Origin: Cloacibacillus sp. An23
GTDB lineage: Bacteria; Synergistota; Synergistia; Synergistales; Synergistaceae
Assembly (NCBI RefSeq): GCF_002159945.1
Contig: NZ_NFJQ01000009.1
Span: forward strand, 62,001-126,000
Direction of reading: 5' to 3'
DNA: 64,000 nucleotides
Both the position numbers and the translations under genes were made by a program. Shown here one piece after another: positions 1 through 64,000 of this stretch (the first letter of the stretch is position 1; the number at the start of each line of letters is the position of its first letter). Below the pieces are notes generated by a model. The model had not been told where the DNA came from. It was given only the letters and a program-made list of their open reading frames with translations, and searched no databases.

Positions 1-351
1 ACCGCGATCGGCGGCCTGCCGAGCCAGCTCTCAGCGATAGGCATGTACATCACTCAGACGCTCATCAACTTCCCGATACAGTCCGGCTCGGGACAGGCCA
101 GCGTCACGATGCCGATAATGGTGCCGCTCGGCGACCTCGTCGGCGTCTCGCGTCAGACGACGGTGCTGGCCTTCCTTCTCGGCGACGGCTTCACAAACAT
201 AATCTACCCGACCGGCGCGAGCATGATGACCTACATCGCGATGGTAAAGATACCGTACGCTAAGTGGGTTAAGTTCGTCTTCCCTATAGTCGCTGTTTGG
301 TTCGTCATAGGGCTCGTCGCCGTCTACGTCGCGGCCAGCATCGGCTACTAA
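1..351 (+). CDS. YfcC/DcuC-type membrane carrier, C-terminal end
   Basis: This is the last 116 codons of a polytopic membrane protein that begins before the window. The visible part has a Gly/Ser-rich re-entrant stretch (SGSGQASVTMPIMVPL), then a segment with GDGFTNIIYPT, and ends in one hydrophobic helix. That pattern is characteristic of the C-terminus of the YfcC family of anaerobic C4-dicarboxylate/amino-acid carriers, which sit in the cytoplasmic membrane. The stop lies only 11 bases before the next start, so the gene is probably co-transcribed with the URO-D-like protein and the M20 peptidase. The substrate cannot be read from the fragment; a peptide, amino acid or acyl-amino acid would suit the neighbouring peptidase. 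Confidence 0.8.
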   Translation, partial: TAIGGLPSQLSAIGMYITQTLINFPIQSGSGQASVTMPIMVPLGDLVGVSRQTTVLAFLLGDGFTNIIYPTGASMMTYIAMVKIPYAKWVKFVFPIVAVWFVIGLVAVYVAASIGY

Positions 352-362
352 CGGGGCGCGGC

Positions 363-1388
363 ATGAGCGGAATGACCAAAACGGAGAGAGTGCGGGCCGC
401 CGTCGCCTTCGATGCGGCGGACCGCATACCGATAGGCCTGTGGCCGCACTTCACGCCGGTTGATCAGGACGTGGATAAGCTGGCCGCGGCGCACTACAGA
501 TTTTACGACGAGCTGGACCTCGACTTCGTTAAGCTCATGCCCTACGGGCTCTACGGCGTCGAGGACTACGGCGTGAAGATAAAGAAGTTCAACCTGCCCG
601 ACCAGTGGGCGAAGGTAGACGAGGAATTTATCAAAACGCCGGACGATTGGGAAAAGATACGCCCGCTCGACGTGACGAAGGGCGTCTACGGCAAGCAGCT
701 CCGCTACGCGGAAATGATGCTCGCCGGGATGCGCGCGCACGGCGACGAAGCGCCGGTCATACACACGATATTCAGCCCGCTCACGACGCTCTACAAGCTG
801 ATGGGCTGGGACGCGCTGAAAAAATCCATGGTGGAATGCCCTGAGCGCGTACACAGGGCGCTCGCGACGATAACGGAGACGACGGCCGCATTCGTGCGCG
901 AAAACCTCCGTTTGGGCGTGAGCGGCTTCTTCTTCGCTAGCCAGCTCGCCAACTATAAATTCATGGACGACGCCGCATACGACGAATTCGGCGAAAAATA
1001 CGACCGCGAAGTGTTTGAGGCGATGGACGAAAGAAGCTGGTTCAACGTCGTCCATATCCACAGCTTCACGCCTGAGCCCGAAAAGTCGATGTTCCGCCGT
1101 CTCGTCGGCTATCCAGCGAACTGCATAAACTGGCACGACAGATGGTGCGGCCCGACCCTCTCCGAGGCGCGGAAGCTGACGCACAAATGTCTGATCGGCG
1201 GGATAAACGAAGAACAATTTCTCAACAGGGTGGACTATCACGAGCTCTACGAGCACGTGCGCGAGGCTGTGGAATACTCCGGCGGACGCGGATTCATGCT
1301 CGGCCCCGGATGCACCATCTACGAGGACACGCCGCTTGAGAATTACTTCGCAGTCCGCATGGCGGCGGAAAAGTACGGACGGCTTTAA
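363..1388 (+). CDS. URO-D family protein (uroporphyrinogen decarboxylase-like)
   Basis: The 341-residue product starts MSGMTKTERVRAAVAFDAAD, the usual N-terminus of the URO-D superfamily, and ends with a loop LGPGCTIYEDTPLENYFAVR that matches the family's conserved C-terminal motif. Members are TIM-barrel proteins; besides haem synthesis the family contains corrinoid- and coenzyme-M methyltransferases, and anaerobes carry many of these. No haem gene is adjacent, so a methyltransferase-type or unknown role is more likely than true HemE. The start at 363 is chosen because it lies just after the upstream gene; an ATG at 372 is also possible. The stop is 2 bases before the M20 peptidase start, so the two are probably translationally coupled. 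Confidence 0.75.
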   Translation: MSGMTKTERVRAAVAFDAADRIPIGLWPHFTPVDQDVDKLAAAHYRFYDELDLDFVKLMPYGLYGVEDYGVKIKKFNLPDQWAKVDEEFIKTPDDWEKIRPLDVTKGVYGKQLRYAEMMLAGMRAHGDEAPVIHTIFSPLTTLYKLMGWDALKKSMVECPERVHRALATITETTAAFVRENLRLGVSGFFFASQLANYKFMDDAAYDEFGEKYDREVFEAMDERSWFNVVHIHSFTPEPEKSMFRRLVGYPANCINWHDRWCGPTLSEARKLTHKCLIGGINEEQFLNRVDYHELYEHVREAVEYSGGRGFMLGPGCTIYEDTPLENYFAVRMAAEKYGRL

Positions 1389-1390
1389 AA

Positions 1391-2605
1391 ATGGCTGAAA
1401 AATCGGAAATAGCGGCTAAGCTCGCGCGCGCTCTTGAAGACGAGCGCGTGCGAGCCGCGCTCCGCTTCATAAAAGAATCCGAAGGCGATACGCTGGAACT
1501 TCAGAAAAGAATAGCCCTCACTGAAAGCCCGACCTTCCACGAGGAAGGGCGCGCCGCGCTCGTCGCTGAACATTTCGAGCGGCTAGGCTTGAGCGGAATA
1601 ACGCGCGACGAAACCGGCAACGTTTTCGGCGCGCTGCGCGGAAGCGGCTGCGGATGCGTCGCCGCCGAAGCGCATTTGGACACGGTATTCCCCTTCAGGA
1701 CAGTCAAAGAAGTGACGGAAAAGGACGGGATACTTTACTGCCCGGGCATCTCCGACGATGCGCGCGGCCTCGCGGCGCTGCTGACCGTCGCGGAGGCGTT
1801 CGTAAAATCCGGCGTAAGAACAAAAAAAGACGTCGTCTTCCTCGCGACCGTTCGCGAAGAAGGGATAGGCGGCTGCGCCGGAATCTCGTACTTTCTTGAA
1901 AAACATCCTGCCGTAGAAAGCTGTTTGTCGATAGACGGCCCCGATTCCGACGTCGTCGTATGCGGCGGTCCCGGCATAAGGACGAGGCGCGTCACATTCA
2001 GAGGACGCGGCGGACACTCCTACGCGGCATACGGCAAAAACGGAAACCCAGTACACGCTGCGATAGCCGCCGCGGCTAAGCTCGCGGAGCTCGAGCTTCC
2101 GAAAAGTCCGAAAACGACCCTCTCGGTCACGAGCTTCCATGCCGGCACCGACGCGGGGGCGCACGCGATGCCGCCGGAGGCCTCTTTGATAGTAACCTAT
2201 CGTTCAGAGAGCGCATGCGAACTGCGAAAACTCGACCGCGCAGCCGACGAGGCCATAGCGCGCGGCGCCGAAGAAGAAAACGCGCGCTGCGAAGCCCGCG
2301 ATATAACGTTCGAGGTGCAGGAGCTCGTGGACATACCGGCCGCCTCCATGCCGGAAGACTCGGAAGCCGTCCTCCGCATGTCTGAAGCGATACGCGCGCT
2401 CGGAATGACGCCGCTGCTCGACCGTAATTGCCCGACGAACGCGAGCGCCGCGATGGGAAGAGGCGTCGCCGCCGTATGTGTAGGCGGCGGAGGCCGGGCG
2501 GGAGCGAACCACAGCCCCGGCGAATGGTTCGACCCGACGGACGCCTGCCTCGGCGTACAGGCGGCATTCCTGGGCCTCTTAACCGCGGCCGGCCTCGCGG
2601 ACTGA
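1391..2605 (+). CDS. M20 family metallopeptidase/amidohydrolase
   Basis: The 404-residue product has the M20 (ArgE/DapE/carboxypeptidase G2) zinc-hydrolase layout: EAHLDT near residue 95 (metal His and following Asp), SDDARG near 125 (bridging Asp), REEG near 158 (catalytic and metal Glu), SIDGPD near 180, a lid domain in the middle, and a final metal-binding His in ANHSPGEW near 377. It should hydrolyse the amide bond of a dipeptide, acyl-amino acid or similar substrate in the cytoplasm; no secretion signal is seen. It is the third gene of an apparent carrier, URO-D-like, peptidase operon, suggesting that the carrier imports its substrate. The exact substrate is not predictable. Confidence 0.85.
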   Translation: MAEKSEIAAKLARALEDERVRAALRFIKESEGDTLELQKRIALTESPTFHEEGRAALVAEHFERLGLSGITRDETGNVFGALRGSGCGCVAAEAHLDTVFPFRTVKEVTEKDGILYCPGISDDARGLAALLTVAEAFVKSGVRTKKDVVFLATVREEGIGGCAGISYFLEKHPAVESCLSIDGPDSDVVVCGGPGIRTRRVTFRGRGGHSYAAYGKNGNPVHAAIAAAAKLAELELPKSPKTTLSVTSFHAGTDAGAHAMPPEASLIVTYRSESACELRKLDRAADEAIARGAEEENARCEARDITFEVQELVDIPAASMPEDSEAVLRMSEAIRALGMTPLLDRNCPTNASAAMGRGVAAVCVGGGGRAGANHSPGEWFDPTDACLGVQAAFLGLLTAAGLAD

Positions 2606-2667
2606 CACAGCCTGAGCCGCGCCCTTGCCATAAAAGGCGCTAGACATTATAATGCACCCGTAAACGC

Positions 2668-2755
2668 GGAGAGTTGTCCGAGCGGTCTATGGTGATTGAC
2701 TTGAAATCAATTGGGTGTCACAGCCCCGGGGGTTCGAATCCTCCACTCTCCGCCA
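2668..2755 (+). tRNA. tRNA-Ser (anticodon UGA)
   Basis: The acceptor stem GGAGAGT (2668-2674) pairs with ACTCTCC (2745-2751), followed by discriminator G and an encoded CCA (2753-2755). The anticodon loop CTTGAAA (2700-2706) presents TGA at 2702-2704. A long variable arm (around 2711-2728) and GGTTCGAATCC T-arm complete a class II tRNA of 88 nucleotides. It stands alone between the M20 gene and a small secreted protein gene. Confidence 0.97.
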
Positions 2756-2843
2756 AATGAATATTGCAGGCCCCGGGCGTTTCGGCGTTCGGGGCTTTTC
2801 CGTTATAATAGTGGCGCGGCATATGAATAGGACGGAGGTACAT

Positions 2844-3206
2844 GTGTTGAAGAAATTCTTGCTTGCGTTTTTCCTTGTTCTGACGCTGTGCGGCGCGGCG
2901 ATGGCTTTCTCGAAGAGGGGCTATATACCGGAGGGCGATCCGCTTATATACAGGGGGCTGCGCGTGACGGAGGACGGCGTGAGCGTCACCATATTAAACA
3001 GAGGAGACAAGCCGGTCGTTTTCAACGCGGCCCTGGCCTTTGTAGACGGGCGGCGCCGCGAGCTCGGCGACGTTTATATCGCGAAGACGGAGATAGAGGC
3101 AGGAGGCTCGGTCGCTTTCAAGGATCTTTATCTGAAGGGCGATTATAAGAAGTGCCGCGCGGCGGAGTCGCTTCGCTGGACTATCTACGAACTTGAGGCG
3201 AAGTAG
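2844..3206 (+). CDS. small secreted protein of unknown function
   Basis: About 120 residues. The N-terminus (VLKKFLLAFFLVLTLCGAAMAF) is a signal peptide with likely cleavage after AMA; the mature part of about 95 residues is mostly beta-like, with Asp/Gly turns and no recognised motif. A strong ribosome site GGAGG at 2834-2838 supports a GTG start at 2844 or TTG at 2847 (8-base spacing); an in-frame ATG at 2823 lacks a ribosome site. The hydrophilic sequence (ILNRGDKPVVFNAALAF) resembles small periplasmic FxLYD-like domains, but this is only an impression. The gene stands alone after the tRNA. Confidence 0.65.
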   Translation: MLKKFLLAFFLVLTLCGAAMAFSKRGYIPEGDPLIYRGLRVTEDGVSVTILNRGDKPVVFNAALAFVDGRRRELGDVYIAKTEIEAGGSVAFKDLYLKGDYKKCRAAESLRWTIYELEAK

Positions 3207-3424
3207 CGCGGCGGCAGCGCCGTGGAGGTAAGCCGCAGCCGGCGGTTTCGGGCTTGCGGCGTGTTTTTGCTGTGTTGTAGGATTTTAGGACGGGTGTGCG
3301 CGGTGTGCGGGATATTCAAGCCGTGCGCGTCCGTCCGCGTTTTTAGAGCAGGCTTGCCGTAAGCGGACGGTACTTTGCGCGGCTGGGCCTTCCGTCCGCC
3401 GCCGGGTTTTCGCCGGCGCGGCGT
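3207..3424. other. GC-rich intergenic stretch
   Basis: Between the converging small secreted protein gene and the rhodanese gene. I see no start with a ribosome site and no repeat here apart from the terminator hairpin at its right-hand edge. Confidence 0.5.
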
Positions 3425-3475
3425 AAAAATACGGCAAACGGGACGCTTATCGGGCGTCCCGTAAAATTTTGCTTT
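3425..3475 (-). terminator. intrinsic terminator of the rhodanese gene, possibly bidirectional
   Basis: CGGGACGC (3439-3446) pairs with GCGTCCCG (3454-3461). On the minus strand the stem is followed by TTTGCCGTATTTTT; on the plus strand by TAAAATTTTGCTTTTT, so it can serve both converging genes. Confidence 0.7.
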
Positions 3476-3489
3476 TTGAGCGGAGCTCG

Positions 3490-3894
3490 TTATTTCGCTA
3501 CTTCGTATGGCCAGTCGAGCATTCCGCCGGTGTAGAGATAGATGTTCTTGTAGCCTTCCGCGACGAGATCCTGCGTGGCCGCCGTCGCCCTCTTGCCGGA
3601 GCGGCAGTAGATGACGAGCGTCGCGTTCTTGTCGGGGAGAATCTTCGGAAGCTCGGTCTTTACGCTCTCGTGGGAGATGACGATAGCGCCGGGTATGTGT
3701 CCCTCGTTGTACTCTTCGACCTTGCGCGTGTCGAGAAGGACGACCGGGGCGGAACCCTCGATCATTTCCTTGGCTTCCTGTGCGTTGATCTTCGTGTAGC
3801 CGTCGGCCTTCTCGGCCGCCGCCGACACTCCGCAGGCCGCCGCGGCCATCGCCGCGCACATTACCGCTATCGCCAGAAACTTTCTTGCTTTCAT
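3490..3894 (-). CDS. secreted rhodanese-like sulfurtransferase
   Basis: The 134-residue product has a signal peptide (MKARKFLAIAVMCAAMAAAA, probable cleavage near VSA-AA) and one rhodanese domain: VVLLDTRKVEEYNEGHIPGAI, then the catalytic loop VIYCRSGKRA with the active-site Cys, and GGMLDW at the end. It should handle sulfane sulfur in the periplasm, or act as a redox or metalloid protein. The ATG at 3894 is preceded at good spacing by AAGGAGGAA (about 3902-3909); a longer upstream open frame lacks this. The only cysteine before the active site is in the signal peptide (AACGVS), which could be a weak lipobox. It is monocistronic. Confidence 0.85.
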   Translation of the reverse strand: MKARKFLAIAVMCAAMAAAACGVSAAAEKADGYTKINAQEAKEMIEGSAPVVLLDTRKVEEYNEGHIPGAIVISHESVKTELPKILPDKNATLVIYCRSGKRATAATQDLVAEGYKNIYLYTGGMLDWPYEVAK

Positions 3895-4088
3895 GTCTGT
3901 TTCCTCCTTAGATTTTTTGACGCCGTCCGGCGTTTTTGCCGCCGCGCGCCGCGTGTTTTTGCCGGACGACGATGGAAGTGTATATGAAAGTGAATTTTCG
4001 CGCAAGATGCGATTGTTCGCTTGCATGAATTCTCATGGTCGTTATACGTCGTTTTTTGCAATATGACAAAAAAATTAATTTTTCGTAA

Positions 4089-4117
4089 TTGACAAAATCG
4101 TATATTTAGGATTATTC
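4089..4117 (+). promoter_or_regulatory. probable promoter of the kdsB operon
   Basis: TTGACA at 4089-4094 is followed after 17 bases by TTATTC (4112-4117), in an AT-rich island before the structured leader. The -35 is perfect and the -10 is moderate. Confidence 0.45.
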
Positions 4118-4124
4118 TTAGCAT

Positions 4125-4200
4125 CTAACCGAGGTTTGGCAGCCGAGAAAGCCGTTAAAAACGGCCATACACTGCATAGGCTGCCCTCGAAGGAGGTTAG
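4125..4200 (+). promoter_or_regulatory. structured 5' leader before kdsB, ribosome site held in an internal bulge
   Basis: Three nested helices can be drawn. CTAAC (4125-4129) pairs with GTTAG (4196-4200). CGAG (4130-4133) pairs with CTCG (4186-4189). GGCAGCC (4138-4144) pairs perfectly with GGCTGCC (4179-4185). An inner hairpin GCCGTT (4151-4156) pairs with AACGGC (4160-4165). The only Shine-Dalgarno sequence, AAGGAGG (4190-4196), falls in the bulge between the two outer helices, 8 bases before the ATG. This predicts regulated translation, by ligand or protein. I do not recognise the fold as a known riboswitch class. Confidence 0.5.
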
Positions 4201-4204
4201 AGGG

Positions 4205-4927
4205 ATGAAGACCCTTGCAGTGATACCCGCACGTTACGCCAGCACGCGGCTTCCTGGCAAACCCATGATAGAGATTGCCGGAGTCCCCCTTGTAGTCCGC
4301 GTACTGGAAAATGTTTCCAAGTGTTCCAACGTAGACAGAGTGATCGTAGCCACGGACGACGAGCGCATCGCGCGGCTCGTTTCGTCGCACGGCGGCGAGG
4401 CCGTCATGACGCCGCCGGAGCTGCCGAGCGGCGGCGACCGCGTGGCTTACGTGGCGCGGCGCGTGCCGTCTGACTACGTGCTCAACGTACAGGTGGACGA
4501 CCCGCTCGTGGGTGCGGACATGATAGACCCGCTCGTCGAGGCGCTCGACGCCGATTCGTCCGTGATGCTCGCGCTTCTCGTGAAGCGCATCGAGCGCATG
4601 GAAGAGGTGGAGGAGACCAGCGTCGTGAAGGCCGTCTTCGGCGCGGACGGGCGCGCGCTTTATTTCAGCCGTTCGCCGATACCGTACCCGAGGTGCGGCG
4701 GCGGCGTCTGGTACAAGCACATCGGCCCCTACGGCTGGAGGCGCGATTTTCTGCTCGATTTCGCGTCTTCGGAGCAGACTCCGCTCGAAAAGACGGAGAG
4801 CCTCGAAATGCTCCGCGTGCTCGAACGCGGACACACGATACGCTGCGTCCCAGCGTCGCGCGACACGATCGAGATCGACACGCCGGAGGATCTCATAAAG
4901 ATAGAAAAATATTTCTCCGGCCTTTGA
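4205..4927 (+). CDS. kdsB: CMP-Kdo synthetase (3-deoxy-manno-octulosonate cytidylyltransferase), probably acting on 8-amino-Kdo
   Basis: The 240-residue product begins with the nucleotide-binding signature VIPARYASTRLPGKP (residues 6-20), has SGGDRVAY, and ends in the family motif EIDTPEDL; length matches KdsB (about 250). It transfers CMP from CTP to Kdo in the cytoplasm before lipid A glycosylation. The metal-site motif reads VQVDDP instead of the usual VQGDEP (Gly to Val, Glu to Asp), which keeps the Asp but alters the pocket. Because kdnB and kdnA follow directly, the true substrate is probably 8-amino-3,8-dideoxy-Kdo, as established for the Shewanella KdsB. The start is fixed by AAGGAGG 8 bases upstream. 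Confidence 0.9.
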   Translation: MKTLAVIPARYASTRLPGKPMIEIAGVPLVVRVLENVSKCSNVDRVIVATDDERIARLVSSHGGEAVMTPPELPSGGDRVAYVARRVPSDYVLNVQVDDPLVGADMIDPLVEALDADSSVMLALLVKRIERMEEVEETSVVKAVFGADGRALYFSRSPIPYPRCGGGVWYKHIGPYGWRRDFLLDFASSEQTPLEKTESLEMLRVLERGHTIRCVPASRDTIEIDTPEDLIKIEKYFSGL

Positions 4928-4941
4928 TAAGGCCGGGGATT
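4917..4941 (+). terminator. hairpin overlapping the kdsB stop codon
   Basis: CCGGCCTT (4917-4924) pairs with AAGGCCGG (4929-4936), with the kdsB stop in the loop, followed by GGATTTTATG. It may reduce transcription into kdnB. Confidence 0.5.
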
Positions 4942-5031
4942 TTATGACAAGCTGAGGGGGAAGGCGCGGATTTTCGCACCTGCCCATGTCTTATTGCTTT
5001 TTGCCGAAATTACGGAAGGAGAGACTTTGCT

Positions 5032-6150
5032 ATGAACGTTCCGAAGACTATAAAGGAATTTGTGAAACTTGAGCCCTGGTGGAAAACTCCGGTGAACACG
5101 CGCGTCGTGCCGTCGGAGGACGGAGTGGGCGACATTTTCAGGATGCTCGCCGAGGCGGGGAAGAAGCCCTTTTTCGTCGTGGACAAGGCGCTCGCCGGAC
5201 AAGCCGAGTTCGCGCGCTTCTTCGCCGAGAAGAACTTATTCGCCTTCGACGCCAGCTTCTCCGAGCCGCGCACCGGCGACGTTGACGCTCTCCGCGCGCT
5301 GATACAGGCTCTGCCGGAGCAGCCGGACACTCTCGTCGGCGTCGGCGGCGGCGCGACGATGGACCTCGCGAAGGCGACCGCGATATGTCTCGCGAACCCG
5401 GAGCCCGCGCAGGTCTATCAGGGCTACGGCCTCGACATGAACAAAGGCGCGGACATCTGGGTGCTGCCGGCGCTGACCGGCACCGGCGCGGAGATAACGC
5501 CGATAGCGGTGCTGCGCGGGCCGGAGAAGAAACTCGGCATCAACAACAAATACACGGAAGCTGAGGTGGCGGTCATAGACCCGTCGCTCGCGCGGCACGC
5601 GCCGGCCTTCAACCGCTTCTACACGATGATGGACTGCTATTTCCACCACTACGAGATAAAGACGAGCAAGACGAGTGCGCCGGAAGGCGTTGAGGACGCC
5701 ACGCTCGGCTTTGCCCTCGCGAAGCAGGTGCTGAGCCGCGACCTCTCCGTGTATAATGAGGAAAACGCGGTGATCTCCGCGGTCGCCTCTGTGCTCGGCG
5801 GCAGCAGCTCCGTCTCCGGGCGCGTCGGGGCGGCGCACGCCATTTCCTACGGCCTAAGCAACAGCGCGCCGCACCTTCCGCACAGCGTCGCCGTGGCGAT
5901 TTCGATGTGCGCGCTCGAGGACGTCTACCCCGACGGCTACGGCGACACGATGAGCTTCCTCGCCGCGAACGGACGGCAGAAGCCGAAAGCCGCCGACTAC
6001 GGAATCGGCGAGAAAGACGTGCCGAAGATGGTAAAGACCGCGCTCGGCATGGAAAAACTGTGGCACAGCTGCTTCGGCGACGGCTGGCAGGAAAAGGCGA
6101 CGCCGGAATACATCGAAGGCATCTACAACAGAATAATAAAGGAGCGGTAG
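5032..6150 (+). CDS. kdnB: iron-containing alcohol dehydrogenase, probable Kdo 8-oxidase KdnB
   Basis: The 372-residue product is a group III (Fe-dependent) alcohol dehydrogenase: nucleotide-binding GVGGGATMDLAKA (about residues 103-115), LTGTGAE near 145, and metal-ligand region with HAISYGL and HLPHSVAVAISM near 278-292. KdnB in Shewanella oxidises the C8 hydroxyl of Kdo to an aldehyde, and the N-terminal VPKTIKEFVKLEPWWKTPVN resembles that subfamily more than fermentative dehydrogenases. The function call rests mainly on its position between kdsB and a DegT aminotransferase, which together give the Kdo8N pathway. Ribosome site GGAAGGAGAG lies 10 bases before the ATG; the stop is 3 bases before kdnA. 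Confidence 0.8.
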   Translation: MNVPKTIKEFVKLEPWWKTPVNTRVVPSEDGVGDIFRMLAEAGKKPFFVVDKALAGQAEFARFFAEKNLFAFDASFSEPRTGDVDALRALIQALPEQPDTLVGVGGGATMDLAKATAICLANPEPAQVYQGYGLDMNKGADIWVLPALTGTGAEITPIAVLRGPEKKLGINNKYTEAEVAVIDPSLARHAPAFNRFYTMMDCYFHHYEIKTSKTSAPEGVEDATLGFALAKQVLSRDLSVYNEENAVISAVASVLGGSSSVSGRVGAAHAISYGLSNSAPHLPHSVAVAISMCALEDVYPDGYGDTMSFLAANGRQKPKAADYGIGEKDVPKMVKTALGMEKLWHSCFGDGWQEKATPEYIEGIYNRIIKER

Positions 6151-6153
6151 AAA

Positions 6154-7317
6154 ATGGCGGGAACTGAGATTTTCGGAAGAGAAGAGATAGCCGCGGCGGC
6201 GGACGTTATCGAACGCAAAATGATACACCGCTACGGCTCGCACCATCTGCGCGGCGGAGTATACCGCGCAGAAGAGTTCGAGGACGCGGCGAAGGCGATA
6301 ACCGGCTCTAAATACGCGCTCGCGGTCTCGAGCGGCACCGCGGCTCTCATCACGGCGCTCAAGGGAATAGGCGTCAAGCCCGGCGACGAGGTCATAACCT
6401 CGCCCTTCACCTTCATCGCGACGGTAGAGGCGATAGTCGCCTGCGACGCCGTCCCCATCCTCGGCGAGCTCGACGAGACGCTCAGCCTCGACGCGGCCTC
6501 TGCCGAAAAGCTCGTCACGCCGCGCACGAAGGCGATAATGCCGGTACACATGTTCGGCGTCGCCGCCGACATGGACAAATTCGTCGCCCTCGGCAAAAAA
6601 TACAGCATACCGATAATAGAGGACGCCTGTGAAGTCGTAGGCGGCACCTACAAAGGCCGCGCGCTCGGCGGCATCGGCGACTGCGGCGCGTGGAGCTTCG
6701 ACCCCAACAAAACGCTCACGGTCGGCGAAGCGGGCATGGTCTTCACCGACGACCACGACACGTGGTTCCGCATGGACTGCTACCACGACCACGGCCACGT
6801 CCACAGCAAAGAGCACGACCGCGGCGCGGAAGGCAAATTCGGCTTCGGCGTCAACTACCGCATAAGCGAGCTCCAGGGGGCGCTCGGCGTCGTCGCGCTG
6901 AAAAAAATGCCCGAGGCCCTGGCCTCGCTGCGCGCGACGAAGAAAAAAATAATAGACGCGGGAGTCGCCGCGGGGCTCACGCCGCGCCCGATGCACGACG
7001 CGGAGGGCGACACTGCGACGCACGTCATATTCATGCTGCCCACCGCCGAAGCGGCGCGCAAATTCCAGGCCGCCTCGGGCTGCGCAGTAATCGCCGACAA
7101 CACGTGGCACTACGCGAAACACTGGAAAGCCCTTCAGGAAATGGGCGAAAAAGAATACTTCGGCAACCGCACGCCATCCTACATGCCCGAGACGATGGCC
7201 CAGGCCGAATCCCTTCTGTCGCGCGCCGTCATGTTCGGCCTCAACATCCACATGAGCGACGAAGAGACAGAAAAAATGATCAAAGCCGTAGAAGCGGGAG
7301 CGAAAGCGGCGCTGTAA
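6154..7317 (+). CDS. kdnA: DegT/DnrJ/EryC1/StrS aminotransferase, probable KdnA
   Basis: The 387-residue product is a PLP-dependent sugar aminotransferase: SSGTAAL near residue 60 (cofactor phosphate site), EDACEVVGG near 155, and the PLP lysine in WSFDPNKTLTVGEAGM (Lys at about 186). KdnA transaminates 8-oxo-Kdo to 8-amino-3,8-dideoxy-Kdo using glutamate. The region around the Lys departs from the usual SF-x3-K-x3-TGEGG by having NKTLTVGEAG but keeps the key residues. It is the last gene of the kdsB-kdnB-kdnA operon, 3 bases after kdnB with AAAGGAGCGG as ribosome site. An amino group at C8 of Kdo would make the inner core more cationic. Confidence 0.82.
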   Translation: MAGTEIFGREEIAAAADVIERKMIHRYGSHHLRGGVYRAEEFEDAAKAITGSKYALAVSSGTAALITALKGIGVKPGDEVITSPFTFIATVEAIVACDAVPILGELDETLSLDAASAEKLVTPRTKAIMPVHMFGVAADMDKFVALGKKYSIPIIEDACEVVGGTYKGRALGGIGDCGAWSFDPNKTLTVGEAGMVFTDDHDTWFRMDCYHDHGHVHSKEHDRGAEGKFGFGVNYRISELQGALGVVALKKMPEALASLRATKKKIIDAGVAAGLTPRPMHDAEGDTATHVIFMLPTAEAARKFQAASGCAVIADNTWHYAKHWKALQEMGEKEYFGNRTPSYMPETMAQAESLLSRAVMFGLNIHMSDEETEKMIKAVEAGAKAAL

Positions 7318-7339
7318 CGAAACTCTATAAGAAACGCAA

Positions 7340-7369
7340 AAGCGGCGGCTCCGTGAGGGGCCGCCGCTT
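7340..7369 (+). terminator. hairpin after kdnA
   Basis: AAGCGGCGGC (7340-7349) pairs with GCCGCCGCTT (7360-7369), followed by TGTTACATACAGTTGTTT. The U-tract is weak but the stem is strong and well placed. Confidence 0.6.
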
Positions 7370-7742
7370 GTTACATACAGTTGTTTGACCGTATAAGTGA
7401 AACGCAGATTTTTTGACTCCGAGCGCAGTCGATGGGAAACAAAGACAAAAAATCACCTCCGCGCAGTTAAAGCCGCGTATGTTTCCCGCCTGCGCGAAAT
7501 CTAACGTCTCCAAAGTGACCACAATTTCTCCGCGTTTTTGCCGCCGCTTATTTAAAGGTGAAAAATCACATAGGCCGGACTGCCGAGAATAAACAAAGGT
7601 ACCCCTAAAAAAATCGCGACGGATACCAACGCGAAAATGGTATCGCTGATGCAGACGAGCGGCATCGCCAACACCAGCTCGAAAAGACAGTATATACCGG
7701 GATACGTACTCGAAGAACCCGGCGCATAGAGCCTTACTTTTC
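7370..7742. other. intergenic stretch with a hydrophobic open frame on the minus strand
   Basis: On the minus strand, 7555-7740 translates to two hydrophobic segments (LFELVLAMPLVCISDTIF and LVSVAIFLGVPLFILG) directly after the methyltransferase stop. No ATG, GTG or TTG precedes them in that frame outside the methyltransferase gene. It could be a remnant of a small membrane protein gene. Nothing else recognised. Confidence 0.3.
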
Positions 7743-8498
7743 TTATTCCTCCGGCTTCACCGCTAGGAAACGCAGACGCACGTAGTCGGCGCTCCATCCG
7801 TTCGCTTCACTGTAGAGCGTCGGGCGGCAGTAGTCTTCGACCTCCTTATAGAAGGCCTCCTTTTCTTCGGAGGTAAAGCCGTCCGTGTGGCTCGCCGAGA
7901 ACACCTCGAGCCAGCGGCGCAGCCCGTGGACGAGCGGCGTCGGGCGGTCTATGCGCGCGATGAACTTCACGCGGAAGCCTTGATTTTCAAGAATGTCCGA
8001 GAACGTGCCGAGCTCGGGGAATTTCCACGGATTGCGCGCCTTGTAATCTATCCCGCGCTTGATAAGCGCTATCTTCATGCCCTCGCGGATTATGCGCACG
8101 CAGCCCTCGCCGCCGCACTCCGCCGCGAATCGCCCGCCGGGCACGAGCAGGTTCCACACGCGGCGCACTACCGCGTAGTGGTCCGGCATCCAGTGTATCG
8201 CGTCGTTGCTGAAGACGGCGTCGAACTTTTCGTCCATCTTGAGCGTCTGCGCGTCTGCGAGCCGCGCGTCCACGCCGGCCGTGCGCGCCGCCTCCACCAT
8301 CTCGGGGCTCGCGTCGGTTCCGACGACGGTGCAGCCCCCGGCGGCGAGTTCCTTCGCCAGCACGCCGGTGCCGCAGCCGAGGTCGAGTATCCTTTCACCG
8401 GCCTTCGGTTCCAGCAGCTCTATCACGGCCCGTCCCATCTCGGGGACGAAGTCCGCGCTCTTCCTGTATTCATGCGGATTCCATATCTGGTTCGTCAT
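7743..8498 (-). CDS. class I SAM-dependent methyltransferase
   Basis: The 251-residue product has the Rossmann methyltransferase motif I ILDLGCGTGVLAKELA (about residues 36-51), motif II VVGTDASPEMV, and a post-I FDAVFSNDAIHWMPD typical of the trans-aconitate/UbiE-like group that methylates small acids or quinone-like substrates. The start is set at the ATG at 8498 (MTNQIWNPHEY), 6 bases after AGAGGTG; a GTG nine bases earlier overlaps that ribosome site. It is transcribed alone, back to back with the response-regulator leader. The substrate is unknown. Confidence 0.8.
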   Translation of the reverse strand: MTNQIWNPHEYRKSADFVPEMGRAVIELLEPKAGERILDLGCGTGVLAKELAAGGCTVVGTDASPEMVEAARTAGVDARLADAQTLKMDEKFDAVFSNDAIHWMPDHYAVVRRVWNLLVPGGRFAAECGGEGCVRIIREGMKIALIKRGIDYKARNPWKFPELGTFSDILENQGFRVKFIARIDRPTPLVHGLRRWLEVFSASHTDGFTSEEKEAFYKEVEDYCRPTLYSEANGWSADYVRLRFLAVKPEE

Positions 8499-8603
8499 AG
8501 AAGGCACCTCTTTCCATGATTTGAGCGGGAGCTCTTCGGTACGTTCCTATTATATACAACTTGGCCGCGCGGCGCATTCGCCGTCTAAAGGGCGGCGCGC
8601 ATG
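8499..8603. other. divergent intergenic region
   Basis: Separates the methyltransferase (minus strand) from the promoter of the response-regulator leader (plus strand). No further site recognised. Confidence 0.4.
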
Positions 8604-8631
8604 TTGACAAGTGCATCTCAGTTGTTATAAT
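8604..8631 (+). promoter_or_regulatory. sigma-70 promoter of the response-regulator leader
   Basis: Consensus TTGACA (8604-8609), 16-base spacer, consensus TATAAT (8626-8631). Transcription from about 8638 gives a leader of more than 200 bases. Confidence 0.8.
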
Positions 8632-8656
8632 CGTAAATGGATAAAAATGAATAAAT

Positions 8657-8760
8657 ACCCCGAGCCCGCCGTCCTGCGGGAGCTTGCGTTCCTATGGCGG
8701 CCGGGCCATTGGGTGCCGTTTGGAAACGGCGGCGCCTCCCGTCCGGAAAGGGGAAAAGGC
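8657..8760 (+). promoter_or_regulatory. Moco/Tuco-like riboswitch element 1
   Basis: The 5' part has CCCGAGCCCGCCG; the 3' part has a GNAA-capped hairpin (GCCGTTTGGAAACGGC, 8715-8730), then GGCGCCTCCC (8731-8740) and GGAAAGGGG (8745-8753). The order hairpin, GCCTCCC, short gap, GGAAAGG is shared with the three other elements in this window and, from memory, with the molybdenum-cofactor RNA motif (Rfam Moco_RNA_motif). It lacks the extra stem between CCTCCC and GGAAAGG seen in the element at 9980, so it may be the Tuco variant. The 5' half is the least conserved of the four. Confidence 0.55.
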
Positions 8761-8769
8761 TCGTCGGAA

Positions 8770-8794
8770 GAGCGCAGCGCGCTCCCCTTTTCCC
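8770..8794 (+). terminator. attenuator hairpin after riboswitch element 1
   Basis: GAGCGC (8770-8775) pairs with GCGCTC (8779-8784), followed by CCCTTTTCCC. It lies between the RNA element and the ribosome site, where an expression platform is expected. Confidence 0.5.
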
Positions 8795-8851
8795 GTCCTA
8801 TGCCGCCGGAAGACGTCTCCGGCAGAAACACGAAGGAGGAGGAACGGCGCG

Positions 8852-9547
8852 ATGCGGAGCCTAAAAGTCCTTATAGCCGAATCGGACCCGCTGCTTCAAA
8901 AATTATATTCGGACGTTATACTGAACGACCCTTCTTTCACGCTGCTGAAGAGCGTCGATACTGGGCCGCAGATGTTCGAGGCGATGCGCTGCGTCGATGT
9001 CGATCTCGTGCTGCTCGACCTTTATCTGAAGGAGTTCAGCGCCTTCGATCAGATAGACGAGCTGCGCAAGGAGTTCCCGCGCACTGACTACATAGTGGTC
9101 TCGTCGGGCGACAACCCGGAGCTCGTGCGCAAGGCGATATGCGCCGGAGTCTTCGAGTTCCTGGTAAAGCCTTTCTCGTTCGACAGGCTTCGCGCCGCGC
9201 TCAAGAATTACCAGGTATACCACCATTCGCTGACGGGCCGCACGAGCCCGTGGCAGCAGGAAGACATAGACGCTCTTGTAGCGATGAAGACGCACGATCC
9301 CGCGTGGGCCAACAACCGCACGATACCGAAGGGGCTGCAGCTAAAGTGCCTCAACGACATCGAGACATTCCTCAAGGAAAACGAGGGCACCTTCTCGGCG
9401 CAGGAGGTAGGCGACCGCCTCGGCATCTCGCGCTCGACGGCGCGCCGTTACCTTGAATTTCTGACGCTCAGCGAGCGCGTCGTCGTCGAATACGCATACC
9501 GGCGCGTAGGACGCCCAGAGAAGCGTTACCGCATGGCGCTTCTCTAG
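8852..9547 (+). CDS. orphan response regulator, CitB/DcuR type
   Basis: The 231-residue product has a receiver domain (residues 5-120) with the acidic pair near E10/D12, phospho-acceptor Asp56 in LVLLDLYLK, and Lys106 in FLVKPF. The C-terminal output domain (about 165-230) has an HTH FSAQEVGDRLGISRSTARRY as in DcuR/CitB/DpiA. No histidine kinase is encoded nearby. Ribosome site AGGAGGAGG precedes the ATG by 9 bases; a longer in-frame reading back to 8684 would run through the RNA leader and is rejected. The Moco/Tuco-like leader suggests that its level follows molybdenum or tungsten cofactor, and the neighbouring molybdenum hydroxylase gene is a plausible target. Confidence 0.88.
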   Translation: MRSLKVLIAESDPLLQKLYSDVILNDPSFTLLKSVDTGPQMFEAMRCVDVDLVLLDLYLKEFSAFDQIDELRKEFPRTDYIVVSSGDNPELVRKAICAGVFEFLVKPFSFDRLRAALKNYQVYHHSLTGRTSPWQQEDIDALVAMKTHDPAWANNRTIPKGLQLKCLNDIETFLKENEGTFSAQEVGDRLGISRSTARRYLEFLTLSERVVVEYAYRRVGRPEKRYRMALL

Positions 9548-9919
9548 CTCCGATTTTACCAAAAAGCAGACGTTTGACGGCCCGCCGCTATACGTAAGCG
9601 GTGGGCTTCGCTTTAGGCTGGCGGCGCAGAACGGAGGACGCCGCGTAGGCTGCGCCGGTTTCACGCGCGTGCCGCGGCGCGGCGCTGCGATCCGCGCCGC
9701 CAGGAATTTCACCGGATATTTTTCGCCGCCGCGTCAGCTCCGACGCGTGCGGCGGCCGCCGCGGCTCGCCTCCTTGCTGGCGTTTTTGCGCCGCGCCCGG
9801 CGGCTTTCCTTTCTTGGTAAATTACTTCCTTTTTACAAATATTCGCATGAATTTTAATAGACACAAACTAATTAAAAGCGCGCAAATGCTCCCTTATTTC
9901 GACTAAATATTGCTCGCTA
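9548..9919. other. intergenic stretch
   Basis: One hairpin, CCCGCCGCT (9581-9589) with AGCGGTGGG (9597-9605), follows the response regulator but lacks a clear U-tract, so it is a weak terminator candidate. The rest is GC-rich without a supported gene; the last 80 bases become AT-rich before the next promoter. Confidence 0.4.
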
Positions 9920-9947
9920 TTGTGTACTTTTGTATGATTTGTATAGA
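9920..9947 (+). promoter_or_regulatory. probable promoter of the molybdenum hydroxylase leader
   Basis: TTGTGT (9920-9925), 16-base spacer, TATAGA (9942-9947). The same TTGTGT -35 is seen at the tungstate operon (39446). Confidence 0.45.
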
Positions 9948-9962
9948 AAGTTTTGACTATTG

Positions 9963-9981
9963 TTGCAACGTTGTTGCAACC
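9963..9981 (+). repeat. tandem GTTGCAAC palindromes, probable operator
   Basis: Two identical 8-base palindromes GTTGCAAC at 9963-9970 and 9974-9981, 11 bases centre to centre (one helix turn). They sit 16-34 bases after the promoter and abut the riboswitch element. I infer a repressor or activator site; the response regulator upstream is one candidate. Confidence 0.5.
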
Positions 9982-10108
9982 CCGAGCCCCGCCGCCTAAA
10001 GCGAAAGCCACGGAGGCCGGGCCAGCGGGCGAGAGTCCGCGAGGGCGCGCGCGAAAGCGCCGCGCCTCCCGGGACGCCTGAGGGCGTCCAAATTGGAAAG
10101 GGGTACAG
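9980..10108 (+). promoter_or_regulatory. Moco riboswitch-like element 2 (molybdenum hydroxylase leader)
   Basis: Strong match in order to the Moco RNA motif: CCCCGAGCCC, CGCCGCCTAAAGCGAAAGCC (9991-10010), a GAAA-capped hairpin GCGCGCGAAAGCGC (10047-10060 area), GCGCCTCCC (10062-10070), an extra hairpin GGACGCC/GGCGTCC (10072-10089), then GGAAAGGGG (10095-10103). Moco riboswitches sense molybdenum cofactor, and the downstream gene encodes a Moco enzyme. A hairpin TTCCCGC/GCGGGAA at 10183-10199 lies before the ribosome site and may be the expression platform. Confidence 0.75.
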
Positions 10109-10236
10109 GTCATCAGGCGCAGAGCGTCCGTTTCCTTCCTTCTTCTCCAATTCGCGCAAAAGCTTCATTGTGTTCTTTGGGATTCCCGCAGCGCGGGAAA
10201 ATGGAGAAATTTTTATCACGAGAGAGGGGATTACCA

Positions 10237-13083
10237 ATGGCGAAGGAAAAGACAGAAGCTCCGATCGCGGCGAGCTATCATGTCAAGAATCTCACCATCA
10301 ACGGCGTGCCGAGGCGCGTGATCGGCAAGCCCGACGTGTCGCTGCTCACGGTGCTGCGCGACCAGCTCAAGATGACGGGGACGAAGCGCGGCTGCGACTG
10401 CGGGCAGTGCGGCGTCTGCAACGTCATATTAAACGGGAAGGTCGTCCGCGCCTGCATCACGCGCTGGAAGAACGTGCCGGAATTCTCGCAGATCACCACC
10501 ATCGAGGGAATAGGCACGCCTGACAACCTGCACGCGCTCCAGTGGGCCATGATAGTCTGCGGAGCCATTCAGTGCGGCTTCTGCACGCCGGGGTTCATCA
10601 CGAGCGGAAAGGCGCTCCTCGACCAGAATCCGAACCCAACGCGCGAAGAGGTGCGCGAGTGGTTCAGCAAGAACTGGATGGCCTGCCGCTGCACCGGCTA
10701 CAAGCAGATAGTGGACGCTGTCATGAAGGCCGCGGCCATTCTGCGCGGCGAGGAAAAGATAGAAGACCTCGCGAAGATGTACAAGCCCGGCGATTCCGTA
10801 TGGAACACGAGCTATCCGCGTCCCTCCGCGGTATACAAGGCGACGGGGCTCTGGGACTTCGGCGACGACGACCGCCTCAAGCTGCCGGAGGAATTCCTCT
10901 TCGCGTATCCCTACACGCTCGAAGGCGTCCGCCACGCAAAGGTCAACAAGATAGACGTGAGCGAAGCGGAGCAGATGCCGGGCGTCTTCAAAGTCGTAAC
11001 CTACAAGGACGTCAAAGGGACTAACCGCATCCGCGGACAGGTCGGCTGCGACTCCGCGCTCACCGACGGCTGGGAGCGCCGCATAATGGTCGAGGAGGGC
11101 GACAAGATACGCCAGTGGGGCGACGTGATAGCCATCGTCTGCGCCGACACAGAGACCAACGCGCGCGCCGCGGCCCAGAAGATAAAGGTTGACTACGAGC
11201 CGCTGCCAGAGCTCATAGACATTTACCAGGCGAAGGCCCCGGACGCTATAAAGGTCTACGACAACATCGAGGGCTACGACGGAATGCCGAACGCGTGGAA
11301 CAAGCGCGTATTCACGAAGGGTGCCGACCCGAAGGAAGACCTCGACAACGCCGCGTACCTCGTGGACGACGAGTTCCTCAGCTCGCGCCAGCCGCACATG
11401 GTCCTCGAGACGGACTGCGGCTACGCCTACTACGACGAGAACGGCCTCCTTACGATAGCTTCCAAGTCGATATGCGTCTACCGCCACCAGATGATGATAG
11501 CGCGCGGCGTCGGCGTCCCGCCGTCGAGAATCCGCGTCATTCAAAACAATCTCGGCGCGTCGTTCGGCTACAAGGTCGCGCCGACCAACGAGCCGTATCT
11601 TGCGATAGCTCTCATAGCCTGCGGACGCCCCGTCTACATGCGCATAAACATGAAGGAGCACAACGTCCGCACGCCGAAACGCTCGCCGTTCCTCATGCAC
11701 ATCCGCGTCGGCGCGGACAAGAACGGCAAGCTCGTCGGAGCGGAACAGACCTGGTGGGTTGATCACGGCCCGTTCAGCGAGTCCGCGAACGACCTCACGA
11801 ACAAGGGCGGGCAGTTCTTCATGGCCCCCTACGCCTACGACAAGATGCGCGCCACCGGCTACACCTGCTGGAGCAACCACCGCTGGAGCGCCGCTTTCCG
11901 CGCCTACGGCGCGCCGCAGACCTACTGGGGCTGCGAGACCGCGATAGACATGCTCGCGAACAAGTGCGGAATCGACCCGTTCGACTTCCGCGAGATGAAC
12001 CTGCTCGAATGGGAGCCCTTCACGGAGAATCCGCGCGGGCAGTTCCCCTCCGGCTACGCGCCGGAAGTCTTCCCGCTTCCCGAAATGATGAAGAAGGCGC
12101 GCCCTTACTACGAAGAGATGAAGAAAAAGGCCGCGGAGCTCTCGAACGATAAGGTCAAGTACGGCGTCGGAGTCTCGATAGGCATCTACAACTCCAACGA
12201 CGACGGAGCCGACGAGGCTGCGAGCAACATCGAGCTCACGAAGGACGGCGTCATCCTCTACAACACCTGGGAAGACCACGGGCAGGGCGCGGACATGGGC
12301 TGCATCGGCACCGCGCACGAGGCGCTCAAGCCGCTCGGCCTGCGTCCCGAGCAGATAAAGCTCGTTCTCTCCGACACCGCGAAAGCGCCGAACAGCGGAG
12401 CCGCCGCAGCGAGCCGCTGCCAGGTCATGGTCGGCAACGCCATAGTGGACAGCTGCAAAAAGCTGCTCGACGCGATGCGCAAGCCAGACGGCACCTACCG
12501 CACCTACGACGAGATGGTGGCCGAGGAAATCCCGACCTTCTACGAAGGATACACCCAGGCTAAGATACTCCACGCCGACGGCACGACCGAAGTCTGCTCC
12601 GGCAACGACAAGGATACCGGCCACGGCAAGCCGTTCGGCTTCCACATGTTCGCGGTCAACCTTGCGATGGTCTCCGTCGATATGGACACCTGCAAGGCGC
12701 ACTGCGAGAAGTTCGTCCTCGTCGGCGACGTCGGCGTCATCAACAACTATCTCGTAGTTGACGGGCAGCAGTACGGCGGAATCGCGCAGGGCATAGGCCT
12801 CGCGCTCACCGAGGACTTCCTTGACGAGAATAAATACAACAACTTCGTCGTCATGGGCCTGCCCTACATCAAGGACATCCCCGACGACCTCACGCTCGTC
12901 CACGTCGAGACGCCGCGTCCGCTCGGGCCGTTCGGAGCCGCCGGCACCGGAGAGATGCCGCTCGCCGCGCCGCACGCCGCGGTATGCAACGCGATACACG
13001 ACGCATGCGGAGTGCGCATCAAGGCCATCCCCGCGAAGCCGGAAAAAATCCGCGCGGGCCTCGAAGCGCTCGGAAAGAAGTAA
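10237..13083 (+). CDS. molybdenum hydroxylase: aldehyde oxidoreductase/xanthine dehydrogenase type, single chain
   Basis: The 948-residue protein fuses two [2Fe-2S] domains to the large Moco domain, as in Desulfovibrio Mop (about 907 residues). The plant-type cluster uses Cys53, Cys58, Cys61 and Cys73; the second uses Cys113, Cys116, Cys150 and Cys152 (CGFC, CRCTGY). The Moco part contains AFRAYGAPQ and ends with TGEMPLAAP, where Glu906 is in the position of the catalytic Glu. There is no FAD domain. It should hydroxylate an aldehyde, purine or N-heterocycle, passing electrons to a flavodoxin or ferredoxin. The start follows AGAGGGGA by 6 bases; an in-frame ATG at 10201 lacks a site. The Moco-type leader supports the cofactor assignment. 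Confidence 0.9.
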   Translation: MAKEKTEAPIAASYHVKNLTINGVPRRVIGKPDVSLLTVLRDQLKMTGTKRGCDCGQCGVCNVILNGKVVRACITRWKNVPEFSQITTIEGIGTPDNLHALQWAMIVCGAIQCGFCTPGFITSGKALLDQNPNPTREEVREWFSKNWMACRCTGYKQIVDAVMKAAAILRGEEKIEDLAKMYKPGDSVWNTSYPRPSAVYKATGLWDFGDDDRLKLPEEFLFAYPYTLEGVRHAKVNKIDVSEAEQMPGVFKVVTYKDVKGTNRIRGQVGCDSALTDGWERRIMVEEGDKIRQWGDVIAIVCADTETNARAAAQKIKVDYEPLPELIDIYQAKAPDAIKVYDNIEGYDGMPNAWNKRVFTKGADPKEDLDNAAYLVDDEFLSSRQPHMVLETDCGYAYYDENGLLTIASKSICVYRHQMMIARGVGVPPSRIRVIQNNLGASFGYKVAPTNEPYLAIALIACGRPVYMRINMKEHNVRTPKRSPFLMHIRVGADKNGKLVGAEQTWWVDHGPFSESANDLTNKGGQFFMAPYAYDKMRATGYTCWSNHRWSAAFRAYGAPQTYWGCETAIDMLANKCGIDPFDFREMNLLEWEPFTENPRGQFPSGYAPEVFPLPEMMKKARPYYEEMKKKAAELSNDKVKYGVGVSIGIYNSNDDGADEAASNIELTKDGVILYNTWEDHGQGADMGCIGTAHEALKPLGLRPEQIKLVLSDTAKAPNSGAAAASRCQVMVGNAIVDSCKKLLDAMRKPDGTYRTYDEMVAEEIPTFYEGYTQAKILHADGTTEVCSGNDKDTGHGKPFGFHMFAVNLAMVSVDMDTCKAHCEKFVLVGDVGVINNYLVVDGQQYGGIAQGIGLALTEDFLDENKYNNFVVMGLPYIKDIPDDLTLVHVETPRPLGPFGAAGTGEMPLAAPHAAVCNAIHDACGVRIKAIPAKPEKIRAGLEALGKK

Positions 13084-13107
13084 AACTCTGATATAATCGG
13101 AGACAGC

Positions 13108-13145
13108 CCGGCATTGCCAGCACACCCGGCAATGCCGGATTTTTA
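13108..13145 (+). terminator. strong intrinsic terminator after the molybdenum hydroxylase
   Basis: CCGGCATTGCC (13108-13118) pairs with GGCAATGCCGG (13128-13138), followed by ATTTTTAT. An extended -10 (TGATATAAT, 13089-13097) lies just before it, so a separate start for the cupin gene here is also possible. Confidence 0.8.
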
Positions 13146-13163
13146 TAAGGAGGGGAATTTTTT

Positions 13164-13613
13164 ATGAGCGAGAAAGCGAAAAACTACGGCTCCATATACG
13201 ACCTGCCGCTCCAGAACGCCTCGGCGCTCGCGCCCGAAATCGAGAAACGCACCGTCTACGGCCCAGAGGGGGGCGTGTGGAAGGACTACGTCATGCGCCA
13301 CTTCATCCTGCCGCCGCACCGCGGCATCCCGGCGCACGTACACGACTGGGACCATCTCATGTTCACCCTCTCCGGCGACGGCGTAGTCGAAGTGGAGGAA
13401 GAGCCCGGCAAGCGCACGCCTTATCTTATGAAGACCGGCTACTGGACGCGCGTCCCCGGCGGCCTCGTCCACGAATATAAAAACGACGCGGACATTCCGC
13501 TCGAATTTTTCTGTATAGTTCCCACCTGCGGCGACCCGCACGCAAAAAAATACGCGATGCGCGCCGAACGCGCCGCGCGCAAAGAGGCGCACGAAGAGCA
13601 GGAAGAGCGATAA
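13164..13613 (+). CDS. cupin-domain protein
   Basis: The 149-residue cytoplasmic product has one cupin barrel: HVHDWDHLMFTLSGDG (about residues 53-68) supplies the His-x-His and downstream metal ligands, and YWTRVPGGLVHEY near 93 gives the second cupin motif with its His. The C-terminal 20 residues are charged (ERAARKEAHEEQEER). Ribosome site AAGGAGGGG lies 8 bases before the ATG. It follows the molybdenum hydroxylase and may be partly co-transcribed; a role as metal-dependent isomerase, dioxygenase or ligand sensor cannot be told apart. Confidence 0.8.
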   Translation: MSEKAKNYGSIYDLPLQNASALAPEIEKRTVYGPEGGVWKDYVMRHFILPPHRGIPAHVHDWDHLMFTLSGDGVVEVEEEPGKRTPYLMKTGYWTRVPGGLVHEYKNDADIPLEFFCIVPTCGDPHAKKYAMRAERAARKEAHEEQEER

Positions 13614-13956
13614 AAATAAGAGGGGCTGAGAACGACAGGCGAGCCGCACGACCGCCGCAGCTCGCTTCTGCTTTTCCGCGCGCGCCTGCCCGGAGATGGA
13701 AAGCCGCCGCAATGTACACGAAAGACGGCTTTAGCGTTATGCTGCGCCCGTTCGGAAAGCCCGAAAACGCGCCCGGCGGAGCCATCCGTCTCCCGGGCGC
13801 CGGCAAAGCGCGGCATGACGAAACGCCGAATTTTCGCAATAAAGTCAACCGGTTATATCAGTTAATTGAGCATAGAGCATAATTGCCTGAAAATGAGCCC
13901 TTTTGCGCCGGCGCGCTTAAGCCCGGCGTCCGGCTTTTCTCTGCCTCATATTGTGA
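13614..13956. other. intergenic stretch
   Basis: GC-rich. A 55-codon frame at about 13713-13880 reads open but has no ribosome site and no recognisable motif. Nothing else supported. Confidence 0.4.
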
Positions 13957-13987
13957 AGCCGCCCGCCGTATCGCGCGGCGGGCGGCT
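13957..13987 (-). terminator. terminator of the permease gene
   Basis: A 12-base-pair stem, AGCCGCCCGCCG (13957-13968) with CGGCGGGCGGCT (13976-13987), lies directly after the permease stop. The U-tract is poor, so the call rests on stem and position. Confidence 0.55.
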
Positions 13988-14008
13988 CGTACAGAGGATT
14001 GGAACGAA

Positions 14009-14887
14009 CTATATGAGAAAGGCCGCGGCGTAGCCCGCCGCGAGCGCGAATATCATCGAGAAGGCTATGTAGAGCGCGAAGTGCGCCGCGCCGAGCACCG
14101 TCTTCAGCGCGCCGAGGTTCGTCAGCTTCGTCGCGGGGCCCGTGAGCATGAAGGCGACGGCGGGGCCGAGCCCCATTCCGCGGCTCATCCATTCGGCGAG
14201 CAGCGGTATCGTTCCGCCGCCGCAGAAGTAGAGCGGCACGCCCGCGACCGCCGCAGCCGCGACGCCGAAGCCGCTCTCGCCGAAGGCCCCCGCTATCGCG
14301 CGCGAGGGGATCAGCCGTATCAGCGCGGCGGTGAGCGCTACGCCTGCGAGGAAGCTCGGCCCCGTCGCGCGGATGTTGCGCCCGATGTTTTTGAGCAGGC
14401 GCATCGTCATGTTCGGGTCGGTGTCGCGGTTCTCCGCGCTTCCGAAGCCCTTGAAATTGAAGAAGCCGCGCCCGCCGAAGCAGCGCTTGACTAGAAATCC
14501 CGCCGCCGCGCCGCAGACGAAGACCGAGACCGTGCGCGCGGCTAGCGTCTCCATGCCGAGCGCCGCGGTGTAAATCATCAGCTGCGGGTTGAGAAGCACG
14601 GAGCTCATCATAAACGAGGCGAGCACGCCGTCGTCCATGCCCTTTCCCGAAAACGAGGCCGCGAGCGGCGCCGTGCCGTACATGCAGAGCGGCGACGCTA
14701 TGCCGAGCGCGCTCGCCGCGAATATCGCGAGCGGCCCGTCCGATATGCGCGCGAATAGCGCGTTTATCCGTTCCTTGGCGAAGACGGAGACGAAAGAGCC
14801 GGCGGCGATGCCGAGCGCCCAAAACGGCGCGATGTCGCGCAGCACCATCCAGAAATGGCGGCAGAAATATACAAGCTCCTTTTCCAT
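14009..14887 (-). CDS. UPF0718/ArsP-type permease
   Basis: The 292-residue protein has about eight membrane segments and the family signatures SPLCMYGTAPLA (residues about 64-75, Cys in a conserved helix) and, in the second half, PLYFCGGGTIPLL and MLTGPATKLTNLGAL. Members move methylarsenite, copper/zinc or unknown metals out of the cell (PF03773). The two halves repeat the same Cys-rich motif, as is normal for the family. Ribosome site GAAAGGAG lies 10 bases before the ATG. It is apparently monocistronic; no arsenic gene is nearby, so arsenic specificity is not supported. Confidence 0.8.
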   Translation of the reverse strand: MEKELVYFCRHFWMVLRDIAPFWALGIAAGSFVSVFAKERINALFARISDGPLAIFAASALGIASPLCMYGTAPLAASFSGKGMDDGVLASFMMSSVLLNPQLMIYTAALGMETLAARTVSVFVCGAAAGFLVKRCFGGRGFFNFKGFGSAENRDTDPNMTMRLLKNIGRNIRATGPSFLAGVALTAALIRLIPSRAIAGAFGESGFGVAAAAVAGVPLYFCGGGTIPLLAEWMSRGMGLGPAVAFMLTGPATKLTNLGALKTVLGAAHFALYIAFSMIFALAAGYAAAFLI

Positions 14888-15211
14888 GCGCTGCGCTCCT
14901 TTCGTTCGGCTTCCGCGTTAATTTACATCTTCGAGTGTGGTTAAAGTCAAGAGCGCCGCTGCGGGCCGCTCCGCGCGGGCTGCGGCGGCGCGGACGAGGT
15001 AATTTTTTAATGTGGCCGCCGCGCGTCCCGCTGAAGCGCGGAATGCGCGAGAGGGCTTACTTTAGATCCTGCTCCCGTGTTTTCGTTATACGGGGTTCGT
15101 TTCGTCCTGCGCTCTCGGCGGTCGAAAATATTGTGGCGTCCGTCTGCGCGGGCCGAGAAGCATATCGCGCGGCTGCGCGGCTTAGGCTCCGCTCGGTTCG
15201 CGCCCCGTCCC
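14888..15211. other. intergenic stretch
   Basis: Between the permease and a MerR gene, both on the minus strand. GC-rich, no supported gene or clear terminator seen. Confidence 0.4.
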
Positions 15212-15628
15212 TTACGCCGCCGTTCCGGCGAGCGCGCCGTTTACGGCCCAGCCGCGCAGAGCGAGCTCGGTCTCGGAGGTCAGGCCGCCGTCGCAGCGTT
15301 CGAGCTGGTAGTCGGCGAGACGCAGGCAGAAGCTGAGGCGGTCTATCTTTTTCATGAGGTTTTCGCGCGTTTCGAGCAGCAGCTCGCGGCGCTCGTTCCT
15401 CGTGGCGCTGCCGAGCGCCGCGAGGCGGAGGTAGTTCTGTATCGTTTCGAGCGGCATTCCTATCGCCTTGAAGCGCTGTATCAGCCCGACGATTTTCAGA
15501 GTCTCATCGCCGTAGTCGCGCAGTCCGTTCTCTTTTCTCGGGACGGGCGGTATGAGGCCGATTTTTTCGTAATATCTCAGAGTATCCGCCGTTAGTCCTG
15601 TTCTTTCCGCAGCTTCGCCTATCGTCAT
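15212..15628 (-). CDS. MerR family regulator
   Basis: The 138-residue product starts MTIGEAAERTGLTADTLRYYEKIGLIPP, the canonical MerR winged helix, followed by a dimerisation coiled coil (residues 75-115). No metal-binding cysteine pair is seen; the single Cys residues are isolated, so a stress or small-molecule sensor of the AdhR/YfmP kind is likelier than a metal sensor. Ribosome site GGAGG lies 7 bases before the ATG. It is last in the order MerR, esterase, MerR. The MerR-type operator at 20543 in this window is a possible target. Confidence 0.88.
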   Translation of the reverse strand: MTIGEAAERTGLTADTLRYYEKIGLIPPVPRKENGLRDYGDETLKIVGLIQRFKAIGMPLETIQNYLRLAALGSATRNERRELLLETRENLMKKIDRLSFCLRLADYQLERCDGGLTSETELALRGWAVNGALAGTAA

Positions 15629-15701
15629 GTCGTTGCCTCCTCGGTCTGACGGGGCTCCGCCGCCGTTCCGCGCGGGCGGGGCGGAGCGCTCCGTTTCGGT
15701 T

Positions 15702-16757
15702 TTATTTTTTGGCTTTCAGCAGATTTTTGTCGAGGAACTGACAGAGCAGTTCGTAGTGTGTCGCCGTTTCGGGCGCTTCAAAGTTCAGGTAGTACTGCGC
15801 GTGGGACATAGCCTCGTAAACTATCAGCTCCGCCTCCGCGTCGTTGAGCAGCAGCCGCTCGTGCATGCGCGCCGTGTTGCTGAGGAAGAGGTCGCGCGTG
15901 CCGGAGAAGAGCAGAGTCGGCGGGAATTTCGCGAGATCCTCGTCCTTCGCGTACATCGGAGAGACGAGCGGGTCTTTGTAGTCCGCGCCGTTCGCGTAGG
16001 CCTTCGCCGATGCGTCGATGAGGCCGTCGTAGGTCACGAGCACGTTGTCTACGCCGTCGTTGGTGAAGTAGCTGTCGCCGACCTTGCCGATTTCCGTCCA
16101 CGGCGTGCCGGACATGAGCGCCGCGGGAAGCGGCGTCCCGGACTGGATAGCCTGGAGCGCGAGTATCAGCGTCATGGCTCCGCCGGTCGAGGTGCCGAGG
16201 ACGGCGATGTTCTCCGCGCCGTACTGTTTGACGAGCTCTTTATATACCGCGAAGGCGTCTTCGATCGCCGCGGGGTACGGATGCTCGGGCGCAAGGCGGT
16301 AATCGACCGCGATCACTTTGTAATGTCCGAAGTGCGCCATGAGCAGCCCTTCCGTCACGCCGCCGGCTCCGCCGCCGAGGACGTAGCCGCCGCCGTGTAT
16401 CGCGTAGATTATTTTATCTTTTTTGTCTTCGTCTATCGCGGGCGGCGTGAGCGTGCGCACGGTGACGCCTGCGATTTTGCCCTCTTCTATCTTTACTCCG
16501 GTGCGCTGGGCGAGGCCGAGCGCTAACTTCGCGCCGCCCTCGGCGTTGCGCTTTTGCAGCTCGCTCCATTCCTTGGCGTCCGCGGGCGCTTTGAGCCAGA
16601 CCTGAGAAGGCGGTGCGGTAACGGTCGCCGCCATCTGTTCGCTGACCGTCGTCGGGGCGGGGAAGCTGCGCGCCTCCTGCGCCTGCGACTGGGCCGCGAA
16701 GGCCAGCGCGAAGGCCGCTGCGGCGGGGAGCAGGAATTTTCTCATTTTCGTCTTCAT
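15702..16757 (-). CDS. secreted alpha/beta hydrolase (hormone-sensitive lipase-like esterase)
   Basis: The 351-residue product has a signal peptide (residues 1-26, cleavage after SQAQ-A region), the oxyanion motif HGGGYVLGGG near 120, VIAVDYRLAPEHPYPAA near 152, nucleophile Ser in GTSTGGAM near 187, Asp in SGTRDLFLS near 290 and His in MSHAQYY near 320. GTSTG replaces the usual GDSAG. It should hydrolyse short acyl esters in the periplasm. Start choice: ATG at 16757, 11 bases after AAGGAG; TTG at 16763 is an alternative. It lies 20 bases after the upstream MerR gene and 73 bases before the downstream one. Confidence 0.82.
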   Translation of the reverse strand: MKTKMRKFLLPAAAAFALAFAAQSQAQEARSFPAPTTVSEQMAATVTAPPSQVWLKAPADAKEWSELQKRNAEGGAKLALGLAQRTGVKIEEGKIAGVTVRTLTPPAIDEDKKDKIIYAIHGGGYVLGGGAGGVTEGLLMAHFGHYKVIAVDYRLAPEHPYPAAIEDAFAVYKELVKQYGAENIAVLGTSTGGAMTLILALQAIQSGTPLPAALMSGTPWTEIGKVGDSYFTNDGVDNVLVTYDGLIDASAKAYANGADYKDPLVSPMYAKDEDLAKFPPTLLFSGTRDLFLSNTARMHERLLLNDAEAELIVYEAMSHAQYYLNFEAPETATHYELLCQFLDKNLLKAKK

Positions 16758-16777
16758 CTGCAAGGCATCTCCTTCTT

Positions 16778-17113
16778 TCAGCGGCTTATCGGGCCGCCGT
16801 TCTTTTTGATGTCTCTTATTATACAGTCGAGACAATCGAGAGACTGCTGCCGCTCGTGCAGGTCGTCGAGCTGGCGGAAGCGCTCCTTCTTCATTATCCG
16901 CACGCGCTCTTCGAGCGTCCCCGCGCTCTCGTCGAGCAGCACGGGGTTCTCGGCTATCTTCTCGGCGCTCACGCCCGCCTTCGCGAGCGAGCTTATGAGG
17001 CCGAGGCGCTTGCGCCATTCCTCTCCGCAGGAGGGTATCAGCCCGAGCTCTCTGTAATGTTTCAGCTTTTCCGCGCTTACGCCGCAGGATTCGCTTACTT
17101 CGTCTATCGTCAT
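16778..17113 (-). CDS. short MerR-like regulator
   Basis: The 111-residue product begins MTIDEVSESCGVSAEKLKHYRELGLIPS, clearly MerR-like but with a divergent recognition helix, then a coiled coil (residues 50-95) and a C-terminal Cys pair in LDCLDCII. MerR proteins are usually 130 residues or more, so the effector region is short. It is first in the cluster MerR, esterase, MerR and overlaps no neighbour. A TTAGAC/TATATT promoter with an 18-base spacer can be drawn at about 17188-17217 on the minus strand. Degenerate or heterodimerising MerR is possible. Confidence 0.7.
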   Translation of the reverse strand: MTIDEVSESCGVSAEKLKHYRELGLIPSCGEEWRKRLGLISSLAKAGVSAEKIAENPVLLDESAGTLEERVRIMKKERFRQLDDLHERQQSLDCLDCIIRDIKKNGGPISR

Positions 17114-17256
17114 GTTACGCGCCCTTTCGTATGAGTGCGGCTTCGCCGCCGTTTTTACGCGCGCGGGCTTTTCTCCCTCGCGCGCCTACAATATAATTTT
17201 TCCGCCGCGCGTCGTCTAATACTTCTCTTTTATCTGTTTCCCATGCTCCGAGGGCA

Positions 17257-18000
17257 TTAAGAACGCTCCGCCGCGAAAGCGCTTCCGCGTTCGCGCACGC
17301 GTTCGAGCCTCCGCGCGAGCAGAAGGCCGAGCTCGAAGAGCAGCCACGCGGGGACGGCCATCGTGAGCTGGCTTATCACGTCGGGCGGCGTCAGAATCCC
17401 CGCGGCTATCAGTATCGCGGTCATCACGTAGGGGCGTTTGCGCCCGAGGCTCTCCGCCGAGATCACGCCGAGGCGCACCGCAAGCAGCGCGAGCACCGGC
17501 GTCTGGAACATCAGGCCGAATGCGAGCGTCAGCCGCCCCGCGAGGCCGGCGAAGTTCGCGACGCCGAGGCTCGCCTCAAGCTCCTGAGTGGCGAAGCTCC
17601 CCGCGAAGCGTATGACGGCGGGCAGCACGAGCCCCGCGCAGAAGGCCGCGCCGCATGCGAAGAGCAGCGACGAAAACAGCGCCGCGCGGGCTATTGCGCG
17701 CCGCTCCTCCTTATAGAGCGCAGGCAGCAGGAAGCGCCATATCTGCGCGATGTTCCAGGGATATGCGAGGACGAGCGCTATTATCAGCGCGAGGCGCAGC
17801 TGTACGAAGAAAACCTCCATCGGCGCGAAATAGTGCAGCGTCGCGCCGTCGGGAAAGCACCAGAGCGTCAGCGCGTTGATGACGCGCGGCGCGATCAGAT
17901 ACCCGACCGGGAAGAGCGCCGCCGTCGCGATCACGCAGCGCAGCAGAGCGCCGCGCAGCGCTTCGAGGTGGCTTATGAGGCTTTCTTCGCTGTCGTTCAT
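17257..18000 (-). CDS. tatC: twin-arginine translocase subunit TatC
   Basis: The 247-residue protein has the six membrane helices of TatC and its N-terminal signature SLISHLEALRGALLR with the conserved Glu, followed by PxG-rich loops and VIAGILTPPDVISQ-like text near 205 (ILTPPDVISQLTMAVP). It forms the receptor for RR-signal peptides with TatA in the cytoplasmic membrane. Its start overlaps the tatA stop by 4 bases (ATGA), showing translational coupling. The operon order is Tat-signal flavin reductase, tatA, tatC. Confidence 0.93.
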   Translation of the reverse strand: MNDSEESLISHLEALRGALLRCVIATAALFPVGYLIAPRVINALTLWCFPDGATLHYFAPMEVFFVQLRLALIIALVLAYPWNIAQIWRFLLPALYKEERRAIARAALFSSLLFACGAAFCAGLVLPAVIRFAGSFATQELEASLGVANFAGLAGRLTLAFGLMFQTPVLALLAVRLGVISAESLGRKRPYVMTAILIAAGILTPPDVISQLTMAVPAWLLFELGLLLARRLERVRERGSAFAAERS

Positions 18001-18194
18001 GCGGCGTTCTCCCGCTTAGCGTCCTCCGCGGCATCCATAAAGCCGCGGCTCTCACTTTCGAGGTCGGCCTTCGCCTTCTTGAACTCGTACGAGGCGCGGC
18101 CCATAGCGCGCGCCAGCTCCGGTATGCGCTTCGCACCGAAAACAATAAGTATGAACAGCGCTATCAGAATTATCTCCGTGAATCCAAGCGACAT
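17997..18194 (-). CDS. tatA: twin-arginine translocase subunit TatA/TatE
   Basis: The 65-residue product has one N-terminal membrane helix (GFTEIILIALFILIVFG), the FGAKRIPELARAMGRA hinge and amphipathic helix, and a charged tail. The length suits TatA/TatE rather than TatB; with no TatB seen this is a minimal TatAC system. It starts 25 bases after the reductase stop, with AAGAGGAGTGG as ribosome site. Confidence 0.93.
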   Translation of the reverse strand: MSLGFTEIILIALFILIVFGAKRIPELARAMGRASYEFKKAKADLESESRGFMDAAEDAKRENAA

Positions 18195-18219
18195 CTCTTA
18201 CCACTCCTCTTTCGGTTTT

Positions 18220-18876
18220 CTATATGTTTCTGCCGAGGCGGTACGCCTCGTCCATGAACCTTGTTCCGTTGACCGCGCCCGCGGGCCACAGCCCCGTGCC
18301 GACGACGTGTCCCGCGTACTCCCAGCCGAGGTAGTCGTACAGCCCTTTGCGGAAAAAGTCGATTATCGGCTGCACGCGCTCCATGTCGCTGTTAGCGAGC
18401 GTCAGGATAAAGGCCGAGCGCTTATGTACGTGGATGCGCCCGTTTATCGCGTAGAAGCGGTCCATCACCGCCTTGATCTGCGTCGAAATGTTGTAGTAGT
18501 AGACGGGCGAGGCGAAGAGTATCGCGTCAGCCTCGACGATGCGCTCGCGCACGGAGCCGAAATCGTCGTCGTCGAGTATGCACTGCCCGTTCATGCCGCA
18601 GTGGTTGCATGCCGTGCAGGGACGCACGTTCGATAGCCCCGCGTCGAAGCGCGAGACCTCGTGCCCCGCCTCCTGAGCGCCGCGTATGAACTGCTCCGCG
18701 AGCGTGCAGGAGTTGCCGTTCCTGCGCGGGCTGCCCGTCACGACGAGCACCTTCTTCTTCCTTCCGTCCGACGGCGCGGCCCACGCTTCGCGCGCTCCGC
18801 CGCTTTTCAGCCCTCCGAGCAGCGCGCCGCCGGCAGCCGCCGCGAACGCGCCTTTGATAAACTCCCGACGGTTCAT
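18220..18876 (-). CDS. Tat-exported NADPH-dependent FMN reductase/flavodoxin-like protein
   Basis: The 218-residue product starts with a twin-arginine signal (MNRREFIKGAFAAAAGGALLG, RR at 3-4, cleavage near AWAA), then a flavodoxin-like fold: VLVVTGSPRRNGNS (FMN phosphate loop, residues about 43-56), a CTACNHCGMNGQC Cys motif near 90, and SPVYYYNISTQ near 120. It should bind FMN in the cytoplasm and then be exported folded. It is encoded directly before tatA and tatC, so it is probably the dedicated cargo. Ribosome site GGAGGATT lies 6 bases before the ATG. The electron donor in the periplasm is unknown. Confidence 0.85.
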   Translation of the reverse strand: MNRREFIKGAFAAAAGGALLGGLKSGGAREAWAAPSDGRKKKVLVVTGSPRRNGNSCTLAEQFIRGAQEAGHEVSRFDAGLSNVRPCTACNHCGMNGQCILDDDDFGSVRERIVEADAILFASPVYYYNISTQIKAVMDRFYAINGRIHVHKRSAFILTLANSDMERVQPIIDFFRKGLYDYLGWEYAGHVVGTGLWPAGAVNGTRFMDEAYRLGRNI

Positions 18877-18921
18877 TGAGAATCCTCCCTCCGATATGAG
18901 CGCCGCCGCGCGGCGCGTTAG

Positions 18922-18972
18922 ACAAAAAAAGTAAGCGCCCCTTCCGCGGATGAAATTCCCGCCGGGGCGCTT
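18922..18972 (-). terminator. terminator of the LysR gene
   Basis: AAGCGCCCC (18933-18941) pairs with GGGGCGCTT (18964-18972), followed on the minus strand by TTACTTTTTTTG. A TTAGAC-19-TATATT promoter (18975-19005, minus strand) would start inside this hairpin and escape it, giving the reductase-tatAC transcript. Confidence 0.7.
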
Positions 18973-19015
18973 AAAATATAATTTTCGATATGGAGCTCTG
19001 TCTAATACCTGTGAT

Positions 19016-19903
19016 TCATCGCTTCTCAATGCCCGGGAAGCATTTTATGAAATCTATGAACTTCGTCACGGCGGGGCTGAAAGGCTGCTGGCGCTTCCAC
19101 GCGAGCACGGACGTTGAGACGAGCCCGTCGAGCGGCCGCATCGCGAGCTCATCGGGGTCGAGATACGGAAGGCTGCCCGCGATGGTGAGCGCGCAGCCGA
19201 AGCCGTGCTTCACCATTACCGCCGCGTTCGTGCTGAGGTTGCTGACGCAGATTATATTCTTCTCGTCGTATGCCTCGCCGAGCCAGTTGAAGAGCTCGCT
19301 CTGCACGTTCGGGCGGAAGGGGACTATCAGCGGACGCCCGCGCAGGTCGCCAGCCGTCACCGATTCGAGCGCGGCGAGCGGGTCGTCGGGGCGCACCACC
19401 GCGGCCCACGGTTCTTTTACCCCAAGCCGCGCGAACTCATATTTCGATATGTCCGCCGGTTCTAGCAGAAGGCCGACGTCTATCAGCCCGCGGTCCATGC
19501 GCGTCTTGATGTGGTCGGCGTTGCTGCTGTACAGCCTGTAGCGCACGTTCGGATGACGCGCGCTGAAGGCGCGCAGCATCTCCGCGACGAACTTCACCGA
19601 CTCAAGCTCGCCCCAGCCTATCGAAATCGTGCCGTCAACGACCTCCTCCTGCTCCGCGAGCTCGCGCTCCGTCTTGTCTATCAGCTCTACTATTTCCTCC
19701 GCGCGCCGCCGCAGCAGGACGCCCTCGTTCGTCAGCACGATGTGCCTCGTCCCGCGCTCGAAGAGCCTCACTCCGAGGTCGTCCTCGAGCTGCGCGAGCT
19801 GCCGCGAGAGCGTCGGCTGCGTGATATGCAGCAGCTCCGCCGCCTTAGTTATATTCTCTTCGCGCGCCACGGCGAGAAAATAGCGCAGTACGCGTACCTC
19901 CAT
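19016..19903 (-). CDS. LysR family transcriptional regulator
   Basis: The 295-residue product begins MEVRVLRYFLAVAREENITKAAELLHITQPTLSRQLAQLE, the LysR HTH, followed by the two-lobed substrate-binding domain (residues 90-290). It is upstream of the Tat reductase-tatAC operon on the same strand but has its own terminator. LysR genes often regulate neighbours; the divergent gene at 20115 is a candidate. The effector is not predictable. Confidence 0.9.
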   Translation of the reverse strand: MEVRVLRYFLAVAREENITKAAELLHITQPTLSRQLAQLEDDLGVRLFERGTRHIVLTNEGVLLRRRAEEIVELIDKTERELAEQEEVVDGTISIGWGELESVKFVAEMLRAFSARHPNVRYRLYSSNADHIKTRMDRGLIDVGLLLEPADISKYEFARLGVKEPWAAVVRPDDPLAALESVTAGDLRGRPLIVPFRPNVQSELFNWLGEAYDEKNIICVSNLSTNAAVMVKHGFGCALTIAGSLPYLDPDELAMRPLDGLVSTSVLAWKRQQPFSPAVTKFIDFIKCFPGIEKR

Positions 19904-20114
19904 ACAGCCGCCCCCTTCTTTCGATTTATCGATTCGTCATATTAAATTCTCCCAATCTTTATTATAGCAAAGGCGTCGCGCGCGGAGATACGTTTCGGGC
20001 ATGATTCGGCAATTCGGCCTAGGTATTAGACATCGCGGCACGCTTCAAAATAGAATACGCGCATGGAAGCCTCGGCGGGGAAGGCCGCCGCGGAAATGAA
20101 AGGAGCGGACGAAA

Positions 20115-20534
20115 ATGAAAATTCTGATTGCCGTGTGCGTCACGGCGCTGCTGACTGCAGTAAGCTCCGCGTGGGCCGGCGGGCCGGCGCGCGTGAAATT
20201 CACGTGGGACGGCGGCGAGGCCGTGGCCGAGCTCGACGGCGGCGCCGCCGCGGAAAGTCTGCTCGCGATGCTGCCGCTTACGCTCGACTTCGAGGACTTC
20301 AACGGCACGGAGCGCATAGCCTACACGCCCGAAAAGCCCGACACGTCCGGCGCTCCTGAGAGCTATACGCCGAAGGCCGGAGACATAACGATCTACGCGC
20401 CGTGGGGCAACATAGCGGTATTTTACAGGCCGTTCCGCGAATCGCGCGGGCTCGTGCCTCTCGGCCGGTTCGTCGAAGGCGCGGACAAAATATCGACGCT
20501 CGGCAAAGGCGTGCGCATAGAGGCGATGGAATAG
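20115..20534 (+). CDS. secreted cyclophilin-like fold protein
   Basis: The 139-residue product has a signal peptide (MKILIAVCVTALLTAVSSAWA) and a single beta-rich domain with LPLTLDFEDFNGTERIAY, GDITIYAPWGNIAVFYR and LVPLGRFV. These are typical of the cyclophilin-like family (PF18050) often encoded near flavodoxins and aldo/keto reductases. No peptidyl-prolyl isomerase activity should be assumed. Ribosome site AAAGGAG lies 10 bases before the ATG. The downstream cupin-flavodoxin operon has its own promoter. Confidence 0.78.
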   Translation: MKILIAVCVTALLTAVSSAWAGGPARVKFTWDGGEAVAELDGGAAAESLLAMLPLTLDFEDFNGTERIAYTPEKPDTSGAPESYTPKAGDITIYAPWGNIAVFYRPFRESRGLVPLGRFVEGADKISTLGKGVRIEAME

Positions 20535-20542
20535 CGTTGTTC

Positions 20543-20573
20543 TTGACTTAGAGCTTACTCTATAGCTTAGAGT
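20543..20573 (+). promoter_or_regulatory. MerR-type promoter with 19-base spacer and dyad
   Basis: TTGACT (20543-20548) and TAGAGT (20568-20573) are separated by 19 bases, the spacing typical of MerR-activated promoters. The dyad TAGAG-CTTA-CTCTA (20549-20562) lies in the spacer, and a second overlapping dyad ACTCTA-N5-TAGAGT covers 20557-20573. It drives the cupin and flavodoxin genes. Confidence 0.75.
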
Positions 20574-20646
20574 AAATTTTATAACGGACATTCGCGCCGG
20601 CGCGCGGAGAGAAATAAACGAAATTGCATCAGGAGGCGAAAAATTT

Positions 20647-21186
20647 ATGAAAAACGGAATGAAAAAGCTCATGGCCGCGGCAGCCGCGGCGTCGGTGCTC
20701 GCGGCGGGCGCGTCCTTCGCGGCGGATGACGGCCAGTATCTCGGCAAGACGCAGACCATAATACGCGCAGGAACCTACAAGTCGGTCGAGGGGCCGGCGC
20801 AGAACTTCACCGGCAAAGCGCGCATCGACAACATATTCCCCGAGAACGGCCCGGCGAAGTTCAGCGGCGCTTACGTCACCTTCGAGCCAGGCGCGCGCTC
20901 CAACTGGCACACCCACCAGATCGGCCAGACCCTCGTCGTGACTATGGGAGTATGCCTCACCGGCACGTGGGGCGGCGAAGTGACGCGCGCATATCCCGGC
21001 GACGTCATCCAGTGCCCGCCCGGCGTCAAGCACTGGCACGGCGCTTCTCCCGACGCGGCGATGACCCACGTCTCGATCTGCCAGTCGGACGAGAACGGCA
21101 GCGTAGTCGAGTGGATGGAACCCGTCACCGACGAACAGTACGCCAAGGGGCTGACGGACGGCGGCAGCGCCCGGCCGCGCGGATAA
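20647..21186 (+). CDS. secreted cupin protein
   Basis: The 179-residue product has a signal peptide (cleavage near SFAA) and a cupin barrel: FEPGARSNWHTHQIGQTLVV (residues about 79-98, His-x-His) and GDVIQCPPGVKHWHGA near 120 with further His. The family includes quercetinase-like and carboxymuconolactone-decarboxylase-associated cupins. It should bind a divalent metal in the periplasm. Ribosome site AGGAGG precedes the ATG. It forms an operon with the secreted flavodoxin under the MerR-type promoter. Confidence 0.8.
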   Translation: MKNGMKKLMAAAAAASVLAAGASFAADDGQYLGKTQTIIRAGTYKSVEGPAQNFTGKARIDNIFPENGPAKFSGAYVTFEPGARSNWHTHQIGQTLVVTMGVCLTGTWGGEVTRAYPGDVIQCPPGVKHWHGASPDAAMTHVSICQSDENGSVVEWMEPVTDEQYAKGLTDGGSARPRG

Positions 21187-21231
21187 CGAATAACACAGAA
21201 AAATTACACGGATAACGGAGGCTGAAAGAAA

Positions 21232-21810
21232 ATGGCACTTGTTCTGAAAATATTCAAGGCGGGTATGCTTCCCGCGATAGCGCTCGCGTTCATGCTCTCG
21301 CTCGCCTGCGGGCGCGGCGAGGCAGCGGGCAAGGCGCTCGTAGTCTACTTCTCGTGGAGCGGCAACACAGAGGCGCTGGCGAAAGAGATACAGGCGCAGA
21401 CCGGAGCGGACATCTTCCGCATCGAGACCGTCGAGCCCTACCCAGAAGACTACAACGCGACGGTGGACCAGGGACGCGCCGAACAGCGCGCGAACGCCCG
21501 CCCCGCGCTGAAACAGGCGAAGATAGACAACCTCGCGGAATACGACACTATATTCATCGGCGCGCCGAACTGGTGGAGCTCGATACCGATGCCGGTCGCG
21601 GCATTCCTCGAGGCCAACGACTTCTCCGGCAAGACCGTGGCGCAGTTCGTCACGCACGGCGGCGGCGGGACGGCGAACTGCGACGACGACCTGCGTAAGC
21701 TCTGCCCCGGCGCGAAATTCACCGAAGTCCTCTCGATAGGCGGAAGCTCGGCGCGCAGCGCGAAGGGCGAAGTGACCGAGTGGCTCTCCGCGATAGGCTT
21801 CACGAAATAA
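21232..21810 (+). CDS. exported flavodoxin
   Basis: The 192-residue product has an N-terminal hydrophobic export signal (residues 8-24, ending LSLACGRG, a poor lipobox) followed by a flavodoxin fold: VVYFSWSGNTEALA as FMN phosphate loop near residue 39, then IGAPNWWSSIPMPV near 105 and THGGGG near 140. Exported flavodoxins of this kind occur in gut anaerobes; the redox partner is unknown. It is 45 bases downstream of the cupin gene, with GGAGGCTG as ribosome site, and is followed by a strong terminator. Confidence 0.83.
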   Translation: MALVLKIFKAGMLPAIALAFMLSLACGRGEAAGKALVVYFSWSGNTEALAKEIQAQTGADIFRIETVEPYPEDYNATVDQGRAEQRANARPALKQAKIDNLAEYDTIFIGAPNWWSSIPMPVAAFLEANDFSGKTVAQFVTHGGGGTANCDDDLRKLCPGAKFTEVLSIGGSSARSAKGEVTEWLSAIGFTK

Positions 21811-21847
21811 AATAGTCAAACGCGCCGGAATTTAACGGCGGATACGC

Positions 21848-21885
21848 AAAAGGCCGAAGGGAAGAAATCCTTCGGCCTTTTTTAT
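21848..21885 (+). terminator. strong intrinsic terminator
   Basis: AAAGGCCGAAGG (21849-21860) pairs with CCTTCGGCCTTT (21869-21880), followed by TTTATA. Confidence 0.9.
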
Positions 21886-22081
21886 ATTGACGAAAACGAC
21901 AGAAATTCGCGTCGTTCCGGCAATTTTCAGGCCGTAACTTCCGTCCACGACGCCGAGGCCGGACGAAGCGGCGAAGCTGCGGGCGGCGGAACGCGCGCGG
22001 TTTGAGCCGCGCGTTTGCATTTCACGCCGCCGGCGGGTATTCTATAAAAGTACGGAAATTTTGCATTGGAGGACTAAAGCT

Positions 22082-23206
22082 TTGAAAAAACTCGGATTCG
22101 GCTTCATGCGCCTGCCTCTGACGGACAAGGAGGACGTGAAGAGCGTAGACCGCGGACAGGTCAAGAGGATGGTCGACAGGTTCCTCGAGCGCGGCTTCAC
22201 CTACTTCGACACCGCGTACATGTATCACGACCATACGAGCGAGGACGTGCTGCGCGAGACGCTGGTCGAGCGCCACCCGCGAGAAGCGTTCACCGTCGCG
22301 ACGAAGCTGCCGCTCATGTTCCTCGAGAAAGAGGGCGACCAGGAGCGCATCTTCGACGAGCAGCTCAAAAAATGCGGCGTCGATTACTTCGACTACTATC
22401 TGCTGCACAACGTCAACGCGAACAGCATCGAGAACGTGCGGAAATACGACAGTTTCGGCTTCATCCGCAAGTTGAAGGAAGAGGGGCGCGTCCGCCATAT
22501 CGGTTTCTCGTTCCACGACGGCGCGGACCTTCTCGACCGCGTGCTCGCGGAGCACCCCGAGACGGAATTCGTGCAGCTTCAGATAAACTACCTCGACTGG
22601 GACAACGAGGGCATACAGTCGCGACGCTGCCTCGAAACGGCGCGCCGCTACGGAAAGCCCGTGTTCGTCATGGAGCCGGTAAAGGGCGGATCGCTCGTCG
22701 AGATCCCCGACGAGGCCAAGGCTATGTTCGAAGCCTGCACGCCCGGCATGTCGCCCGCGTCGTGGGCCGTGCGCTTCGCGGCGGGGCAGGAGGGCGTCGC
22801 GCTCGTGCTGAGCGGAATGTCCTCCTATGAACAGCTGGAAGACAACACGGGCTACATGGAGGACTTCAAGCCGCTCACGGAGCGCGAGCTCGAGACGCTC
22901 GAGCGCGCCAAGGGCGCGATAGCCGCGGCGCACGCGATACCATGCACAGCCTGCCGCTACTGCGTCGAAGGCTGTCCGATGGAGATCCCCATACCGGAAT
23001 ACTTCGCGCTCTACAACGCGCATAAGCACACGAAAGCCGGAATCTTCGACGTACAGACCGTCTACTACGCGAACATAGCGAAGACGCGCGCGAAGGCCTC
23101 CGCCTGCGTGAGCTGCGGACAGTGCGAGCGCGCCTGCCCGCAGCACATAAAGGTCATAGACCGCCTGAAAGACGTGGCCGCTGCGTTCGAGCCGAATGAG
23201 GCGTAA
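22082..23206 (+). CDS. aldo/keto reductase with C-terminal ferredoxin domain
   Basis: The 374-residue product has an aldo/keto reductase barrel: GFGFMRLPLT at the start, FDTAYMYHD (active-site Asp and Tyr, near 46-54), VATKLP with catalytic Lys, and LHNVNA. The C-terminal part carries two 4Fe-4S motifs, CTACRYCVEGC near 297 and CVSCGQCERAC near 345. Such proteins are cytoplasmic oxidoreductases of anaerobes with unknown substrate. The TTG start at 22082 is chosen because TTGGAGGA ends 9 bases upstream; an earlier in-frame TTG covers that site. It stands alone between two terminators. Confidence 0.85.
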   Translation: MKKLGFGFMRLPLTDKEDVKSVDRGQVKRMVDRFLERGFTYFDTAYMYHDHTSEDVLRETLVERHPREAFTVATKLPLMFLEKEGDQERIFDEQLKKCGVDYFDYYLLHNVNANSIENVRKYDSFGFIRKLKEEGRVRHIGFSFHDGADLLDRVLAEHPETEFVQLQINYLDWDNEGIQSRRCLETARRYGKPVFVMEPVKGGSLVEIPDEAKAMFEACTPGMSPASWAVRFAAGQEGVALVLSGMSSYEQLEDNTGYMEDFKPLTERELETLERAKGAIAAAHAIPCTACRYCVEGCPMEIPIPEYFALYNAHKHTKAGIFDVQTVYYANIAKTRAKASACVSCGQCERACPQHIKVIDRLKDVAAAFEPNEA

Positions 23207-23290
23207 AAAACACGCGCCGCGGCGGCGGAGGTTTTCGGGCGGACGAGCGTAGTGAGCGCCTGAATCTTCGCTAAAGCATGCGGACGGCGC

Positions 23291-23326
23291 GAAAAAACGG
23301 AGAGGCGGGCCCTCTCCGTTTTTTGT
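23291..23326. terminator. bidirectional intrinsic terminator
   Basis: AAAAAACGGAGAGG pairs with CCTCTCCGTTTTTT across a 5-base loop; U-tracts on both strands serve the converging reductase and subtilase genes. Confidence 0.9.
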
Positions 23327-23348
23327 ATTTGCGTCGTGCGGCTTCGCG

Positions 23349-25586
23349 TTATCCGCGGCGTTTCAAAGCGAGCGGGACGAGGGCGAGGAGCGCTAGCGCG
23401 CCGAAGCCGGCGGAGCATCCGCCGCCTGAGCCGCCGCGCGTTTCTGCCTTTTTGAACGATACGATCGCCGTCGGATCGACGATGCTTCCCGTGCTCTTAT
23501 CAAGGTCGTATGAGCCGTTGTCTTCGATGTAAAGCGTGACGATGTAGTTTTTGCCGGCGTCGAAGGGGCCTGCGAGCGCTCCGCCGCCGGCTTCTGTCAC
23601 GGTGAAAGTCCCGTCCTCCGGCTCTTCTCCGGCTTCTTTGTATTCGAGAGCCGTGCCGTCGGCGAACAGTTTGCATATAGCCAAGTCCGCCAGCGCGGCA
23701 CCGTCGCCGAAGGCGTCTCCGCTCACTTCGAAGGCGACCGCGCCGAGGCCGGTTTGCTCAAGTTTTTCGCTCTGCGCCGTAAAGACTGGGAAGAGCGCGA
23801 TGTCCTTGACGGTCTTATCCGTGCGGACGCTCATCGCTGCCTTCTTGGCTATCCCGGCGTCGAGGTAGAGGCAGCCGTCGGACTTCCGCAGATCGCCTTC
23901 GGAGAAAATGCCGCTTAGGGCCGTCTCGTCCTTCGCGATCTGCGCGTATATCGGAGCGACGCTTTCATGCTCGTTGTCGGGGTCCACAGTCTCCACTTGT
24001 TCGGCGAAGCCGTTCCACGCCTCGTACACGTCGAGCGCGCCGTAACGCGAGAAGCCCTCGCGCGCCGTGCTTCCGTCGGCTCCGTCGAGTATCATCTGCT
24101 TTATCTCTCCGGCGCTCTTTTCGGGCGTCAGCGAGGCAAGCAGCGCCGCGGCGCCAGTTACGTGAGGGGTCGCCATCGAGGTGCCGCTCGCCGAGATGTA
24201 GCCGGAGCTGTCGAACATCTGGCGGTTAAGAAGGTTCGCCGTGCGGCAGGCGGAGTATATAGCCGTGCCCGGAGCGAAGACGTCTACCCACTCTCCGCTC
24301 GTGCTGTAGTCGCTATAGCCGATGCCGCCGTTTCCCGGAGTGTCCGGCGCGAGCGTGCCGTCCGCGTTCCGCATCAGAGCGCCTACCGACAGAGTGTTTT
24401 CGTGGCGGAACGCGGCGGGGTAGAAGCGCTGTCCGCGCGTCATCCCGCTCGTCGGGGCGTCGATGTTCTGCCCGTCGTTGCCGGCCGCCATGCAGACCAA
24501 TATGTCCGCGTCGCTGAGCTCCTTGATTTTATAGTCGTAGGCGCTGCCCTCCATCTCCGACGGCCTGAACCAGCCGCCGAGCGACAGATTGACCGCGCGG
24601 ATGTTGACGCCCGCGCGCTTCGCCGCTATGACGAAGTCTATGCCGCGTATTATGTCGCTCGTCTCGGCCCTGCCGCCGAAAAAACTGGACGAAAAGACGT
24701 TGACCGCCATTATGCGCACGCGCCAGTTTATCCCGGCGACGCCCAGCGCGTTGTTCCCAACCGCGCCGATTATGCCCGCCACGTGCGTGCCGTGTCCCTC
24801 TACGTCGCCTATGCGGCTCATCTCCTGCATCGTGCCGGAATCTATGTACCACTGTTCGTCCTCGTCGCCCTGCATCGTAGGCTGCGGGCCGACTGGTACT
24901 CCAGCGTGCGGAGAGCCGATTCCCAGTGCGCTTATCTCGCTGTGGAACCACGCGCCGTGGCTTCCCGCAAGCGGCACCTCGCCTGTGAGCATGTCAGGAT
25001 TTTCGGAAATTATGGCGTTAGCCGCCGCCTCGTCGAAGGTGTACATGTTGCCGGCGAGGTCCGGATGGTCGTATATGACGCCGCTGTCTATCACCGCGAC
25101 TACTACTTCTTCGGAGCCCGTGCCGCGCTCCCATAATTCAGGCGCGCGTATCGCCTCGGGGCCCCATTGTTCGGCCCAATGCTCGTCGTCCGGCGTGACC
25201 GACTGCGTCTGCATTATGTAGTTCGGCATGGCGCTGACTACGTTCGGCTCCGCGCGCAGCTTTTCTATAAATTCTTCGGTCGTCATGCCCTCGGGGGCGC
25301 GCAGGTGGGCGACGGTCAGGAACGCGCTTTCTGCTGAAGCGGCGCGGGTCTGCGTTTCGTCTTCTTTTTTTATAGGATTAAAGTACTGTATGACGGCCCC
25401 TTCGGCGAGTCCCAGGCTTTGCCCAGCCGCGTTTTTAGCCGGTGCCGCTGCGGGTGCGCCGGAGCCGCCGCGCATCACGACGATCGCCTCGCCTTCCGCG
25501 TATCTCGGAGCCTCTTCCGCGGACGCCGCAGGGACGGGCTGCGCCAGCGCGAGGGCGAGGACGGCCAGAAGAATTTTCAGTTTCAT
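23349..25586 (-). CDS. subtilisin-like serine protease with Synerg-CTERM-type sorting tail
   Basis: The 745-residue protein has a signal peptide (residues 1-24), a propeptide, and an S8 catalytic domain with VAVIDSGV (Asp, near 168), GHGTHVAG (His, near 262) and SGTSMATPH (Ser, near 472). A beta-rich region (about 530-710) follows. The end is Gly-rich with one Cys (GGSGGGCSAGFG), a hydrophobic helix (ALALLALVPLAL) and KRRG. That tripartite tail is the Synergistota-specific sorting signal as I know it, implying processing and attachment at the surface. An insertion near 195-245 lies between Asp and His. The start at 25586 follows GGAGGCAC by 6 bases. Confidence in the protease is high, in the sorting tail moderate to high. 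Confidence 0.93.
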   Translation of the reverse strand: MKLKILLAVLALALAQPVPAASAEEAPRYAEGEAIVVMRGGSGAPAAAPAKNAAGQSLGLAEGAVIQYFNPIKKEDETQTRAASAESAFLTVAHLRAPEGMTTEEFIEKLRAEPNVVSAMPNYIMQTQSVTPDDEHWAEQWGPEAIRAPELWERGTGSEEVVVAVIDSGVIYDHPDLAGNMYTFDEAAANAIISENPDMLTGEVPLAGSHGAWFHSEISALGIGSPHAGVPVGPQPTMQGDEDEQWYIDSGTMQEMSRIGDVEGHGTHVAGIIGAVGNNALGVAGINWRVRIMAVNVFSSSFFGGRAETSDIIRGIDFVIAAKRAGVNIRAVNLSLGGWFRPSEMEGSAYDYKIKELSDADILVCMAAGNDGQNIDAPTSGMTRGQRFYPAAFRHENTLSVGALMRNADGTLAPDTPGNGGIGYSDYSTSGEWVDVFAPGTAIYSACRTANLLNRQMFDSSGYISASGTSMATPHVTGAAALLASLTPEKSAGEIKQMILDGADGSTAREGFSRYGALDVYEAWNGFAEQVETVDPDNEHESVAPIYAQIAKDETALSGIFSEGDLRKSDGCLYLDAGIAKKAAMSVRTDKTVKDIALFPVFTAQSEKLEQTGLGAVAFEVSGDAFGDGAALADLAICKLFADGTALEYKEAGEEPEDGTFTVTEAGGGALAGPFDAGKNYIVTLYIEDNGSYDLDKSTGSIVDPTAIVSFKKAETRGGSGGGCSAGFGALALLALVPLALKRRG

Positions 25587-25692
25587 GTGTTGTGCCTCCA
25601 AATAAAAACTAAGCGGCCCGCGTGTATTCGCGAATCCGCCTGTAAATTAAATTAGCATTATTTTTGAATTTGTGTCAAGCCGGGCGCCCGCG

Positions 25693-26631
25693 TTATCTGC
25701 CGGCAAATATTTCGGGATAAAATCCGGCGGCCAGCCGTTCCACGGCGTAGGCCATGCGGCTTCCCGGGAGGACGCTTTCGAGCGCTATGGCGACGAAGCG
25801 TCCGTTTTTGACGCATTCGAGCTGGGAGAGCGCGCTGTTGGCCTTTATCTCGGCTATCTTCTGCTCGACCGACGGCGAATCGTAGTCGTGTACCACTATC
25901 ACCTGCGGGGCGCGCTCGATCACTTCCTCGTAGCTCACCGTCGCCCACTGTTTGCCGCCGAGGTCCGCGAATATGTTTCTGCCGCCGGCGCGTTCGATGA
26001 GCAGGCTCTCGAAGTTGCCGCCGGAGCATGTGAATACGCCGCCGCTGCCGCTGTCGTAGACGAGCACGCGCAGCGGCTCGCGCCCTTTAAGCTTGGAGGC
26101 GACGGCCGCGATGCGGCTTTCCTGCTCTTTTATGAATTTCTCCGCCCGTTCTTCGATTTTGAATATTTTGCCGAGCGCCCGTATCTCGCCGTATATCTCG
26201 TCGAAGTTCGACGCTTTCTCGACGAGGACGTTCATGCCGCACGCCTCGAGCTCCGCTATGTCGAGCCCGGCGCCGCCGAACTCCCAGTCGATGCCGAAGA
26301 CGAAGTCCGCGCCGCTCGTCAGGACGGCCTCGCGCGTCGCGCTGCCGTAGTTGAGCTCTGGTATCTTCGCGTATTCGGCGGCGTACTCGGGCAGCGGGCC
26401 GCGGCTGTGGTTGTCTAGCGTGTTGCCGGCGATTTTGGAGCCGAGTCCGAGCGCGACGAATAGTTCGCTGCAGTTCGGCCCGAAGGTCAGGACGCGCTGC
26501 GGCATCGATGTCACGGTGACTTTTCTGCCGTAGTTGTCTACCGTCACGGGCTGGTAGCCCGATGCCGCCGCCGGACGCGCGGCGAGAATCACGGCGAAGG
26601 CCGCGAGCGCTGTGAATAGTCTGCTTTTCAT
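25693..26631 (-). CDS. periplasmic binding protein of a cobalamin/iron-siderophore-type ABC transporter
   Basis: The 312-residue product has a signal peptide (cleavage near AAASG) and the two-lobed helical-backbone fold of the BtuF/FecB class: TVDNYGRKVTVTSMPQRVLTFGPNCSELFVALG at the N-terminus and a long linking helix near 165-190. The ligand could be cobalamin, haem or an iron chelate. Its ATG overlaps the ATPase stop by 4 bases. nrdJ in this window needs B12, which makes cobalamin attractive, but no cobalamin riboswitch is seen. A longer upstream reading in this frame runs through the ATPase gene and is spurious. Confidence 0.85.
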   Translation of the reverse strand: MKSRLFTALAAFAVILAARPAAASGYQPVTVDNYGRKVTVTSMPQRVLTFGPNCSELFVALGLGSKIAGNTLDNHSRGPLPEYAAEYAKIPELNYGSATREAVLTSGADFVFGIDWEFGGAGLDIAELEACGMNVLVEKASNFDEIYGEIRALGKIFKIEERAEKFIKEQESRIAAVASKLKGREPLRVLVYDSGSGGVFTCSGGNFESLLIERAGGRNIFADLGGKQWATVSYEEVIERAPQVIVVHDYDSPSVEQKIAEIKANSALSQLECVKNGRFVAIALESVLPGSRMAYAVERLAAGFYPEIFAGR

Positions 26632-27449
26632 ATTTTTTCCTCCGTGTGCGCGTTTTCGCGTCGTTTTTCGTTTTCTAGCGCCCATTCGGGCAGATATGTG
26701 ACGGCCGGCTTGCGAGTGGCGTGGTGCAGCTCCGCCTCTGCCGTAACGCCGTAGACCTCTCGTATCAGCTCCGGCGTCAGTATTTGCTCCGGCGTCCCCT
26801 CGCGGACGACGCGCCCGCCCTTCATGACGTAGAGCCTGTCGCAGTAGAGCGAGGCCATGTTGAGGTCGTGGACGGCGGCGACGACTGTGAGGTTCAGCCG
26901 CTTGATGAAGTCGAATATTTCGAGCTGGCAGCTCACGTCTAGGTGGTTCGTCGGCTCGTCGAGTATCAGGAAGTCCGTCTCCTGCGCCATCGCGCGCGCT
27001 ATGAGGACGCGCTGCTTCTCGCCGCCCGACAGGCAGGAGTAGCGGCGGTGCGACATTTCCGCCATGCCCGCGTGCTCTAGCGCGTGGGTTATTATCTTCT
27101 CGTCTTCCGCGCCGTCTATGTCGAAGAAGCGCTTGTGCGGACTGCGCCCCATCGCGACGATGTCGCGGACGCTGAAGTCGAAGAGCACCTCGTTCTCCTG
27201 GCCGACTACGGCTATCTTGCGCGCCGACTCGCGGTAGCTCATGCGGCTGACGTCGCGCCCGTCGAGCGTTATCGCCCCTTTCTGCGGCCTTATCGCGCGG
27301 TAGAGGCATTTGAGCAGCGTCGATTTGCCGCTGCCGTTCGGCCCGATTATGCCGACGAACTCTCCGCGTTCCGCGCGCACGGAGACGTCTTCGATAGCCG
27401 GCCTCCCGCCGTAGGAGTAGCAGAGGCGCGTCGCTTCGAGGCGGTTCAT
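26628..27449 (-). CDS. ABC transporter ATPase, BtuD/FecE type
   Basis: The 273-residue product has Walker A GPNGSGKST (residues 36-44), signature CLSGGEKQRVLIARAMAQ near 137, Walker B DFLILDEPTNHLD and switch His in AAVHDLN. It energises the neighbouring permease. The start overlaps the permease stop by 4 bases, so permease, ATPase and binding protein genes are coupled in that order. The C-terminal 30 residues are basic and acidic without a motif. Confidence 0.93.
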   Translation of the reverse strand: MNRLEATRLCYSYGGRPAIEDVSVRAERGEFVGIIGPNGSGKSTLLKCLYRAIRPQKGAITLDGRDVSRMSYRESARKIAVVGQENEVLFDFSVRDIVAMGRSPHKRFFDIDGAEDEKIITHALEHAGMAEMSHRRYSCLSGGEKQRVLIARAMAQETDFLILDEPTNHLDVSCQLEIFDFIKRLNLTVVAAVHDLNMASLYCDRLYVMKGGRVVREGTPEQILTPELIREVYGVTAEAELHHATRKPAVTYLPEWALENEKRRENAHTEEKI

Positions 27450-28513
27450 CTCTGCTTCCTCCCGCCGCGCCGCTTAAGCATCCATATGAATATCGGCCCG
27501 CCCGCTACAGCGGTCAGTATGCCGACGGGCAGCTCCTCGGGCGCGATCACCATGCGGGCCGCCACGTCCGTCCAGACGACGAGTATCCCGCCGAGCAGCG
27601 CGGCTACGGGCAGCACCTTTTTATGGTCGGAGCCGACTATGAGCCGCGTGAAGTGCGGCACCATGAGTCCGACGAAGCCGATAGTGCCGCTGACCGCTAT
27701 CGTAGTCCCAGCCATCAGCGACGAGAGAAGCACGAGAAGCTTGTGCGTCCGGCGCACGTCCACGCCGAGCGTCGCGGCGCTTTCTTCGCCGAGCAGCAGC
27801 AGGTTCAGCGCCCTGTAGTTGAGCATCAGCGCCGCCATGCAGAGCACGAGCACAGCGAAGGGCAGTGTAAGATAGCTCCAGCGCGCGCCGGCTAGGCTGC
27901 CGGACATCCAGAAGGTCGCGTTGTGCAGGCCGAGCGCGTTCGGAGCGCTCAGAGTTATGATGCGCGTCACGCCGTCCATTATCATCGCTATAGCGACGCC
28001 GGAGAGCAGGAGCTGAGGGATGTTTATGCGTCCGCGCACGCGAGAGAGCGCGTAGACCGCCGTTATCGTGACGGCGGAGCCGATGAAGGCGCTTATCGAA
28101 AGCGAATAGGCGCCGAGAAACGAAAAAACGCCGAAGAGCATCCCGAGCGTAGCCGCCGCGGCGGCGCCTGACGACACGCCGAGGATGAACGGATCCGCGA
28201 GATGGTTGCGCACGAGCGCCTGCATCGCGACGCCGGTCACAGCGAGCGAGGCGCCGACCGTCATGCCCAGCAGAACGCGCGGGAGCCGCAGGCCCAGCAC
28301 TATCCGCTCGTCGAGCGCGCGCCACGAGTGCTCCACAAGCCCGCCCGCGATAGGCAGGCGTGACGCGAATATCTTCAAGGTCTCGCCCGGCGCGACCGAC
28401 ACCGGGCCGAGCCCGGAGGCCGCCGCCGCCGATAGCAGCGCCGCCGCCGCGAGAAACAATATCAGCCACGGCACGCCAGCGCCGTCCACAAGAAAACTCT
28501 TTTCCCTCTCCAT
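27446..28513 (-). CDS. ABC transporter permease, BtuC/FecD type
   Basis: The 355-residue protein has about ten membrane segments and the FecCD signatures LRLPRVLLGMTVGASLAVTG (residues about 74-93), NHLADPFILGVSSGAA, and near the end GTIGFVGLMVPHFTRL, the ATPase-coupling loop. The N-terminus (MEREKSFLVDGAG) is cytoplasmic. It is first in the permease, ATPase, binding-protein operon, which is less common than having the binding protein first. A terminator-bearing leader precedes it. Confidence 0.92.
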   Translation of the reverse strand: MEREKSFLVDGAGVPWLILFLAAAALLSAAAASGLGPVSVAPGETLKIFASRLPIAGGLVEHSWRALDERIVLGLRLPRVLLGMTVGASLAVTGVAMQALVRNHLADPFILGVSSGAAAAATLGMLFGVFSFLGAYSLSISAFIGSAVTITAVYALSRVRGRINIPQLLLSGVAIAMIMDGVTRIITLSAPNALGLHNATFWMSGSLAGARWSYLTLPFAVLVLCMAALMLNYRALNLLLLGEESAATLGVDVRRTHKLLVLLSSLMAGTTIAVSGTIGFVGLMVPHFTRLIVGSDHKKVLPVAALLGGILVVWTDVAARMVIAPEELPVGILTAVAGGPIFIWMLKRRGGRKQR

Positions 28514-28644
28514 ATTTACCGCCTTTCATATTTCACCGTTCCGCGCTTAACGCCGCGCGCCGTTCACGTTTTCCGGCGGGCGCGGCATGACGGGGCTGCG
28601 GCCATCAGCGTATGGCCGAACGGCCGAAAATCGCCTGGAGCCCA

Positions 28645-28697
28645 TAAAAAAGGACCATGAAAACCCCTTGCCGGAGAGACGGGGATCTTCATGATCC
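28645..28697 (-). terminator. attenuator-like terminator in the leader of the ABC transporter
   Basis: On the minus strand, GGATCATGAA and a CCCC block (28697 down to about 28681) pair with GGGG and TTCATGGTCC (down to 28652), followed by TTTTTTATG. It lies about 130 bases before the permease start and about 100 bases after the promoter at 28799-28827. The leader between them holds two more GC-rich hairpins, so a riboswitch or attenuator is likely. I do not recognise the class; hallmarks of the cobalamin riboswitch are absent. Confidence 0.75.
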
Positions 28698-28798
28698 GTG
28701 TAGTTTCTGCCTGAAAGCGCGCTCTTTTTCCGGGAACCGGCGGATGCCCCGCCCGCGCCGCCTTCGTGACGGCGCGCCTTTCAAAAGCCGCTCTGTTA

Positions 28799-28827
28799 AA
28801 AATATCCCGCGCTCCGGGTTTTGTCAA
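28799..28827 (-). promoter_or_regulatory. promoter of the ABC transporter leader
   Basis: Minus strand: TTGACA (28827-28822), 17-base spacer, TATTTT (28804-28799). Confidence 0.7.
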
Positions 28828-29021
28828 CCGGCGCGGAAAACAGGCCCGCGCCGCGCCGAAGCAGCGAAATTGTATGATATGGAGTCCGCTCTATGTCAAC
28901 CGGCCCGGCTGAGGAATATTTTTTCGCGCGCCGCGCGTTTCGCGAACGAGGCTGCCGCCGTCGGGGCGATTATCGGGCCGGACGCGCCGTCGAGGTTGTA
29001 AGCGCCGCCGGCGCGAGAAAC

Positions 29022-29229
29022 TTAGCCGAACTCCGAGCCGTCATCCTCGCTTATAAGGAAAGTCCCGTCCGCGGGCTCCGTCCCCGCCTTCTTATAAGCC
29101 GCCCGGCGAAAGCTCATCGCTTTCCGCGCGGAAAACAGGAAATATGGAAATATCGGATGGCGAAGCGTCCTCGCGCGCGTTTTCGAGCGCTTCGCTATTC
29201 CTGCGCCGCGGTGAATCTCATAAACGTCA
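29022..29229 (-). pseudogene. decayed fragment of a subtilase-type C-terminal region
   Basis: Three reading frames on the minus strand, in the right order, resemble residues about 575-660 of the subtilase at 23349. They are GAGIAKRS (compare DAGIAKKA), SDISIFPVFRAESDEL (compare KDIALFPVFTAQSEKL) and YKKAGTEPADGTFLIS (compare YKEAGEEPEDGTFTVT), ending at a stop at 29022. Frame changes between the pieces and loss of the segment between the second and third show decay. It is therefore a relic of a second gene carrying the same domain. Confidence 0.65.
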
Positions 29230-29358
29230 TGCTGCCGCCTCCGAATGGGCGAATCTGCCGCGCCTGCGCGGACAGTGCCGCGCCGTACGGTCTCGCCTTA
29301 TACGCGCCCTCTTTTTTTGAAATTGCGTCAAGTTTCCGCGCCCGGCGCGCCGCGCATA
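29230..29358. other. intergenic stretch
   Basis: Between the subtilase relic and the CorC terminator. No intact gene is seen; it may contain more of the relic too eroded to read. The stretch 28830-29021 on the other side of the relic is likewise empty. Confidence 0.35.
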
Positions 29359-29395
29359 AAAAAACGGCGGGCCCCGGAAGCCCCGCCGTTTTTGT
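29359..29395 (-). terminator. intrinsic terminator of the CorC-type gene
   Basis: AAAAACGGCGGGG and CCCCGCCGTTTTT arms with a loop of about 9 bases; on the minus strand the U-tract is TTTTTTTATG. U-tracts exist on both sides. Confidence 0.85.
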
Positions 29396-29423
29396 GTTTT
29401 TTATCCGGCTTTTGCCGCGCGCG

Positions 29424-30779
29424 TCAGCACGGCTCTCCGTTCACGTCGTCCTCTTTTTCCTTGTCCTCGTCCTTTATCACGGAGACCGACGACTTTTCTA
29501 TCCTGTGGTCCGTTATCTCCGTGACGTCCACCGCAAGCCCGTCCGCCTCTATCGAGAATGTCGTGCCGTCGTCCGGTACTGATCCGTAGCTCGCGAATAC
29601 GAAGCCGCCGAAGGTGTCGTACTCGTCTACGGGCAGCGTCACGCCCAGCTCTTCCGCGACGTCCTCGAGCGGCGCGCTGCCTTTTATCTCCCATTTGTTG
29701 TCGTCCACTTTTTCTATCTCCGGCGTCTCCTGCGGCTGCGCGTTCTCGTCGTCGAGGTCTCCGACGAGCTGCTCCAGCAGGTCGTTCATCGTGACGATGC
29801 CGGCCATGCCGCCCTGCTCGTCGAGCACTATCGCGAAATGGTCGCGCGTCTGCTTCATACGCTTGAAAAGCACGTCGGCGCGCACGCCCTCGGGCACGAA
29901 GCAGGGCGGGACGACGGCGTTCTTCATCACGCTTTCCCGCGTCTTGTCGCGCAGACGGAAATACTCCTTGGCCTTGAGCACTCCGATTATGTTGTCCACG
30001 CTCTCGTCGCATATCGGATAGTTGGAGAAACGCGTCTCGTTTATCGTCTTCTTCCACGTCTCGGCGCTGTCCTCCAGCCAGAGCATCGCTACGTCGCGGC
30101 GGTGCGTCGCGAACTCGCCGACCGGAAGGTCGTCGAACTCGAAGATGTTCTGTATCATCTCTTTATCCTCTTCATCTATCGTTCCGCTGCGGCTGCCCGC
30201 GTCGACCATGAGGCGTATGTCCTCCTCGCCGACCTCTTCGTCGTCGGCCTTCGGGTCGATGCCTATCAGGCGCAGCACGCCGTTCGTCGAAACGGTCAGC
30301 AGCCAGACGAGCGGCGCGCAGAGCTTCGCGATGAATGAGATCATCGTGGACATAGCGAGCGCGAGCTGCTCGGCCTTCTTCATGGCCACGCGCTTCGGCA
30401 CGAGCTCGCCGAAAATGAGCGTGACGTACGAAAGTATGAGGGTGATCACGACGACCGAGATAGTGCCAAGCGTCTTCTCGGGCAGCGGCACTCCGAGCGC
30501 GACGAAGAGGGCGACGAGGCGGCTCGAGAAGTTGTCGGCCGCGAAGGCGCTCGCGAGGAAGCCCGAGAGCGTTATAGCCACCTGTATCGTCGCGAGAAAC
30601 GTCGCCGGGTTGTCAGTGAGCTTCTTGAGCCTTCCCGCCCGTTTGTCGCCCTGAGACGTGAGCTGCTCGAGCTTCGCGCCGTTGACCGATATCACCGCGA
30701 TCTCCGCGCAGGCGAAAATCGCGTTGGATATGATAAGCACTATCTGCAAGACTATCTGCCACAATATACTTTCTTCCAA
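29424..30779 (-). CDS. CNNM/CorC-family membrane protein with CBS domains
   Basis: The 451-residue product has an N-terminal DUF21 (CNNM) membrane domain of about four helices (residues 1-190, with FGELVPKRVA as family signature). It continues with a CBS pair (about 215-335, SNYPICDESVDNIIGVL and HFAIVLDEQGGMAGIVT) and a CorC_HlyC domain (about 355-440, ending DGLAVDVTEITDHRIEKSSV). Such proteins act in magnesium/cobalt efflux or regulation. The TTG at 30779 is chosen as start: AGGAGGAG lies 7 bases upstream. A terminator hairpin and a 30-codon frame precede the gene. Confidence 0.9.
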   Translation of the reverse strand: MEESILWQIVLQIVLIISNAIFACAEIAVISVNGAKLEQLTSQGDKRAGRLKKLTDNPATFLATIQVAITLSGFLASAFAADNFSSRLVALFVALGVPLPEKTLGTISVVVITLILSYVTLIFGELVPKRVAMKKAEQLALAMSTMISFIAKLCAPLVWLLTVSTNGVLRLIGIDPKADDEEVGEEDIRLMVDAGSRSGTIDEEDKEMIQNIFEFDDLPVGEFATHRRDVAMLWLEDSAETWKKTINETRFSNYPICDESVDNIIGVLKAKEYFRLRDKTRESVMKNAVVPPCFVPEGVRADVLFKRMKQTRDHFAIVLDEQGGMAGIVTMNDLLEQLVGDLDDENAQPQETPEIEKVDDNKWEIKGSAPLEDVAEELGVTLPVDEYDTFGGFVFASYGSVPDDGTTFSIEADGLAVDVTEITDHRIEKSSVSVIKDEDKEKEDDVNGEPC

Positions 30780-30832
30780 GATGACTCCTCCTAAAAATCT
30801 GCGCCGCGTGCTTCCGGAGCGGCCCCGGATGA

Positions 30833-30893
30833 AAAAACAAAAAAAGGACACGCCCGTATAGTATCTTTTTACGATACAGGCTTGTCCTTAAAG
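30833..30893 (-). terminator. terminator or attenuator before the CorC-type gene
   Basis: A long hairpin: AAGGACAaGCC...GTATC (30893 downwards) pairs with GATAC...GGCgTGTCCTT, ending in TTTTTTTGTTTTTT on the minus strand. It is 55 bases before the CorC start and the stop codon of a 30-codon frame lies in its loop. Confidence 0.85.
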
Positions 30894-30961
30894 CGCGTAT
30901 ATTCCGTTATTCGTTGTTCACATGATCGGCTGCTGTCAGAGCAACTGTCCGCGTCGTCCAT
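30869..30961 (-). CDS. possible leader peptide of the CorC-type gene
   Basis: A 30-codon frame starts with ATG at 30961 after GGGGAAGAAT and reads MDDADSCSDSSRSCEQ-, ending in the loop of the terminator hairpin. It is acidic and Ser/Asp-rich. Because ribosomes reaching its stop would cover the 5' arm of the terminator, it could couple translation to read-through, as leader peptides do. There is no homology that I recognise; it could be a chance frame. Confidence 0.35.
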   Translation of the reverse strand: MDDADSCSDSSRSCEQRITEYTRFKDKPVS

Positions 30962-31183
30962 ACGGCGTATTCTTCCCCTTTATAAAAACTTCCCATATTG
31001 TAAGATAAAATCTGATTTTTGTATATATGGTGAAAAGTACCTATTCTGCGTACGGCTGCCGCTCGCCTCGCCGCCGCCTGAAAAGCCCCCGTAATTACGA
31101 CGGCGCGGAGCGACGGCTTCTTCAGCGCTGGCGGGAAACGCTCTGCCGCAGCCGGCGGCTCTTCTGAAATACCCCTGCGCGCG
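30962..31183. other. intergenic stretch
   Basis: AT-rich near 30985-31040 (likely promoter of the CorC leader, no clear consensus), GC-rich towards the phosphatase. No supported gene. Confidence 0.35.
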
Positions 31184-31792
31184 TCATCCGCGGGCGCTGA
31201 AGAGAAAATCCGGCAGAGTTTCGCACCTCAGCGCCGTTTCTCCGTCGCCGAACTCTAGCATGTACGCTCCGCTGTTCGGGATCTTCCAGTCTCCGTGCGC
31301 GACTTTCTCGTCGGCGAAACGGTGCAGCACGGCGCGCATGACGTCGCCGTGCATGACCGACGCCGCGCTTTCGGCGCCGCGCTCGCGGCATATCCCGAGC
31401 ATACGGGCGAAGCCGCGTTCCGCGCGGCGGCGGAAGGCCCCGAAGCTCTCGCCCTTCCACGGCGGCGTCTCCTCCGGCCTGCCGATCCACGCGAAATAGT
31501 TCGGGTCGTCGTCGAGGCTCGTGTACGGCATGCCGGCGAGCTCGCCCATGTCGCACTCCGCGAGTTCCGTGAGCTCATAGTCGGCGGCGCGCCCGTAGAT
31601 TATCTTCATCGACTCGGTGCAGCGGAGCAGCGGCGAGGAAAAGTATATCTCGCAGCGCGGATACTCGAACCGGCCGCATATCGAGCGCAGCGCGGCGGCC
31701 CCCTCCTCAGAGAGTCCGGCGTTCGTCTGTCCCGTCCATACCTTGAGAGAATTCGCCGTCGATTGCGCGTGGCGTATCATATATATCCGCAT
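31184..31792 (-). CDS. histidine phosphatase (phosphoglycerate mutase-like)
   Basis: The 202-residue product has the RHG-type motif MIRHAQSTAN (His9 phospho-acceptor; Gln in place of the usual Gly/Glu), GLSEEGAAAL, SSPLLRCTESM, and the second catalytic His in SVMHGDVMRAV near 149. Family members dephosphorylate small metabolites such as alpha-ribazole phosphate or sugar phosphates. The ATG at 31792 is 7 bases after GGAGG; the ATG at 31798 touches it. It is apparently monocistronic. Confidence 0.85.
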   Translation of the reverse strand: MRIYMIRHAQSTANSLKVWTGQTNAGLSEEGAAALRSICGRFEYPRCEIYFSSPLLRCTESMKIIYGRAADYELTELAECDMGELAGMPYTSLDDDPNYFAWIGRPEETPPWKGESFGAFRRRAERGFARMLGICRERGAESAASVMHGDVMRAVLHRFADEKVAHGDWKIPNSGAYMLEFGDGETALRCETLPDFLFSARG

Positions 31793-32039
31793 AGTCATAC
31801 CTCCGTGCCGCCCCGCGCGCAGCGCGAAGCCCTAAAATCATAGCGCCCGCCGCCTCTCTTGTCTATAAAATAAGAATATGAGGCGGCGCAGTTTATCGCA
31901 CCGTCCGCCGTTTCCGCCGCCGGCCGGCTGTAGGTTTGCCATAAATATGTGACGGCTAGAGATAGAGAGGATTACACAAGGTTCCGTTTATGTAAGATAT
32001 ATGCCGGTTATATGCCGATGCGAACGCGTAAACATTAAG
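31793..32039. other. intergenic stretch
   Basis: No supported gene. Base composition drops near 31900-32030, next to the transposase remnant. Confidence 0.35.
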
Positions 32040-32445
32040 CGGAGTGATGCGGCGTATCTGAGAAGCCCGTTCGCCGTCGCCTGATCAAAAGAAGAAGTAT
32101 GTCATCAAGCCGTACGAACGGATGCAATATCCGCGGCGGCGCGTACAGGCCGGCGTCGAATTCGTGCCGAATGCCTGTCTTGTCGCAGAAGGGATTTAGA
32201 GAGCACGGCGTTGGAGCAGTATGGGACAAGGCATAAACCGGTAAAACCGTGCACGCCGCGTCATAACGGAAAGGCGGAAAACCCGCGCGGGAAGTGCAGC
32301 GAATATTTTTACGCGCCGCATAAGCGCCGTTCTCTGTAAGATTTTGCAAAGCGGCCGGCAGTGCATAACCGCAGGTACGGCGACTTCCCCATGAGGCCCC
32401 TTGGGCAGAGGCCTCACGGGGAAGTTGTGACCAGCTCTTTATCCT
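32040..32445 (+). pseudogene. IS481-like transposase remnant
   Basis: Fragments in several frames, in the right order, match the text of IS481-family DDE transposases as I know it. They are KKYVIKPYERMQYPRRRVQ (about 32090-32146, compare PYEKMQYPGQRVQ) and FVPNACL, then after an internal deletion ALEQYGTRHKPVKPCTPRHN (about 32205-32264, compare LGIRHKLIRPYTPRHN). These are followed by GKAENPRG, SEYFYAPH and VHNRRYGDFPMRPLG. Stops and frameshifts interrupt it and the central catalytic region is missing. No intact terminal repeats were found. Confidence 0.75.
32383..32425. repeat. near-perfect inverted repeat
   Basis: ACTTCCCCATGAGGCC (32383-32398) and GGCCTCACGGGGAAGT (32410-32425) pair at 15 of 16 positions across an 11-base gap. 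It lies at the 3' end of the transposase remnant, just after the acyl-CoA ligase stop on the opposite strand. It could be an IS-derived end or terminate ligase transcription, though no U-tract follows. Confidence 0.6.
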
Positions 32446-32474
32446 TGATGCAGCGGACGAACTTACAAGCGCGG

Positions 32475-34109
32475 CTAGCCGTTCGTCTGCTGCGCTACGA
32501 GGTTGTCGGCGCGGTACATGTGGCGCAGTTTCGGCTTTTCTATCTTGCCGGTCGGGTTGCGCGGGATGTCGGCGAATATTATGCGGCGCGGGCGCTTGTA
32601 GCGCGGCAGGGCCATGCAGTATTTTTCTACGTCCTCTTCCGTGCATTTCGCGCCCGGCTTGAGCTCTATTATCGCGGCGGCGATTTCGCCGAGACGCTTG
32701 TCGGGCAGGCCGATGACGGCTGCGTCTTTTACAGCGTCGTTGGCGCGCAGGAAGTCCTCTATCTGCACCGGATAGAGGTTCTCTCCGCCGCTGATTATAA
32801 CGTCCTTCTTGCGGTCTACGAGGTAGATGAAGCCGTCTTCGTCCTGTCTCGCCATGTCTCCTGTCAGCAGCCAGCCGTTTTTGAGTACTTCCGCGGTCGC
32901 CTTCGGGTCGTTGTAGTAGCATTTCATGACGCCCGGGCCTTTGACTGCGAGCTCGCCGACTCTGCCGTCGGTTATCGCGTTTCCGTTAGCGTCTACGATT
33001 TTGACGCGCCAGCCGTAGCCGGGGACGCCTATCGCTCCGACCTTGTCTATGTTGCCGAGACCGAGGTGGACGCAGCCCGGGCCGATGGATTCGGAGAGGC
33101 CGTAGTTCGTGTCGTACTTGTGCTTGGGGAACACCTTGCGCCATCTCGTGATGAGGCTCGGCGGCACGGGCTGCGCGCCGATGTGCATGAGCCGCCACTG
33201 CGAGAGCTCGTAGTCGGCGAGGTTGATTCGCCCGTCGTCTATCGCGTCGAGAATGTCCTGCACCCACGGCACGAGCAGCCAGACGATGGTGCATTTTTCG
33301 TTCGAGACGGTCTCTATTATCGTCTTCGGGTCTGTGCCTTTGAGCAGTATCCCTTTGCTGCCCGATATAAGGCTGCCGAACCAGTGCATCTTCGCGCCCG
33401 TGTGGTAGAGCGGCGGTATGCAGAGGAATACGTCGTCGTGCGTCTGCCCGTGGTGCGCCTGCTCTACCTTCGCCGCGTGCATGAGCGCGCGGTGCGCGTG
33501 GAGTATGGCTTTGGGGAAGCCGGTCGTGCCGGATGAGAAGTATATCGCCGCGTCGTCGTCGTCTGAGAGCAGTATGCGCGGCGCGTAGCTGGAAAGGTTC
33601 GCGGCGAGGTGTACGTAGTTCTCCGCGAAGCGCGGGCAGCCGTCGCCGATGAAGAAGCGCAGCTTGACGCGCGGTATCTGGTCGCAGATGTCCTCGACGC
33701 GGCCTATGAACTCGGGGCCGAAGAAGAGCGCATCCACGTCGGCTAGTTCGAGGCAGTATTTTATCTCTTCCGCGGTGTAGCGGAAGTTCAGCGGCACGGC
33801 GATGGCGCCGGTCTTGAGTATGCCGAAGTAGACGGGCAGCCATTCGAGGCTGTTCATCATGAGGATGGCGACCTTGTCGCCCTTTTTGATGCCGCGCGAG
33901 AGCAGCAGGTTGGCGCAGCGGTTGGCCTTCTCGTCGAATACGCCCCAGGTTATCTCGCGGCGGTAGCTCTCCGTAGGGCTGGACTCTATAAGCTCATATT
34001 CTTTCCACGTGACGCGGCGGATTTCCTTGACTTCGGGGTTGATCTCGACGAGCGCCGTCTCGTGGCAGAATTCGTGCGCGTTGCGCTCAAGCAGGTCGGT
34101 AATAGGCAT
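32475..34109 (-). CDS. acyl-CoA ligase/AMP-binding enzyme
   Basis: The 544-residue product is a class I adenylate-forming enzyme: AMP-binding P-loop AAIYFSSGTTGFPKAI (about residues 187-202), YGLSESIG near 338, motif LLTGDMARQDEDGFIYLVDRKKD (about 425-447) and C-terminal PRNPTGKIEKPKL with the catalytic Lys. It should activate a carboxylic acid with ATP and join it to CoA; the acid is unknown. The T-box leader upstream appears to respond to tRNA-Tyr, suggesting an aromatic acid derived from tyrosine, but that is inference. The ATG at 34109 is preceded by AGGAGGAG at 6-7 bases. An open frame continuing upstream enters the leader and is rejected. Confidence 0.88.
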   Translation of the reverse strand: MPITDLLERNAHEFCHETALVEINPEVKEIRRVTWKEYELIESSPTESYRREITWGVFDEKANRCANLLLSRGIKKGDKVAILMMNSLEWLPVYFGILKTGAIAVPLNFRYTAEEIKYCLELADVDALFFGPEFIGRVEDICDQIPRVKLRFFIGDGCPRFAENYVHLAANLSSYAPRILLSDDDDAAIYFSSGTTGFPKAILHAHRALMHAAKVEQAHHGQTHDDVFLCIPPLYHTGAKMHWFGSLISGSKGILLKGTDPKTIIETVSNEKCTIVWLLVPWVQDILDAIDDGRINLADYELSQWRLMHIGAQPVPPSLITRWRKVFPKHKYDTNYGLSESIGPGCVHLGLGNIDKVGAIGVPGYGWRVKIVDANGNAITDGRVGELAVKGPGVMKCYYNDPKATAEVLKNGWLLTGDMARQDEDGFIYLVDRKKDVIISGGENLYPVQIEDFLRANDAVKDAAVIGLPDKRLGEIAAAIIELKPGAKCTEEDVEKYCMALPRYKRPRRIIFADIPRNPTGKIEKPKLRHMYRADNLVAQQTNG

Positions 34110-34164
34110 TGCTGTTCTCCTCCTAAAAGTTTTCTTTTTCTTCCTTTTTCGGAGCGGCGGCAAT

Positions 34165-34200
34165 AAAAAAGCCCGCCCTCCCTAATCAGAGGACGGGCTT
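34165..34200 (-). terminator. T-box terminator
   Basis: AAGCCCGTCCTC pairs with GAGGGCGGGC around an 8-base loop, followed by TTTTTTATT on the minus strand, 56 bases before the ligase start. Confidence 0.9.
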
Positions 34201-34457
34201 TGAATCCCGTGGTACCACCTCAGTTTGGCGCTCCCTCGCGGAACGCGCCCTCGTCGGGTACGGGCCGAAGCCGGATACCCTGTCCGCTTTTACGGGCGGA
34301 CCCGTCGCAGCCTACTGAAATTCAAAGATCCGTTCGGTGCGCCGCTCTTGGAATGTATTTCGGCCCGTCCCTCCGCCGCCTTACACCGACCGGCGGCTCT
34401 CTGCGGGAGCGGCTGCGGGCTTACTTCTTTCCCGTCTTCGCGTTTGGCCTATATCAC
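34165..34457 (-). promoter_or_regulatory. T-box leader, probable tyrosine specifier
   Basis: Read on the minus strand. Stem I carries the AGTA half of a specifier loop (GAAGTAAGCC, about 34415-34424) and an AGAGAG...GGTGTAAGGC distal region (34370-34400). The returning strand GAAATACATTCC (34340-34351) contains GAA followed by UAC with a 3' purine, so the specifier is most likely Tyr (AUA, Ile, is the alternative). Further downstream is the T-box core AGGTGGTACCACGGG (34207-34221), then a terminator (34165-34200). T-boxes read uncharged tRNA and usually precede aminoacyl-tRNA synthetase or amino-acid genes; here the only downstream gene is an acyl-CoA ligase. Confidence 0.9.
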
Positions 34458-34463
34458 CGCATG

Positions 34464-34494
34464 ATATTGTGGCGCGTAAGCGGCGGAATGTCAA
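34464..34494 (-). promoter_or_regulatory. probable promoter of the T-box leader
   Basis: Minus strand TTGACA (34494-34489) with CAATAT 19 bases on (34469-34464) or CACAAT after 17. The -35 is perfect, the -10 weak. Confidence 0.45.
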
Positions 34495-34527
34495 GCCTTC
34501 GCCCGAAGCGCAGCGGCTGACTGCCGG

Positions 34528-34562
34528 CATAAAAAACAGCCCCGTCTCTGCGGCGGGGCTGT
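34528..34562 (-). terminator. terminator of nrdJ
   Basis: ACAGCCCCG (34536-34544) pairs with CGGGGCTGT (34554-34562); minus-strand U-tract TTTTTAT. Confidence 0.88.
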
Positions 34563-34584
34563 CTGGTTTCTGTTTCGCGCGGGG

Positions 34585-36306
34585 TTAATCTTTCGGCCTT
34601 TTCAGCACGAAGCGGAATCTCGGCTCCGCGGCCGGGGCTCCGTGAGCGGCCGGCACCGGCTCGGCGGCTTTTGCGGCTCCGGCGCTTTCGGTCAGGGATT
34701 CGGCCTTTTTCTCGTCCTCTTTCCTGTAGAGCACCTGGCTCGACTTGGAGCCGTCGCGGTAGACCGTGATGCCTTTGCAGCCCTCTTTCCACGCGAGGAT
34801 GTAGGCGTCGAGTACGTCGCGCACCGTGCATTCGTGACGGAGGTTGACGGTCTTTGAGACCGCTAGGTCGGTGTAGCGCTGGAATACGCCCTGCGTCCTG
34901 ACGTGCGCCGAGGGGGAGACGTCGTGCGATGTGACGAAGACCTTTTTAAGCTCCTCTTCGGGCATTCCTTCCTTGATCGCCTGCTCGTACCAGCGGTTGC
35001 GCTGCTTCATGACGACCTTCGTGCCGTCTATCTGAGTGCGCACGCGCGTGTGCTCGAGCGCGAAGAGCGGCTCGATGCCCGACGAGCAGTTCGCGAGCAG
35101 CGCTATCGTACCGGTGGGCGCGATGCAGGTGAGCGTCGCGTTGCGGCGGCCGAGGTGCGCGAGCGGCTCTGGGACGCCTTTTTCTTTGCCGAGCTCAACG
35201 GAGACTTCGTGCGCCGTACTCTGTATCGTGCTCATCAGCTCGGCGGCGAGGGCGTAGGCCTCTTCGCTGTCGTATGGTATCCTGAGGCGGAAGAGCAGGT
35301 CGGCCCAGCCCATTATGCCGAGGCCTATCTTGCGCGTGAGCTTCACAGCCGCCGCTATCTCGGGCAGCGGGTAGTGGTTGACGTCGATGACGTCGTCGAG
35401 GAAGCGCGTTGCGACCACGGTGACCTGCTTCAGCATGTCGAAGTCGAATTTACCGTCCTTGACCATCGCGGCTACGTTTATCGAGCCGAGGTTGCATGCC
35501 TCGTTCGGATAGAGCGGGGACTCGCCGCACGGGTTCGTGCTTGAGAGCTCGCCGAGGTTCGGCGTCGTGTTGCCGCGGTTTATCGCGTCGAGGAAGATTA
35601 TCCCCGGGTCGCCGGTGCGCCAGGCGGAGTCCGCTATCTCCTCGAGAAGCGCGGCCTCTTCGCCGTGCGGGTCGGTGACGGCCTTCTCCATGAAGCCGTC
35701 GAATACGCCGACGGAGATGTTGAAGTTCGTTATAGTGCCGTCCTTGTCCTTGCAGTGGATGAATTTCCTGATGTCGGGGTGGTCGATGTTGAGTATCCCC
35801 ATGTTCGCGCCGCGTCTCATCCCGCCCTGCTGTACGGTCTCGGTCGCCTTGTCGAAGAGTCCCATGAAGGAGACCGGGCCGGAGGCGCGTCCGTTCGTGC
35901 TGTTGACCTTAGATCCTTCGGGGCGGAGCTTCGAGAAGTTGAATCCGGTGCCGCCTCCGCTCTTGTGTATGAGCATCTGCTTGCGCAGCGCCTCGCATAT
36001 GCTTTCCATCGAATCTTCGACGCCGATGACGAAGCAGGCCGCGAGCTGACCGTGCGGCGCGGGACGTCCGGCGTTCATGAGGGTCGGGCTGTTGGGGAGG
36101 AAGAGAAGCGACGCCATAACGTCGTAGAACTCGTCCGTCCACTTGTACTGCTGAGCGAGGGTCTCCTCCGCCGCGGCGACGTTCTTCGCCACACGGACGA
36201 GCATCTCCTCGGGTTTTTCCACGGGGTTTCTGTTCTCGTCGCGCCACAGGTAGCGGTCGCGCAGAATGTCCTTCGCTGATGGGCTGAACGCCGGTTTTAT
36301 GAGCAT
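34585..36306 (-). CDS. nrdJ: adenosylcobalamin-dependent (class II) ribonucleotide reductase
   Basis: The 573-residue product has the class II core: SPTLMNAGRP near 73, KSGGGTGFNFSKLRPEG near 114, TVQQGGMRRGANMG near 158, the active-site NPCGESPLYPNEACNLGSIN near 260-279 and APTGTIALLANCSSGIEP near 392. It reduces ribonucleotides to deoxyribonucleotides using B12, independent of oxygen. Many NrdJ proteins are 700 or more residues and end in a Cys-rich zinc-type tail; here the tail is a low-complexity Ala/Glu stretch without Cys, so the re-reduction mechanism may differ. Two NrdR-type boxes lie upstream. Start chosen at 36306 after TGGAGGTTC; no alternative is better. Confidence 0.93.
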   Translation of the reverse strand: MLIKPAFSPSAKDILRDRYLWRDENRNPVEKPEEMLVRVAKNVAAAEETLAQQYKWTDEFYDVMASLLFLPNSPTLMNAGRPAPHGQLAACFVIGVEDSMESICEALRKQMLIHKSGGGTGFNFSKLRPEGSKVNSTNGRASGPVSFMGLFDKATETVQQGGMRRGANMGILNIDHPDIRKFIHCKDKDGTITNFNISVGVFDGFMEKAVTDPHGEEAALLEEIADSAWRTGDPGIIFLDAINRGNTTPNLGELSSTNPCGESPLYPNEACNLGSINVAAMVKDGKFDFDMLKQVTVVATRFLDDVIDVNHYPLPEIAAAVKLTRKIGLGIMGWADLLFRLRIPYDSEEAYALAAELMSTIQSTAHEVSVELGKEKGVPEPLAHLGRRNATLTCIAPTGTIALLANCSSGIEPLFALEHTRVRTQIDGTKVVMKQRNRWYEQAIKEGMPEEELKKVFVTSHDVSPSAHVRTQGVFQRYTDLAVSKTVNLRHECTVRDVLDAYILAWKEGCKGITVYRDGSKSSQVLYRKEDEKKAESLTESAGAAKAAEPVPAAHGAPAAEPRFRFVLKRPKD

Positions 36307-36424
36307 AATAGAGAACCTCCAATAAAATGCACAAAGGAGCAGATTTTAATATTCAAGAGCCGCGGCCTCCCGGCCGTCCGGCTCGTCTATAATATCATAA
36401 ATTTCTGTGTTGAAAAGGTTGAAG

Positions 36425-36472
36425 ACACTAGATATATTGACATCTTATCCACCGCGACACTATCCATAGTGT
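36425..36472 (-). promoter_or_regulatory. paired NrdR boxes upstream of nrdJ
   Basis: ACACTATCCATAGTGT (36457-36472) is a 16-base palindrome close to the NrdR consensus as I know it; ACACTAGATATATTGA (36425-36440) is a weaker copy. Centres are 32 bases apart, three helix turns, which is the usual NrdR arrangement. The gene is on the minus strand 119 bases away. Confidence 0.75.
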
Positions 36473-36505
36473 GGCTAATTGTGTGGATAATATGCGGCGC
36501 CCCTT

Positions 36506-37957
36506 CTATCTGCGCCACAGCCCGCGCGTGAAGAGCGCGAGCAGTGTGTATATCTCGAGCCTGCCGCAGAGCATGTCGAATGTGTAGACCCACTTGGCTA
36601 GCGGAGCCTGGTCGGCGAAGTTCTCCACGGGGCCGACGTCGGCTAGCCCCGGGCCGACGTTGCTCAGCGTCGCGGAGACGGCGCTGATGGACGTCACTAT
36701 GTCGTTGCCGGTGAGGCTCACTAACAGCGCGGAGAGTCCCCATATCATGAAGTAGACGGCGATGAAGCAGGAGGCCGACGATACCATCTGCGGGCTGACC
36801 GTCTTATCCCCCTGGCGCACTACGACGACGGCTTTCGGATGGACGAGCCTTTTCAGCTCTCCGAAGGCGGCCTTGATGACTATCTGGAAGCGCACGCATT
36901 TTATCGCTCCCGCCGTAGAGCCCGCGCAGCCGCCTATCATCATTATCGCGAGCAGCACGAGCTGCGTGAAGTATGGCCACTTGGCGTAGTCCGCCGTTAT
37001 GAAGCCCGTCGTCGTTATGACGCTGACGACCTGGAAGGAGCTGAAGCGCAGCGCGTCCCAGAAGCTTGCGTATTCGCCCTCCCAGAGCAGACGCGCGCAT
37101 ATCAGCACCGTCGCCGTGACGACGACCCCGGTGTAGAAGAGGAACTCCGGCTCTTTGTACGGCTTGAGCGACCGCGCGCGCAGCGCGGCGAGGTGCAGCG
37201 TGAAGTTCGCGCCGCAGGCGAACATCAGGAAGAGCAGCACGTAGTCTATGTAGGCCGAGTCGTAGTGCGCGACGCTGGCCGTGTGGGTGGAGAAGCCGCC
37301 CGTCGAGACGGCGGCGAAGGAGTGCGCTATCGCGTTGTAGAAATCCATCTCGCCAGCCATCAGCAGCGCGACGCCGGCTATAGTGAAGCCGACGTAGATC
37401 TTCCACAGCGTCATCGCCATGTCGGTGATTCGAGGGCTGACCTTCTCCAGGCTCGGCCCGGGGCTCTCGGCCTTGAAGAGATAGGTCATGTTGCCGCCGA
37501 GCAGCGGCAGCATGGCTATTACGAGGACGACTATCCCCATGCCGCCGAGCCAGTGCGTAGTCGCGCGCCACATCAGTATGCCGCGCGGTATCGGCTCGAG
37601 CACGGGTATGACGGAAGCCCCCGTCGTCGTGAAGCCCGACATGGCCTCGAAGTAGGCGTCGGTGAAGGACGGTATCGTTCCGTCGAAGATGTAGGGCAGG
37701 CAGCCGACGAAAGAGGCCGCGATCCACGCGAGGGAGACGCAGGCTATAGCCTCGCGCGCGCCCATGTCTCCGCGCCGGGCGCCGCGCCCTGCGGCGGCGA
37801 GCGCCGCAGCGAGCGCCATCCCTATCGCGCCGGAGAGCAGGAATGCCCTCACGTCGCGCGTGCCGTCGGCGACGGCCCATATGAACGGGAAGCCCATCGA
37901 GGCTGTGACGGTGAAGGTTATCATTGCCAGGAACCTGGCGACTATGGCGTAATGCAA
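36506..37957 (-). CDS. trkH: potassium uptake membrane subunit TrkH
   Basis: The 483-residue protein has the superfamily K+ transporter (TrkH/KtrB) architecture with repeated pore loops: SGFTTTGASV (residues about 109-118), SFAAVSTGGFSTH near 217, TTTGFITADY near 316 and SATLSNVGPGLA near 432. Each has the filter Gly. It imports potassium together with the TrkA regulatory subunit encoded 13 bases upstream. Membrane topology is standard; the length is usual. Confidence 0.95.
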   Translation of the reverse strand: MHYAIVARFLAMITFTVTASMGFPFIWAVADGTRDVRAFLLSGAIGMALAAALAAAGRGARRGDMGAREAIACVSLAWIAASFVGCLPYIFDGTIPSFTDAYFEAMSGFTTTGASVIPVLEPIPRGILMWRATTHWLGGMGIVVLVIAMLPLLGGNMTYLFKAESPGPSLEKVSPRITDMAMTLWKIYVGFTIAGVALLMAGEMDFYNAIAHSFAAVSTGGFSTHTASVAHYDSAYIDYVLLFLMFACGANFTLHLAALRARSLKPYKEPEFLFYTGVVVTATVLICARLLWEGEYASFWDALRFSSFQVVSVITTTGFITADYAKWPYFTQLVLLAIMMIGGCAGSTAGAIKCVRFQIVIKAAFGELKRLVHPKAVVVVRQGDKTVSPQMVSSASCFIAVYFMIWGLSALLVSLTGNDIVTSISAVSATLSNVGPGLADVGPVENFADQAPLAKWVYTFDMLCGRLEIYTLLALFTRGLWRR

Positions 37958-37970
37958 GACGCGCCTCCGC

Positions 37971-39332
37971 CTATCCGAGTATGCCGAGCGCCGTCTCCAT
38001 GGAGGAGGCCGTGCCGAATATGACTACCTTGTCTCCGCCGCGCAGCTCCGTCTGCCCGGTCGGTATCAGCAGCTCGCCGCCGCGGTCGAGCAGCCCTATC
38101 AGCGAGCCGGCCGGCATCCGCAGCTCCATGAGCTTTTTGCCGGCGGCGGGCGAATCGGGGGCGATGGTGGTCTCGACGGCCTCGGCGCTTATCTCCTCGA
38201 GGACCGTCAGAACCTTCGAGGTGCCGGGGTAGCGGACGCTGCGCGTTATCACGTCGGCGAGCGTCTGGTTGCGGTTCACTATGGCGTCCACGGGGATGTA
38301 GTTCGTCATGCCGAGGTAGTTGTGGTTGCGCACGACTGCGATGCTCTTCGATACGCCGAGAGTCTTTGCGAGCACCGCGAGCATCAGGTTCGTCTCGTCG
38401 TGCTCCGTCGCCGCGACGCAGCCGTCGGCGTCGGTTATCCCCTCGGATTTCAGAAATTCCGCGTCGGAGCCGTCGCCGCATAAAATCATCGCGCGAGGCA
38501 GCTCTCCGGCGAATTTCTCGCACTTCGCGCGGTCCTCGTCAACGATGCGAAGGTCTATGCCCGGTATGTGCGCGAGCAGACGCTCCGCCGTCTGGTGGCC
38601 TATCTTGCCCGCGCCTATGACGAAGACCCTTTTCAGCCGCTTCGACTTCGCCGGCTGAAAGAGGCGCTCTATCTCGAAGATCTGCGAGCGGTAGCACATC
38701 GTGTAGCAGAGGTCGCCGGGGCGCAGCTCGTAGGAGGCCTTCGGGACGAAGGAGTCCTCGCCGCTCTTTACCCAGACGACGAGCATTATCATATTCGGGT
38801 TCCGCTTGCGTATCTCGTAGAGCGGCAGGCCGCAGAGCTGCGAGTCCTGCGCGACGCGGAAGAGATATATCCCGGCGCGCCCGCCCGCGATCTCCGTCGC
38901 GTGGAGCGCGGCGCGCACCTCGAGCAGCTCTTCTATGTCCTTCGCTACGGAGCGCTCGGGAGAGACCAGCATGTCGATGCCTAGGTCCTTCGCCCAGCTC
39001 TCGTTGTCGGTGAACTCGAGGCCGACCGCGCGCGCTATCACATGAGGCACGCCGGAGCGCTTCGCTATCCAGCAGGCCATGAGGTTCACCTCGTCCCTGT
39101 TGGTGCAGGCGATGAGCATCATCGCGTCGGAGCGGCCGCCCTCTATGCCAGCCTTCGCGAGAACGCTGGGGCGCGCCCCGTTGCCCTTGACCACCATGAC
39201 GTCGAGCGACTCCTCAGCCTGCGCAGCGCGCGCATCGTCCTCCTCGACCAGCACGATGTCGTGTCCGTCGGAAGACAGGTTTTTCGCTACGCTGTATCCG
39301 ACCTCACCAGCTCCGACTATTACGATGCGCAC
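37971..39332 (-). CDS. trkA: potassium uptake regulatory subunit TrkA
   Basis: The 453-residue product has two RCK units, each with an NAD-binding fold: MRIVIVGAGEVGYSVAKNL at residue 1 and RVFVIGAGKIGHQTAERL near 227, each followed by a TrkA-C domain (EIRKRNPNMIMLVV... and MPAGSLIGLLDRGGELL...). It gates TrkH in response to nucleotides at the cytoplasmic face of the membrane. It is the promoter-proximal gene of trkA-trkH. Confidence 0.95.
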   Translation of the reverse strand: MRIVIVGAGEVGYSVAKNLSSDGHDIVLVEEDDARAAQAEESLDVMVVKGNGARPSVLAKAGIEGGRSDAMMLIACTNRDEVNLMACWIAKRSGVPHVIARAVGLEFTDNESWAKDLGIDMLVSPERSVAKDIEELLEVRAALHATEIAGGRAGIYLFRVAQDSQLCGLPLYEIRKRNPNMIMLVVWVKSGEDSFVPKASYELRPGDLCYTMCYRSQIFEIERLFQPAKSKRLKRVFVIGAGKIGHQTAERLLAHIPGIDLRIVDEDRAKCEKFAGELPRAMILCGDGSDAEFLKSEGITDADGCVAATEHDETNLMLAVLAKTLGVSKSIAVVRNHNYLGMTNYIPVDAIVNRNQTLADVITRSVRYPGTSKVLTVLEEISAEAVETTIAPDSPAAGKKLMELRMPAGSLIGLLDRGGELLIPTGQTELRGGDKVVIFGTASSMETALGILG

Positions 39333-39445
39333 CTCAGATCTCTCCCTCTGGACGGATGAATTTGCTACAGTATATGATATTTTCTGTTTATTGCAAATTT
39401 CGCGCCCGTGCAGTTTTACCTATGTTTTACACGCGCGCGGCGCGC

Positions 39446-39474
39446 TTGTGTTTTGAGGCCGTTCATTGTAAGAT
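39446..39474 (+). promoter_or_regulatory. promoter of the tungstate operon leader
   Basis: TTGTGT (39446-39451), 17-base spacer, TAAGAT (39469-39474). It would start a leader of about 530 bases carrying two RNA elements. A second start near TAAAAT at 39762-39767 is possible. Confidence 0.5.
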
Positions 39475-39501
39475 TAAAGCGCTGGTTGAGATTTGGACGG
39501 T

Positions 39502-39598
39502 TCTCCGAGCCTGCCGCGCCTAAGGGCGAAAGCCTAGGGACTTCAGGCCGTCAGGGTCGCTTTCGGAAACGGGGCGGCCTCCCTCTGGAAAGGTGAAC
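39502..39598 (+). promoter_or_regulatory. Moco/Tuco-like riboswitch element 3
   Basis: Close match in order to the Moco RNA motif: CTCCGAGCCTGCCG, CGCCTAAGGGCGAAAGCC (39517-39534), GGCCGTCAGGG, a GGAA-capped hairpin near 39558-39576, GGCCTCCC (39576-39583) and GGAAAGGTG (39587-39595). It lacks the extra stem present in the element before the molybdenum hydroxylase, as I recall for the tungsten (Tuco) variant. It is followed 18 bases later by an intrinsic terminator. Confidence 0.75.
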
Positions 39599-39615
39599 GG
39601 CGGATTGTATTTCAC

Positions 39616-39654
39616 AAGGGCCGTGCTCTGGAGAGGACGGTCCTTTTCTTTTAT
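39616..39654 (+). terminator. terminator directly after riboswitch element 3
   Basis: AAGGGCCGTgCTC (39616-39628) pairs with GAGgACGGTCCTT, followed by TTCTTTTAT. No gene lies between element 3 and it, so it is an attenuator for the tungstate operon or ends a short regulatory RNA. Confidence 0.85.
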
Positions 39655-39812
39655 CAGAGCTTCACACATTTTTCCCCGCCGGGCGCGGACGACCCCAACG
39701 TCTCGCGCCCGGTTGTGTTCTTTTTCGTTTTATTCTGTGGTACAAAAGAAGCTAAATAGTGTAAAATAACCGCGACGGGCGTCTCTCGCGCGCTTTTGCG
39801 CGGACGGGCGCG
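39655..39812 (+). other. spacer between the two RNA elements
   Basis: AT-rich in the middle (39715-39770, possible second promoter). No coding frame supported. Confidence 0.4.
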
Positions 39813-39912
39813 GTACGTCCCTGAATCCGGCCTTTCTAAAGCTTTCGCCATGAGCGCCGGACGTCAGGGCGGCGATGGAAACGTCGCCGTCTCCCGCTGC
39901 GGAAAGGGGACT
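39813..39912 (+). promoter_or_regulatory. Moco/Tuco-like riboswitch element 4
   Basis: Shares with element 3 the stretch GTCAGGG (39863-39869) before a GNAA-capped hairpin (GGCGATGGAAACGTCGCC, 39871-39888), then GTCTCCC (39889-39895) and GGAAAGGGG (39901-39909). The 5' half has TCTAAAGCTTTCGCCATGAG, parallel to CCTAAAGCGAAAGCCACGGAG in element 2. CTCCC replaces CCTCCC context by one base, so it is a divergent member. Confidence 0.65.
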
Positions 39913-39943
39913 TCACGCTTCTTGCCGGGATTCACGGCGAATT

Positions 39944-40003
39944 CCTCCTTTTCGTGACGTGCATAGAGGGCTGTAAACGCAGCATAAATCTCACGAGGAG
40001 GGG
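39944..40003 (+). promoter_or_regulatory. ribosome-site sequestering helix of tupA
   Basis: TCACGAGGAGG (39991-40001), which contains the tupA Shine-Dalgarno, can pair with CCTCC-TTT-TCGTGA (39944-39957): 11 pairs with a 3-base bulge. It lies 30 bases after element 4 and is a plausible translational switch. Confidence 0.65.
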
Positions 40004-40012
40004 TTTATACCC

Positions 40013-40864
40013 ATGCGTATCAACAAAAAGTTTTCCGTGACCGCTCTTCTGCTCGCCGTCTGCGTGCTGGCTTTCGCATCGCTCGCCGGCGCCGAAGACA
40101 AGGCTCCGGTGCTCAGAATGGCGACGACTACAAGCACCGACGACACCGGGCTGCTCGACTATCTCGCGCCGCTCTGCCTCAAGGATACCGGCATCGACGT
40201 GCAGTGGGTCGCCGTCGGCACAGGCAAGGCTCTTGAGTACGGGCGCAACGGCGACGTAGACGTCGTGCTGACGCACGCGCCGTCGCAGGAGGACAAGTTC
40301 GAGGCCGAGGGTTACGGCGTGGACCGCCGCAAGGTCATGCACAACGACTTCGTCCTCATCGGCCCCGCGGGCGACCCCGCCGGCGTGAAGGGCAAGCCCG
40401 TTACCGAAGCTCTCGCGGCGATAGCGGCGAAGCAGCAGAAGCTCGTCAGCCGCGCCGACAAGTCCGGCACGCACACGGCCGAGCTCGCGCTTCTGGCGAA
40501 AGCCGGAGTGAAGGATTTCGACAAGGCTCCGTGGTACGTGCAGACCGGGCAGGGGATGCTCAAAACGATCAACATCGCAGAGGAGCAGGGCGGCTACGCG
40601 CTCACCGACCGCGGCACCTTCATCAAGTACGAGGCCGGCCTCAACGGACGTGAGGGACTCGTCATCATCTGCGAGGGCGACGACGAACTGCTCAACAAGT
40701 ACAGCATCATGGCGGTCAACCCCGAGAAACACCCCGAAGTCAAGTACGACCTCGCGGTAAAGTACATCGAGTGGATCACCTCGCCGAAGGCTCAGAAGGA
40801 TATCGCGGACTTCAAGGTCGAGGGCAAGCAGCTCTTCTTCCCCGACGCGGTCCCCGCGAAATAG
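40013..40864 (+). CDS. tupA: tungstate ABC transporter substrate-binding protein
   Basis: The 283-residue product has a signal peptide (cleavage near AGA-ED) and the TupA signature RMATTTSTDDTGLLDYLAP (residues 34-52), whose TTTS loop binds the oxyanion. It continues with VGTGKALEYGRNGDVDVVLTHAP near 68, SRADKSGTHT near 145 and GGYALTDRGTF near 190. Tup systems take up tungstate with very high affinity for tungsto-enzymes. Ribosome site GGAGGGG lies 9 bases before the ATG, within the helix described at 39944. It is the first gene of a four-gene operon. Confidence 0.93.
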   Translation: MRINKKFSVTALLLAVCVLAFASLAGAEDKAPVLRMATTTSTDDTGLLDYLAPLCLKDTGIDVQWVAVGTGKALEYGRNGDVDVVLTHAPSQEDKFEAEGYGVDRRKVMHNDFVLIGPAGDPAGVKGKPVTEALAAIAAKQQKLVSRADKSGTHTAELALLAKAGVKDFDKAPWYVQTGQGMLKTINIAEEQGGYALTDRGTFIKYEAGLNGREGLVIICEGDDELLNKYSIMAVNPEKHPEVKYDLAVKYIEWITSPKAQKDIADFKVEGKQLFFPDAVPAK

Positions 40865-40932
40865 CGTTTTAAGGCATAACGGGCGCGCCGCCTTTTTCGC
40901 GGCGCGTCTTCGCGTATAAGCGCGTTTTTTAG

Positions 40933-41628
40933 ATGGACTTCATAGCCGAAGGTTTTATACAGGCTTTCAGAATGCTCCTCGCAATGGACGAGGAGACGTG
41001 CGTCATCGTCGCGACGACCTTCAAGCTGACGGCGCTGTCGATGGCAGGCGTGCTGCTCTTCGGCCTTCCGGCGGGCTTCCTTCTCGGATATTTCGACTTT
41101 CCCGGAAAGCGAGCCGTGCGCACGGTGACTGACACTCTGCTCGCGCTTCCGACAGTCGTCATAGGGCTGCTGGTCTACGCCTTCATCTCGCGGCGCGGGC
41201 CGCTCGGAGACATGGAGCTGCTCTTCACGATACGCGGCATGGCTATAGGACAGGTGATACTCGGCACGCCGATAGTCGCGGCCTACACCGCGGCGGCGAT
41301 AGAGGGGCTCGACAGCCGCCTGCGTCAGACTCTCATGACGCTCGGAGCGTCGGGCGGCAGGCTCGCGCTCGCGAGTTTATGGGAGGCGCGCTTCATGATA
41401 CTCGTCGCGGCTCTCACGGCATTCGGGCGCATCGTCGGCGAGGTCGGCTCCGCGATGATGCTCGGCGGCAACATCAAATGGCACACGCGCACGATAACGA
41501 CCGCGATAACGCTCGAGACCGGCAAGGGCGAGTTCGCGCTCGGAATAGCGCTCGGCGTCATTCTCATACTTATTTCGCTTCTTCTCAACATTTCGCTGAC
41601 TTTCCTGCGCCGCAGGAGCCAGAATTGA
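40933..41628 (+). CDS. tupB: tungstate ABC transporter permease
   Basis: The 231-residue protein has five or six membrane segments and the EAA-type coupling loop LRQTLMTLGASGGRLALASLWEARF (residues about 132-156). LPTVVIGLLVY near 74 is typical of TupB/WtpB. It forms the channel with TupC. The ribosome site is poor (GCGTTTTTTAG), which may mean coupled translation. A 20-base tandem duplication covers its stop codon. Confidence 0.9.
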   Translation: MDFIAEGFIQAFRMLLAMDEETCVIVATTFKLTALSMAGVLLFGLPAGFLLGYFDFPGKRAVRTVTDTLLALPTVVIGLLVYAFISRRGPLGDMELLFTIRGMAIGQVILGTPIVAAYTAAAIEGLDSRLRQTLMTLGASGGRLALASLWEARFMILVAALTAFGRIVGEVGSAMMLGGNIKWHTRTITTAITLETGKGEFALGIALGVILILISLLLNISLTFLRRRSQN

Positions 41629-41652
41629 ATCTCAGGAGCCAGAATTGAATCT
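41613..41652 (+). repeat. 20-base perfect tandem duplication at the tupB stop
   Basis: The unit CAGGAGCCAGAATTGAATCT occurs at 41613-41632 and again immediately at 41633-41652. The first copy contains the tupB stop (TGA, 41626-41628); the second repeats it out of the gene. It looks like a recent slippage or an IS-independent duplication. Confidence 0.9.
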
Positions 41653-41690
41653 TCATAAAATACTGTACTACGGAGGGTGTTACCATAACT

Positions 41691-42530
41691 ATGAAACAGT
41701 TCGCAATAGCTCTCGCAGCTCTTATGATATGCTCCCCGGCCTTCGCCGGGACGGTAAGGCTTTCAAGCACCATCGGCCCGGTCGACGCCGGCATAATCCC
41801 GCTGCTCGCCGATACATACACGGCTGAGACCGGGACGGAGTTCGTCATCGAAAAGGCGGGGACCGGCGCCACTCTCGAAAAGGCGAAGAGCGGCAACTTC
41901 GACATGGTCGTCGTCCACGCGCGCGCCCTCGAAGACAAATTCATCGCCGAGGGGTACGGGCAGAACCGCCGAGACGTAATGTACAACGACTTCGTCATCC
42001 TCGGCCCGCAGGACGACCCCGCCGGAATCAAGGGAATGAAATCCGCCGCCGGGGCGTTTAAGAAAATAGCGGCGTCAGGCGCTGAGTTCGTCAGCCGCGG
42101 AGACATGTCGGGCACGCACGTCGCCGAAACGAACGTATGGAAAGCCGCGGGAATCACGCCGGACGGAGAAAAGGACGCGTGGTATACTGTGTTCTCGCTA
42201 GGCAAGCTCGGCAACGGACATACGACGGAATTTGCGGACAGGCGCGGAGCCTATACGCTGATGGACCGCGCGACTTACCTGACGAAGAAGGATAAAATCG
42301 CCATAGTCCCGCTTGTCGAGGGCGACCCGATACTGCTCAACCTCATCGCCGCCATCGAGGTAAGCCCGAAGCGTTTTCCGAACGTCAACAATAAGGACGC
42401 CGCCGCCTTCATCGACTGGCTCTGCGGAGACGAGGCGCAGACGATAATAAAGGACTTCAAAGTCGATCAGTACGGCGAACCGCTCTTCTTCCCGAACTCG
42501 GACGAATGGAACAAAAAGCACGGAAAATAA
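41691..42530 (+). CDS. second substrate-binding protein of the tungstate operon
   Basis: The 279-residue product has a signal peptide (cleavage near AFA-G) and the same fold text as TupA: VIEKAGTGATLEKAKSGNFDMVVVHA near 53, SRGDMSGTHVAE near 136 and RGAYTLMDRATYL near 185. The oxyanion loop differs: TTTSTDDTGLL of TupA becomes SSTIGPVDAGII (residues about 23-34). It is probably a paralogue with another ligand preference (molybdate, tungstate or a related anion), sharing TupB and TupC. GGAGGGTG lies about 12 bases before the ATG. Confidence 0.85.
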   Translation: MKQFAIALAALMICSPAFAGTVRLSSTIGPVDAGIIPLLADTYTAETGTEFVIEKAGTGATLEKAKSGNFDMVVVHARALEDKFIAEGYGQNRRDVMYNDFVILGPQDDPAGIKGMKSAAGAFKKIAASGAEFVSRGDMSGTHVAETNVWKAAGITPDGEKDAWYTVFSLGKLGNGHTTEFADRRGAYTLMDRATYLTKKDKIAIVPLVEGDPILLNLIAAIEVSPKRFPNVNNKDAAAFIDWLCGDEAQTIIKDFKVDQYGEPLFFPNSDEWNKKHGK

Positions 42531-42581
42531 CGTCCGCGAAACGGAGGCGGGCGGATTTTCCCGCCGTACCCTGAACGCACG

Positions 42582-43601
42582 ATGAACTCCCTGCTTTACG
42601 AAATTCATAATCTCAAGCAGAGCTACGAAAAGGGACGCCCGAATCTCGACATTTCGGAGCTTTCCATAGAGCGCGGCGCCGTCACTGGAATCGTCGGGCC
42701 GAACGGCTGCGGCAAATCCACGCTGCTGAAGGCGCTCGCTTTTCTAATCCCGGCCTCGGGCGAGATAATTTTCGACGGACGTCCCGCGGCCGGGCGCGAG
42801 CGCGAGATTCGGCGCGAGGTTACATATCTGCTGCAGGAGCCGTATCTTCTGAAACGCTCCGTATTCGAGAACGTCGCCTACGGGCTGAGGCTGCGCGGCA
42901 TGGAGAAAGCGCGGCTCGATACGCGCGTGCGCGAGAGCCTCGAGGCCGTCGGCCTCGCGCCCGGGGAGTTCGCGCCGCGTCCGTGGTACAGGCTCTCGGG
43001 CGGCGAGGCGCAGCGCGTCGCGCTCGCGGCGCGGCTCGCTCTGAGGCCGAAGGCGCTGCTGCTCGACGAGCCGACGGCGAACGTGGACGAGGCGAGCGCG
43101 CAGCTCGTGATGGAGGCCGCCGTGCGCGCCGCGCGCGAGCACGGGGCCGCGGTCGTGGTATCGACGCACGACACGGCGTGGCTTTACGAGACGGCCTCGA
43201 AGGTCGCCGGCATGTACGGAGGCCGCATCGCGGGCGGCGGCGCGGAGAACGTCTTCCGCGGCGGCTGGACGCGCTGCGGCGGGCTTATGACGCGCCCCTT
43301 CCCGGGCGGTCAGGCGCTATTCGCGTGGCCCGGCCCTTCGGCGCGCGCCGCGGCGCTCAGCCCTTCGGACATAACCGTTTCCACGGAGATCCCGCCGCGC
43401 GCTGAGGATACGAACGTCCTGCGCGGCGTCGTCTCTCAGCTCACGCTCGAGCGCGCGACGGGGCGGGTGCTGCTCTCCGCCGACGTTTCTGGCTGTTCGG
43501 TGAAGGCGCGCCTTTCCGCCGGCGACGCGGCGCTTTCGGCCCTTTCGCCCGGCTCCGAGGTTTTCCTCTCCTTTTCATATTCCGCGCTCCGCTGGCTCTG
43601 A
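42582..43601 (+). CDS. tupC: tungstate ABC transporter ATPase with extra C-terminal domain
   Basis: The 339-residue product has Walker A GPNGCGKST (residues 39-47), signature RLSGGEAQRVALAARLAL near 139, Walker B KALLLDEPTANVDEA and switch His in STHDTAW. After residue 225 there is a second domain of about 110 residues: LSPSDITVSTEIPPRAEDTN followed by beta strands like those of TOBE/Mop domains, which bind oxyanions in ModC. Typical TupC proteins are shorter, so this one may carry an anion-sensing brake. It is last in the operon and has no clear terminator before glmS. Confidence 0.9.
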   Translation: MNSLLYEIHNLKQSYEKGRPNLDISELSIERGAVTGIVGPNGCGKSTLLKALAFLIPASGEIIFDGRPAAGREREIRREVTYLLQEPYLLKRSVFENVAYGLRLRGMEKARLDTRVRESLEAVGLAPGEFAPRPWYRLSGGEAQRVALAARLALRPKALLLDEPTANVDEASAQLVMEAAVRAAREHGAAVVVSTHDTAWLYETASKVAGMYGGRIAGGGAENVFRGGWTRCGGLMTRPFPGGQALFAWPGPSARAAALSPSDITVSTEIPPRAEDTNVLRGVVSQLTLERATGRVLLSADVSGCSVKARLSAGDAALSALSPGSEVFLSFSYSALRWL

Positions 43602-43620
43602 TCGCGTCAAGTGTACGCGA

Positions 43621-43649
43621 TTGCGCGCCGTGCGCTAACATGATATAAA
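43621..43649 (+). promoter_or_regulatory. glmS promoter
   Basis: TTGCGC (43621-43626), 17-base spacer, TATAAA (43644-43649) with TG at 43641-43642 (extended -10). The leader of about 50 bases is too short for a glmS ribozyme. Confidence 0.6.
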
Positions 43650-43707
43650 ATAGCGTAGGTTTTGACACGACTGCCGCCATTTGCATAAAGCGAAAGGATG
43701 ATCATAT

Positions 43708-45534
43708 ATGTGCGGGATTATGGGATACGTCGGAGACAGAGACACGACGCGGATAATTCTCGAAGGACTTGCGAAGCATGAATACAGAGGTTACGACTCG
43801 GCCGGCATAGCGGTTATAAAGGACGGCAAAATTTCCGAGCTGCGCACCGTGGGGCGCGTCGCGCAGCTCGCAGAGAAGGTCGCCGCCGCGGGGCTGACCG
43901 GCGACATCGGCATAGGCCACACGCGCTGGGCGACGCACGGCGGCGTGACGGAGACGAACGCGCATCCGCACATCTCGAGCGACGACCGCGTGGTGCTCGT
44001 CCACAACGGCATCATAGAGAACGCGCGCGAGATACGGGCCGAGCTCGAGGCGAAGGGGATAAAATTCCACACGGAGACCGACACGGAGTCAGCCGTGCAG
44101 TATCTCGGCTACGTCTACGACGGCGACCCGAAGGAGGCGATAGTGAAGCTGACCGCGCGCATACGCGGCGCCTTCGCCCTCGTCATCATGTTCTACGACA
44201 AGCCGCGCGAGATATGGGTCGCGCGCAAAGGCTCGCCGCTCGTCGTCGGACACGCGGGTAACGAGGGCTTCTGCGCCTCCGACCCTACCGCGCTGCTTGA
44301 GTTCACTCACGACGTGTGGTTCATGGACGACGACGAAATGGCTCAGATAACGCGCGAGGGATGCCGCTTCTTCGATTTCTCGGGAGCGGAGCACGAAAAG
44401 GCGTCGATGCACCTCGACTGGGACGCCGCTATGACGAACCGCGGCAAGTATCCGCATTTCATGCTCAAAGAGATTCACGAACAGCCGGACGTAGTCGCCC
44501 ACACTCTTTTGGGCCGCGTCGCCGACGACGCCGTGGACCTGAGCCGCGAGCTTTCGTGGACGCCGGACGAGGCCGCGCAGTGGAAGCGCATCCACTTCGT
44601 CGCCTGCGGCACCTCGCACTACGCGACGATAGTCGCTCAGCATATAATGGAAACCTTCGGCAACTTCGAGATACGCACGGAAGTCGCCTCTGAATACCGC
44701 TACAGGAATATCCCGACCGGGCCGGACACGCTGGCGGTCTTCGTATCGCAGTCCGGCGAAACGGCGGACACGCTGCACGCGGCGCGCCTGGCGAAGTCGC
44801 GCGGAGCGAAGTGCCTCGTAATCACCAACGTGCGCGGCTCTACGATACACCGCGAAGTCGGCGACGCGCTGATAACGCCAGCCGGGCCGGAAATAGGCGT
44901 AGCGGCGACCAAGACGTTCACCGCGCAGATAACGATACTGACGCTGCTCGGCCTCTACCTCGCGAAGCTGCGCGGCGAGCTCGACCCGAACACGGAGCGC
45001 CGCCTCGTCTCAGCCCTCATGGACATACCGGGCAAACAGGCGGCGATGCTCGACCGCGAACGCGAGATAGAGCTGCTCGCCCGCGACTTCGCCGACGCGC
45101 GCGGATTCTTCTTCATCGGGCGCGGCATAGCCTACCCGCCGGCGCTCGAGGGCGCGCTCAAGCTCAAGGAGATATCCTACCTCCACGCTGAAGCCTATCC
45201 GGCGGGCGAGATGAAGCACGGGCCGATAGCCCTGCTCGACAAAGAGCTGCCGGTCGTCGCGCTCGTGCCGAAGAACGAGCTGTGGGAAAAGACCATATCC
45301 AACATCGAAGAATCCATGGCGCGCAAATCTCCGATAATCGCGCTAGCGACCGAGGGCGACGACCAGATCTGCCACTACACGCGCAACGTCATCTTCACGC
45401 CGGAGACGGAGCCGGAGCTCTTCCCCTTCGTCGCGGTCGTGCCGCTCCAGCTCTTCGCCTACTACATCGCGCGCCAGCGCGGCTGCGACATCGACATGCC
45501 CCGCAACCTCGCCAAGAGCGTCACGGTGGAATAA
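43708..45534 (+). CDS. glmS: glucosamine-6-phosphate synthase (isomerizing glutamine aminotransferase)
   Basis: The 608-residue product starts MCGIMGYVG with the catalytic Cys2 of the glutaminase domain (residues 1-220; GHTRWATHG near 71), followed by two SIS domains (about 285-425 and 455-595; FVSQSGETADTL, HAEAYPAGEMKHGPI) and ends DMPRNLAKSVTVE, the canonical GlmS C-terminus. It makes glucosamine-6-phosphate from fructose-6-phosphate and glutamine for murein and lipid A. Ribosome site AAAGGATG lies 10 bases before the ATG. Confidence 0.97.
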   Translation: MCGIMGYVGDRDTTRIILEGLAKHEYRGYDSAGIAVIKDGKISELRTVGRVAQLAEKVAAAGLTGDIGIGHTRWATHGGVTETNAHPHISSDDRVVLVHNGIIENAREIRAELEAKGIKFHTETDTESAVQYLGYVYDGDPKEAIVKLTARIRGAFALVIMFYDKPREIWVARKGSPLVVGHAGNEGFCASDPTALLEFTHDVWFMDDDEMAQITREGCRFFDFSGAEHEKASMHLDWDAAMTNRGKYPHFMLKEIHEQPDVVAHTLLGRVADDAVDLSRELSWTPDEAAQWKRIHFVACGTSHYATIVAQHIMETFGNFEIRTEVASEYRYRNIPTGPDTLAVFVSQSGETADTLHAARLAKSRGAKCLVITNVRGSTIHREVGDALITPAGPEIGVAATKTFTAQITILTLLGLYLAKLRGELDPNTERRLVSALMDIPGKQAAMLDREREIELLARDFADARGFFFIGRGIAYPPALEGALKLKEISYLHAEAYPAGEMKHGPIALLDKELPVVALVPKNELWEKTISNIEESMARKSPIIALATEGDDQICHYTRNVIFTPETEPELFPFVAVVPLQLFAYYIARQRGCDIDMPRNLAKSVTVE

Positions 45535-45541
45535 AAACCGC

Positions 45542-45570
45542 GGGCGGGGCCGCGCCCCGCCCATTTTTTG
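45542..45570 (+). terminator. glmS terminator
   Basis: GGGCGGGGC and GCCCCGCCC arms with a 3-base loop, followed by ATTTTTTG. The next start is only 9 bases beyond it. Confidence 0.88.
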
Positions 45571-45578
45571 AGAAAAAC

Positions 45579-45926
45579 ATGATCCATGTGAAACGTAAAA
45601 AAATCGCGGCGATGACGCTTGCGCTCATCCTCATATTCCAGACGCCGCTCTGCGCGCCGGCGCACGCGTTTTTCGCGCCCGGCCTGCTGCCAGAGATAAA
45701 CCTTGCGCGCGGCTGGGACGGTTCGGACTGGTTCGAACTCCTGGCGCACTTCTCGGCCTTCACCGGGCTCTCCTACTGGATAGGCTCGTCGGTTCACGAC
45801 GCTTATGTCACGGTGAGCGGCATAGAAGACCTCTGGGACCTCCTGTCGCTCCTCTTCCGCCACGGGCTTATACCGCGCTGGTATTACGAGTTTGCGCCTG
45901 AGCCGCCAGGCTCGTTCTCGATATGA
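45579..45926 (+). CDS. small exported protein of unknown function
   Basis: The 115-residue product has a basic N-terminus and signal-like helix ([27 protein letters not shown], cleavage near AHA-F), then aromatic-rich text with a possible second hydrophobic stretch ([19 protein letters not shown]). No family is recognised. It begins directly after the glmS terminator without a clear ribosome site, so the start is uncertain. Its stop overlaps the GIY-YIG start by 4 bases (ATGA), arguing that it is translated. Confidence 0.55.
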
Positions 45927-46186
45927 GGCCCTGCGCCTACATACTGCTCTGCGCCGACGGCACGCTCTACACTGGATGGACCAACGACGTGGAAAAGCGG
46001 CTGGCGGCGCACAACGCCGGACGCGGCGCGAAATACACGCGCGGGCGCAGGCCGGTGAGGCTGCTCTACGCCGAGGAATGCGCGAGCAGAAGCGAAGCGA
46101 TGAGCCGCGAAGCCGCGATAAAAAAGCTAACGCACGAAGAGAAGCTCTTGTTAAGCGAAGGTAAAAATACAACGGCGCGCGCTTGA
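45923..46186 (+). CDS. GIY-YIG domain protein (UPF0213 type)
   Basis: The 87-residue product consists of one GIY-YIG nuclease-like domain: [19 protein letters not shown] (residues 4-22) with the two Tyr-containing halves, [16 protein letters not shown] near 34 and Glu in [19 protein letters not shown] near 53. This is the short single-domain UPF0213 form of unknown function, possibly a structure-specific nuclease. It is coupled to the preceding exported protein gene. Its end is basic and 90 bases before purA. Confidence 0.88.
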
Positions 46187-46275
46187 TAATTTCAGCGCCA
46201 GTGATTACAATAACAAAGTTTGGGCCTAATAGTAAGGGCCGCGAAAATTAAGGCAGCATAAAGAGGTGTATCGCA

Positions 46276-47562
46276 ATGAAGGGACGCACTGACATAGTCA
46301 TAGGAGTGCAATGGGGCGACGAAGGCAAAGGCCGCGTCGTGGACGTCCTCGCCGCGGACGCCGGAGTGGTCGTGCGCTATCAGGGCGGGGCCAACGCCGG
46401 ACACACCGTCGTCGTGGACAACGAGAAGTACGTCTTTCATCTGCTCCCCTCCGGCATACTCTACCAAGGGAAAAGCTGCGTGATAGGAAACGGCGTCGTC
46501 GTAGACCCCGATACGCTCTTTGAAGAGCTAGACGGCCTCGCCGCGCGCGGCAAAAAAACGGCGAAGCTCGTCGTCAGCCACGCGGCGCACATCGTCATGC
46601 CATATCATAAGATAATAGACAGGCTGGCCGAGGGAGCGCGCTCCGAAGGCACGAAGATAGGCACCACGGGCCGCGGCATCGGCCCCTGTTACGCCGACAA
46701 ATACGAGCGCATAGGCATCCGCGCGGAAGACCTCGTCAACCCCGAAGTCCTGCGCGACAAGCTCACGCGCACGCTCAAGATCAAAAACGACATACTCACG
46801 AAAATATACGGCGCCGAGCCGCTTGACTTCGGCGAAATATACGAAAAGGCGCTCGCGTGGGGCCGCCGCATCGAGCCGATGCTCGGCGACGCCTTCCTTG
46901 AAATAGACGAAGCCGTGAAAAGCGGCGGAAACGTCCTCTTTGAAGGCGCGCAGGCGACGCTCCTCGACATCGACCACGGAACGTACCCCTTCGTCACCAG
47001 CTCGAGCCCCTGCGCCGGCGGCGCATGCACCGGCTCGGGCTTCGGCCCGTCGCGCATAGACCGCGTCATAGGCGTCGCGAAAGCATACTGCACCCGCGTC
47101 GGCGAAGGCCCCTTCCCGACCGAAGAAAACGGCGAGGCCGGCGAAACGCTGCGCCAGAAAGGCGGCGAATTCGGCGCTACGACGGGACGTCCGCGCCGCT
47201 GCGGCTGGTGCGACCTCGTGGCGGTCGACTACGCGGTCAAGGTCAACGGCCTCGACGGCATAGCGCTGACTAAGCTCGACGTGCTCGACGAATTCGACGA
47301 GATAAAAATCTGCACGGCCTACGAAATAGACGGAAAGATCAGAAAGACCTTCCCGAGCAGCTGCGCGGAGCTCGCGAAAGCCAAGCCCGTATACGAAACG
47401 CTGCCCGGCTGGAAGTGCGACATATCGAAATGCCGCAGCTTCGACGAACTGCCGCAGGCCGCGCGCGACTACGTAAAATACATCGAAGACAAAGCGGAGA
47501 CCCCCGTCGTCCTGATAGGCGTGGGCGCGGGCCGCGAAGACACTATACGCCGCGGGCTGTAA
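46276..47562 (+). CDS. purA: adenylosuccinate synthetase
   Basis: The 428-residue product has the GTP-binding N-terminus VIGVQWGDEGKGRVVD (residues 7-22), GGANAGHTVV near 39, TTGRGIGPCYADK near 132, DIDHGTYPFVTSSSPCAGG near 234 and TGRPRRCGWCD near 302. It joins IMP and aspartate with GTP in AMP synthesis. AAAGAGGTG lies 9 bases before the ATG. Single gene followed by a terminator. Confidence 0.97.
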   Translation: MKGRTDIVIGVQWGDEGKGRVVDVLAADAGVVVRYQGGANAGHTVVVDNEKYVFHLLPSGILYQGKSCVIGNGVVVDPDTLFEELDGLAARGKKTAKLVVSHAAHIVMPYHKIIDRLAEGARSEGTKIGTTGRGIGPCYADKYERIGIRAEDLVNPEVLRDKLTRTLKIKNDILTKIYGAEPLDFGEIYEKALAWGRRIEPMLGDAFLEIDEAVKSGGNVLFEGAQATLLDIDHGTYPFVTSSSPCAGGACTGSGFGPSRIDRVIGVAKAYCTRVGEGPFPTEENGEAGETLRQKGGEFGATTGRPRRCGWCDLVAVDYAVKVNGLDGIALTKLDVLDEFDEIKICTAYEIDGKIRKTFPSSCAELAKAKPVYETLPGWKCDISKCRSFDELPQAARDYVKYIEDKAETPVVLIGVGAGREDTIRRGL

Positions 47563-47594
47563 GGTTCGCCCGCAGCAAGCCGCACAGATAAGCC

Positions 47595-47622
47595 AAAGGC
47601 CGCCCGCGTGGCGGCCTTTTCA
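47595..47622 (+). terminator. purA terminator
   Basis: AAAGGCCGCC (47595-47604) pairs with GGCGGCCTTT (47610-47619), followed by TCACG. Confidence 0.8.
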
Positions 47623-47776
47623 CGTTCGATAGGCGTATGGCATGTTTTTATGCTATTTCAACTTTTACATAAAAACTTCGTCGTCCCGCGTATGTCCTGT
47701 GCGAGATTTCTAATTTTGCCGTGCCGGTCCGGTCACACTGCCCGGGGCGCGCCGCTTAGTCCGTACGGCGTCCTTT

Positions 47777-49051
47777 TCAGCGGCTTTTCGTCAAGCCGGC
47801 CTGCGCTATCCATTCCTTCAGCACATTCTTCTTACGGCGCAGGGTAAGGAACAGCAGAAGCGCGGCACAGAGGCCGCAGCACGGATACCCGGCCCAACCG
47901 CCGAAAGTCTGCATTACGGAGCCCGCGAAAAAATTCCCGAGCGGCAGAGAGCCCTGCGTTAGGAACGTGTAGACGCTCATCACGCGGCCGCGGTACTCGT
48001 CCGGCGTATGCACCTGAAATATGGAATTTCCGGCGTTGAGGAAAACGAGATTGAAAAATCCTATCGCGGCGACGAAAAGATAAGCCGTACCTCTGTTCCA
48101 CGCGAAAAGCATCAGCAGATGCGCGAACAGCGTCGCGGCGGCTCCGGCGGGAAGCAGCCACTTCTTCTCGCCGCTCTTCGCGAGCGAGGCCATCGTCACG
48201 GCTCCGGCGAGCGACCCCGCGCCCATCGCCGAGAGCATACCGGTGTACGCGTCGGCCCCCATTTCGAGCACCGTCTTGGTGAACACAGGAACCATCACCT
48301 CGCCGTTCAGCGCGAACGTGCAGACCACAGCGAGGAAAGTCGCGTTTATCGAAAGAGTCTCGTCCCTGCGGATATAGTTGATCCCCTCAAAAACCTCGCG
48401 GAGTACGCTGCGCCTCTTCGGCGCAGGAAGGGCCTTCGGCTCAACCGTCCGCAGCCGCGTCAGGCTGAAAAGCACGGCGAGGAAGCTCACGGCGTTCAGC
48501 ATGAAGCACACTCCGGCTCCGAACTCCATCATCACAGCTCCGGCGAGCGCGGGGCCGACGATGCGCGCGAGGTTGACTATCGACGAGTTGAGCGACACGG
48601 CGTTCATAACGTCCTGCCTGCCGACCAGGCAGACGAAGAAAGAGAGGCGCGCGGGGACGTCGATTGTGGTGGTGATTCCGAGGAATACGCAGAGCGCCAG
48701 AAGCTGCCAGTAATGCGCGGAGCCGGAGAAGGCGAGCGCCGCGAGCGCGACCGCCTGCAGCATGAGCAGGGATTGCGTGACTATGAGGATCTTGCGCTTA
48801 GGAAAGCGGTCCACTATCGCGCCGGCGAAGAGTGTGAAAAGCAGCATAGGCATGAACTGCGCGACGCCGACGAGGCCGACGAGGAACGGCGAGTCCGTCA
48901 TCGTATAGACGAGCCACATCAGAGCCGTCCTCTGCATCCACGTGCCGAGCAGCGAAACGCACTGCCCGGTCCAGAATATGCGGAAGTCCCTGTGCTTGAG
49001 CGACGCGAAGACATTGTCCAGAAGGGCCGCGCCCTTCTTCCTGAGCGGCAT
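47777..49051 (-). CDS. MFS transporter (EntS-like exporter group)
   Basis: The 424-residue protein has twelve predicted membrane segments and N-terminal text FASLKHRDFRIFWTGQCVSLLGTWMQRTALMWLVY, characteristic of the EntS/MFS_3 exporters, with IVDRFPKRKILIVTQ as the loop 2-3 motif. Such proteins export siderophores or drugs, or are of unknown use. GGAGGAGGTG lies 7 bases before the ATG at 49051; longer upstream readings lack a site. It is apparently monocistronic. Confidence 0.88.
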   Translation of the reverse strand: MPLRKKGAALLDNVFASLKHRDFRIFWTGQCVSLLGTWMQRTALMWLVYTMTDSPFLVGLVGVAQFMPMLLFTLFAGAIVDRFPKRKILIVTQSLLMLQAVALAALAFSGSAHYWQLLALCVFLGITTTIDVPARLSFFVCLVGRQDVMNAVSLNSSIVNLARIVGPALAGAVMMEFGAGVCFMLNAVSFLAVLFSLTRLRTVEPKALPAPKRRSVLREVFEGINYIRRDETLSINATFLAVVCTFALNGEVMVPVFTKTVLEMGADAYTGMLSAMGAGSLAGAVTMASLAKSGEKKWLLPAGAAATLFAHLLMLFAWNRGTAYLFVAAIGFFNLVFLNAGNSIFQVHTPDEYRGRVMSVYTFLTQGSLPLGNFFAGSVMQTFGGWAGYPCCGLCAALLLFLTLRRKKNVLKEWIAQAGLTKSR

Positions 49052-49692
49052 TGCCGCACCTCCTCCCATACGCGCGGCGGCGTGAAAACCGCGTTGCTTT
49101 ATTATATACCGATTAGACGGAAAAGCCGAAACCGCCGGCGCCGCGCTTCTGCGGCGGCGGGAGCGCACGGCGCGCGGCTTCGCCTCTTGATTTTCACGCC
49201 CAGGCGGAAAACGGCGCCGCCGGATGCCGCGTCAAGCGCTTCATGACTGGGGGCCGCCGGTCCCCAAACTGCCATAAACGCCGGCGAACGTCCCGTGCTC
49301 CGCCGCGCGCCGCTGATGGGAGCGCGTTTTTTGCGGCGCTCGCCGCCTCCGACGCGGAGCGCAAGCGGAGTACGGCGCGCCGCCTGCCCCGCATTCGACG
49401 GCGCGGCGGCCCGTTTCGTCCGCGCCGCGCCGTCCGGTTCCCCCGGCGAAATTTTAACGACGTTATTTCGATGAATCGCTAAAATATCTTTTATCTAATC
49501 TGTAGAAATTCAAAAAGCATTCATGTATAATGCTACAAACTGGAACGGCGCTTCGCGCCGCGGCTATTCCATCAAAAAGCGAGTTTCGGATGTATGAGCA
49601 AAAGTTAAGCCGGCGGCGGCCGGGCGGGCCGCGCGGCTATCCTTATAGAAATTCCGTATTTTCGAAGCGTCGTTTGAAAGGAGAAGAAATCT
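49052..49692. other. long intergenic stretch upstream of the symporter
   Basis: No supported gene. The left 400 bases are GC-rich; 49475-49545 is AT-rich and contains TATAAT at 49526-49531 as a possible symporter promoter without a clear -35. Confidence 0.4.
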
Positions 49693-50943
49693 ATGTCAGA
49701 ATCGAACAGCGTACTGAAGTCTTACCGCTTCCCGATAATACTGCTCTGCGCGATAGCGCTGGGCTGCGTCATCGGCGCGGTGATGGGGGAGAGGGCCGTC
49801 GTCCTCAAACCGCTCGGCGACCTTTTCATCAACGCGATGTTCATGGTCGTCGTTCCGCTCGTCTTCTCTACAATATGCAGCGCGGTCGCCTCCATGTCGT
49901 CGATGGAGCGTCTCGGCAAGGTCATGAAGTCCCTCGTCCTCGTCTTTGTAGTCACCGGAGCCGTCGCGGCGCTGCTGATGCTCGTCACCGTAACGCTCTT
50001 CCCCCCCGCTGAGGGAGTCCACATCGAAATGCAGGCCGCCGGCGAAATCCAGGCTCTCAGCACGCCTGACCAGATAGTCAAGGCCGTTACGACCGACGAC
50101 TTCGTCAAGCTGCTTTCGCGCAACGCGATGCTCCCGCTCATAATCTTCACGATATTCTTCGGCTTCAGCCTCCAGGCCCTCGGTGAGAGGGGACGCGCGG
50201 CCGGACGCGGCATCGCCGTCTTCGCGGACGCTATGCTCAAGCTCGTCGGCTATCTCATGTACTACGCCCCCATCGGCCTCATGGCCTACTTTGCGACGCT
50301 CGTAGGCGACTACGGCCCGAAGCTTTTGGGCGCGTACTTCCGCGCGATAGTCATATACCACGTCGCGACATTCGGATATTTCTTCGTTGCCTTCACGATC
50401 TACTCGTGGTGGGCGACGCAGGGCAAGGGCGTCCGCACCTTCTGGACGAACATAATCCCGCCCGCGCTCATGGCGCTCGGCTCGGGCAGCAGCACAGCGA
50501 CCCTGCCCATCAATCTCGAGGCCGCGTCGAAGATGGGCATACCGCGCGACATCAGCGAGATAGCGCTCCCGATAGGCGCGACGGCGCACATGGAAGGTTC
50601 CTGCCTTTCCGGCATTCTTAAAATTTCGTTCCTCTTCGGGATATTCGGCCTGCCCTTCGACGGTATAGGCACGATGGCTACGGCGGTCACCGTCGCGGTG
50701 CTCTCGGGCGTCGTCCTCTCCGGCATCCCCGGCGGCGGCCTCGTCGGCGAAATGCTGATAGTCAGCCTCTACGGCTTCCCGCCCGAGGCGTTCCCGATAA
50801 TCGCGACGATAGGCTTCCTCGTCGACCCCGCCGCGACGATGGTCAACGCCACCGGCGACACCTGCTCGTCGCTCATAATCTCGCGCCTCGTCGAAGGCAA
50901 AGACTGGTTCGCCAAGGCGATGGCGGGCAGGGAAAGCGCGTAA
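49693..50943 (+). CDS. dicarboxylate/amino acid:cation symporter (DAACS family)
   Basis: The 416-residue protein has the glutamate-transporter fold: two hairpin loops around GSGSSTATLPINLE (residues about 259-272) and GIPGGGLVGEMLI near 347, and the NMDGT-like helix as VNATGDTCSSLIISR near 392. It imports glutamate, aspartate or C4-dicarboxylates with Na+ or H+. The NATGD in place of NMDGT suggests a ligand other than glutamate, for example serine/threonine or a dicarboxylate. AAAGGAGAAG lies 8 bases before the ATG; a terminator follows. Confidence 0.92.
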   Translation: MSESNSVLKSYRFPIILLCAIALGCVIGAVMGERAVVLKPLGDLFINAMFMVVVPLVFSTICSAVASMSSMERLGKVMKSLVLVFVVTGAVAALLMLVTVTLFPPAEGVHIEMQAAGEIQALSTPDQIVKAVTTDDFVKLLSRNAMLPLIIFTIFFGFSLQALGERGRAAGRGIAVFADAMLKLVGYLMYYAPIGLMAYFATLVGDYGPKLLGAYFRAIVIYHVATFGYFFVAFTIYSWWATQGKGVRTFWTNIIPPALMALGSGSSTATLPINLEAASKMGIPRDISEIALPIGATAHMEGSCLSGILKISFLFGIFGLPFDGIGTMATAVTVAVLSGVVLSGIPGGGLVGEMLIVSLYGFPPEAFPIIATIGFLVDPAATMVNATGDTCSSLIISRLVEGKDWFAKAMAGRESA

Positions 50944-50966
50944 AAACTTTTCCCGAAATACTGGCG

Positions 50967-51007
50967 GCGCGGCGCGCGGACGAAAACTTCGCGCGCCGCG
51001 CTTTTTT
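50967..51007 (+). terminator. symporter terminator
   Basis: GCGCGGCGCGCG (50967-50978) pairs with CGCGCGCCGCGC (50990-51001), followed by TTTTTT. Confidence 0.9.
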
Positions 51008-51049
51008 GCGCGCCGGCGGCTTCCGCGTTACAATCACGCCCGCATGAAA

Positions 51050-51224
51050 AGGTTTGCGCCCCCCGCGGGATGTCGGAGGGCGCGCTTTGTGTGTTGGGAA
51101 GGTTATGAGACTTATAGGAGAGAGAGTGTGGTAAACCGACGAGAACCTTCGCCGGCGGCCGAAGGGAAGCCGCCGTAAAATTCCTTCGTCTTCGTCTATC
51201 TGTTAGCTCTCGCTAACTGATGAC
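51050..51224 (-). ncRNA. candidate metal-regulated small RNA
   Basis: A minus-strand promoter (51231-51259) with the shared 16-bp box inside it reads into this region, where no frame with a ribosome site exists. The transcript would carry a hairpin CGGCGGC/GCCGCCG (51150-51180 area) and end near a 9-base-pair stem GCGCCCtCC/GGGGGCGC (51056-51084) followed by AAACCTTTTC, a weak U-tract. The transcript may instead be longer and run against the symporter terminator. The call is inference from promoter architecture and absence of coding. Confidence 0.4.
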
Positions 51225-51259
51225 GTGATAAGATTAGCATGAGCTAACATATATGTCAA
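51202..51259 (-). promoter_or_regulatory. minus-strand promoter with two GTTAGC-N4-GCTAAC boxes
   Basis: TTGACA (51259-51254), 17-base spacer, TAATCT (51236-51231) on the minus strand. Box B ATTAGC-ATGA-GCTAAC (51233-51248) covers spacer and -10; box A GTTAGC-TCTC-GCTAAC (51202-51217) lies just after the start. Centres are 31 bases apart. The same layout is found at 57644-57697. The half-site resembles DtxR/IdeR-type boxes. Confidence 0.75.
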
Positions 51260-51303
51260 CCCTTTTAGTGAAGATTGAAAGAAAAAATTTTCAGCCGCCG
51301 CCG

Positions 51304-51312
51304 TGTTATAAT
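51304..51312 (+). promoter_or_regulatory. extended -10 promoter of the methyltransferase gene
   Basis: TG-T-TATAAT (51304-51312), 53 bases before the start; no good -35 at normal spacing. Confidence 0.45.
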
Positions 51313-51364
51313 CGGGCTGCATGAATTATATCCGACAACATCGTATAGAGGAGGAATTTCCGCG

Positions 51365-51994
51365 ATGCTTGAAAGCTTATTCAAAGACAGCGGCTGTCCG
51401 CGCGGCTCGGTCGGGAAGCTGATCCTTTCGATGATGAACAGGGGGCACAGGGAGCTGCACGAATGGGCGCTGTCGCTTGTTGAAATCGCGCCGCGCGCAA
51501 GGGCGCTGGACATAGGCTGCGGCGGAGGTTCTGCAATGGCGCTGATGCTGAGGCGCTGCCGCGATGGCAAGGTCTGCGGCATAGACGTGTCGAAGTGCGG
51601 CCTTGAGTGCAGCGCGCGGCGCAACGCGAACGCTATAGCCGCTGGACGCTGCGAGGTGCGTGCGGGAAGCGCCGAAGCCGTACCCTATCCCGACTGCTGG
51701 TTCGACCTCGTCACGGCCTTCGAGACGCTCTATTTCTGGAGCGACGTGGACGACGGCTTCGCCGAGGCGCTGCGCGTGCTAAGGCCCGGCGGTACGTTCC
51801 TTATAGCCAACAACCAGAGCGACCCGGCGTCCGCGAGATGGACGGACGTGGTGGACCGCATGACCGTCTACGGAGAGGACGATATAACTGCGCGTCTGGC
51901 GCGAGCCGGCTTCGCCGCGATAAAGGTCCATTACGACGATGACGGCGCGATCTGCGTGACGGCGAAGAAGCCGGAAACGCGCAGGCGGGCTTAG
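51365..51994 (+). CDS. class I SAM-dependent methyltransferase
   Basis: The 209-residue product has motif I ALDIGCGGGSAMALML (about residues 49-64), IDVSKCGLECSARRN, and FDLVTAFETLYFWSDV near 117. These are features of the UbiE/COQ5-like group. GAGGAGG lies about 11 bases before the ATG at 51365; longer readings would pass the promoter. Its target is unknown. It is followed 41 bases later by an NTF2-like protein gene, probably co-transcribed. Confidence 0.82.
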   Translation: MLESLFKDSGCPRGSVGKLILSMMNRGHRELHEWALSLVEIAPRARALDIGCGGGSAMALMLRRCRDGKVCGIDVSKCGLECSARRNANAIAAGRCEVRAGSAEAVPYPDCWFDLVTAFETLYFWSDVDDGFAEALRVLRPGGTFLIANNQSDPASARWTDVVDRMTVYGEDDITARLARAGFAAIKVHYDDDGAICVTAKKPETRRRA

Positions 51995-52035
51995 CCCGCG
52001 GCGCGGGCGCGTATCCGCGGAAGAAGGTCCGTGTA

Positions 52036-52449
52036 ATGGCGGAAAATCAGTCTTTGCCCGAAGGGATCGAAAAACTTATAAAGAACTACGTGCGCTCGGT
52101 GGAAGAGTGCGACGTCGAACTCGCGCGCGGCCTGTGGGACTCGAGCGGGCGGGTGTCGTTCATCCACCCGAACGGGTACGAGCGTTCGTTCGAGGAGGTC
52201 GCGGAGCATTTCTATAAGGGCACTATGGAGCGGCTTTGTACCAAACGCGAGCTCGTGGTCAGGAACATCGCGTGCAGGATGTGCAGCGAGGCGGCCTTCG
52301 CCGAGTTCGAGTGGGACTTCTATGCGACGGCGCGGGCGGACGGCTCTGAGATGCACACGGAGGGGCGCGAGTCCCAGTTCCTCGTCCTTAAAGACGGCGA
52401 GTGGAAGATAGCGCACATACATTATTCGCAGCCGAAGAAACAGCGGTGA
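52036..52449 (+). CDS. NTF2/SnoaL-like domain protein
   Basis: The 137-residue cytoplasmic product has one cone-shaped NTF2-like domain: an N-terminal helix (EGIEKLIKNYVRSVEECDVELARGL), FIHPNGYERSFEEVAEHFY and a C-terminal strand GEWKIAHIHYS. This group (DUF4440/SnoaL) includes small isomerases and binding proteins; the substrate is unknown. GAAGAAGG precedes the ATG. It probably shares a transcript with the methyltransferase. Confidence 0.75.
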   Translation: MAENQSLPEGIEKLIKNYVRSVEECDVELARGLWDSSGRVSFIHPNGYERSFEEVAEHFYKGTMERLCTKRELVVRNIACRMCSEAAFAEFEWDFYATARADGSEMHTEGRESQFLVLKDGEWKIAHIHYSQPKKQR

Positions 52450-52498
52450 CGCGCTGAGAAACCGCCGCTCCAGTTTTCAGCGGACGAGCGCATACGAA

Positions 52499-52528
52499 GC
52501 GGGCCGGAGTGAAAAGCTCCGGCCCGCT
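52499..52528. terminator. hairpin between converging genes
   Basis: GCGGGCCGGAG and CTCCGGCCCGC arms with a loop TGAAAAG; modest U content on both sides. It serves the NTF2-like and hydG genes. Confidence 0.65.
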
Positions 52529-52573
52529 TCCTGCTGGAAGGTTGTTTTATGGTTTTCCGCGTCGTTGTATCGT

Positions 52574-54001
52574 TTAGAAGTAAAGGTCCTGCGCGCCCTC
52601 TTCGAGTTTCTTGAGGCGCTCTTTCGTCAGTTCGCGGACGCGCTCGCTCGGGATGCGCTCGACCTCCTTGGCGATGACCTTTTCGCCGAGCTCTTTCAGA
52701 TGGTCGGAGCCGTATCCTATTAAGTATTCCTTGAAGGTGAGTATCGCGTTCGGCTGGCATATGTTGCGTATCTGCCCGGATTTCGCGAGCGACATGAAGC
52801 GGTCGCCGGTGCGCCCCTGGCGGTAGCAGGCGGTGCAGTAGCTCGGGATGTAGCCGTCCTCGCAGAGCCAGGTCAGGACTTCGTCGGGCGAGCGGTCGTC
52901 GGAGATTTTGAACTGCGCCGTGTCGGGGCTGTCGGGCTGGCCTATCTCCTTGTGGTATCCGCCGATGCCGGTGCAGGAGCCGGCGCTGCACTGCGATATG
53001 CCGAGGTCGAGCTCTTTGCGGCGCGTCTCGGGCGTCTCGCGCGTGGAGATTATCATGCCGGTGTACGGCGTCGCTACGCGCAGCGTCGCTATGACGCGCA
53101 GGAACTGCTCGTCGGTCGGAATGTACGGGAATGTCTTGATGTCCACGCCCTCGGCCTCGCGCAGACGCGGGACGGAAATCGTGTGCGGCCCCACGCCGCA
53201 GACTTTTTCGAGGTTCTCGGCGAGCATGAGCTGCGCCACCGTCTCGTATTTGTAGTCGTAGAGTCCGTAGAGGACGCCGGTGCCGACGTCGTCGATGCCG
53301 CCCTCCTGAGCGCGGTGCAGCGCCGTCGTGTGCCAGTTGTATATGCTCTTCGGCCCTGTCGGGTGGAGCTTCGCGTAGGTCGGTCGGTGGAAGGTCTCCT
53401 GGAAGAGTATGTACGTACCTATCTGCGCCGCCTTGAGGCGTTTGAACTCCTCGACGGTCGTCGCCGCGATGTTGACGTTTATCCTGCGTATCGAGTCGCC
53501 GCGCGAGTTCTTATAGGCGTAGACGCGCTCCATGCACTGGATGATGTAGTCGAGCGGCGAGTTGACCGGGTCTTCGCCGGACTCCATCGCTATGCGCTTG
53601 TGTCCGAGCGCGAGTATCGCGTCGGTCTCCTGGTCTATCTCCTCCATCGAGAGCTTCTTGCGGAACATGTTGCAGTTCCCCGCGTGGAACCCGCAGTAGG
53701 TGCAGCCGTTCACGCAGTAGTTCGATACGTAGAGCGGAGCGAAGAGCACGATGCGCCGCCCGTAGATGCGCTCCTTTATCTCCTTCGCGAGCGAATAGAG
53801 CTCGTCTTCGAGCTCCGGGTCCGTTATCTCGAGGAACACCGCCGCGTCGCGGTGGTCGAGGCCGTGACATTCGCGCGCCTTCGATATTAGCTCGCGCACG
53901 GCGCCTTTGTCGGCGGCGAGCTTCTTCGCCTGTTCCAGAGTTCCGAGTATCTCGGCGTCGTCTATGAACGAAGCGTCCTGAAACTGATTCTTGTCGTACA
54001 T
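52574..54001 (-). CDS. hydG: [FeFe]-hydrogenase maturase HydG (radical SAM tyrosine lyase)
   Basis: The 475-residue product has the radical SAM cluster C96-x3-C100-x2-C103 (CVNGCTYC) and, near the C-terminus, CTACYRQGRTG, the HydG-specific site for the second iron-sulfur cluster that separates it from ThiH. HydG cleaves tyrosine to p-cresol, CO and cyanide, giving Fe-CO-CN units to the H-cluster. HydE and HydF are not in the window. The ATG at 54001 is 9 bases after GGAGG; a GTG at 54010 touches that site. A structured, terminator-bearing leader lies upstream. Confidence 0.93.
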   Translation of the reverse strand: MYDKNQFQDASFIDDAEILGTLEQAKKLAADKGAVRELISKARECHGLDHRDAAVFLEITDPELEDELYSLAKEIKERIYGRRIVLFAPLYVSNYCVNGCTYCGFHAGNCNMFRKKLSMEEIDQETDAILALGHKRIAMESGEDPVNSPLDYIIQCMERVYAYKNSRGDSIRRINVNIAATTVEEFKRLKAAQIGTYILFQETFHRPTYAKLHPTGPKSIYNWHTTALHRAQEGGIDDVGTGVLYGLYDYKYETVAQLMLAENLEKVCGVGPHTISVPRLREAEGVDIKTFPYIPTDEQFLRVIATLRVATPYTGMIISTRETPETRRKELDLGISQCSAGSCTGIGGYHKEIGQPDSPDTAQFKISDDRSPDEVLTWLCEDGYIPSYCTACYRQGRTGDRFMSLAKSGQIRNICQPNAILTFKEYLIGYGSDHLKELGEKVIAKEVERIPSERVRELTKERLKKLEEGAQDLYF

Positions 54002-54052
54002 TTTCCGCACCCTCCTGTTTTTATGCCGCCGCGCCTCCCAGTACCCTTCCTT

Positions 54053-54087
54053 ATAAAAAAGGCCCCGCGTCCGACGGACGAAGGGCC
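54053..54087 (-). terminator. terminator in the hydG leader
   Basis: GGCCC (54061-54065) with GGGCC (54083-54087), and an inner CGTCC/GGACG stem; minus-strand U-tract TTTTTTAT. Confidence 0.85.
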
Positions 54088-54232
54088 ATAGCTGTGCATT
54101 ATGTCGCGGCTCCTTCTCTCCGAACGGAACACCCGGTCAGACAGATGGTTCTTCCTCGCAGCCAAATGCCGCGCGTCCCGGAGAGCATCCAAGCACGCGG
54201 AAGTCGCAGGCGGCTTGTTGTATTTATCACAT
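54053..54232 (-). ncRNA. structured leader RNA upstream of hydG
   Basis: On the minus strand a three-way junction can be drawn. CTCTCCG (near 54181) pairs with CGGAGAG (near 54119). It encloses a hairpin GCGGC-ATTTG-GCTGC and a longer hairpin GGAAGAACC...GGTGTTCC. An intrinsic terminator (54053-54087) follows, ending 52 bases before hydG. This is the layout of a riboswitch or a free small RNA of about 180 bases. I compared it by eye with T-box, SAM, TPP, FMN, cobalamin, 6S and SRP RNAs and found no match. Ligand unknown. Confidence 0.5.
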
Positions 54233-54330
54233 AGTTATTCTAGCAAGCTTTACAGTATGCCGCAAGGCGCATCTTGCGCTCGCGCCGTGAAATTCCGAAG
54301 CGGCGAAACTTCACAAAAGTAAGCGGCGGC

Positions 54331-54391
54331 TTATCATATCGCCCCGAAACTGATATAATCGTTCGGGCAGGCTAACTTAGCCTGCGCTAAC
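54331..54391 (+). promoter_or_regulatory. promoter with metal-type box for the DUF6110/P-type ATPase genes
   Basis: TTATCA (54331-54336), 17-base spacer, TATAAT (54354-54359) with TG extension. CTTAGC-CTGC-GCTAAC (54376-54391) lies 17 bases after the -10, with an extra half-site GCTAAC at 54371-54376. It matches the boxes at 51202-51248 and 57650-57697. Confidence 0.72.
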
Positions 54392-54415
54392 CATATAAAG
54401 GAGGAGGTGCTTTTG

Positions 54416-54646
54416 ATGAGGTCTGAGTGCAAGGGCTGCCTGCTCGTGGCCGCCGGAGTCTTTCTCGGCATAGGCGCTTACGCGCTCGTCAAGAACGGCA
54501 GCGCGAAGAAGGCCGCCGTCAAGGTGCTCGCGAAGGGCATGGAACTTCAGGAGAAGGTCGCGTGCGTCGCGGAGAAGACGAAGGAAGCAGTCGCCGACAC
54601 CGTAGCCGAGGCGAGGGTCGCCGCGGACGAGGAGAAGTGCTGCTAG
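54416..54646 (+). CDS. DUF6110-like small membrane-anchored protein
   Basis: The 76-residue product has CKGCLLVAAGVFLGIGAYALV near the N-terminus (one membrane helix preceded by a Cys pair), then a Lys/Ala/Glu-rich helix and a terminal CC pair. Such proteins are encoded directly before P-type ATPases in anaerobes and may deliver metal. The ATG at 54416 is 9 bases after AAGGAGGAGG; GTG at 54407 touches it. It is 64 bases before the ATPase gene under a metal-type box. Confidence 0.7.
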   Translation: MRSECKGCLLVAAGVFLGIGAYALVKNGSAKKAAVKVLAKGMELQEKVACVAEKTKEAVADTVAEARVAADEEKCC

Positions 54647-54710
54647 GATAGTGGGACGAGTCCGCGTTTCGTTCGTAAATGCGGACTCATAGGATTGCGG
54701 GGAAGATTTT

Positions 54711-56783
54711 ATGGAATTTAAGATCGTTCACGAGCTGCCCGGGCGCATCCGCCTGAGGACTCCCGCCGGGACCTTCACGAAGGAAGAGGCTCCGGCCGTC
54801 TGCGCCGTCTTTGAAACGCTTGACGGCGTGACGCGGGTCAAGGCGTCGCACAGGACGGGCAGCATACTCATATATTTCGAACCGCCGCGCCGCGGCGAGA
54901 TACTGACGGCGGCCTCGGTCATGACGCGCGAATACTACGAGGGCATAGAGATGCCGGGCCGCGGCGTGCCGCTCGCCTCGACTCTGCTGCGCACCGTCGC
55001 GGGCATGGCTTTCCGTATGCTCGTCCTGCCTGCGCGCGTGCGTCAGGCCGTCTGCCTATGGCGCGCCGCCCCGTACATCGCGAAGGGGCTCAAGGCTTTT
55101 TTTATCGCGCGCAGGCTCAACGTCTCCGTGCTTGACGCGGCGGCCATATCGAGCGCCATGCTGCGCGACGACTTCACCACGGCCGGCGTCATAATGACGC
55201 TCATGTCGCTCGCCGAGGAAATGGAGGAATGGACGCAGCACCGCTCTAAGGAAGACCTCGCGCAGAGTCTCGCGCTGCGCGTGGACAAAGTCTGGATAAA
55301 AAAAGGCGGCGCGGAAGTCGAGATACCGTTTTCCGAGCTGCGGACGGGCGACCTGCTCGTCATACGCGCCGGCTCGATCATCCCGGCCGACGGCAGGGTC
55401 GTCGAGGGCGAGGCCGTCGTCAACCAGTCCTCGATGACAGGCGAGCCGCTCGGCATAGTACGCCGCGCCGGGGCGAGCGTCTACGCTGGGACCGCCGTCG
55501 AAGAGGGCGGGATAACGATAGAAGTCACCGCCGCCGCCGGAGGCACGCGCATAGACAAGATAATCCGCGTAATAGAGGAATCCGAAGGACGCAAGGCCAG
55601 CGTACAGAGCCAGGCCGAAAAGCTCGCGGACTCGATAGTCCCCTTCAACTTCGCGCTCGCCGCGCTCGTCTACCTCTTCACGCGCGACCCTGAGCGCGCC
55701 GCCTCCGCGATAATGGTGGACTACTCGTGCGCCATAAAAATAGCGACGCCGCTTTCTATACTCGCCGCGATGCGCGAAGGCGTCAAAAACGGCGTGCTGA
55801 TAAAAGGCGGAAAATTCATCGAGGCGATGGCTGAGGCCGACACGGCGGTCTTCGACAAGACCGGCACTCTGACTGCCGCCGAGCCGCGCGTCGCGAAGGT
55901 CGTGCCTTTCGGCGGACGCAGCCGCGAGGAAGTGCTGCGCCTCGCAGCATGCCTCGAAGAGCACTTCCCGCACCCGATAGCGCGCGCCGTGGTGCGCAAG
56001 GCCGCGGAGGAAGGCCTGCGCCACGAAGAAGAGCACGCCGAGGTGAAATACACCGTAGCCCACGGCATAGCGTCGAGCCTGCGCGGGGAAAAGACGATAA
56101 TAGGCAGCCGCCACTTCGTATTCGACGACGAAGGCACGGCGTGGACGGAAGAACAGAAGGCCGCGGCAGCCGCTGAAGCCGAGCGCTACTCGCTGCTCTA
56201 CCTCGCTATAGGCGGCGGGCTCGCGGGGATAATCTGCATCGAAGACCCGCTCAAGCGCGAAGCCCCCGCCGTCATAGCCGGCCTCAAGTCCGAGGGGCTC
56301 AAAAACATCGTCATGCTCACCGGCGACGGGCGGCGCGCCGCGCAGAAGACGGCCGCCGAAGCGGGAATCACAGAAATATGCGCCGAGATGCTGCCGCAGG
56401 ACAAAGCCGGCTACATCAAAAAAATGCGCGAGGACGGACGCCGTGTCATGATGATAGGCGACGGCATCAACGACTCGCCCGCGCTCTCCGAGGCCTCCGT
56501 CGGCATCACGATGAAGCACGGCGCGGACATCGCGCAGGAAGTCGCGAACGTCGTGCTGCTCGACGACCGCCTTGAAGGAATCGCCGACGCGCGCCGCATA
56601 AGCTCGCGCACCATGCGCAAGATAAAGACGAACTACGCCGCCATAGTCGGAGTGAACACCATGCTCATACTGCTCGGCCTCGCGGGCCGCGTGACGCCGC
56701 GCACCTCCGCGATACTGCACAACCTCACGACGCTGCTTGCATGCGGCTACGGCCTCTCCCCCGTGCTGAAAAAACGCGGATAA
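54711..56783 (+). CDS. P1B-type metal-transporting ATPase with SCA metal motif
   Basis: The 690-residue product has an N-terminal HMA-like domain without CxxC (residues 1-70), TGEPLG near 240, the membrane metal motif DYSCAIKIATP (Cys340) instead of CPC, the phosphorylation loop DKTGTLT (Asp382), HPIARAVVRKA near 422 and GDGINDSPAL near 583. The SCA motif sets it apart from copper (CPC) and zinc (CPC with DK) pumps. Together with the DUF6110 partner and the regulatory box, iron or manganese efflux is the best guess. The start follows GGGGAAG. Confidence 0.88.
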   Translation: MEFKIVHELPGRIRLRTPAGTFTKEEAPAVCAVFETLDGVTRVKASHRTGSILIYFEPPRRGEILTAASVMTREYYEGIEMPGRGVPLASTLLRTVAGMAFRMLVLPARVRQAVCLWRAAPYIAKGLKAFFIARRLNVSVLDAAAISSAMLRDDFTTAGVIMTLMSLAEEMEEWTQHRSKEDLAQSLALRVDKVWIKKGGAEVEIPFSELRTGDLLVIRAGSIIPADGRVVEGEAVVNQSSMTGEPLGIVRRAGASVYAGTAVEEGGITIEVTAAAGGTRIDKIIRVIEESEGRKASVQSQAEKLADSIVPFNFALAALVYLFTRDPERAASAIMVDYSCAIKIATPLSILAAMREGVKNGVLIKGGKFIEAMAEADTAVFDKTGTLTAAEPRVAKVVPFGGRSREEVLRLAACLEEHFPHPIARAVVRKAAEEGLRHEEEHAEVKYTVAHGIASSLRGEKTIIGSRHFVFDDEGTAWTEEQKAAAAAEAERYSLLYLAIGGGLAGIICIEDPLKREAPAVIAGLKSEGLKNIVMLTGDGRRAAQKTAAEAGITEICAEMLPQDKAGYIKKMREDGRRVMMIGDGINDSPALSEASVGITMKHGADIAQEVANVVLLDDRLEGIADARRISSRTMRKIKTNYAAIVGVNTMLILLGLAGRVTPRTSAILHNLTTLLACGYGLSPVLKKRG

Positions 56784-56814
56784 GCCCGCCGCGGCGAAAA
56801 ATTCGAAAAAAGCG

Positions 56815-56841
56815 AAAGAGGCGCGAAAGCGCCTCTTTTTG
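56815..56841. terminator. intrinsic terminator
   Basis: AAAGAGGCGC (56815-56824), GAAA loop, GCGCCTCTTT (56829-56838), then TT. It lies between the converging ATPase and NYN-domain genes. Confidence 0.88.
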
Positions 56842-56854
56842 TATTTTGAGATGC

Positions 56855-57451
56855 CTATCTGTAATCGTTGGAATCAATACAGCCTTCGTATTCCGATTTA
56901 GAGAGCCGGATCCAGTCCGTGCCGTCTATGCCCCTTTTCAACGCGGGATGGTCCGGCATGACGGAGGCTATCTTTATCCAGCGCTGTTTCTCGTAGGCGA
57001 TGGCGCGTATTTCTTTTGCGGCTTCGGCGAAATCCGTGTCGCGGCTGAAGAGCACGACTACGTCGCATCGGTTGAGACGCGCCGCGCGGACGAGGTCGAG
57101 CGCGATGCGCACGTCCACGCCCTTCTCGCTTGGTACGCCGTTGTTGTAGTGCAGCGGCGTTGTGAAAACGTCGACGCGCCTATCCGCGTTTTTATGAAAA
57201 GTCAGCTTTCTGTTCCAGAAATTATGCCAGAAAAGATTCTTCTCGGCGGTGTGTACGCCGGTGTAAAGCCTTATGCCGGTCAGCGCCCAGTCCTTAAATT
57301 TCGACGTTACGCATTCGGAGAGAGCTATAGGGTCAAAATTCGGATATTTCATGCTCCACGCTGCTTTTACCGACAGGTAAAGGTTCTGTAGGTCGAAAAA
57401 AGTATAAACGCGCTTTATCGCCGGCTCGGAATATGGCACTTCGCACCTCAT
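56855..57451 (-). CDS. NYN-domain (PIN-like) protein
   Basis: The product from the ATG at 57451 is 198 residues and has a NYN nuclease-like domain: YTFFDLQNLYLS (first Asp, near residue 17) and GVDVRIALDLVRAAR with VVLFSRDTDFAEAAKEI (Asp cluster, near 115-140). These acidic residues match the metal site of NYN/LabA ribonucleases. The frame stays open to 57658, but the promoter at 57521-57549 starts transcription at about 57514, so the longer start is excluded; GAGGGT lies 9 bases before 57451. Its role is unknown; RNA or tRNA cleavage is inferred. Confidence 0.75.
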   Translation of the reverse strand: MRCEVPYSEPAIKRVYTFFDLQNLYLSVKAAWSMKYPNFDPIALSECVTSKFKDWALTGIRLYTGVHTAEKNLFWHNFWNRKLTFHKNADRRVDVFTTPLHYNNGVPSEKGVDVRIALDLVRAARLNRCDVVVLFSRDTDFAEAAKEIRAIAYEKQRWIKIASVMPDHPALKRGIDGTDWIRLSKSEYEGCIDSNDYR

Positions 57452-57520
57452 AAAAAAATAACCCTCAGGGAGATGGTGCGACGGGTCTTCCGTCATCTCC
57501 AAGAGGGAGAAGATATTTGT

Positions 57521-57549
57521 ATTATACGGATGCTCAATACCTCCGTCAA
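57521..57549 (-). promoter_or_regulatory. promoter of the NYN-domain gene
   Basis: Minus strand TTGACG (57549-57544), 17-base spacer, TATAAT (57526-57521). Confidence 0.75.
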
Positions 57550-57643
57550 CCGGCGGTATAGTAGAAGCTGGAGCGGAAAAATCCGCTCCGGCCCTGTTTT
57601 TGCGCCGCGCGCGGATTTCTTCGGAAGTTTTCAAATTCGCCTC

Positions 57644-57697
57644 TTGACAGTTAGACAAAGCTAACTTATTATATTGGCGTGGTTAGCGAGAGCTAAC
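57644..57697 (+). promoter_or_regulatory. promoter with two GTTAGC-N4-GCTAAC boxes for the DUF3793-flavodoxin operon
   Basis: TTGACA (57644-57649), 17-base spacer, TATTAT (57667-57672). Box C GTTAGA-CAAA-GCTAAC (57650-57665) fills the spacer; box D GTTAGC-GAGA-GCTAAC (57682-57697) covers the start region. Centres are 32 bases apart. Such placement predicts repression. Confidence 0.85.
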
Positions 57698-57713
57698 GCA
57701 AGGATGAAAAACG

Positions 57714-58304
57714 ATGGCAGATAAGACGACGCTGACAGGAAATTCAGTTGAAAAATTGTTTGCGCTTCACTGCGCGCCCGCCCTCGCCGGCATCAAGCCG
57801 TCGAATCTCTTCACCCTCCACTTTTCGGAGGGGCGGCGCGAGGAGCGGGAGCTGTGCGAGGCGGCGGAAAGCCTGAACGCGTGCGGAGTGAAAACTGAAA
57901 TCCTCTGCGAGTGCGAACGTTATGCGCTCGTCTTCGTCTATCGCGAAGATCTGCTCGCTGAGTCGATAGGCGAGGAAGGCGCGGATTTTCTCTCGGAGTA
58001 CGGCTACGCGAAAGATCTGACTCTGGAAGGCAGGATAGCGAGGCTGAAGTCCCGCCTGGTGAAGTGCGGCGAATTTCCGCACGAGATAGGTATTTTTCTC
58101 GGCTATCCGGTAGAGGACGTGCGCGGCTTCATCTCGAACGAAGGCAGGAATTTCAAAGCCTGCGGCACGTGGAAGGTCTACGGCGACGGCGAACGCGCGG
58201 CGGGGCTTTTCGAGAGCTATCGCAGATGCACGGAATATTTCTGCGCGATGATAGAAAGGGGCGCGCGCATAGCTCAGCTCGCCGAGCGCGCCTTCCCGGC
58301 GTAA
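57714..58304 (+). CDS. DUF3793 family protein
   Basis: The 196-residue product resembles DUF3793: N-terminal HCAPALAGIKPSNLFTL, and the characteristic EIGIFLGYPVEDVRGFI with CGTWKVYGD in the second half. The family is typically encoded beside flavodoxins and ferrous-iron transport genes in anaerobes and is of unknown biochemical role. The strict metal-type promoter upstream supports a part in iron homeostasis. AAGGATG lies 7 bases before the ATG. Confidence 0.82.
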   Translation: MADKTTLTGNSVEKLFALHCAPALAGIKPSNLFTLHFSEGRREERELCEAAESLNACGVKTEILCECERYALVFVYREDLLAESIGEEGADFLSEYGYAKDLTLEGRIARLKSRLVKCGEFPHEIGIFLGYPVEDVRGFISNEGRNFKACGTWKVYGDGERAAGLFESYRRCTEYFCAMIERGARIAQLAERAFPA

Positions 58305-58362
58305 ACGTGAAAGAACTGCTCCCGCAGGCGCGGGGATAAAATTTAGAAAGGCGGAAATACAG

Positions 58363-58791
58363 ATGGATAAGATAGCTGTCATATACTGGAGCGCGACGGG
58401 CAACACGGAAACTATGGCGAACGCGATAACCGAGGGAATCCGCGCCGAAGGAGCGCACGCCGACCTTTTCTCGGTCTCCGAGTTCGGATCGCGCAGCACC
58501 GCCGAATACGCGAAGCTCGCGCTCGGCTGCCCTTCGATGGGGGCTGAGGTGCTTGAGGAATGCGAGTTCGAGCCGTTCCTCTGCTCGATAGAGCCCGAGC
58601 TCGCCGGTAAGAAAGTGGCCCTCTTCGGCTCGTTCGGCTGGGGCGACGGCGAATGGATGCGCAACTGGGAAGACCGTATGAAGAAAGACGGCTGCGCGCT
58701 TTTCGAGCAGGGGCTTATCATCAACCTCACGCCTGACGACGACGGCAGAAAGCAGTGCGAAGAGTTCGGAAAACGCTTCGCTAAATTCTAA
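58363..58791 (+). CDS. flavodoxin
   Basis: The 142-residue product is a short-chain flavodoxin: FMN phosphate loop YWSATGNTETMA (residues 8-19), GCPSMGAEVLEE near 55 and FGSFGWGDGEWM near 87 with aromatic residues for the isoalloxazine ring. Flavodoxin replaces ferredoxin as electron carrier when iron is low, which fits co-transcription with DUF3793 under the metal-type box. GAAAGGCGG precedes the ATG. Confidence 0.93.
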   Translation: MDKIAVIYWSATGNTETMANAITEGIRAEGAHADLFSVSEFGSRSTAEYAKLALGCPSMGAEVLEECEFEPFLCSIEPELAGKKVALFGSFGWGDGEWMRNWEDRMKKDGCALFEQGLIINLTPDDDGRKQCEEFGKRFAKF

Positions 58792-58882
58792 TTCAAATTT
58801 GCAGATTACGCCCGCCGCGGACGCGCGGCGGAGCGAAGGCTTAAAACTCCTCCGATAGAGTTCAACTCCACACCCCACACAT

Positions 58883-58921
58883 CCCGGCCCGCGGCCTTCC
58901 TCCCGCGGGCCGGATCTTTTT
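58883..58921 (+). terminator. intrinsic terminator after flavodoxin
   Basis: CCGGCCCGCGG pairs with CCGCGGGCCGG across an 8-base loop, followed by ATCTTTTT. Confidence 0.88.
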
Positions 58922-59317
58922 ACGGCCGGGCGGCTTTTTAAGAAAAGGCCGCGCCGTCCGGGAAAGCCTCTGCGCCCGGTGAAGCTGGGCGGCCGTTTCA
59001 GACGGCGGAAACATTTATGGCGCTCGGGCAAATTTCCGTATAGACTGCCACGGTTCATCCGGCAAAGAAGATTTGCATGGCGGCATATATATTTGTATGA
59101 AAAGTTAATCGGGTATAACGAAGCGTTAATGTAAGGCCGATGAAGCGTATATTGCCGTGGGCGCCGGGGTTTTGCGCCGCCGCGCCGGACAATGACGCGG
59201 CGGCGCCTTTCGCCCAGCGGCGCGGCCCTTTCCACGCTGCTTAGCCGGGCGGCTGGGACGGAGTTTTTTCAGTGCCGCCGCCTGCGGCGTAAGCTCGCGC
59301 GGCGCGGGCGCGGATCC
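58922..59317. other. intergenic stretch
   Basis: GC-rich left part with one more small hairpin; AT-rich 59025-59130; GC-rich again before hxlR. No supported gene on either strand. Confidence 0.4.
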
Positions 59318-59653
59318 TTACAGCCTGTTCTTGTCTCCCCACTCGCACATGCCGTCGAGTATCGGTATCAGCGATTTGCCGCGCTCGGTGAGGCTGTATT
59401 CGACCTTCGGCGGTATCTGCGGATATTCCTCACGGTGGACGAGCTTGTCGGCCTCCAGTTCTTTCAGCGTCGCGCTGAGGGTTTTGTAGGATATGCCTCC
59501 GATATATTTTTTCATTTCGTTGAAGCGCACGACGCCGAATTCCATCAGCGTGTACAGTATCGTCATTTTATATTTCCCGCTTATCAGCGAGAGCGTGTAG
59601 CTGAATCCCGTCTCGCATAGAGACTCGGCGGATATGCAGCGTTTTATGTCCAT
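59318..59653 (-). CDS. HxlR family transcriptional regulator
   Basis: The 111-residue product is a single winged-helix domain with the HxlR pattern: LISGKYKMTILYTLMEFGVVRFNEMKKYIGGISYKTLSATLKELE and a beta wing REEYPQIPPKVEYSLTERG. One Cys near the start (CISAESLCETG) fits redox- or aldehyde-sensing members. It is divergent from three FMN reductase genes, and a dyad lies in the shared promoter region. Confidence 0.93.
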   Translation of the reverse strand: MDIKRCISAESLCETGFSYTLSLISGKYKMTILYTLMEFGVVRFNEMKKYIGGISYKTLSATLKELEADKLVHREEYPQIPPKVEYSLTERGKSLIPILDGMCEWGDKNRL

Positions 59654-59672
59654 TGCTCCTATACTCTCCTTT

Positions 59673-59707
59673 GCGTAAGTACATTACGTTGATGTCAGTA
59701 CTTGCGC
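59673..59707. promoter_or_regulatory. dyad in the hxlR/FMN reductase divergent promoter
   Basis: GCGTAAGTAC (59673-59682) and GTACTTGCGC (59698-59707) are inverted repeats with one mismatch, 25 bases centre to centre. A TTGATGTCAGTAC element lies inside. It is the likely HxlR operator. Confidence 0.65.
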
Positions 59708-59802
59708 CCGTCTGTATTTATTATATAGTTGTAGCGTATAAACAGGTACAAGTCAACGCCGGAGGAAAAGGCGGCGCAAATTTTACGAAAGAAGTGGTAA
59801 GT

Positions 59803-60348
59803 GTGGGAAAGAAGATAGTCGTGATTACAGGAAGCCCGCGCGCGAAGGGCAACAGTGCGGCAATGGCGGCGGCCTTTATCAAGGCGGCGGAGGAAAAAGG
59901 GCACAGCGTGACGCGTTTTGACGCGGCGATGATGGACGTCAAGGGCTGCCGAGCCTGCTGCGGCTGCTATAAGACGGGCAAGGCCTGCGCCTTCGACGAC
60001 GATTTCAACAAGATCGCGCCAGCGGTCGAAGAGGCGGACGCCGTCGTCTTCGCGACGCCGGTCTACTGGTACACGATGCCGGCGCAGATCAAGGCCGTTA
60101 TCGACAAGTTCTATTCGTTCTGCGTCGCGGGGCGCAAGATCGCGGGCAAGGAGTGCGCGCTGATCTCGTGCTGCGAGGAGAGCGACCCGACCGTGCTCGA
60201 CGGCGTACGTATGCCTTATGAACGCAGCACGGCGCTCATCGAGTGGAAGAACGTCGGCGAAGTGCTCGTCCCCGGCGTGAACGCCGAGGGCGACATAGAC
60301 AAGACCGACGGCTGCGCGAAGGCTGCGGCTCTCGCTGAACTTTTCTAG
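59803..60348 (+). CDS. NADPH-dependent FMN reductase family protein
   Basis: The 181-residue product has VGKKIVVITGSPRAKGNSAAM (FMN loop, residues 1-19), CRACCGCYKTGKC-like Cys motif near 51 and FATPVYWYTMPAQ near 87. The GTG at 59803 is the first codon after the promoter region that suits the family alignment; a weak AAGTGGT is its ribosome site. Likely a cytoplasmic flavin or iron-sulfur flavoprotein reductase controlled by HxlR. Confidence 0.85.
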   Translation: MGKKIVVITGSPRAKGNSAAMAAAFIKAAEEKGHSVTRFDAAMMDVKGCRACCGCYKTGKACAFDDDFNKIAPAVEEADAVVFATPVYWYTMPAQIKAVIDKFYSFCVAGRKIAGKECALISCCEESDPTVLDGVRMPYERSTALIEWKNVGEVLVPGVNAEGDIDKTDGCAKAAALAELF

Positions 60349-60380
60349 GATAACACAGCTCTATCGGGAGGAAGACGAAA

Positions 60381-60929
60381 ATGGGAAAGAAGATAGTAGT
60401 TCTCAACGGCAGCCCGCGTAAGAACGGCAACACGTCCGCGCTCGTGAAAGCGTTCCGCGAAGGCGCGGAGAGCGCGGGACACACCGTGACGGAGTTCTGG
60501 CTCGGCGGCATGAAGATAAACGGCTGCCGCGGATGCTGCGCGGGCGGCAAGAATCCCGAAAGCCCCTGCGTGCAGAAGGACGACATGGAGAAGATCTACC
60601 CGGCCTACAAAGAGGCCGACGTCGTCGTACTCGCCTCGCCGCTCTACTACTGGACGATAAGCGGGCAGCTCAAGTGCGCATTCGACAGGCTCTTCGCCGT
60701 CGCAGAATGCGACCCGAACTACGCGAACCCGCATAAGGAGAGCGCGCTGCTGATGGCCGCCGAGGGCAACGGCTTCGAGGAGACCGTCTATTGGTACGAC
60801 CGCCTCATGGGACACATCGGCTGGAAGGACTGGGGCAAGGTCCTCTGCGGCGGCGTCATGGCGGTCGGCGACATCGAGGGCAAGCCGGAGCTCGAAGAGG
60901 CGAAGAAGCTCGGAGCCTCTATAAAATAG
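60381..60929 (+). CDS. NADPH-dependent FMN reductase family protein
   Basis: The 182-residue product has IVVLNGSPRKNGNTSALV (residues 5-22), a Cys motif CRGCCAGG with a further Cys at PCVQKDD, and LASPLYYWTISGQL near 92. It is a close relative of the gene upstream (shared MGKKIVV start) and probably arose by duplication. GGAGGAAG precedes the ATG by 8 bases. Same operon. Confidence 0.88.
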   Translation: MGKKIVVLNGSPRKNGNTSALVKAFREGAESAGHTVTEFWLGGMKINGCRGCCAGGKNPESPCVQKDDMEKIYPAYKEADVVVLASPLYYWTISGQLKCAFDRLFAVAECDPNYANPHKESALLMAAEGNGFEETVYWYDRLMGHIGWKDWGKVLCGGVMAVGDIEGKPELEEAKKLGASIK

Positions 60930-61014
60930 AGTAAAATATACTCCGTAAGGAGAGCGCCGTGCCGGGGACGAAAGGGGCGCGGCGCTTATCGTATGCGAAG
61001 GAGTTGACCTGGCT

Positions 61015-61635
61015 ATGAAAGTTCTTCTCATCAACGGCAGCCCGAACGAACACGGCTGCACCTACACCGCGCTGCGCGAGACGGCGGACGCTCTGGAAAA
61101 ACGCGGCGTCGAAACTGAAATACTGTGGCTCGGCAAGGGCGAGATACCGGGCTGCATGTCCTGCGGCGCGTGCGGCAGACTTGGCAGATGCGTTAAAAAC
61201 GACATAGTGAACGAAACGGCGGCGCGGCTCGGCGAGTTCGACGCGATTGTCGCCGGTTCGCCCGTCTACTACGCGGGGCCGAGCGGGCAGATATGCGCCT
61301 TCCTCGACCGCCTCTTCTTCTCAGCGGGCGGAAAGCTGGCCGGAAAGCTCGGAGCCTCCGTCGTGTCGTGCCGGCGCGGCGGCGCGTCGGCGGCCTTCGA
61401 CAGGCTCAACAAGTATTTCACGATAAACTCCATGCCGGTAGTATCGTCGAACTACTGGAACCAGATACACGGCAACACCCCGGACGAGGCGCGCAGGGAC
61501 GCCGAAGGGCTCCAGACGATGCGCCAGCTCGGCGAAAACATAGCGTGGCTGCTCCGGTGCATCGAAGCCGGACGCAAAGCCGGAGTGCCCGAGCCGGAGC
61601 GCGAGCCTAAGATAGCGACGAATTTCATAAGGTAA
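61015..61635 (+). CDS. NAD(P)H-dependent FMN reductase/flavodoxin-like protein
   Basis: The 206-residue product has KVLLINGSPNEHGCTYTAL (residues 2-20), CMSCGACGRLGRC near 45 and AGSPVYYAGPSGQ near 80, then an extra C-terminal 60 residues (HGNTPDEARRDAEGLQTMRQLGENIAWLL) common in this subgroup. It is third in the tandem array, 85 bases after the second. It may have its own promoter. Confidence 0.88.
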   Translation: MKVLLINGSPNEHGCTYTALRETADALEKRGVETEILWLGKGEIPGCMSCGACGRLGRCVKNDIVNETAARLGEFDAIVAGSPVYYAGPSGQICAFLDRLFFSAGGKLAGKLGASVVSCRRGGASAAFDRLNKYFTINSMPVVSSNYWNQIHGNTPDEARRDAEGLQTMRQLGENIAWLLRCIEAGRKAGVPEPEREPKIATNFIR

Positions 61636-61656
61636 AGCAAAACGGCGCGGAATTGT

Positions 61657-61682
61657 AAAAGCGGCCTTCGGGCCGCTTTTTT
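61657..61682 (+). terminator. intrinsic terminator
   Basis: AAAAGCGGCC (61657-61666), TTCG loop, GGCCGCTTTTTT (61671-61682). Confidence 0.92.
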
Positions 61683-61792
61683 CATACAAATATCAGCGTA
61701 TTGTAATGTTTTGCCCCGTATTATTTTATTTTTTATCGCGGCATGATAAAATTGCGCTGTATCAGGACGTGAAACGAAAGGAGCACGGAAAA

Positions 61793-63601
61793 TTGCACGA
61801 AGTACAGAAACCTAAGAAACCGCTATATTATTACTACGGCGTGGCGCTGCTCATGCTCATGTGCTTCAATCTGCTCGCGATGCCTTACATCGCGCAGAAA
61901 CAGGTGAAGAATATCGACTACGGCACCTTCATGACCATGACCGACAACAAGGACATAGGCCGCGTCGAGATACAGAGCAACCAGATAATATTCACCGACA
62001 AGGCTGAGAAAAACGTCTACAAGACCGGGCCGCTCAACGATCCGGGGCTCGTCGTCCGTCTCCACGACGCCGGGGCCAAGTTCGAGGGACAGATAATCCA
62101 GCAGATGTCGCCGCTGCTCAACATACTGCTGAGCTGGGTCATCCCCATAGGGATATTCTTCCTCATAGGGCAGTACATGTCTAAAAAGATGATGAACAGG
62201 GGCGGCGGGAACTTCATGTCGTTCGGCATGGGCAAGTCCGACGCGAAGATATACGTAAAATCGTCGGAGGGCATAAAGTTCAGCGACGTCGCCGGAGAGG
62301 ACGAAGCGAAGGACAACCTCAAGGAAATAGTGGACTACCTGCACAAGCCCGACAAATATAAAGAGATAGGCGCGTCGATGCCCAAAGGCGTCCTGCTCGT
62401 CGGCCCTCCGGGCACGGGAAAGACGATGCTCGCCAAAGCCGTCGCCGGAGAGTCCAACGTGCCGTTCTTTTCCATCTCAGGCTCCGAGTTCGTAGAGATG
62501 TTCGTCGGAATGGGGGCCGCGAAGGTGCGCGACCTCTTCAAGCAGGCGAAGGAAAAAGCGCCGTGCATCGTCTTCATAGACGAAATAGACGCGATAGGCC
62601 AGCGCCGCGACTCGCGCGTCGCCGGCAACGACGAGCGCGAGCAGACGCTCAACCAGCTCCTGACAGAAATGGACGGCTTCGAGGGCAACACCGGCGTCAT
62701 AATCCTCGCCGCGACCAACAGGCCCGAATCGCTCGACCCCGCGCTGACGCGCCCCGGGCGCTTCGACCGCCGCGTGCCGGTCGAGCTGCCGGACCTCAAA
62801 GGCCGCGAGGCTATTTTGCAGGTCCACGCGAAGCGCGTTAAAACCGACGGGAGCGTAGACTTCAACAAGATAGCGAGAATGTCCTCCGGCGCGTCCGGCG
62901 CTGAGCTCGCGAACATCGTCAACGAAGCCGCGCTGCGCGCGGTGCGCGCGGGACGTTCCGCCGCGACCGAAGCCGACATGGAAGAGAGCATCGAGGTAGT
63001 CATAGCCGGCTACCAGAAGAAGAACGCGATACTGACCGAGCAGGAGCGCCGCACGGTCGCGTACCACGAGATAGGCCACGCGATAGTCGCGGCGGATCAG
63101 AGCGGCTCAGCCCCCGTCGAAAAGATAACGATCATCCCGCGCACCTCGGGCGCGCTCGGCTACACGATGCAGGTAGAAGAAAACGACCGCTACATAATCA
63201 CGCGCGAAGAGCTTGAAAACAAGATAGCGACTCTGACCGGCGGCCGCGCCGCCGAAGAGACCGTCTTCGGCACGATGTCCACTGGAGCCGCGAACGACAT
63301 CGAACAGGCGACGAAGCTCGCGCGCGCGATGGTGACGCGTTACGGCATGAGCGACGAATTCGGCATGGTGCAGCTCGAGGCCGAAGGCTCGCGCTACCTC
63401 GGCGGCGAAACCTACGCGCAGTGCTCGCCCGAGACGCAGACGCAGATAGACCGCCAAGTCTCCGCGATAGTCAAGGCCCAGCATGAAAAAGCGCTCAAGA
63501 TCCTCGCCGGCCGCCGTGAAAAGCTCGACGAGCTCGCGAAGTATCTCTACGAAAAAGAGACGATAACCGGCGAAGAGTTTATGAAGATGCTGGAGGGGTA
63601 A
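61793..63601 (+). CDS. ftsH: ATP-dependent zinc metalloprotease FtsH
   Basis: The 602-residue membrane protease has two N-terminal membrane helices (about residues 14-32 and 108-126), an AAA domain with Walker A GPPGTGKT (204-211), Walker [12 protein letters not shown], the second region of homology [18 protein letters not shown], and the zinc site HEIGH (425-429) with the third ligand Glu further on. It degrades membrane and short-lived cytoplasmic proteins. The TTG start at 61793 is chosen because AAGGAG ends 9 bases upstream and no ATG is available; an alternative GTG or ATG further on would cut the first helix. Confidence 0.96.
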
Positions 63602-63635
63602 GAGCGCGCTCCTTCTGTTGAAATCGAAATATGCC

Positions 63636-63680
63636 AAAACAAGAACGGCAGACGGTGATTCAATCTGCCGTTCTTGTTTT
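63636..63680. terminator. bidirectional terminator between ftsH and the XRE gene
   Basis: A perfect 17-base-pair stem, AAAACAAGAACGGCAGA (63636-63652) with TCTGCCGTTCTTGTTTT (63664-63680); A and T tracts at both ends serve both converging genes. Confidence 0.92.
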
Positions 63681-63681
63681 G

Positions 63682-64000
63682 TTAGCTGTGTCTTAATTTT
63701 TTGTAGTGATTAGAGACGATTACTTGCTCTCTGACATATTCCAGCACTTTGTATTTGCATTTTATATCTATAGATTTGAACATTTCAGAAATCATTTGTT
63801 CCATCGCGAGCTCTTCATCTGAACCGGCCCCGTTTTTCGCTTCACAGGATCCTACGCACGGTTTTTCTATGCCAAGTTCTTCATAAGCCAAATCTAACGA
63901 AGAGCACCCCAAAGCGCGTGAAATCTCTCTCAGCACATGGAAAGAGACCTCGCTTTTCCCATTTTCGTACTGGGACATCGTGTTGGGCTTGACATTTATC
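63682..64000 (-). CDS. XRE-family HTH regulator, N-terminus outside the window
   Basis: The last 105 codons of a minus-strand gene. The visible start INVKPNTMSQYENGKSEVS is the recognition helix and following turn of a helix-turn-helix of the HTH_3/Cro-cI type, so the ATG at 63978 is internal and not the start. The C-terminal part (about 60 residues) has an acidic helix and basic end without a known motif. Composition is more AT-rich than its neighbours, which may point to a mobile origin. The target is unknown. Confidence 0.8.
   Translation of the reverse strand, partial: INVKPNTMSQYENGKSEVSFHVLREISRALGCSSLDLAYEELGIEKPCVGSCEAKNGAGSDEELAMEQMISEMFKSIDIKCKYKVLEYVREQVIVSNHYKKLRHS

Follow-up and report, generated by a model that had tools for sequence, protein, structure and literature searches.

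The window, that is, the whole stretch of 64,000 nucleotides analysed here, contains a tup operon that opens with tupA (40013-40864, + strand), which encodes a tungstate-binding protein (best NCBIfam match TupA, E 7.5e-94), and continues with tupB (40933-41628; TupB, E 2.2e-78), a second tupA-like gene (41691-42530; TupA, E 9.6e-48) and tupC (42582-43601; TupC, E 8.5e-43). All four genes, the second tupA-like gene included, score under the curated equivalog cut-offs (TupA 314/400, TupB 263/320, TupC 146.5/400). By its best NCBIfam matches tupABC would encode a tungstate transporter, and molybdate may be a substrate. The second TupA-like protein is ~40% identical to the first, is kept in relatives and may bind a different oxyanion. 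The tungsten-enzyme family AFOR is encoded once in the source genome, a member of the Synergistaceae, and is present in 15 of the 16 genomes that carry the tandem leader described below.

Two aptamers of one family upstream of tupA

An Rfam scan of the whole window gave four matches to the Moco/Wco family RF01055, two of which lie on the + strand upstream of tupA: RS1 (39491-39611; 64.9 bits, E 2.5e-13) and RS2 (39807-39925; 53 bits, E 7.8e-10). Both match the model over its full length (positions 1-135) and exceed its gathering score of 36 bits. An earlier note on this DNA had called both elements Moco/Tuco-like and proposed such a covariance search, which bears out that assignment; the element order it had seen in both (hairpin with GNAA loop, CTCCC, GGAAAGG) is likewise present. 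In the RF01055 alignments, RS1 and RS2 have in common P1, P2 with a CUAAG/UAUGG-like receptor, a GAAA-looped P4, CUCCC and GGAAAGG. The P3 columns are deleted in both, which places them among the P3-lacking members, and they probably belong to the proposed tungsten-cofactor (Wco/Tuco) subtype, with Wco as the presumed ligand. The division of the family into molybdenum and tungsten types rests on correlation with one stem (Regulski et al. 2008, PMC2408646).

By its score and the leader alignment, RS1 is a canonical P3-lacking aptamer, with one U-U mismatch in P1 (39500-39506 with 39592-39598, +) and the junction GA at 39507-39508 (+). RS2 is a variant by its score and pair counts; its P1 (39817-39822 with 39906-39911, +) has a U-G closing pair and is followed by the junction GAA (39823-39825, +).

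RS1 and its terminator

As the earlier note had read it, RS1 is followed, with no intervening gene, by an intrinsic terminator (T1; 39616-39652, +), which has a U-rich tail and a fold of -19.6 kcal/mol and serves as the RS1 platform. The 5' arm of T1 (GGCCGT in the window) has a second possible partner, the P1 3' strand of RS1, with which it forms an antiterminator; this complementarity, between GGCCGTACTC in the T1 arm and GGAGAACGGC in the P1 strand, gives duplexes of -10 to -20 kcal/mol across 13 leaders. In structure modelling, enforcing RS1 P1 led T1 to fold, and blocking the P1 5' strand led to the antiterminator in nascent RNA, each in 12 of the 13 leaders. Since the P1 and antiterminator folds are mutually exclusive in the models, a ligand-stabilised RS1 P1 should terminate transcription, and the modelling supports RS1 as a predicted transcriptional OFF switch acting via T1.

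Among the 13 leaders, the antiterminator is weakest in the window (duplex -10.1 kcal/mol), where the full-length leader modelled without RS1 P1 still prefers T1. The weak antiterminator and the P1 mismatch would fit a reading in which RS1 is a redundant duplicate in decay and RS2 alone matters. We find that reading barely credible, however, as RS1 outscores RS2 in the family model (64.9 versus 53 bits) and averages 77% column identity, its core being invariant, in the alignment of 13 leaders.

RS2 as a variant aptamer

Where canonical members have CCGA, the junction reads CUGAA (UUGAA in G012, G017 and G018) in all 13 aligned RS2 sequences and in those of G017, G018 and G048. UGAA replaces CCGA in every one of the 16 distinct RS2 sequences inspected, whereas CCGA is present in each of the ~63 other Moco RNAs inspected from Synergistota. 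RS2 further differs from canonical aptamers in its P1 closing pair (U-G or U-A), one inserted A and a variable P2 closing pair, and its second P4 pair is G-U in 11 of 12 sequences. The RF01055 consensus CCGAGC at P1/J1-2/P2 is missing from RS2, which has CCUGAA instead; a CCGAGC match is no formal criterion of RF01055 membership, and RS2 counts as a variant of the family because the remaining core is kept. The helices of RS2 covary, with nine pairs changed on both sides and 34 cells versus 11.9 expected by shuffling; we therefore regard RS2 as a maintained aptamer. A variant model (R2) built from twelve RS2 sequences gave the window RS2, itself part of the training set, 105.7 bits. Among the R2 matches listed, the RS2 copies of tup leaders scored 73-111 bits and all others at most 67, and the variant was seen only at tup leaders.

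RS1 and RS2 may sense the same ligand, judging by their shared Rfam family and P3 state, but their junctions differ. If RS1 were to sense Wco and RS2 another form of the cofactor (Moco or a precursor), either ligand would shut the operon in a NOR-like manner, and the strict presence of UGAA in RS2, the G-U pair in P4 and the confinement of the variant to tup leaders all favour such a two-ligand gate, as does a genome encoding both a W-type AFOR and a Mo-type aldehyde oxidoreductase (10237-13080). We nevertheless consider the gate unlikely: P3, the sole feature tied so far to molybdenum versus tungsten (PMC2408646), is absent from both aptamers, the core (AGGG, GGAAA, CUCCC, GGAAAGG) is retained in RS2, and its altered junction may reflect structural drift within one lineage.

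RS2 and the tupA ribosome site

The earlier note had described an 11-base helix between a segment downstream of RS2 and the tupA ribosome site, and modelling now places this pairing in the state in which RS2 P1 is formed: a CU-rich anti-SD segment, CCUCCUUUUCGUGA (39944-39957, +), pairs with the tupA Shine-Dalgarno (SD) region, GAGGAGGGG (39995-40003, +). Without P1, the anti-SD is modelled to pair instead with the purine-rich 3' strand of RS2, GAAAGGGG. The AGGAGGG of the SD is invariant in 13/13 leaders, and the CU-rich segment lies 23-42 nt downstream of RS2 P1 in most of them. Enforcing RS2 P1 lowered the modelled openness of the tupA SD in all 13 leaders (in the window, 0.00 with P1 and 0.27 without), and the difference between the unbound and P1-formed states averaged 0.29, versus 0.024 for dinucleotide-shuffled linkers. 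The real effect was reached by at most 1 in 25 shuffled linkers in 11 of the 13 leaders; in the remaining two, G009 and G042, it was not above that of shuffled linkers in this model. On these models, RS2 is predicted to be a translational OFF switch at tupA.

Two candidate promoters

Promoter A (39446-39474, +) comprises a -35 box TTGTGT (39446-39451), a 17-nt spacer and a -10 box TAAGAT (39469-39474). It matches the consensus at only 7 of 12 positions, and its pattern (a TTG-containing -35, 17 nt, TANNAT) lies immediately upstream of RS1 in most tandem relatives. Promoter B (39739-39767, +), between the switches, comprises GGTACA (39739-39744), a 17-nt spacer and TAAAAT (39762-39767) in a conserved block, TAGTGTANAAT, which is invariant as TNGTGTANAAT in 13/13 aligned leaders except for the first bases, deleted in G046. 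The promoter B motif GTGTANAAT was found in 15/15 tandem leaders, with a -35 that is TTGAAA or NNNACA-like, 17-18 nt away. The -35 boxes in the window are poor. A generic promoter scan of the window reported neither promoter A nor promoter B, and both therefore rest on comparison. In G017 and G018, which lack RS1, a similar block directly 5' of RS2 is the sole promoter candidate seen near RS2 and provides, at the level of sequence, the best evidence that promoter B is a promoter. In several tandem leaders a small hairpin (39770-39820 in the window; e.g., GUAUG...CAUAC) lies just 5' of RS2 P1, with a sequence that varies between genera.

Since promoter B is conserved between the switches, tupA need not be reached through RS1, and an RNA would be gated twice only if it started at the upstream promoter. 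The proposal in the earlier note that metal cofactor gates the operon twice thus stands in that two platforms precede tupA, but it applies to promoter A transcripts only. The note had also named a separate promoter at about 39762 as what would keep the two elements from sharing a transcript; a conserved promoter-like element does lie there, but it does not imply separate transcripts. We infer that both promoters are used and that promoter A transcripts reach tupA.

A conserved hairpin between the switches

Between T1 and promoter B lies element H (39648-39732, +), a hairpin (39679-39712) with the 7-nt loop ACCCCAA (39692-39698) and a conserved ACACA/TCYCC stretch upstream. The loop is invariant as [AC]CCCCAA, compensatory changes are found in 8 of 9 stem pairs, and 95.7% of the cells of H are paired, versus 38-50% when slid. 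H had no match among Rfam families. Across 188 genomes of the phylum, the model built for it (R1) matched once in each genome that had a match, and every match lay in a tandem tup leader with the exception of a marginal one (E 0.006). In leaders with RS1 only, a similar hairpin with the loop CCUCCCAA was seen by eye downstream of T1.

H was rejected as a second intrinsic terminator for most genomes, its stem having no proper U-tract after it, and as a repeated genomic element, since a search of the genome admitting E values up to 10 gave a single match. Its loop was also rejected as a complement of the tupA SD, the order of complementarity being wrong by eye. It is conceivable, but in our judgement unlikely, that RS2 is an aptamer of altered preference, that the leader is a two-input gate on two cofactor forms and that some factor acts at the CCCCAA-loop hairpin.

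Conservation and history of the leader

The earlier note had suggested a survey of tup operons in Synergistota, and a family-wide search found same-strand RF01055 pairs 309-386 nt apart in 15 Synergistaceae genomes. G048, in which H and RS2 are present and a contig edge leaves only the 3' end of RS1, adds a sixteenth, so that the RS1/RS2 pair is kept in 16 genomes of 7 genera. Given this spread across 7 genera, we rejected the idea that the tandem is a chance neighbourhood with a decaying copy. The divergent neighbours of the leader vary (trkA in the source genome and G046, other genes elsewhere), and the leader therefore travels with tup.

RS1 and T1 precede tupA without RS2 in G032, G038 and G040, and RS2 and promoter B precede it without RS1 in G017 (L114) and G018 (L113); each half thus occurs before tupA by itself. 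In the TupA tree, the RS2-bearing sequences form one clade (support 100/100), within which the tandem sequences group together (84/63) with the RS2-only G017 and G018 as sister, while the RS1-only G032, G038 and G040 fall outside. The simplest reading of this history is an ancestral RS1-T1-tupA leader in which RS2 would have been gained once, with RS1 lost in G017 and G018. The leaders of these two genomes amount to a natural deletion of RS1 and offer a possible control for the tandem arrangement. In other Synergistota families, mostly one canonical aptamer and a terminator precede tupA.

These comparisons bear on whether the two switches are separate units, with tupA expressed solely from promoter B via RS2 and promoter A, RS1 and T1 (with H) forming a trans-acting short RNA or a relic. 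All tandem leaders have promoter B, which in G017 and G018 occurs alone, the stretch between T1 and promoter B is free of genes, and H is an additional stable structure downstream of T1, all of which would fit such a division. We think it unlikely, however. RS1 and its antiterminator are conserved with no decay, and H has no good U-tract in most genomes. Furthermore, three relatives and other Synergistota families have RS1-T1 immediately upstream of tupA with no RS2, which makes tupA the ancestral target of RS1-T1.

Proposed mechanism

We favour, with somewhat more confidence than doubt, a two-promoter, two-riboswitch OFF/OFF control of the tup operon. Transcripts from promoter A would traverse RS1 first. 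Cofactor (probably Wco) bound to RS1 would keep P1 formed, T1 would fold and transcription would stop; with RS1 unbound, the P1 3' strand would pair with the T1 5' arm and the polymerase would carry on across H and RS2 and reach tupA. Promoter B, with its start between the switches, would give transcripts that carry RS2 only. In both kinds of mRNA, cofactor-bound RS2 would keep its P1, leaving the CU-rich anti-SD free to bury the tupA SD, whereas in unbound RS2 the purine-rich 3' strand would take the anti-SD and expose the SD. Plentiful cofactor would in this way shut off tungstate import at two levels, by halting transcription on the promoter A route and by blocking translation of every mRNA. 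We count in favour of this OFF/OFF control that Moco RNAs repress in the presence of ligand in E. coli (PMC2408646) and that the tandem genomes nearly all have AFOR. The mismatched RS1 P1 and weak antiterminator of the window, its preference for T1 in the full-length fold, the behaviour of RS2 in G009 and G042 and the poor -35 boxes count against it. H has no place in the model and is not accounted for by it.

Relation to known tandem riboswitches

The earlier note knew of no tandem for this class, but Moco/Wco tandems have been described. The available text of Regulski et al. (PMC2408646) reports Moco tandems in Syntrophomonas wolfei and G. metallireducens, among them a triple whose first two copies are each followed by a terminator. 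Like the tup leader, the S. wolfei triple has serial P3-lacking aptamers before genes that include molybdate/tungstate transport; terminators follow its upstream copies, and a long gap follows the last one. It differs in having three copies and, in that text, no platform assigned to the last; an internal promoter, a variant junction and an inter-aptamer hairpin, all found in the tup leader, are not described there for the triple. Sherlock et al. 2022 (PMC9481103) count, in the text available, 13 Moco doublets and 2 triplets and list Wco tandems. The tup leader resembles these doublets as two aptamers of one class in tandem. That text files Moco/Wco tandems as pseudo-cooperative, and its Wco tandems precede genes unrelated to tungsten-cofactor synthesis rather than tup.

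The bi-mechanism tandem (terminator, then ribosome-binding site) is defined in the same text of PMC9481103 with examples that are all SAM riboswitches. In our models the tup leader has the same arrangement, RS1 with a terminator and RS2 with control of the ribosome-binding site. As in the SAM-II/SAM-V tandem described there, the first aptamer would terminate and the second control ribosome access; the ligand and folds are different, and that text mentions no internal promoter. Promoters upstream of and between two elements, the second of which can act alone, are described there for the adenine/T-box(Tyr) tandem of Clostridium botulinum, which differs from the tup leader in its differing ligands and logic. 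Closer to hand, the single riboswitch-terminator leaders of tupA in other Synergistota families share the aptamer class and target gene, but they have one canonical aptamer and no RS2, and no internal promoter was seen in them. Because Moco/Wco tandems and SAM bi-mechanism tandems precede it, the tup leader varies a known type of double riboswitch and is not a new phenomenon; for Synergistota tup leaders, we found no report in the open-access literature.

If our model is true, the tup leader extends bi-mechanism tandems beyond the SAM classes, and its internal promoter allows one of the switches to be skipped. The leader also bears on how tungsten cofactor is told from molybdenum cofactor in cells, and a canonical and an altered-junction aptamer before one tungstate operon would permit a direct, side-by-side test of specificity in one leader.

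Other RNA elements in the window

A P3-lacking Moco-family RNA at 8646-8769 precedes a gene for a DcuR/DpiA-like response regulator, an unusual target, and a Moco-family RNA with an apparent P3 at 9968-10119 precedes a gene for a molybdopterin-dependent aldehyde oxidoreductase; a similarly spaced pair recurs in several relatives. On the minus strand, a T-box leader (34186-34447, 103.5 bits) lies immediately upstream of an AMP-binding gene of acyl-CoA synthetase-like type (32475-34163, also minus), which is an unusual T-box target.
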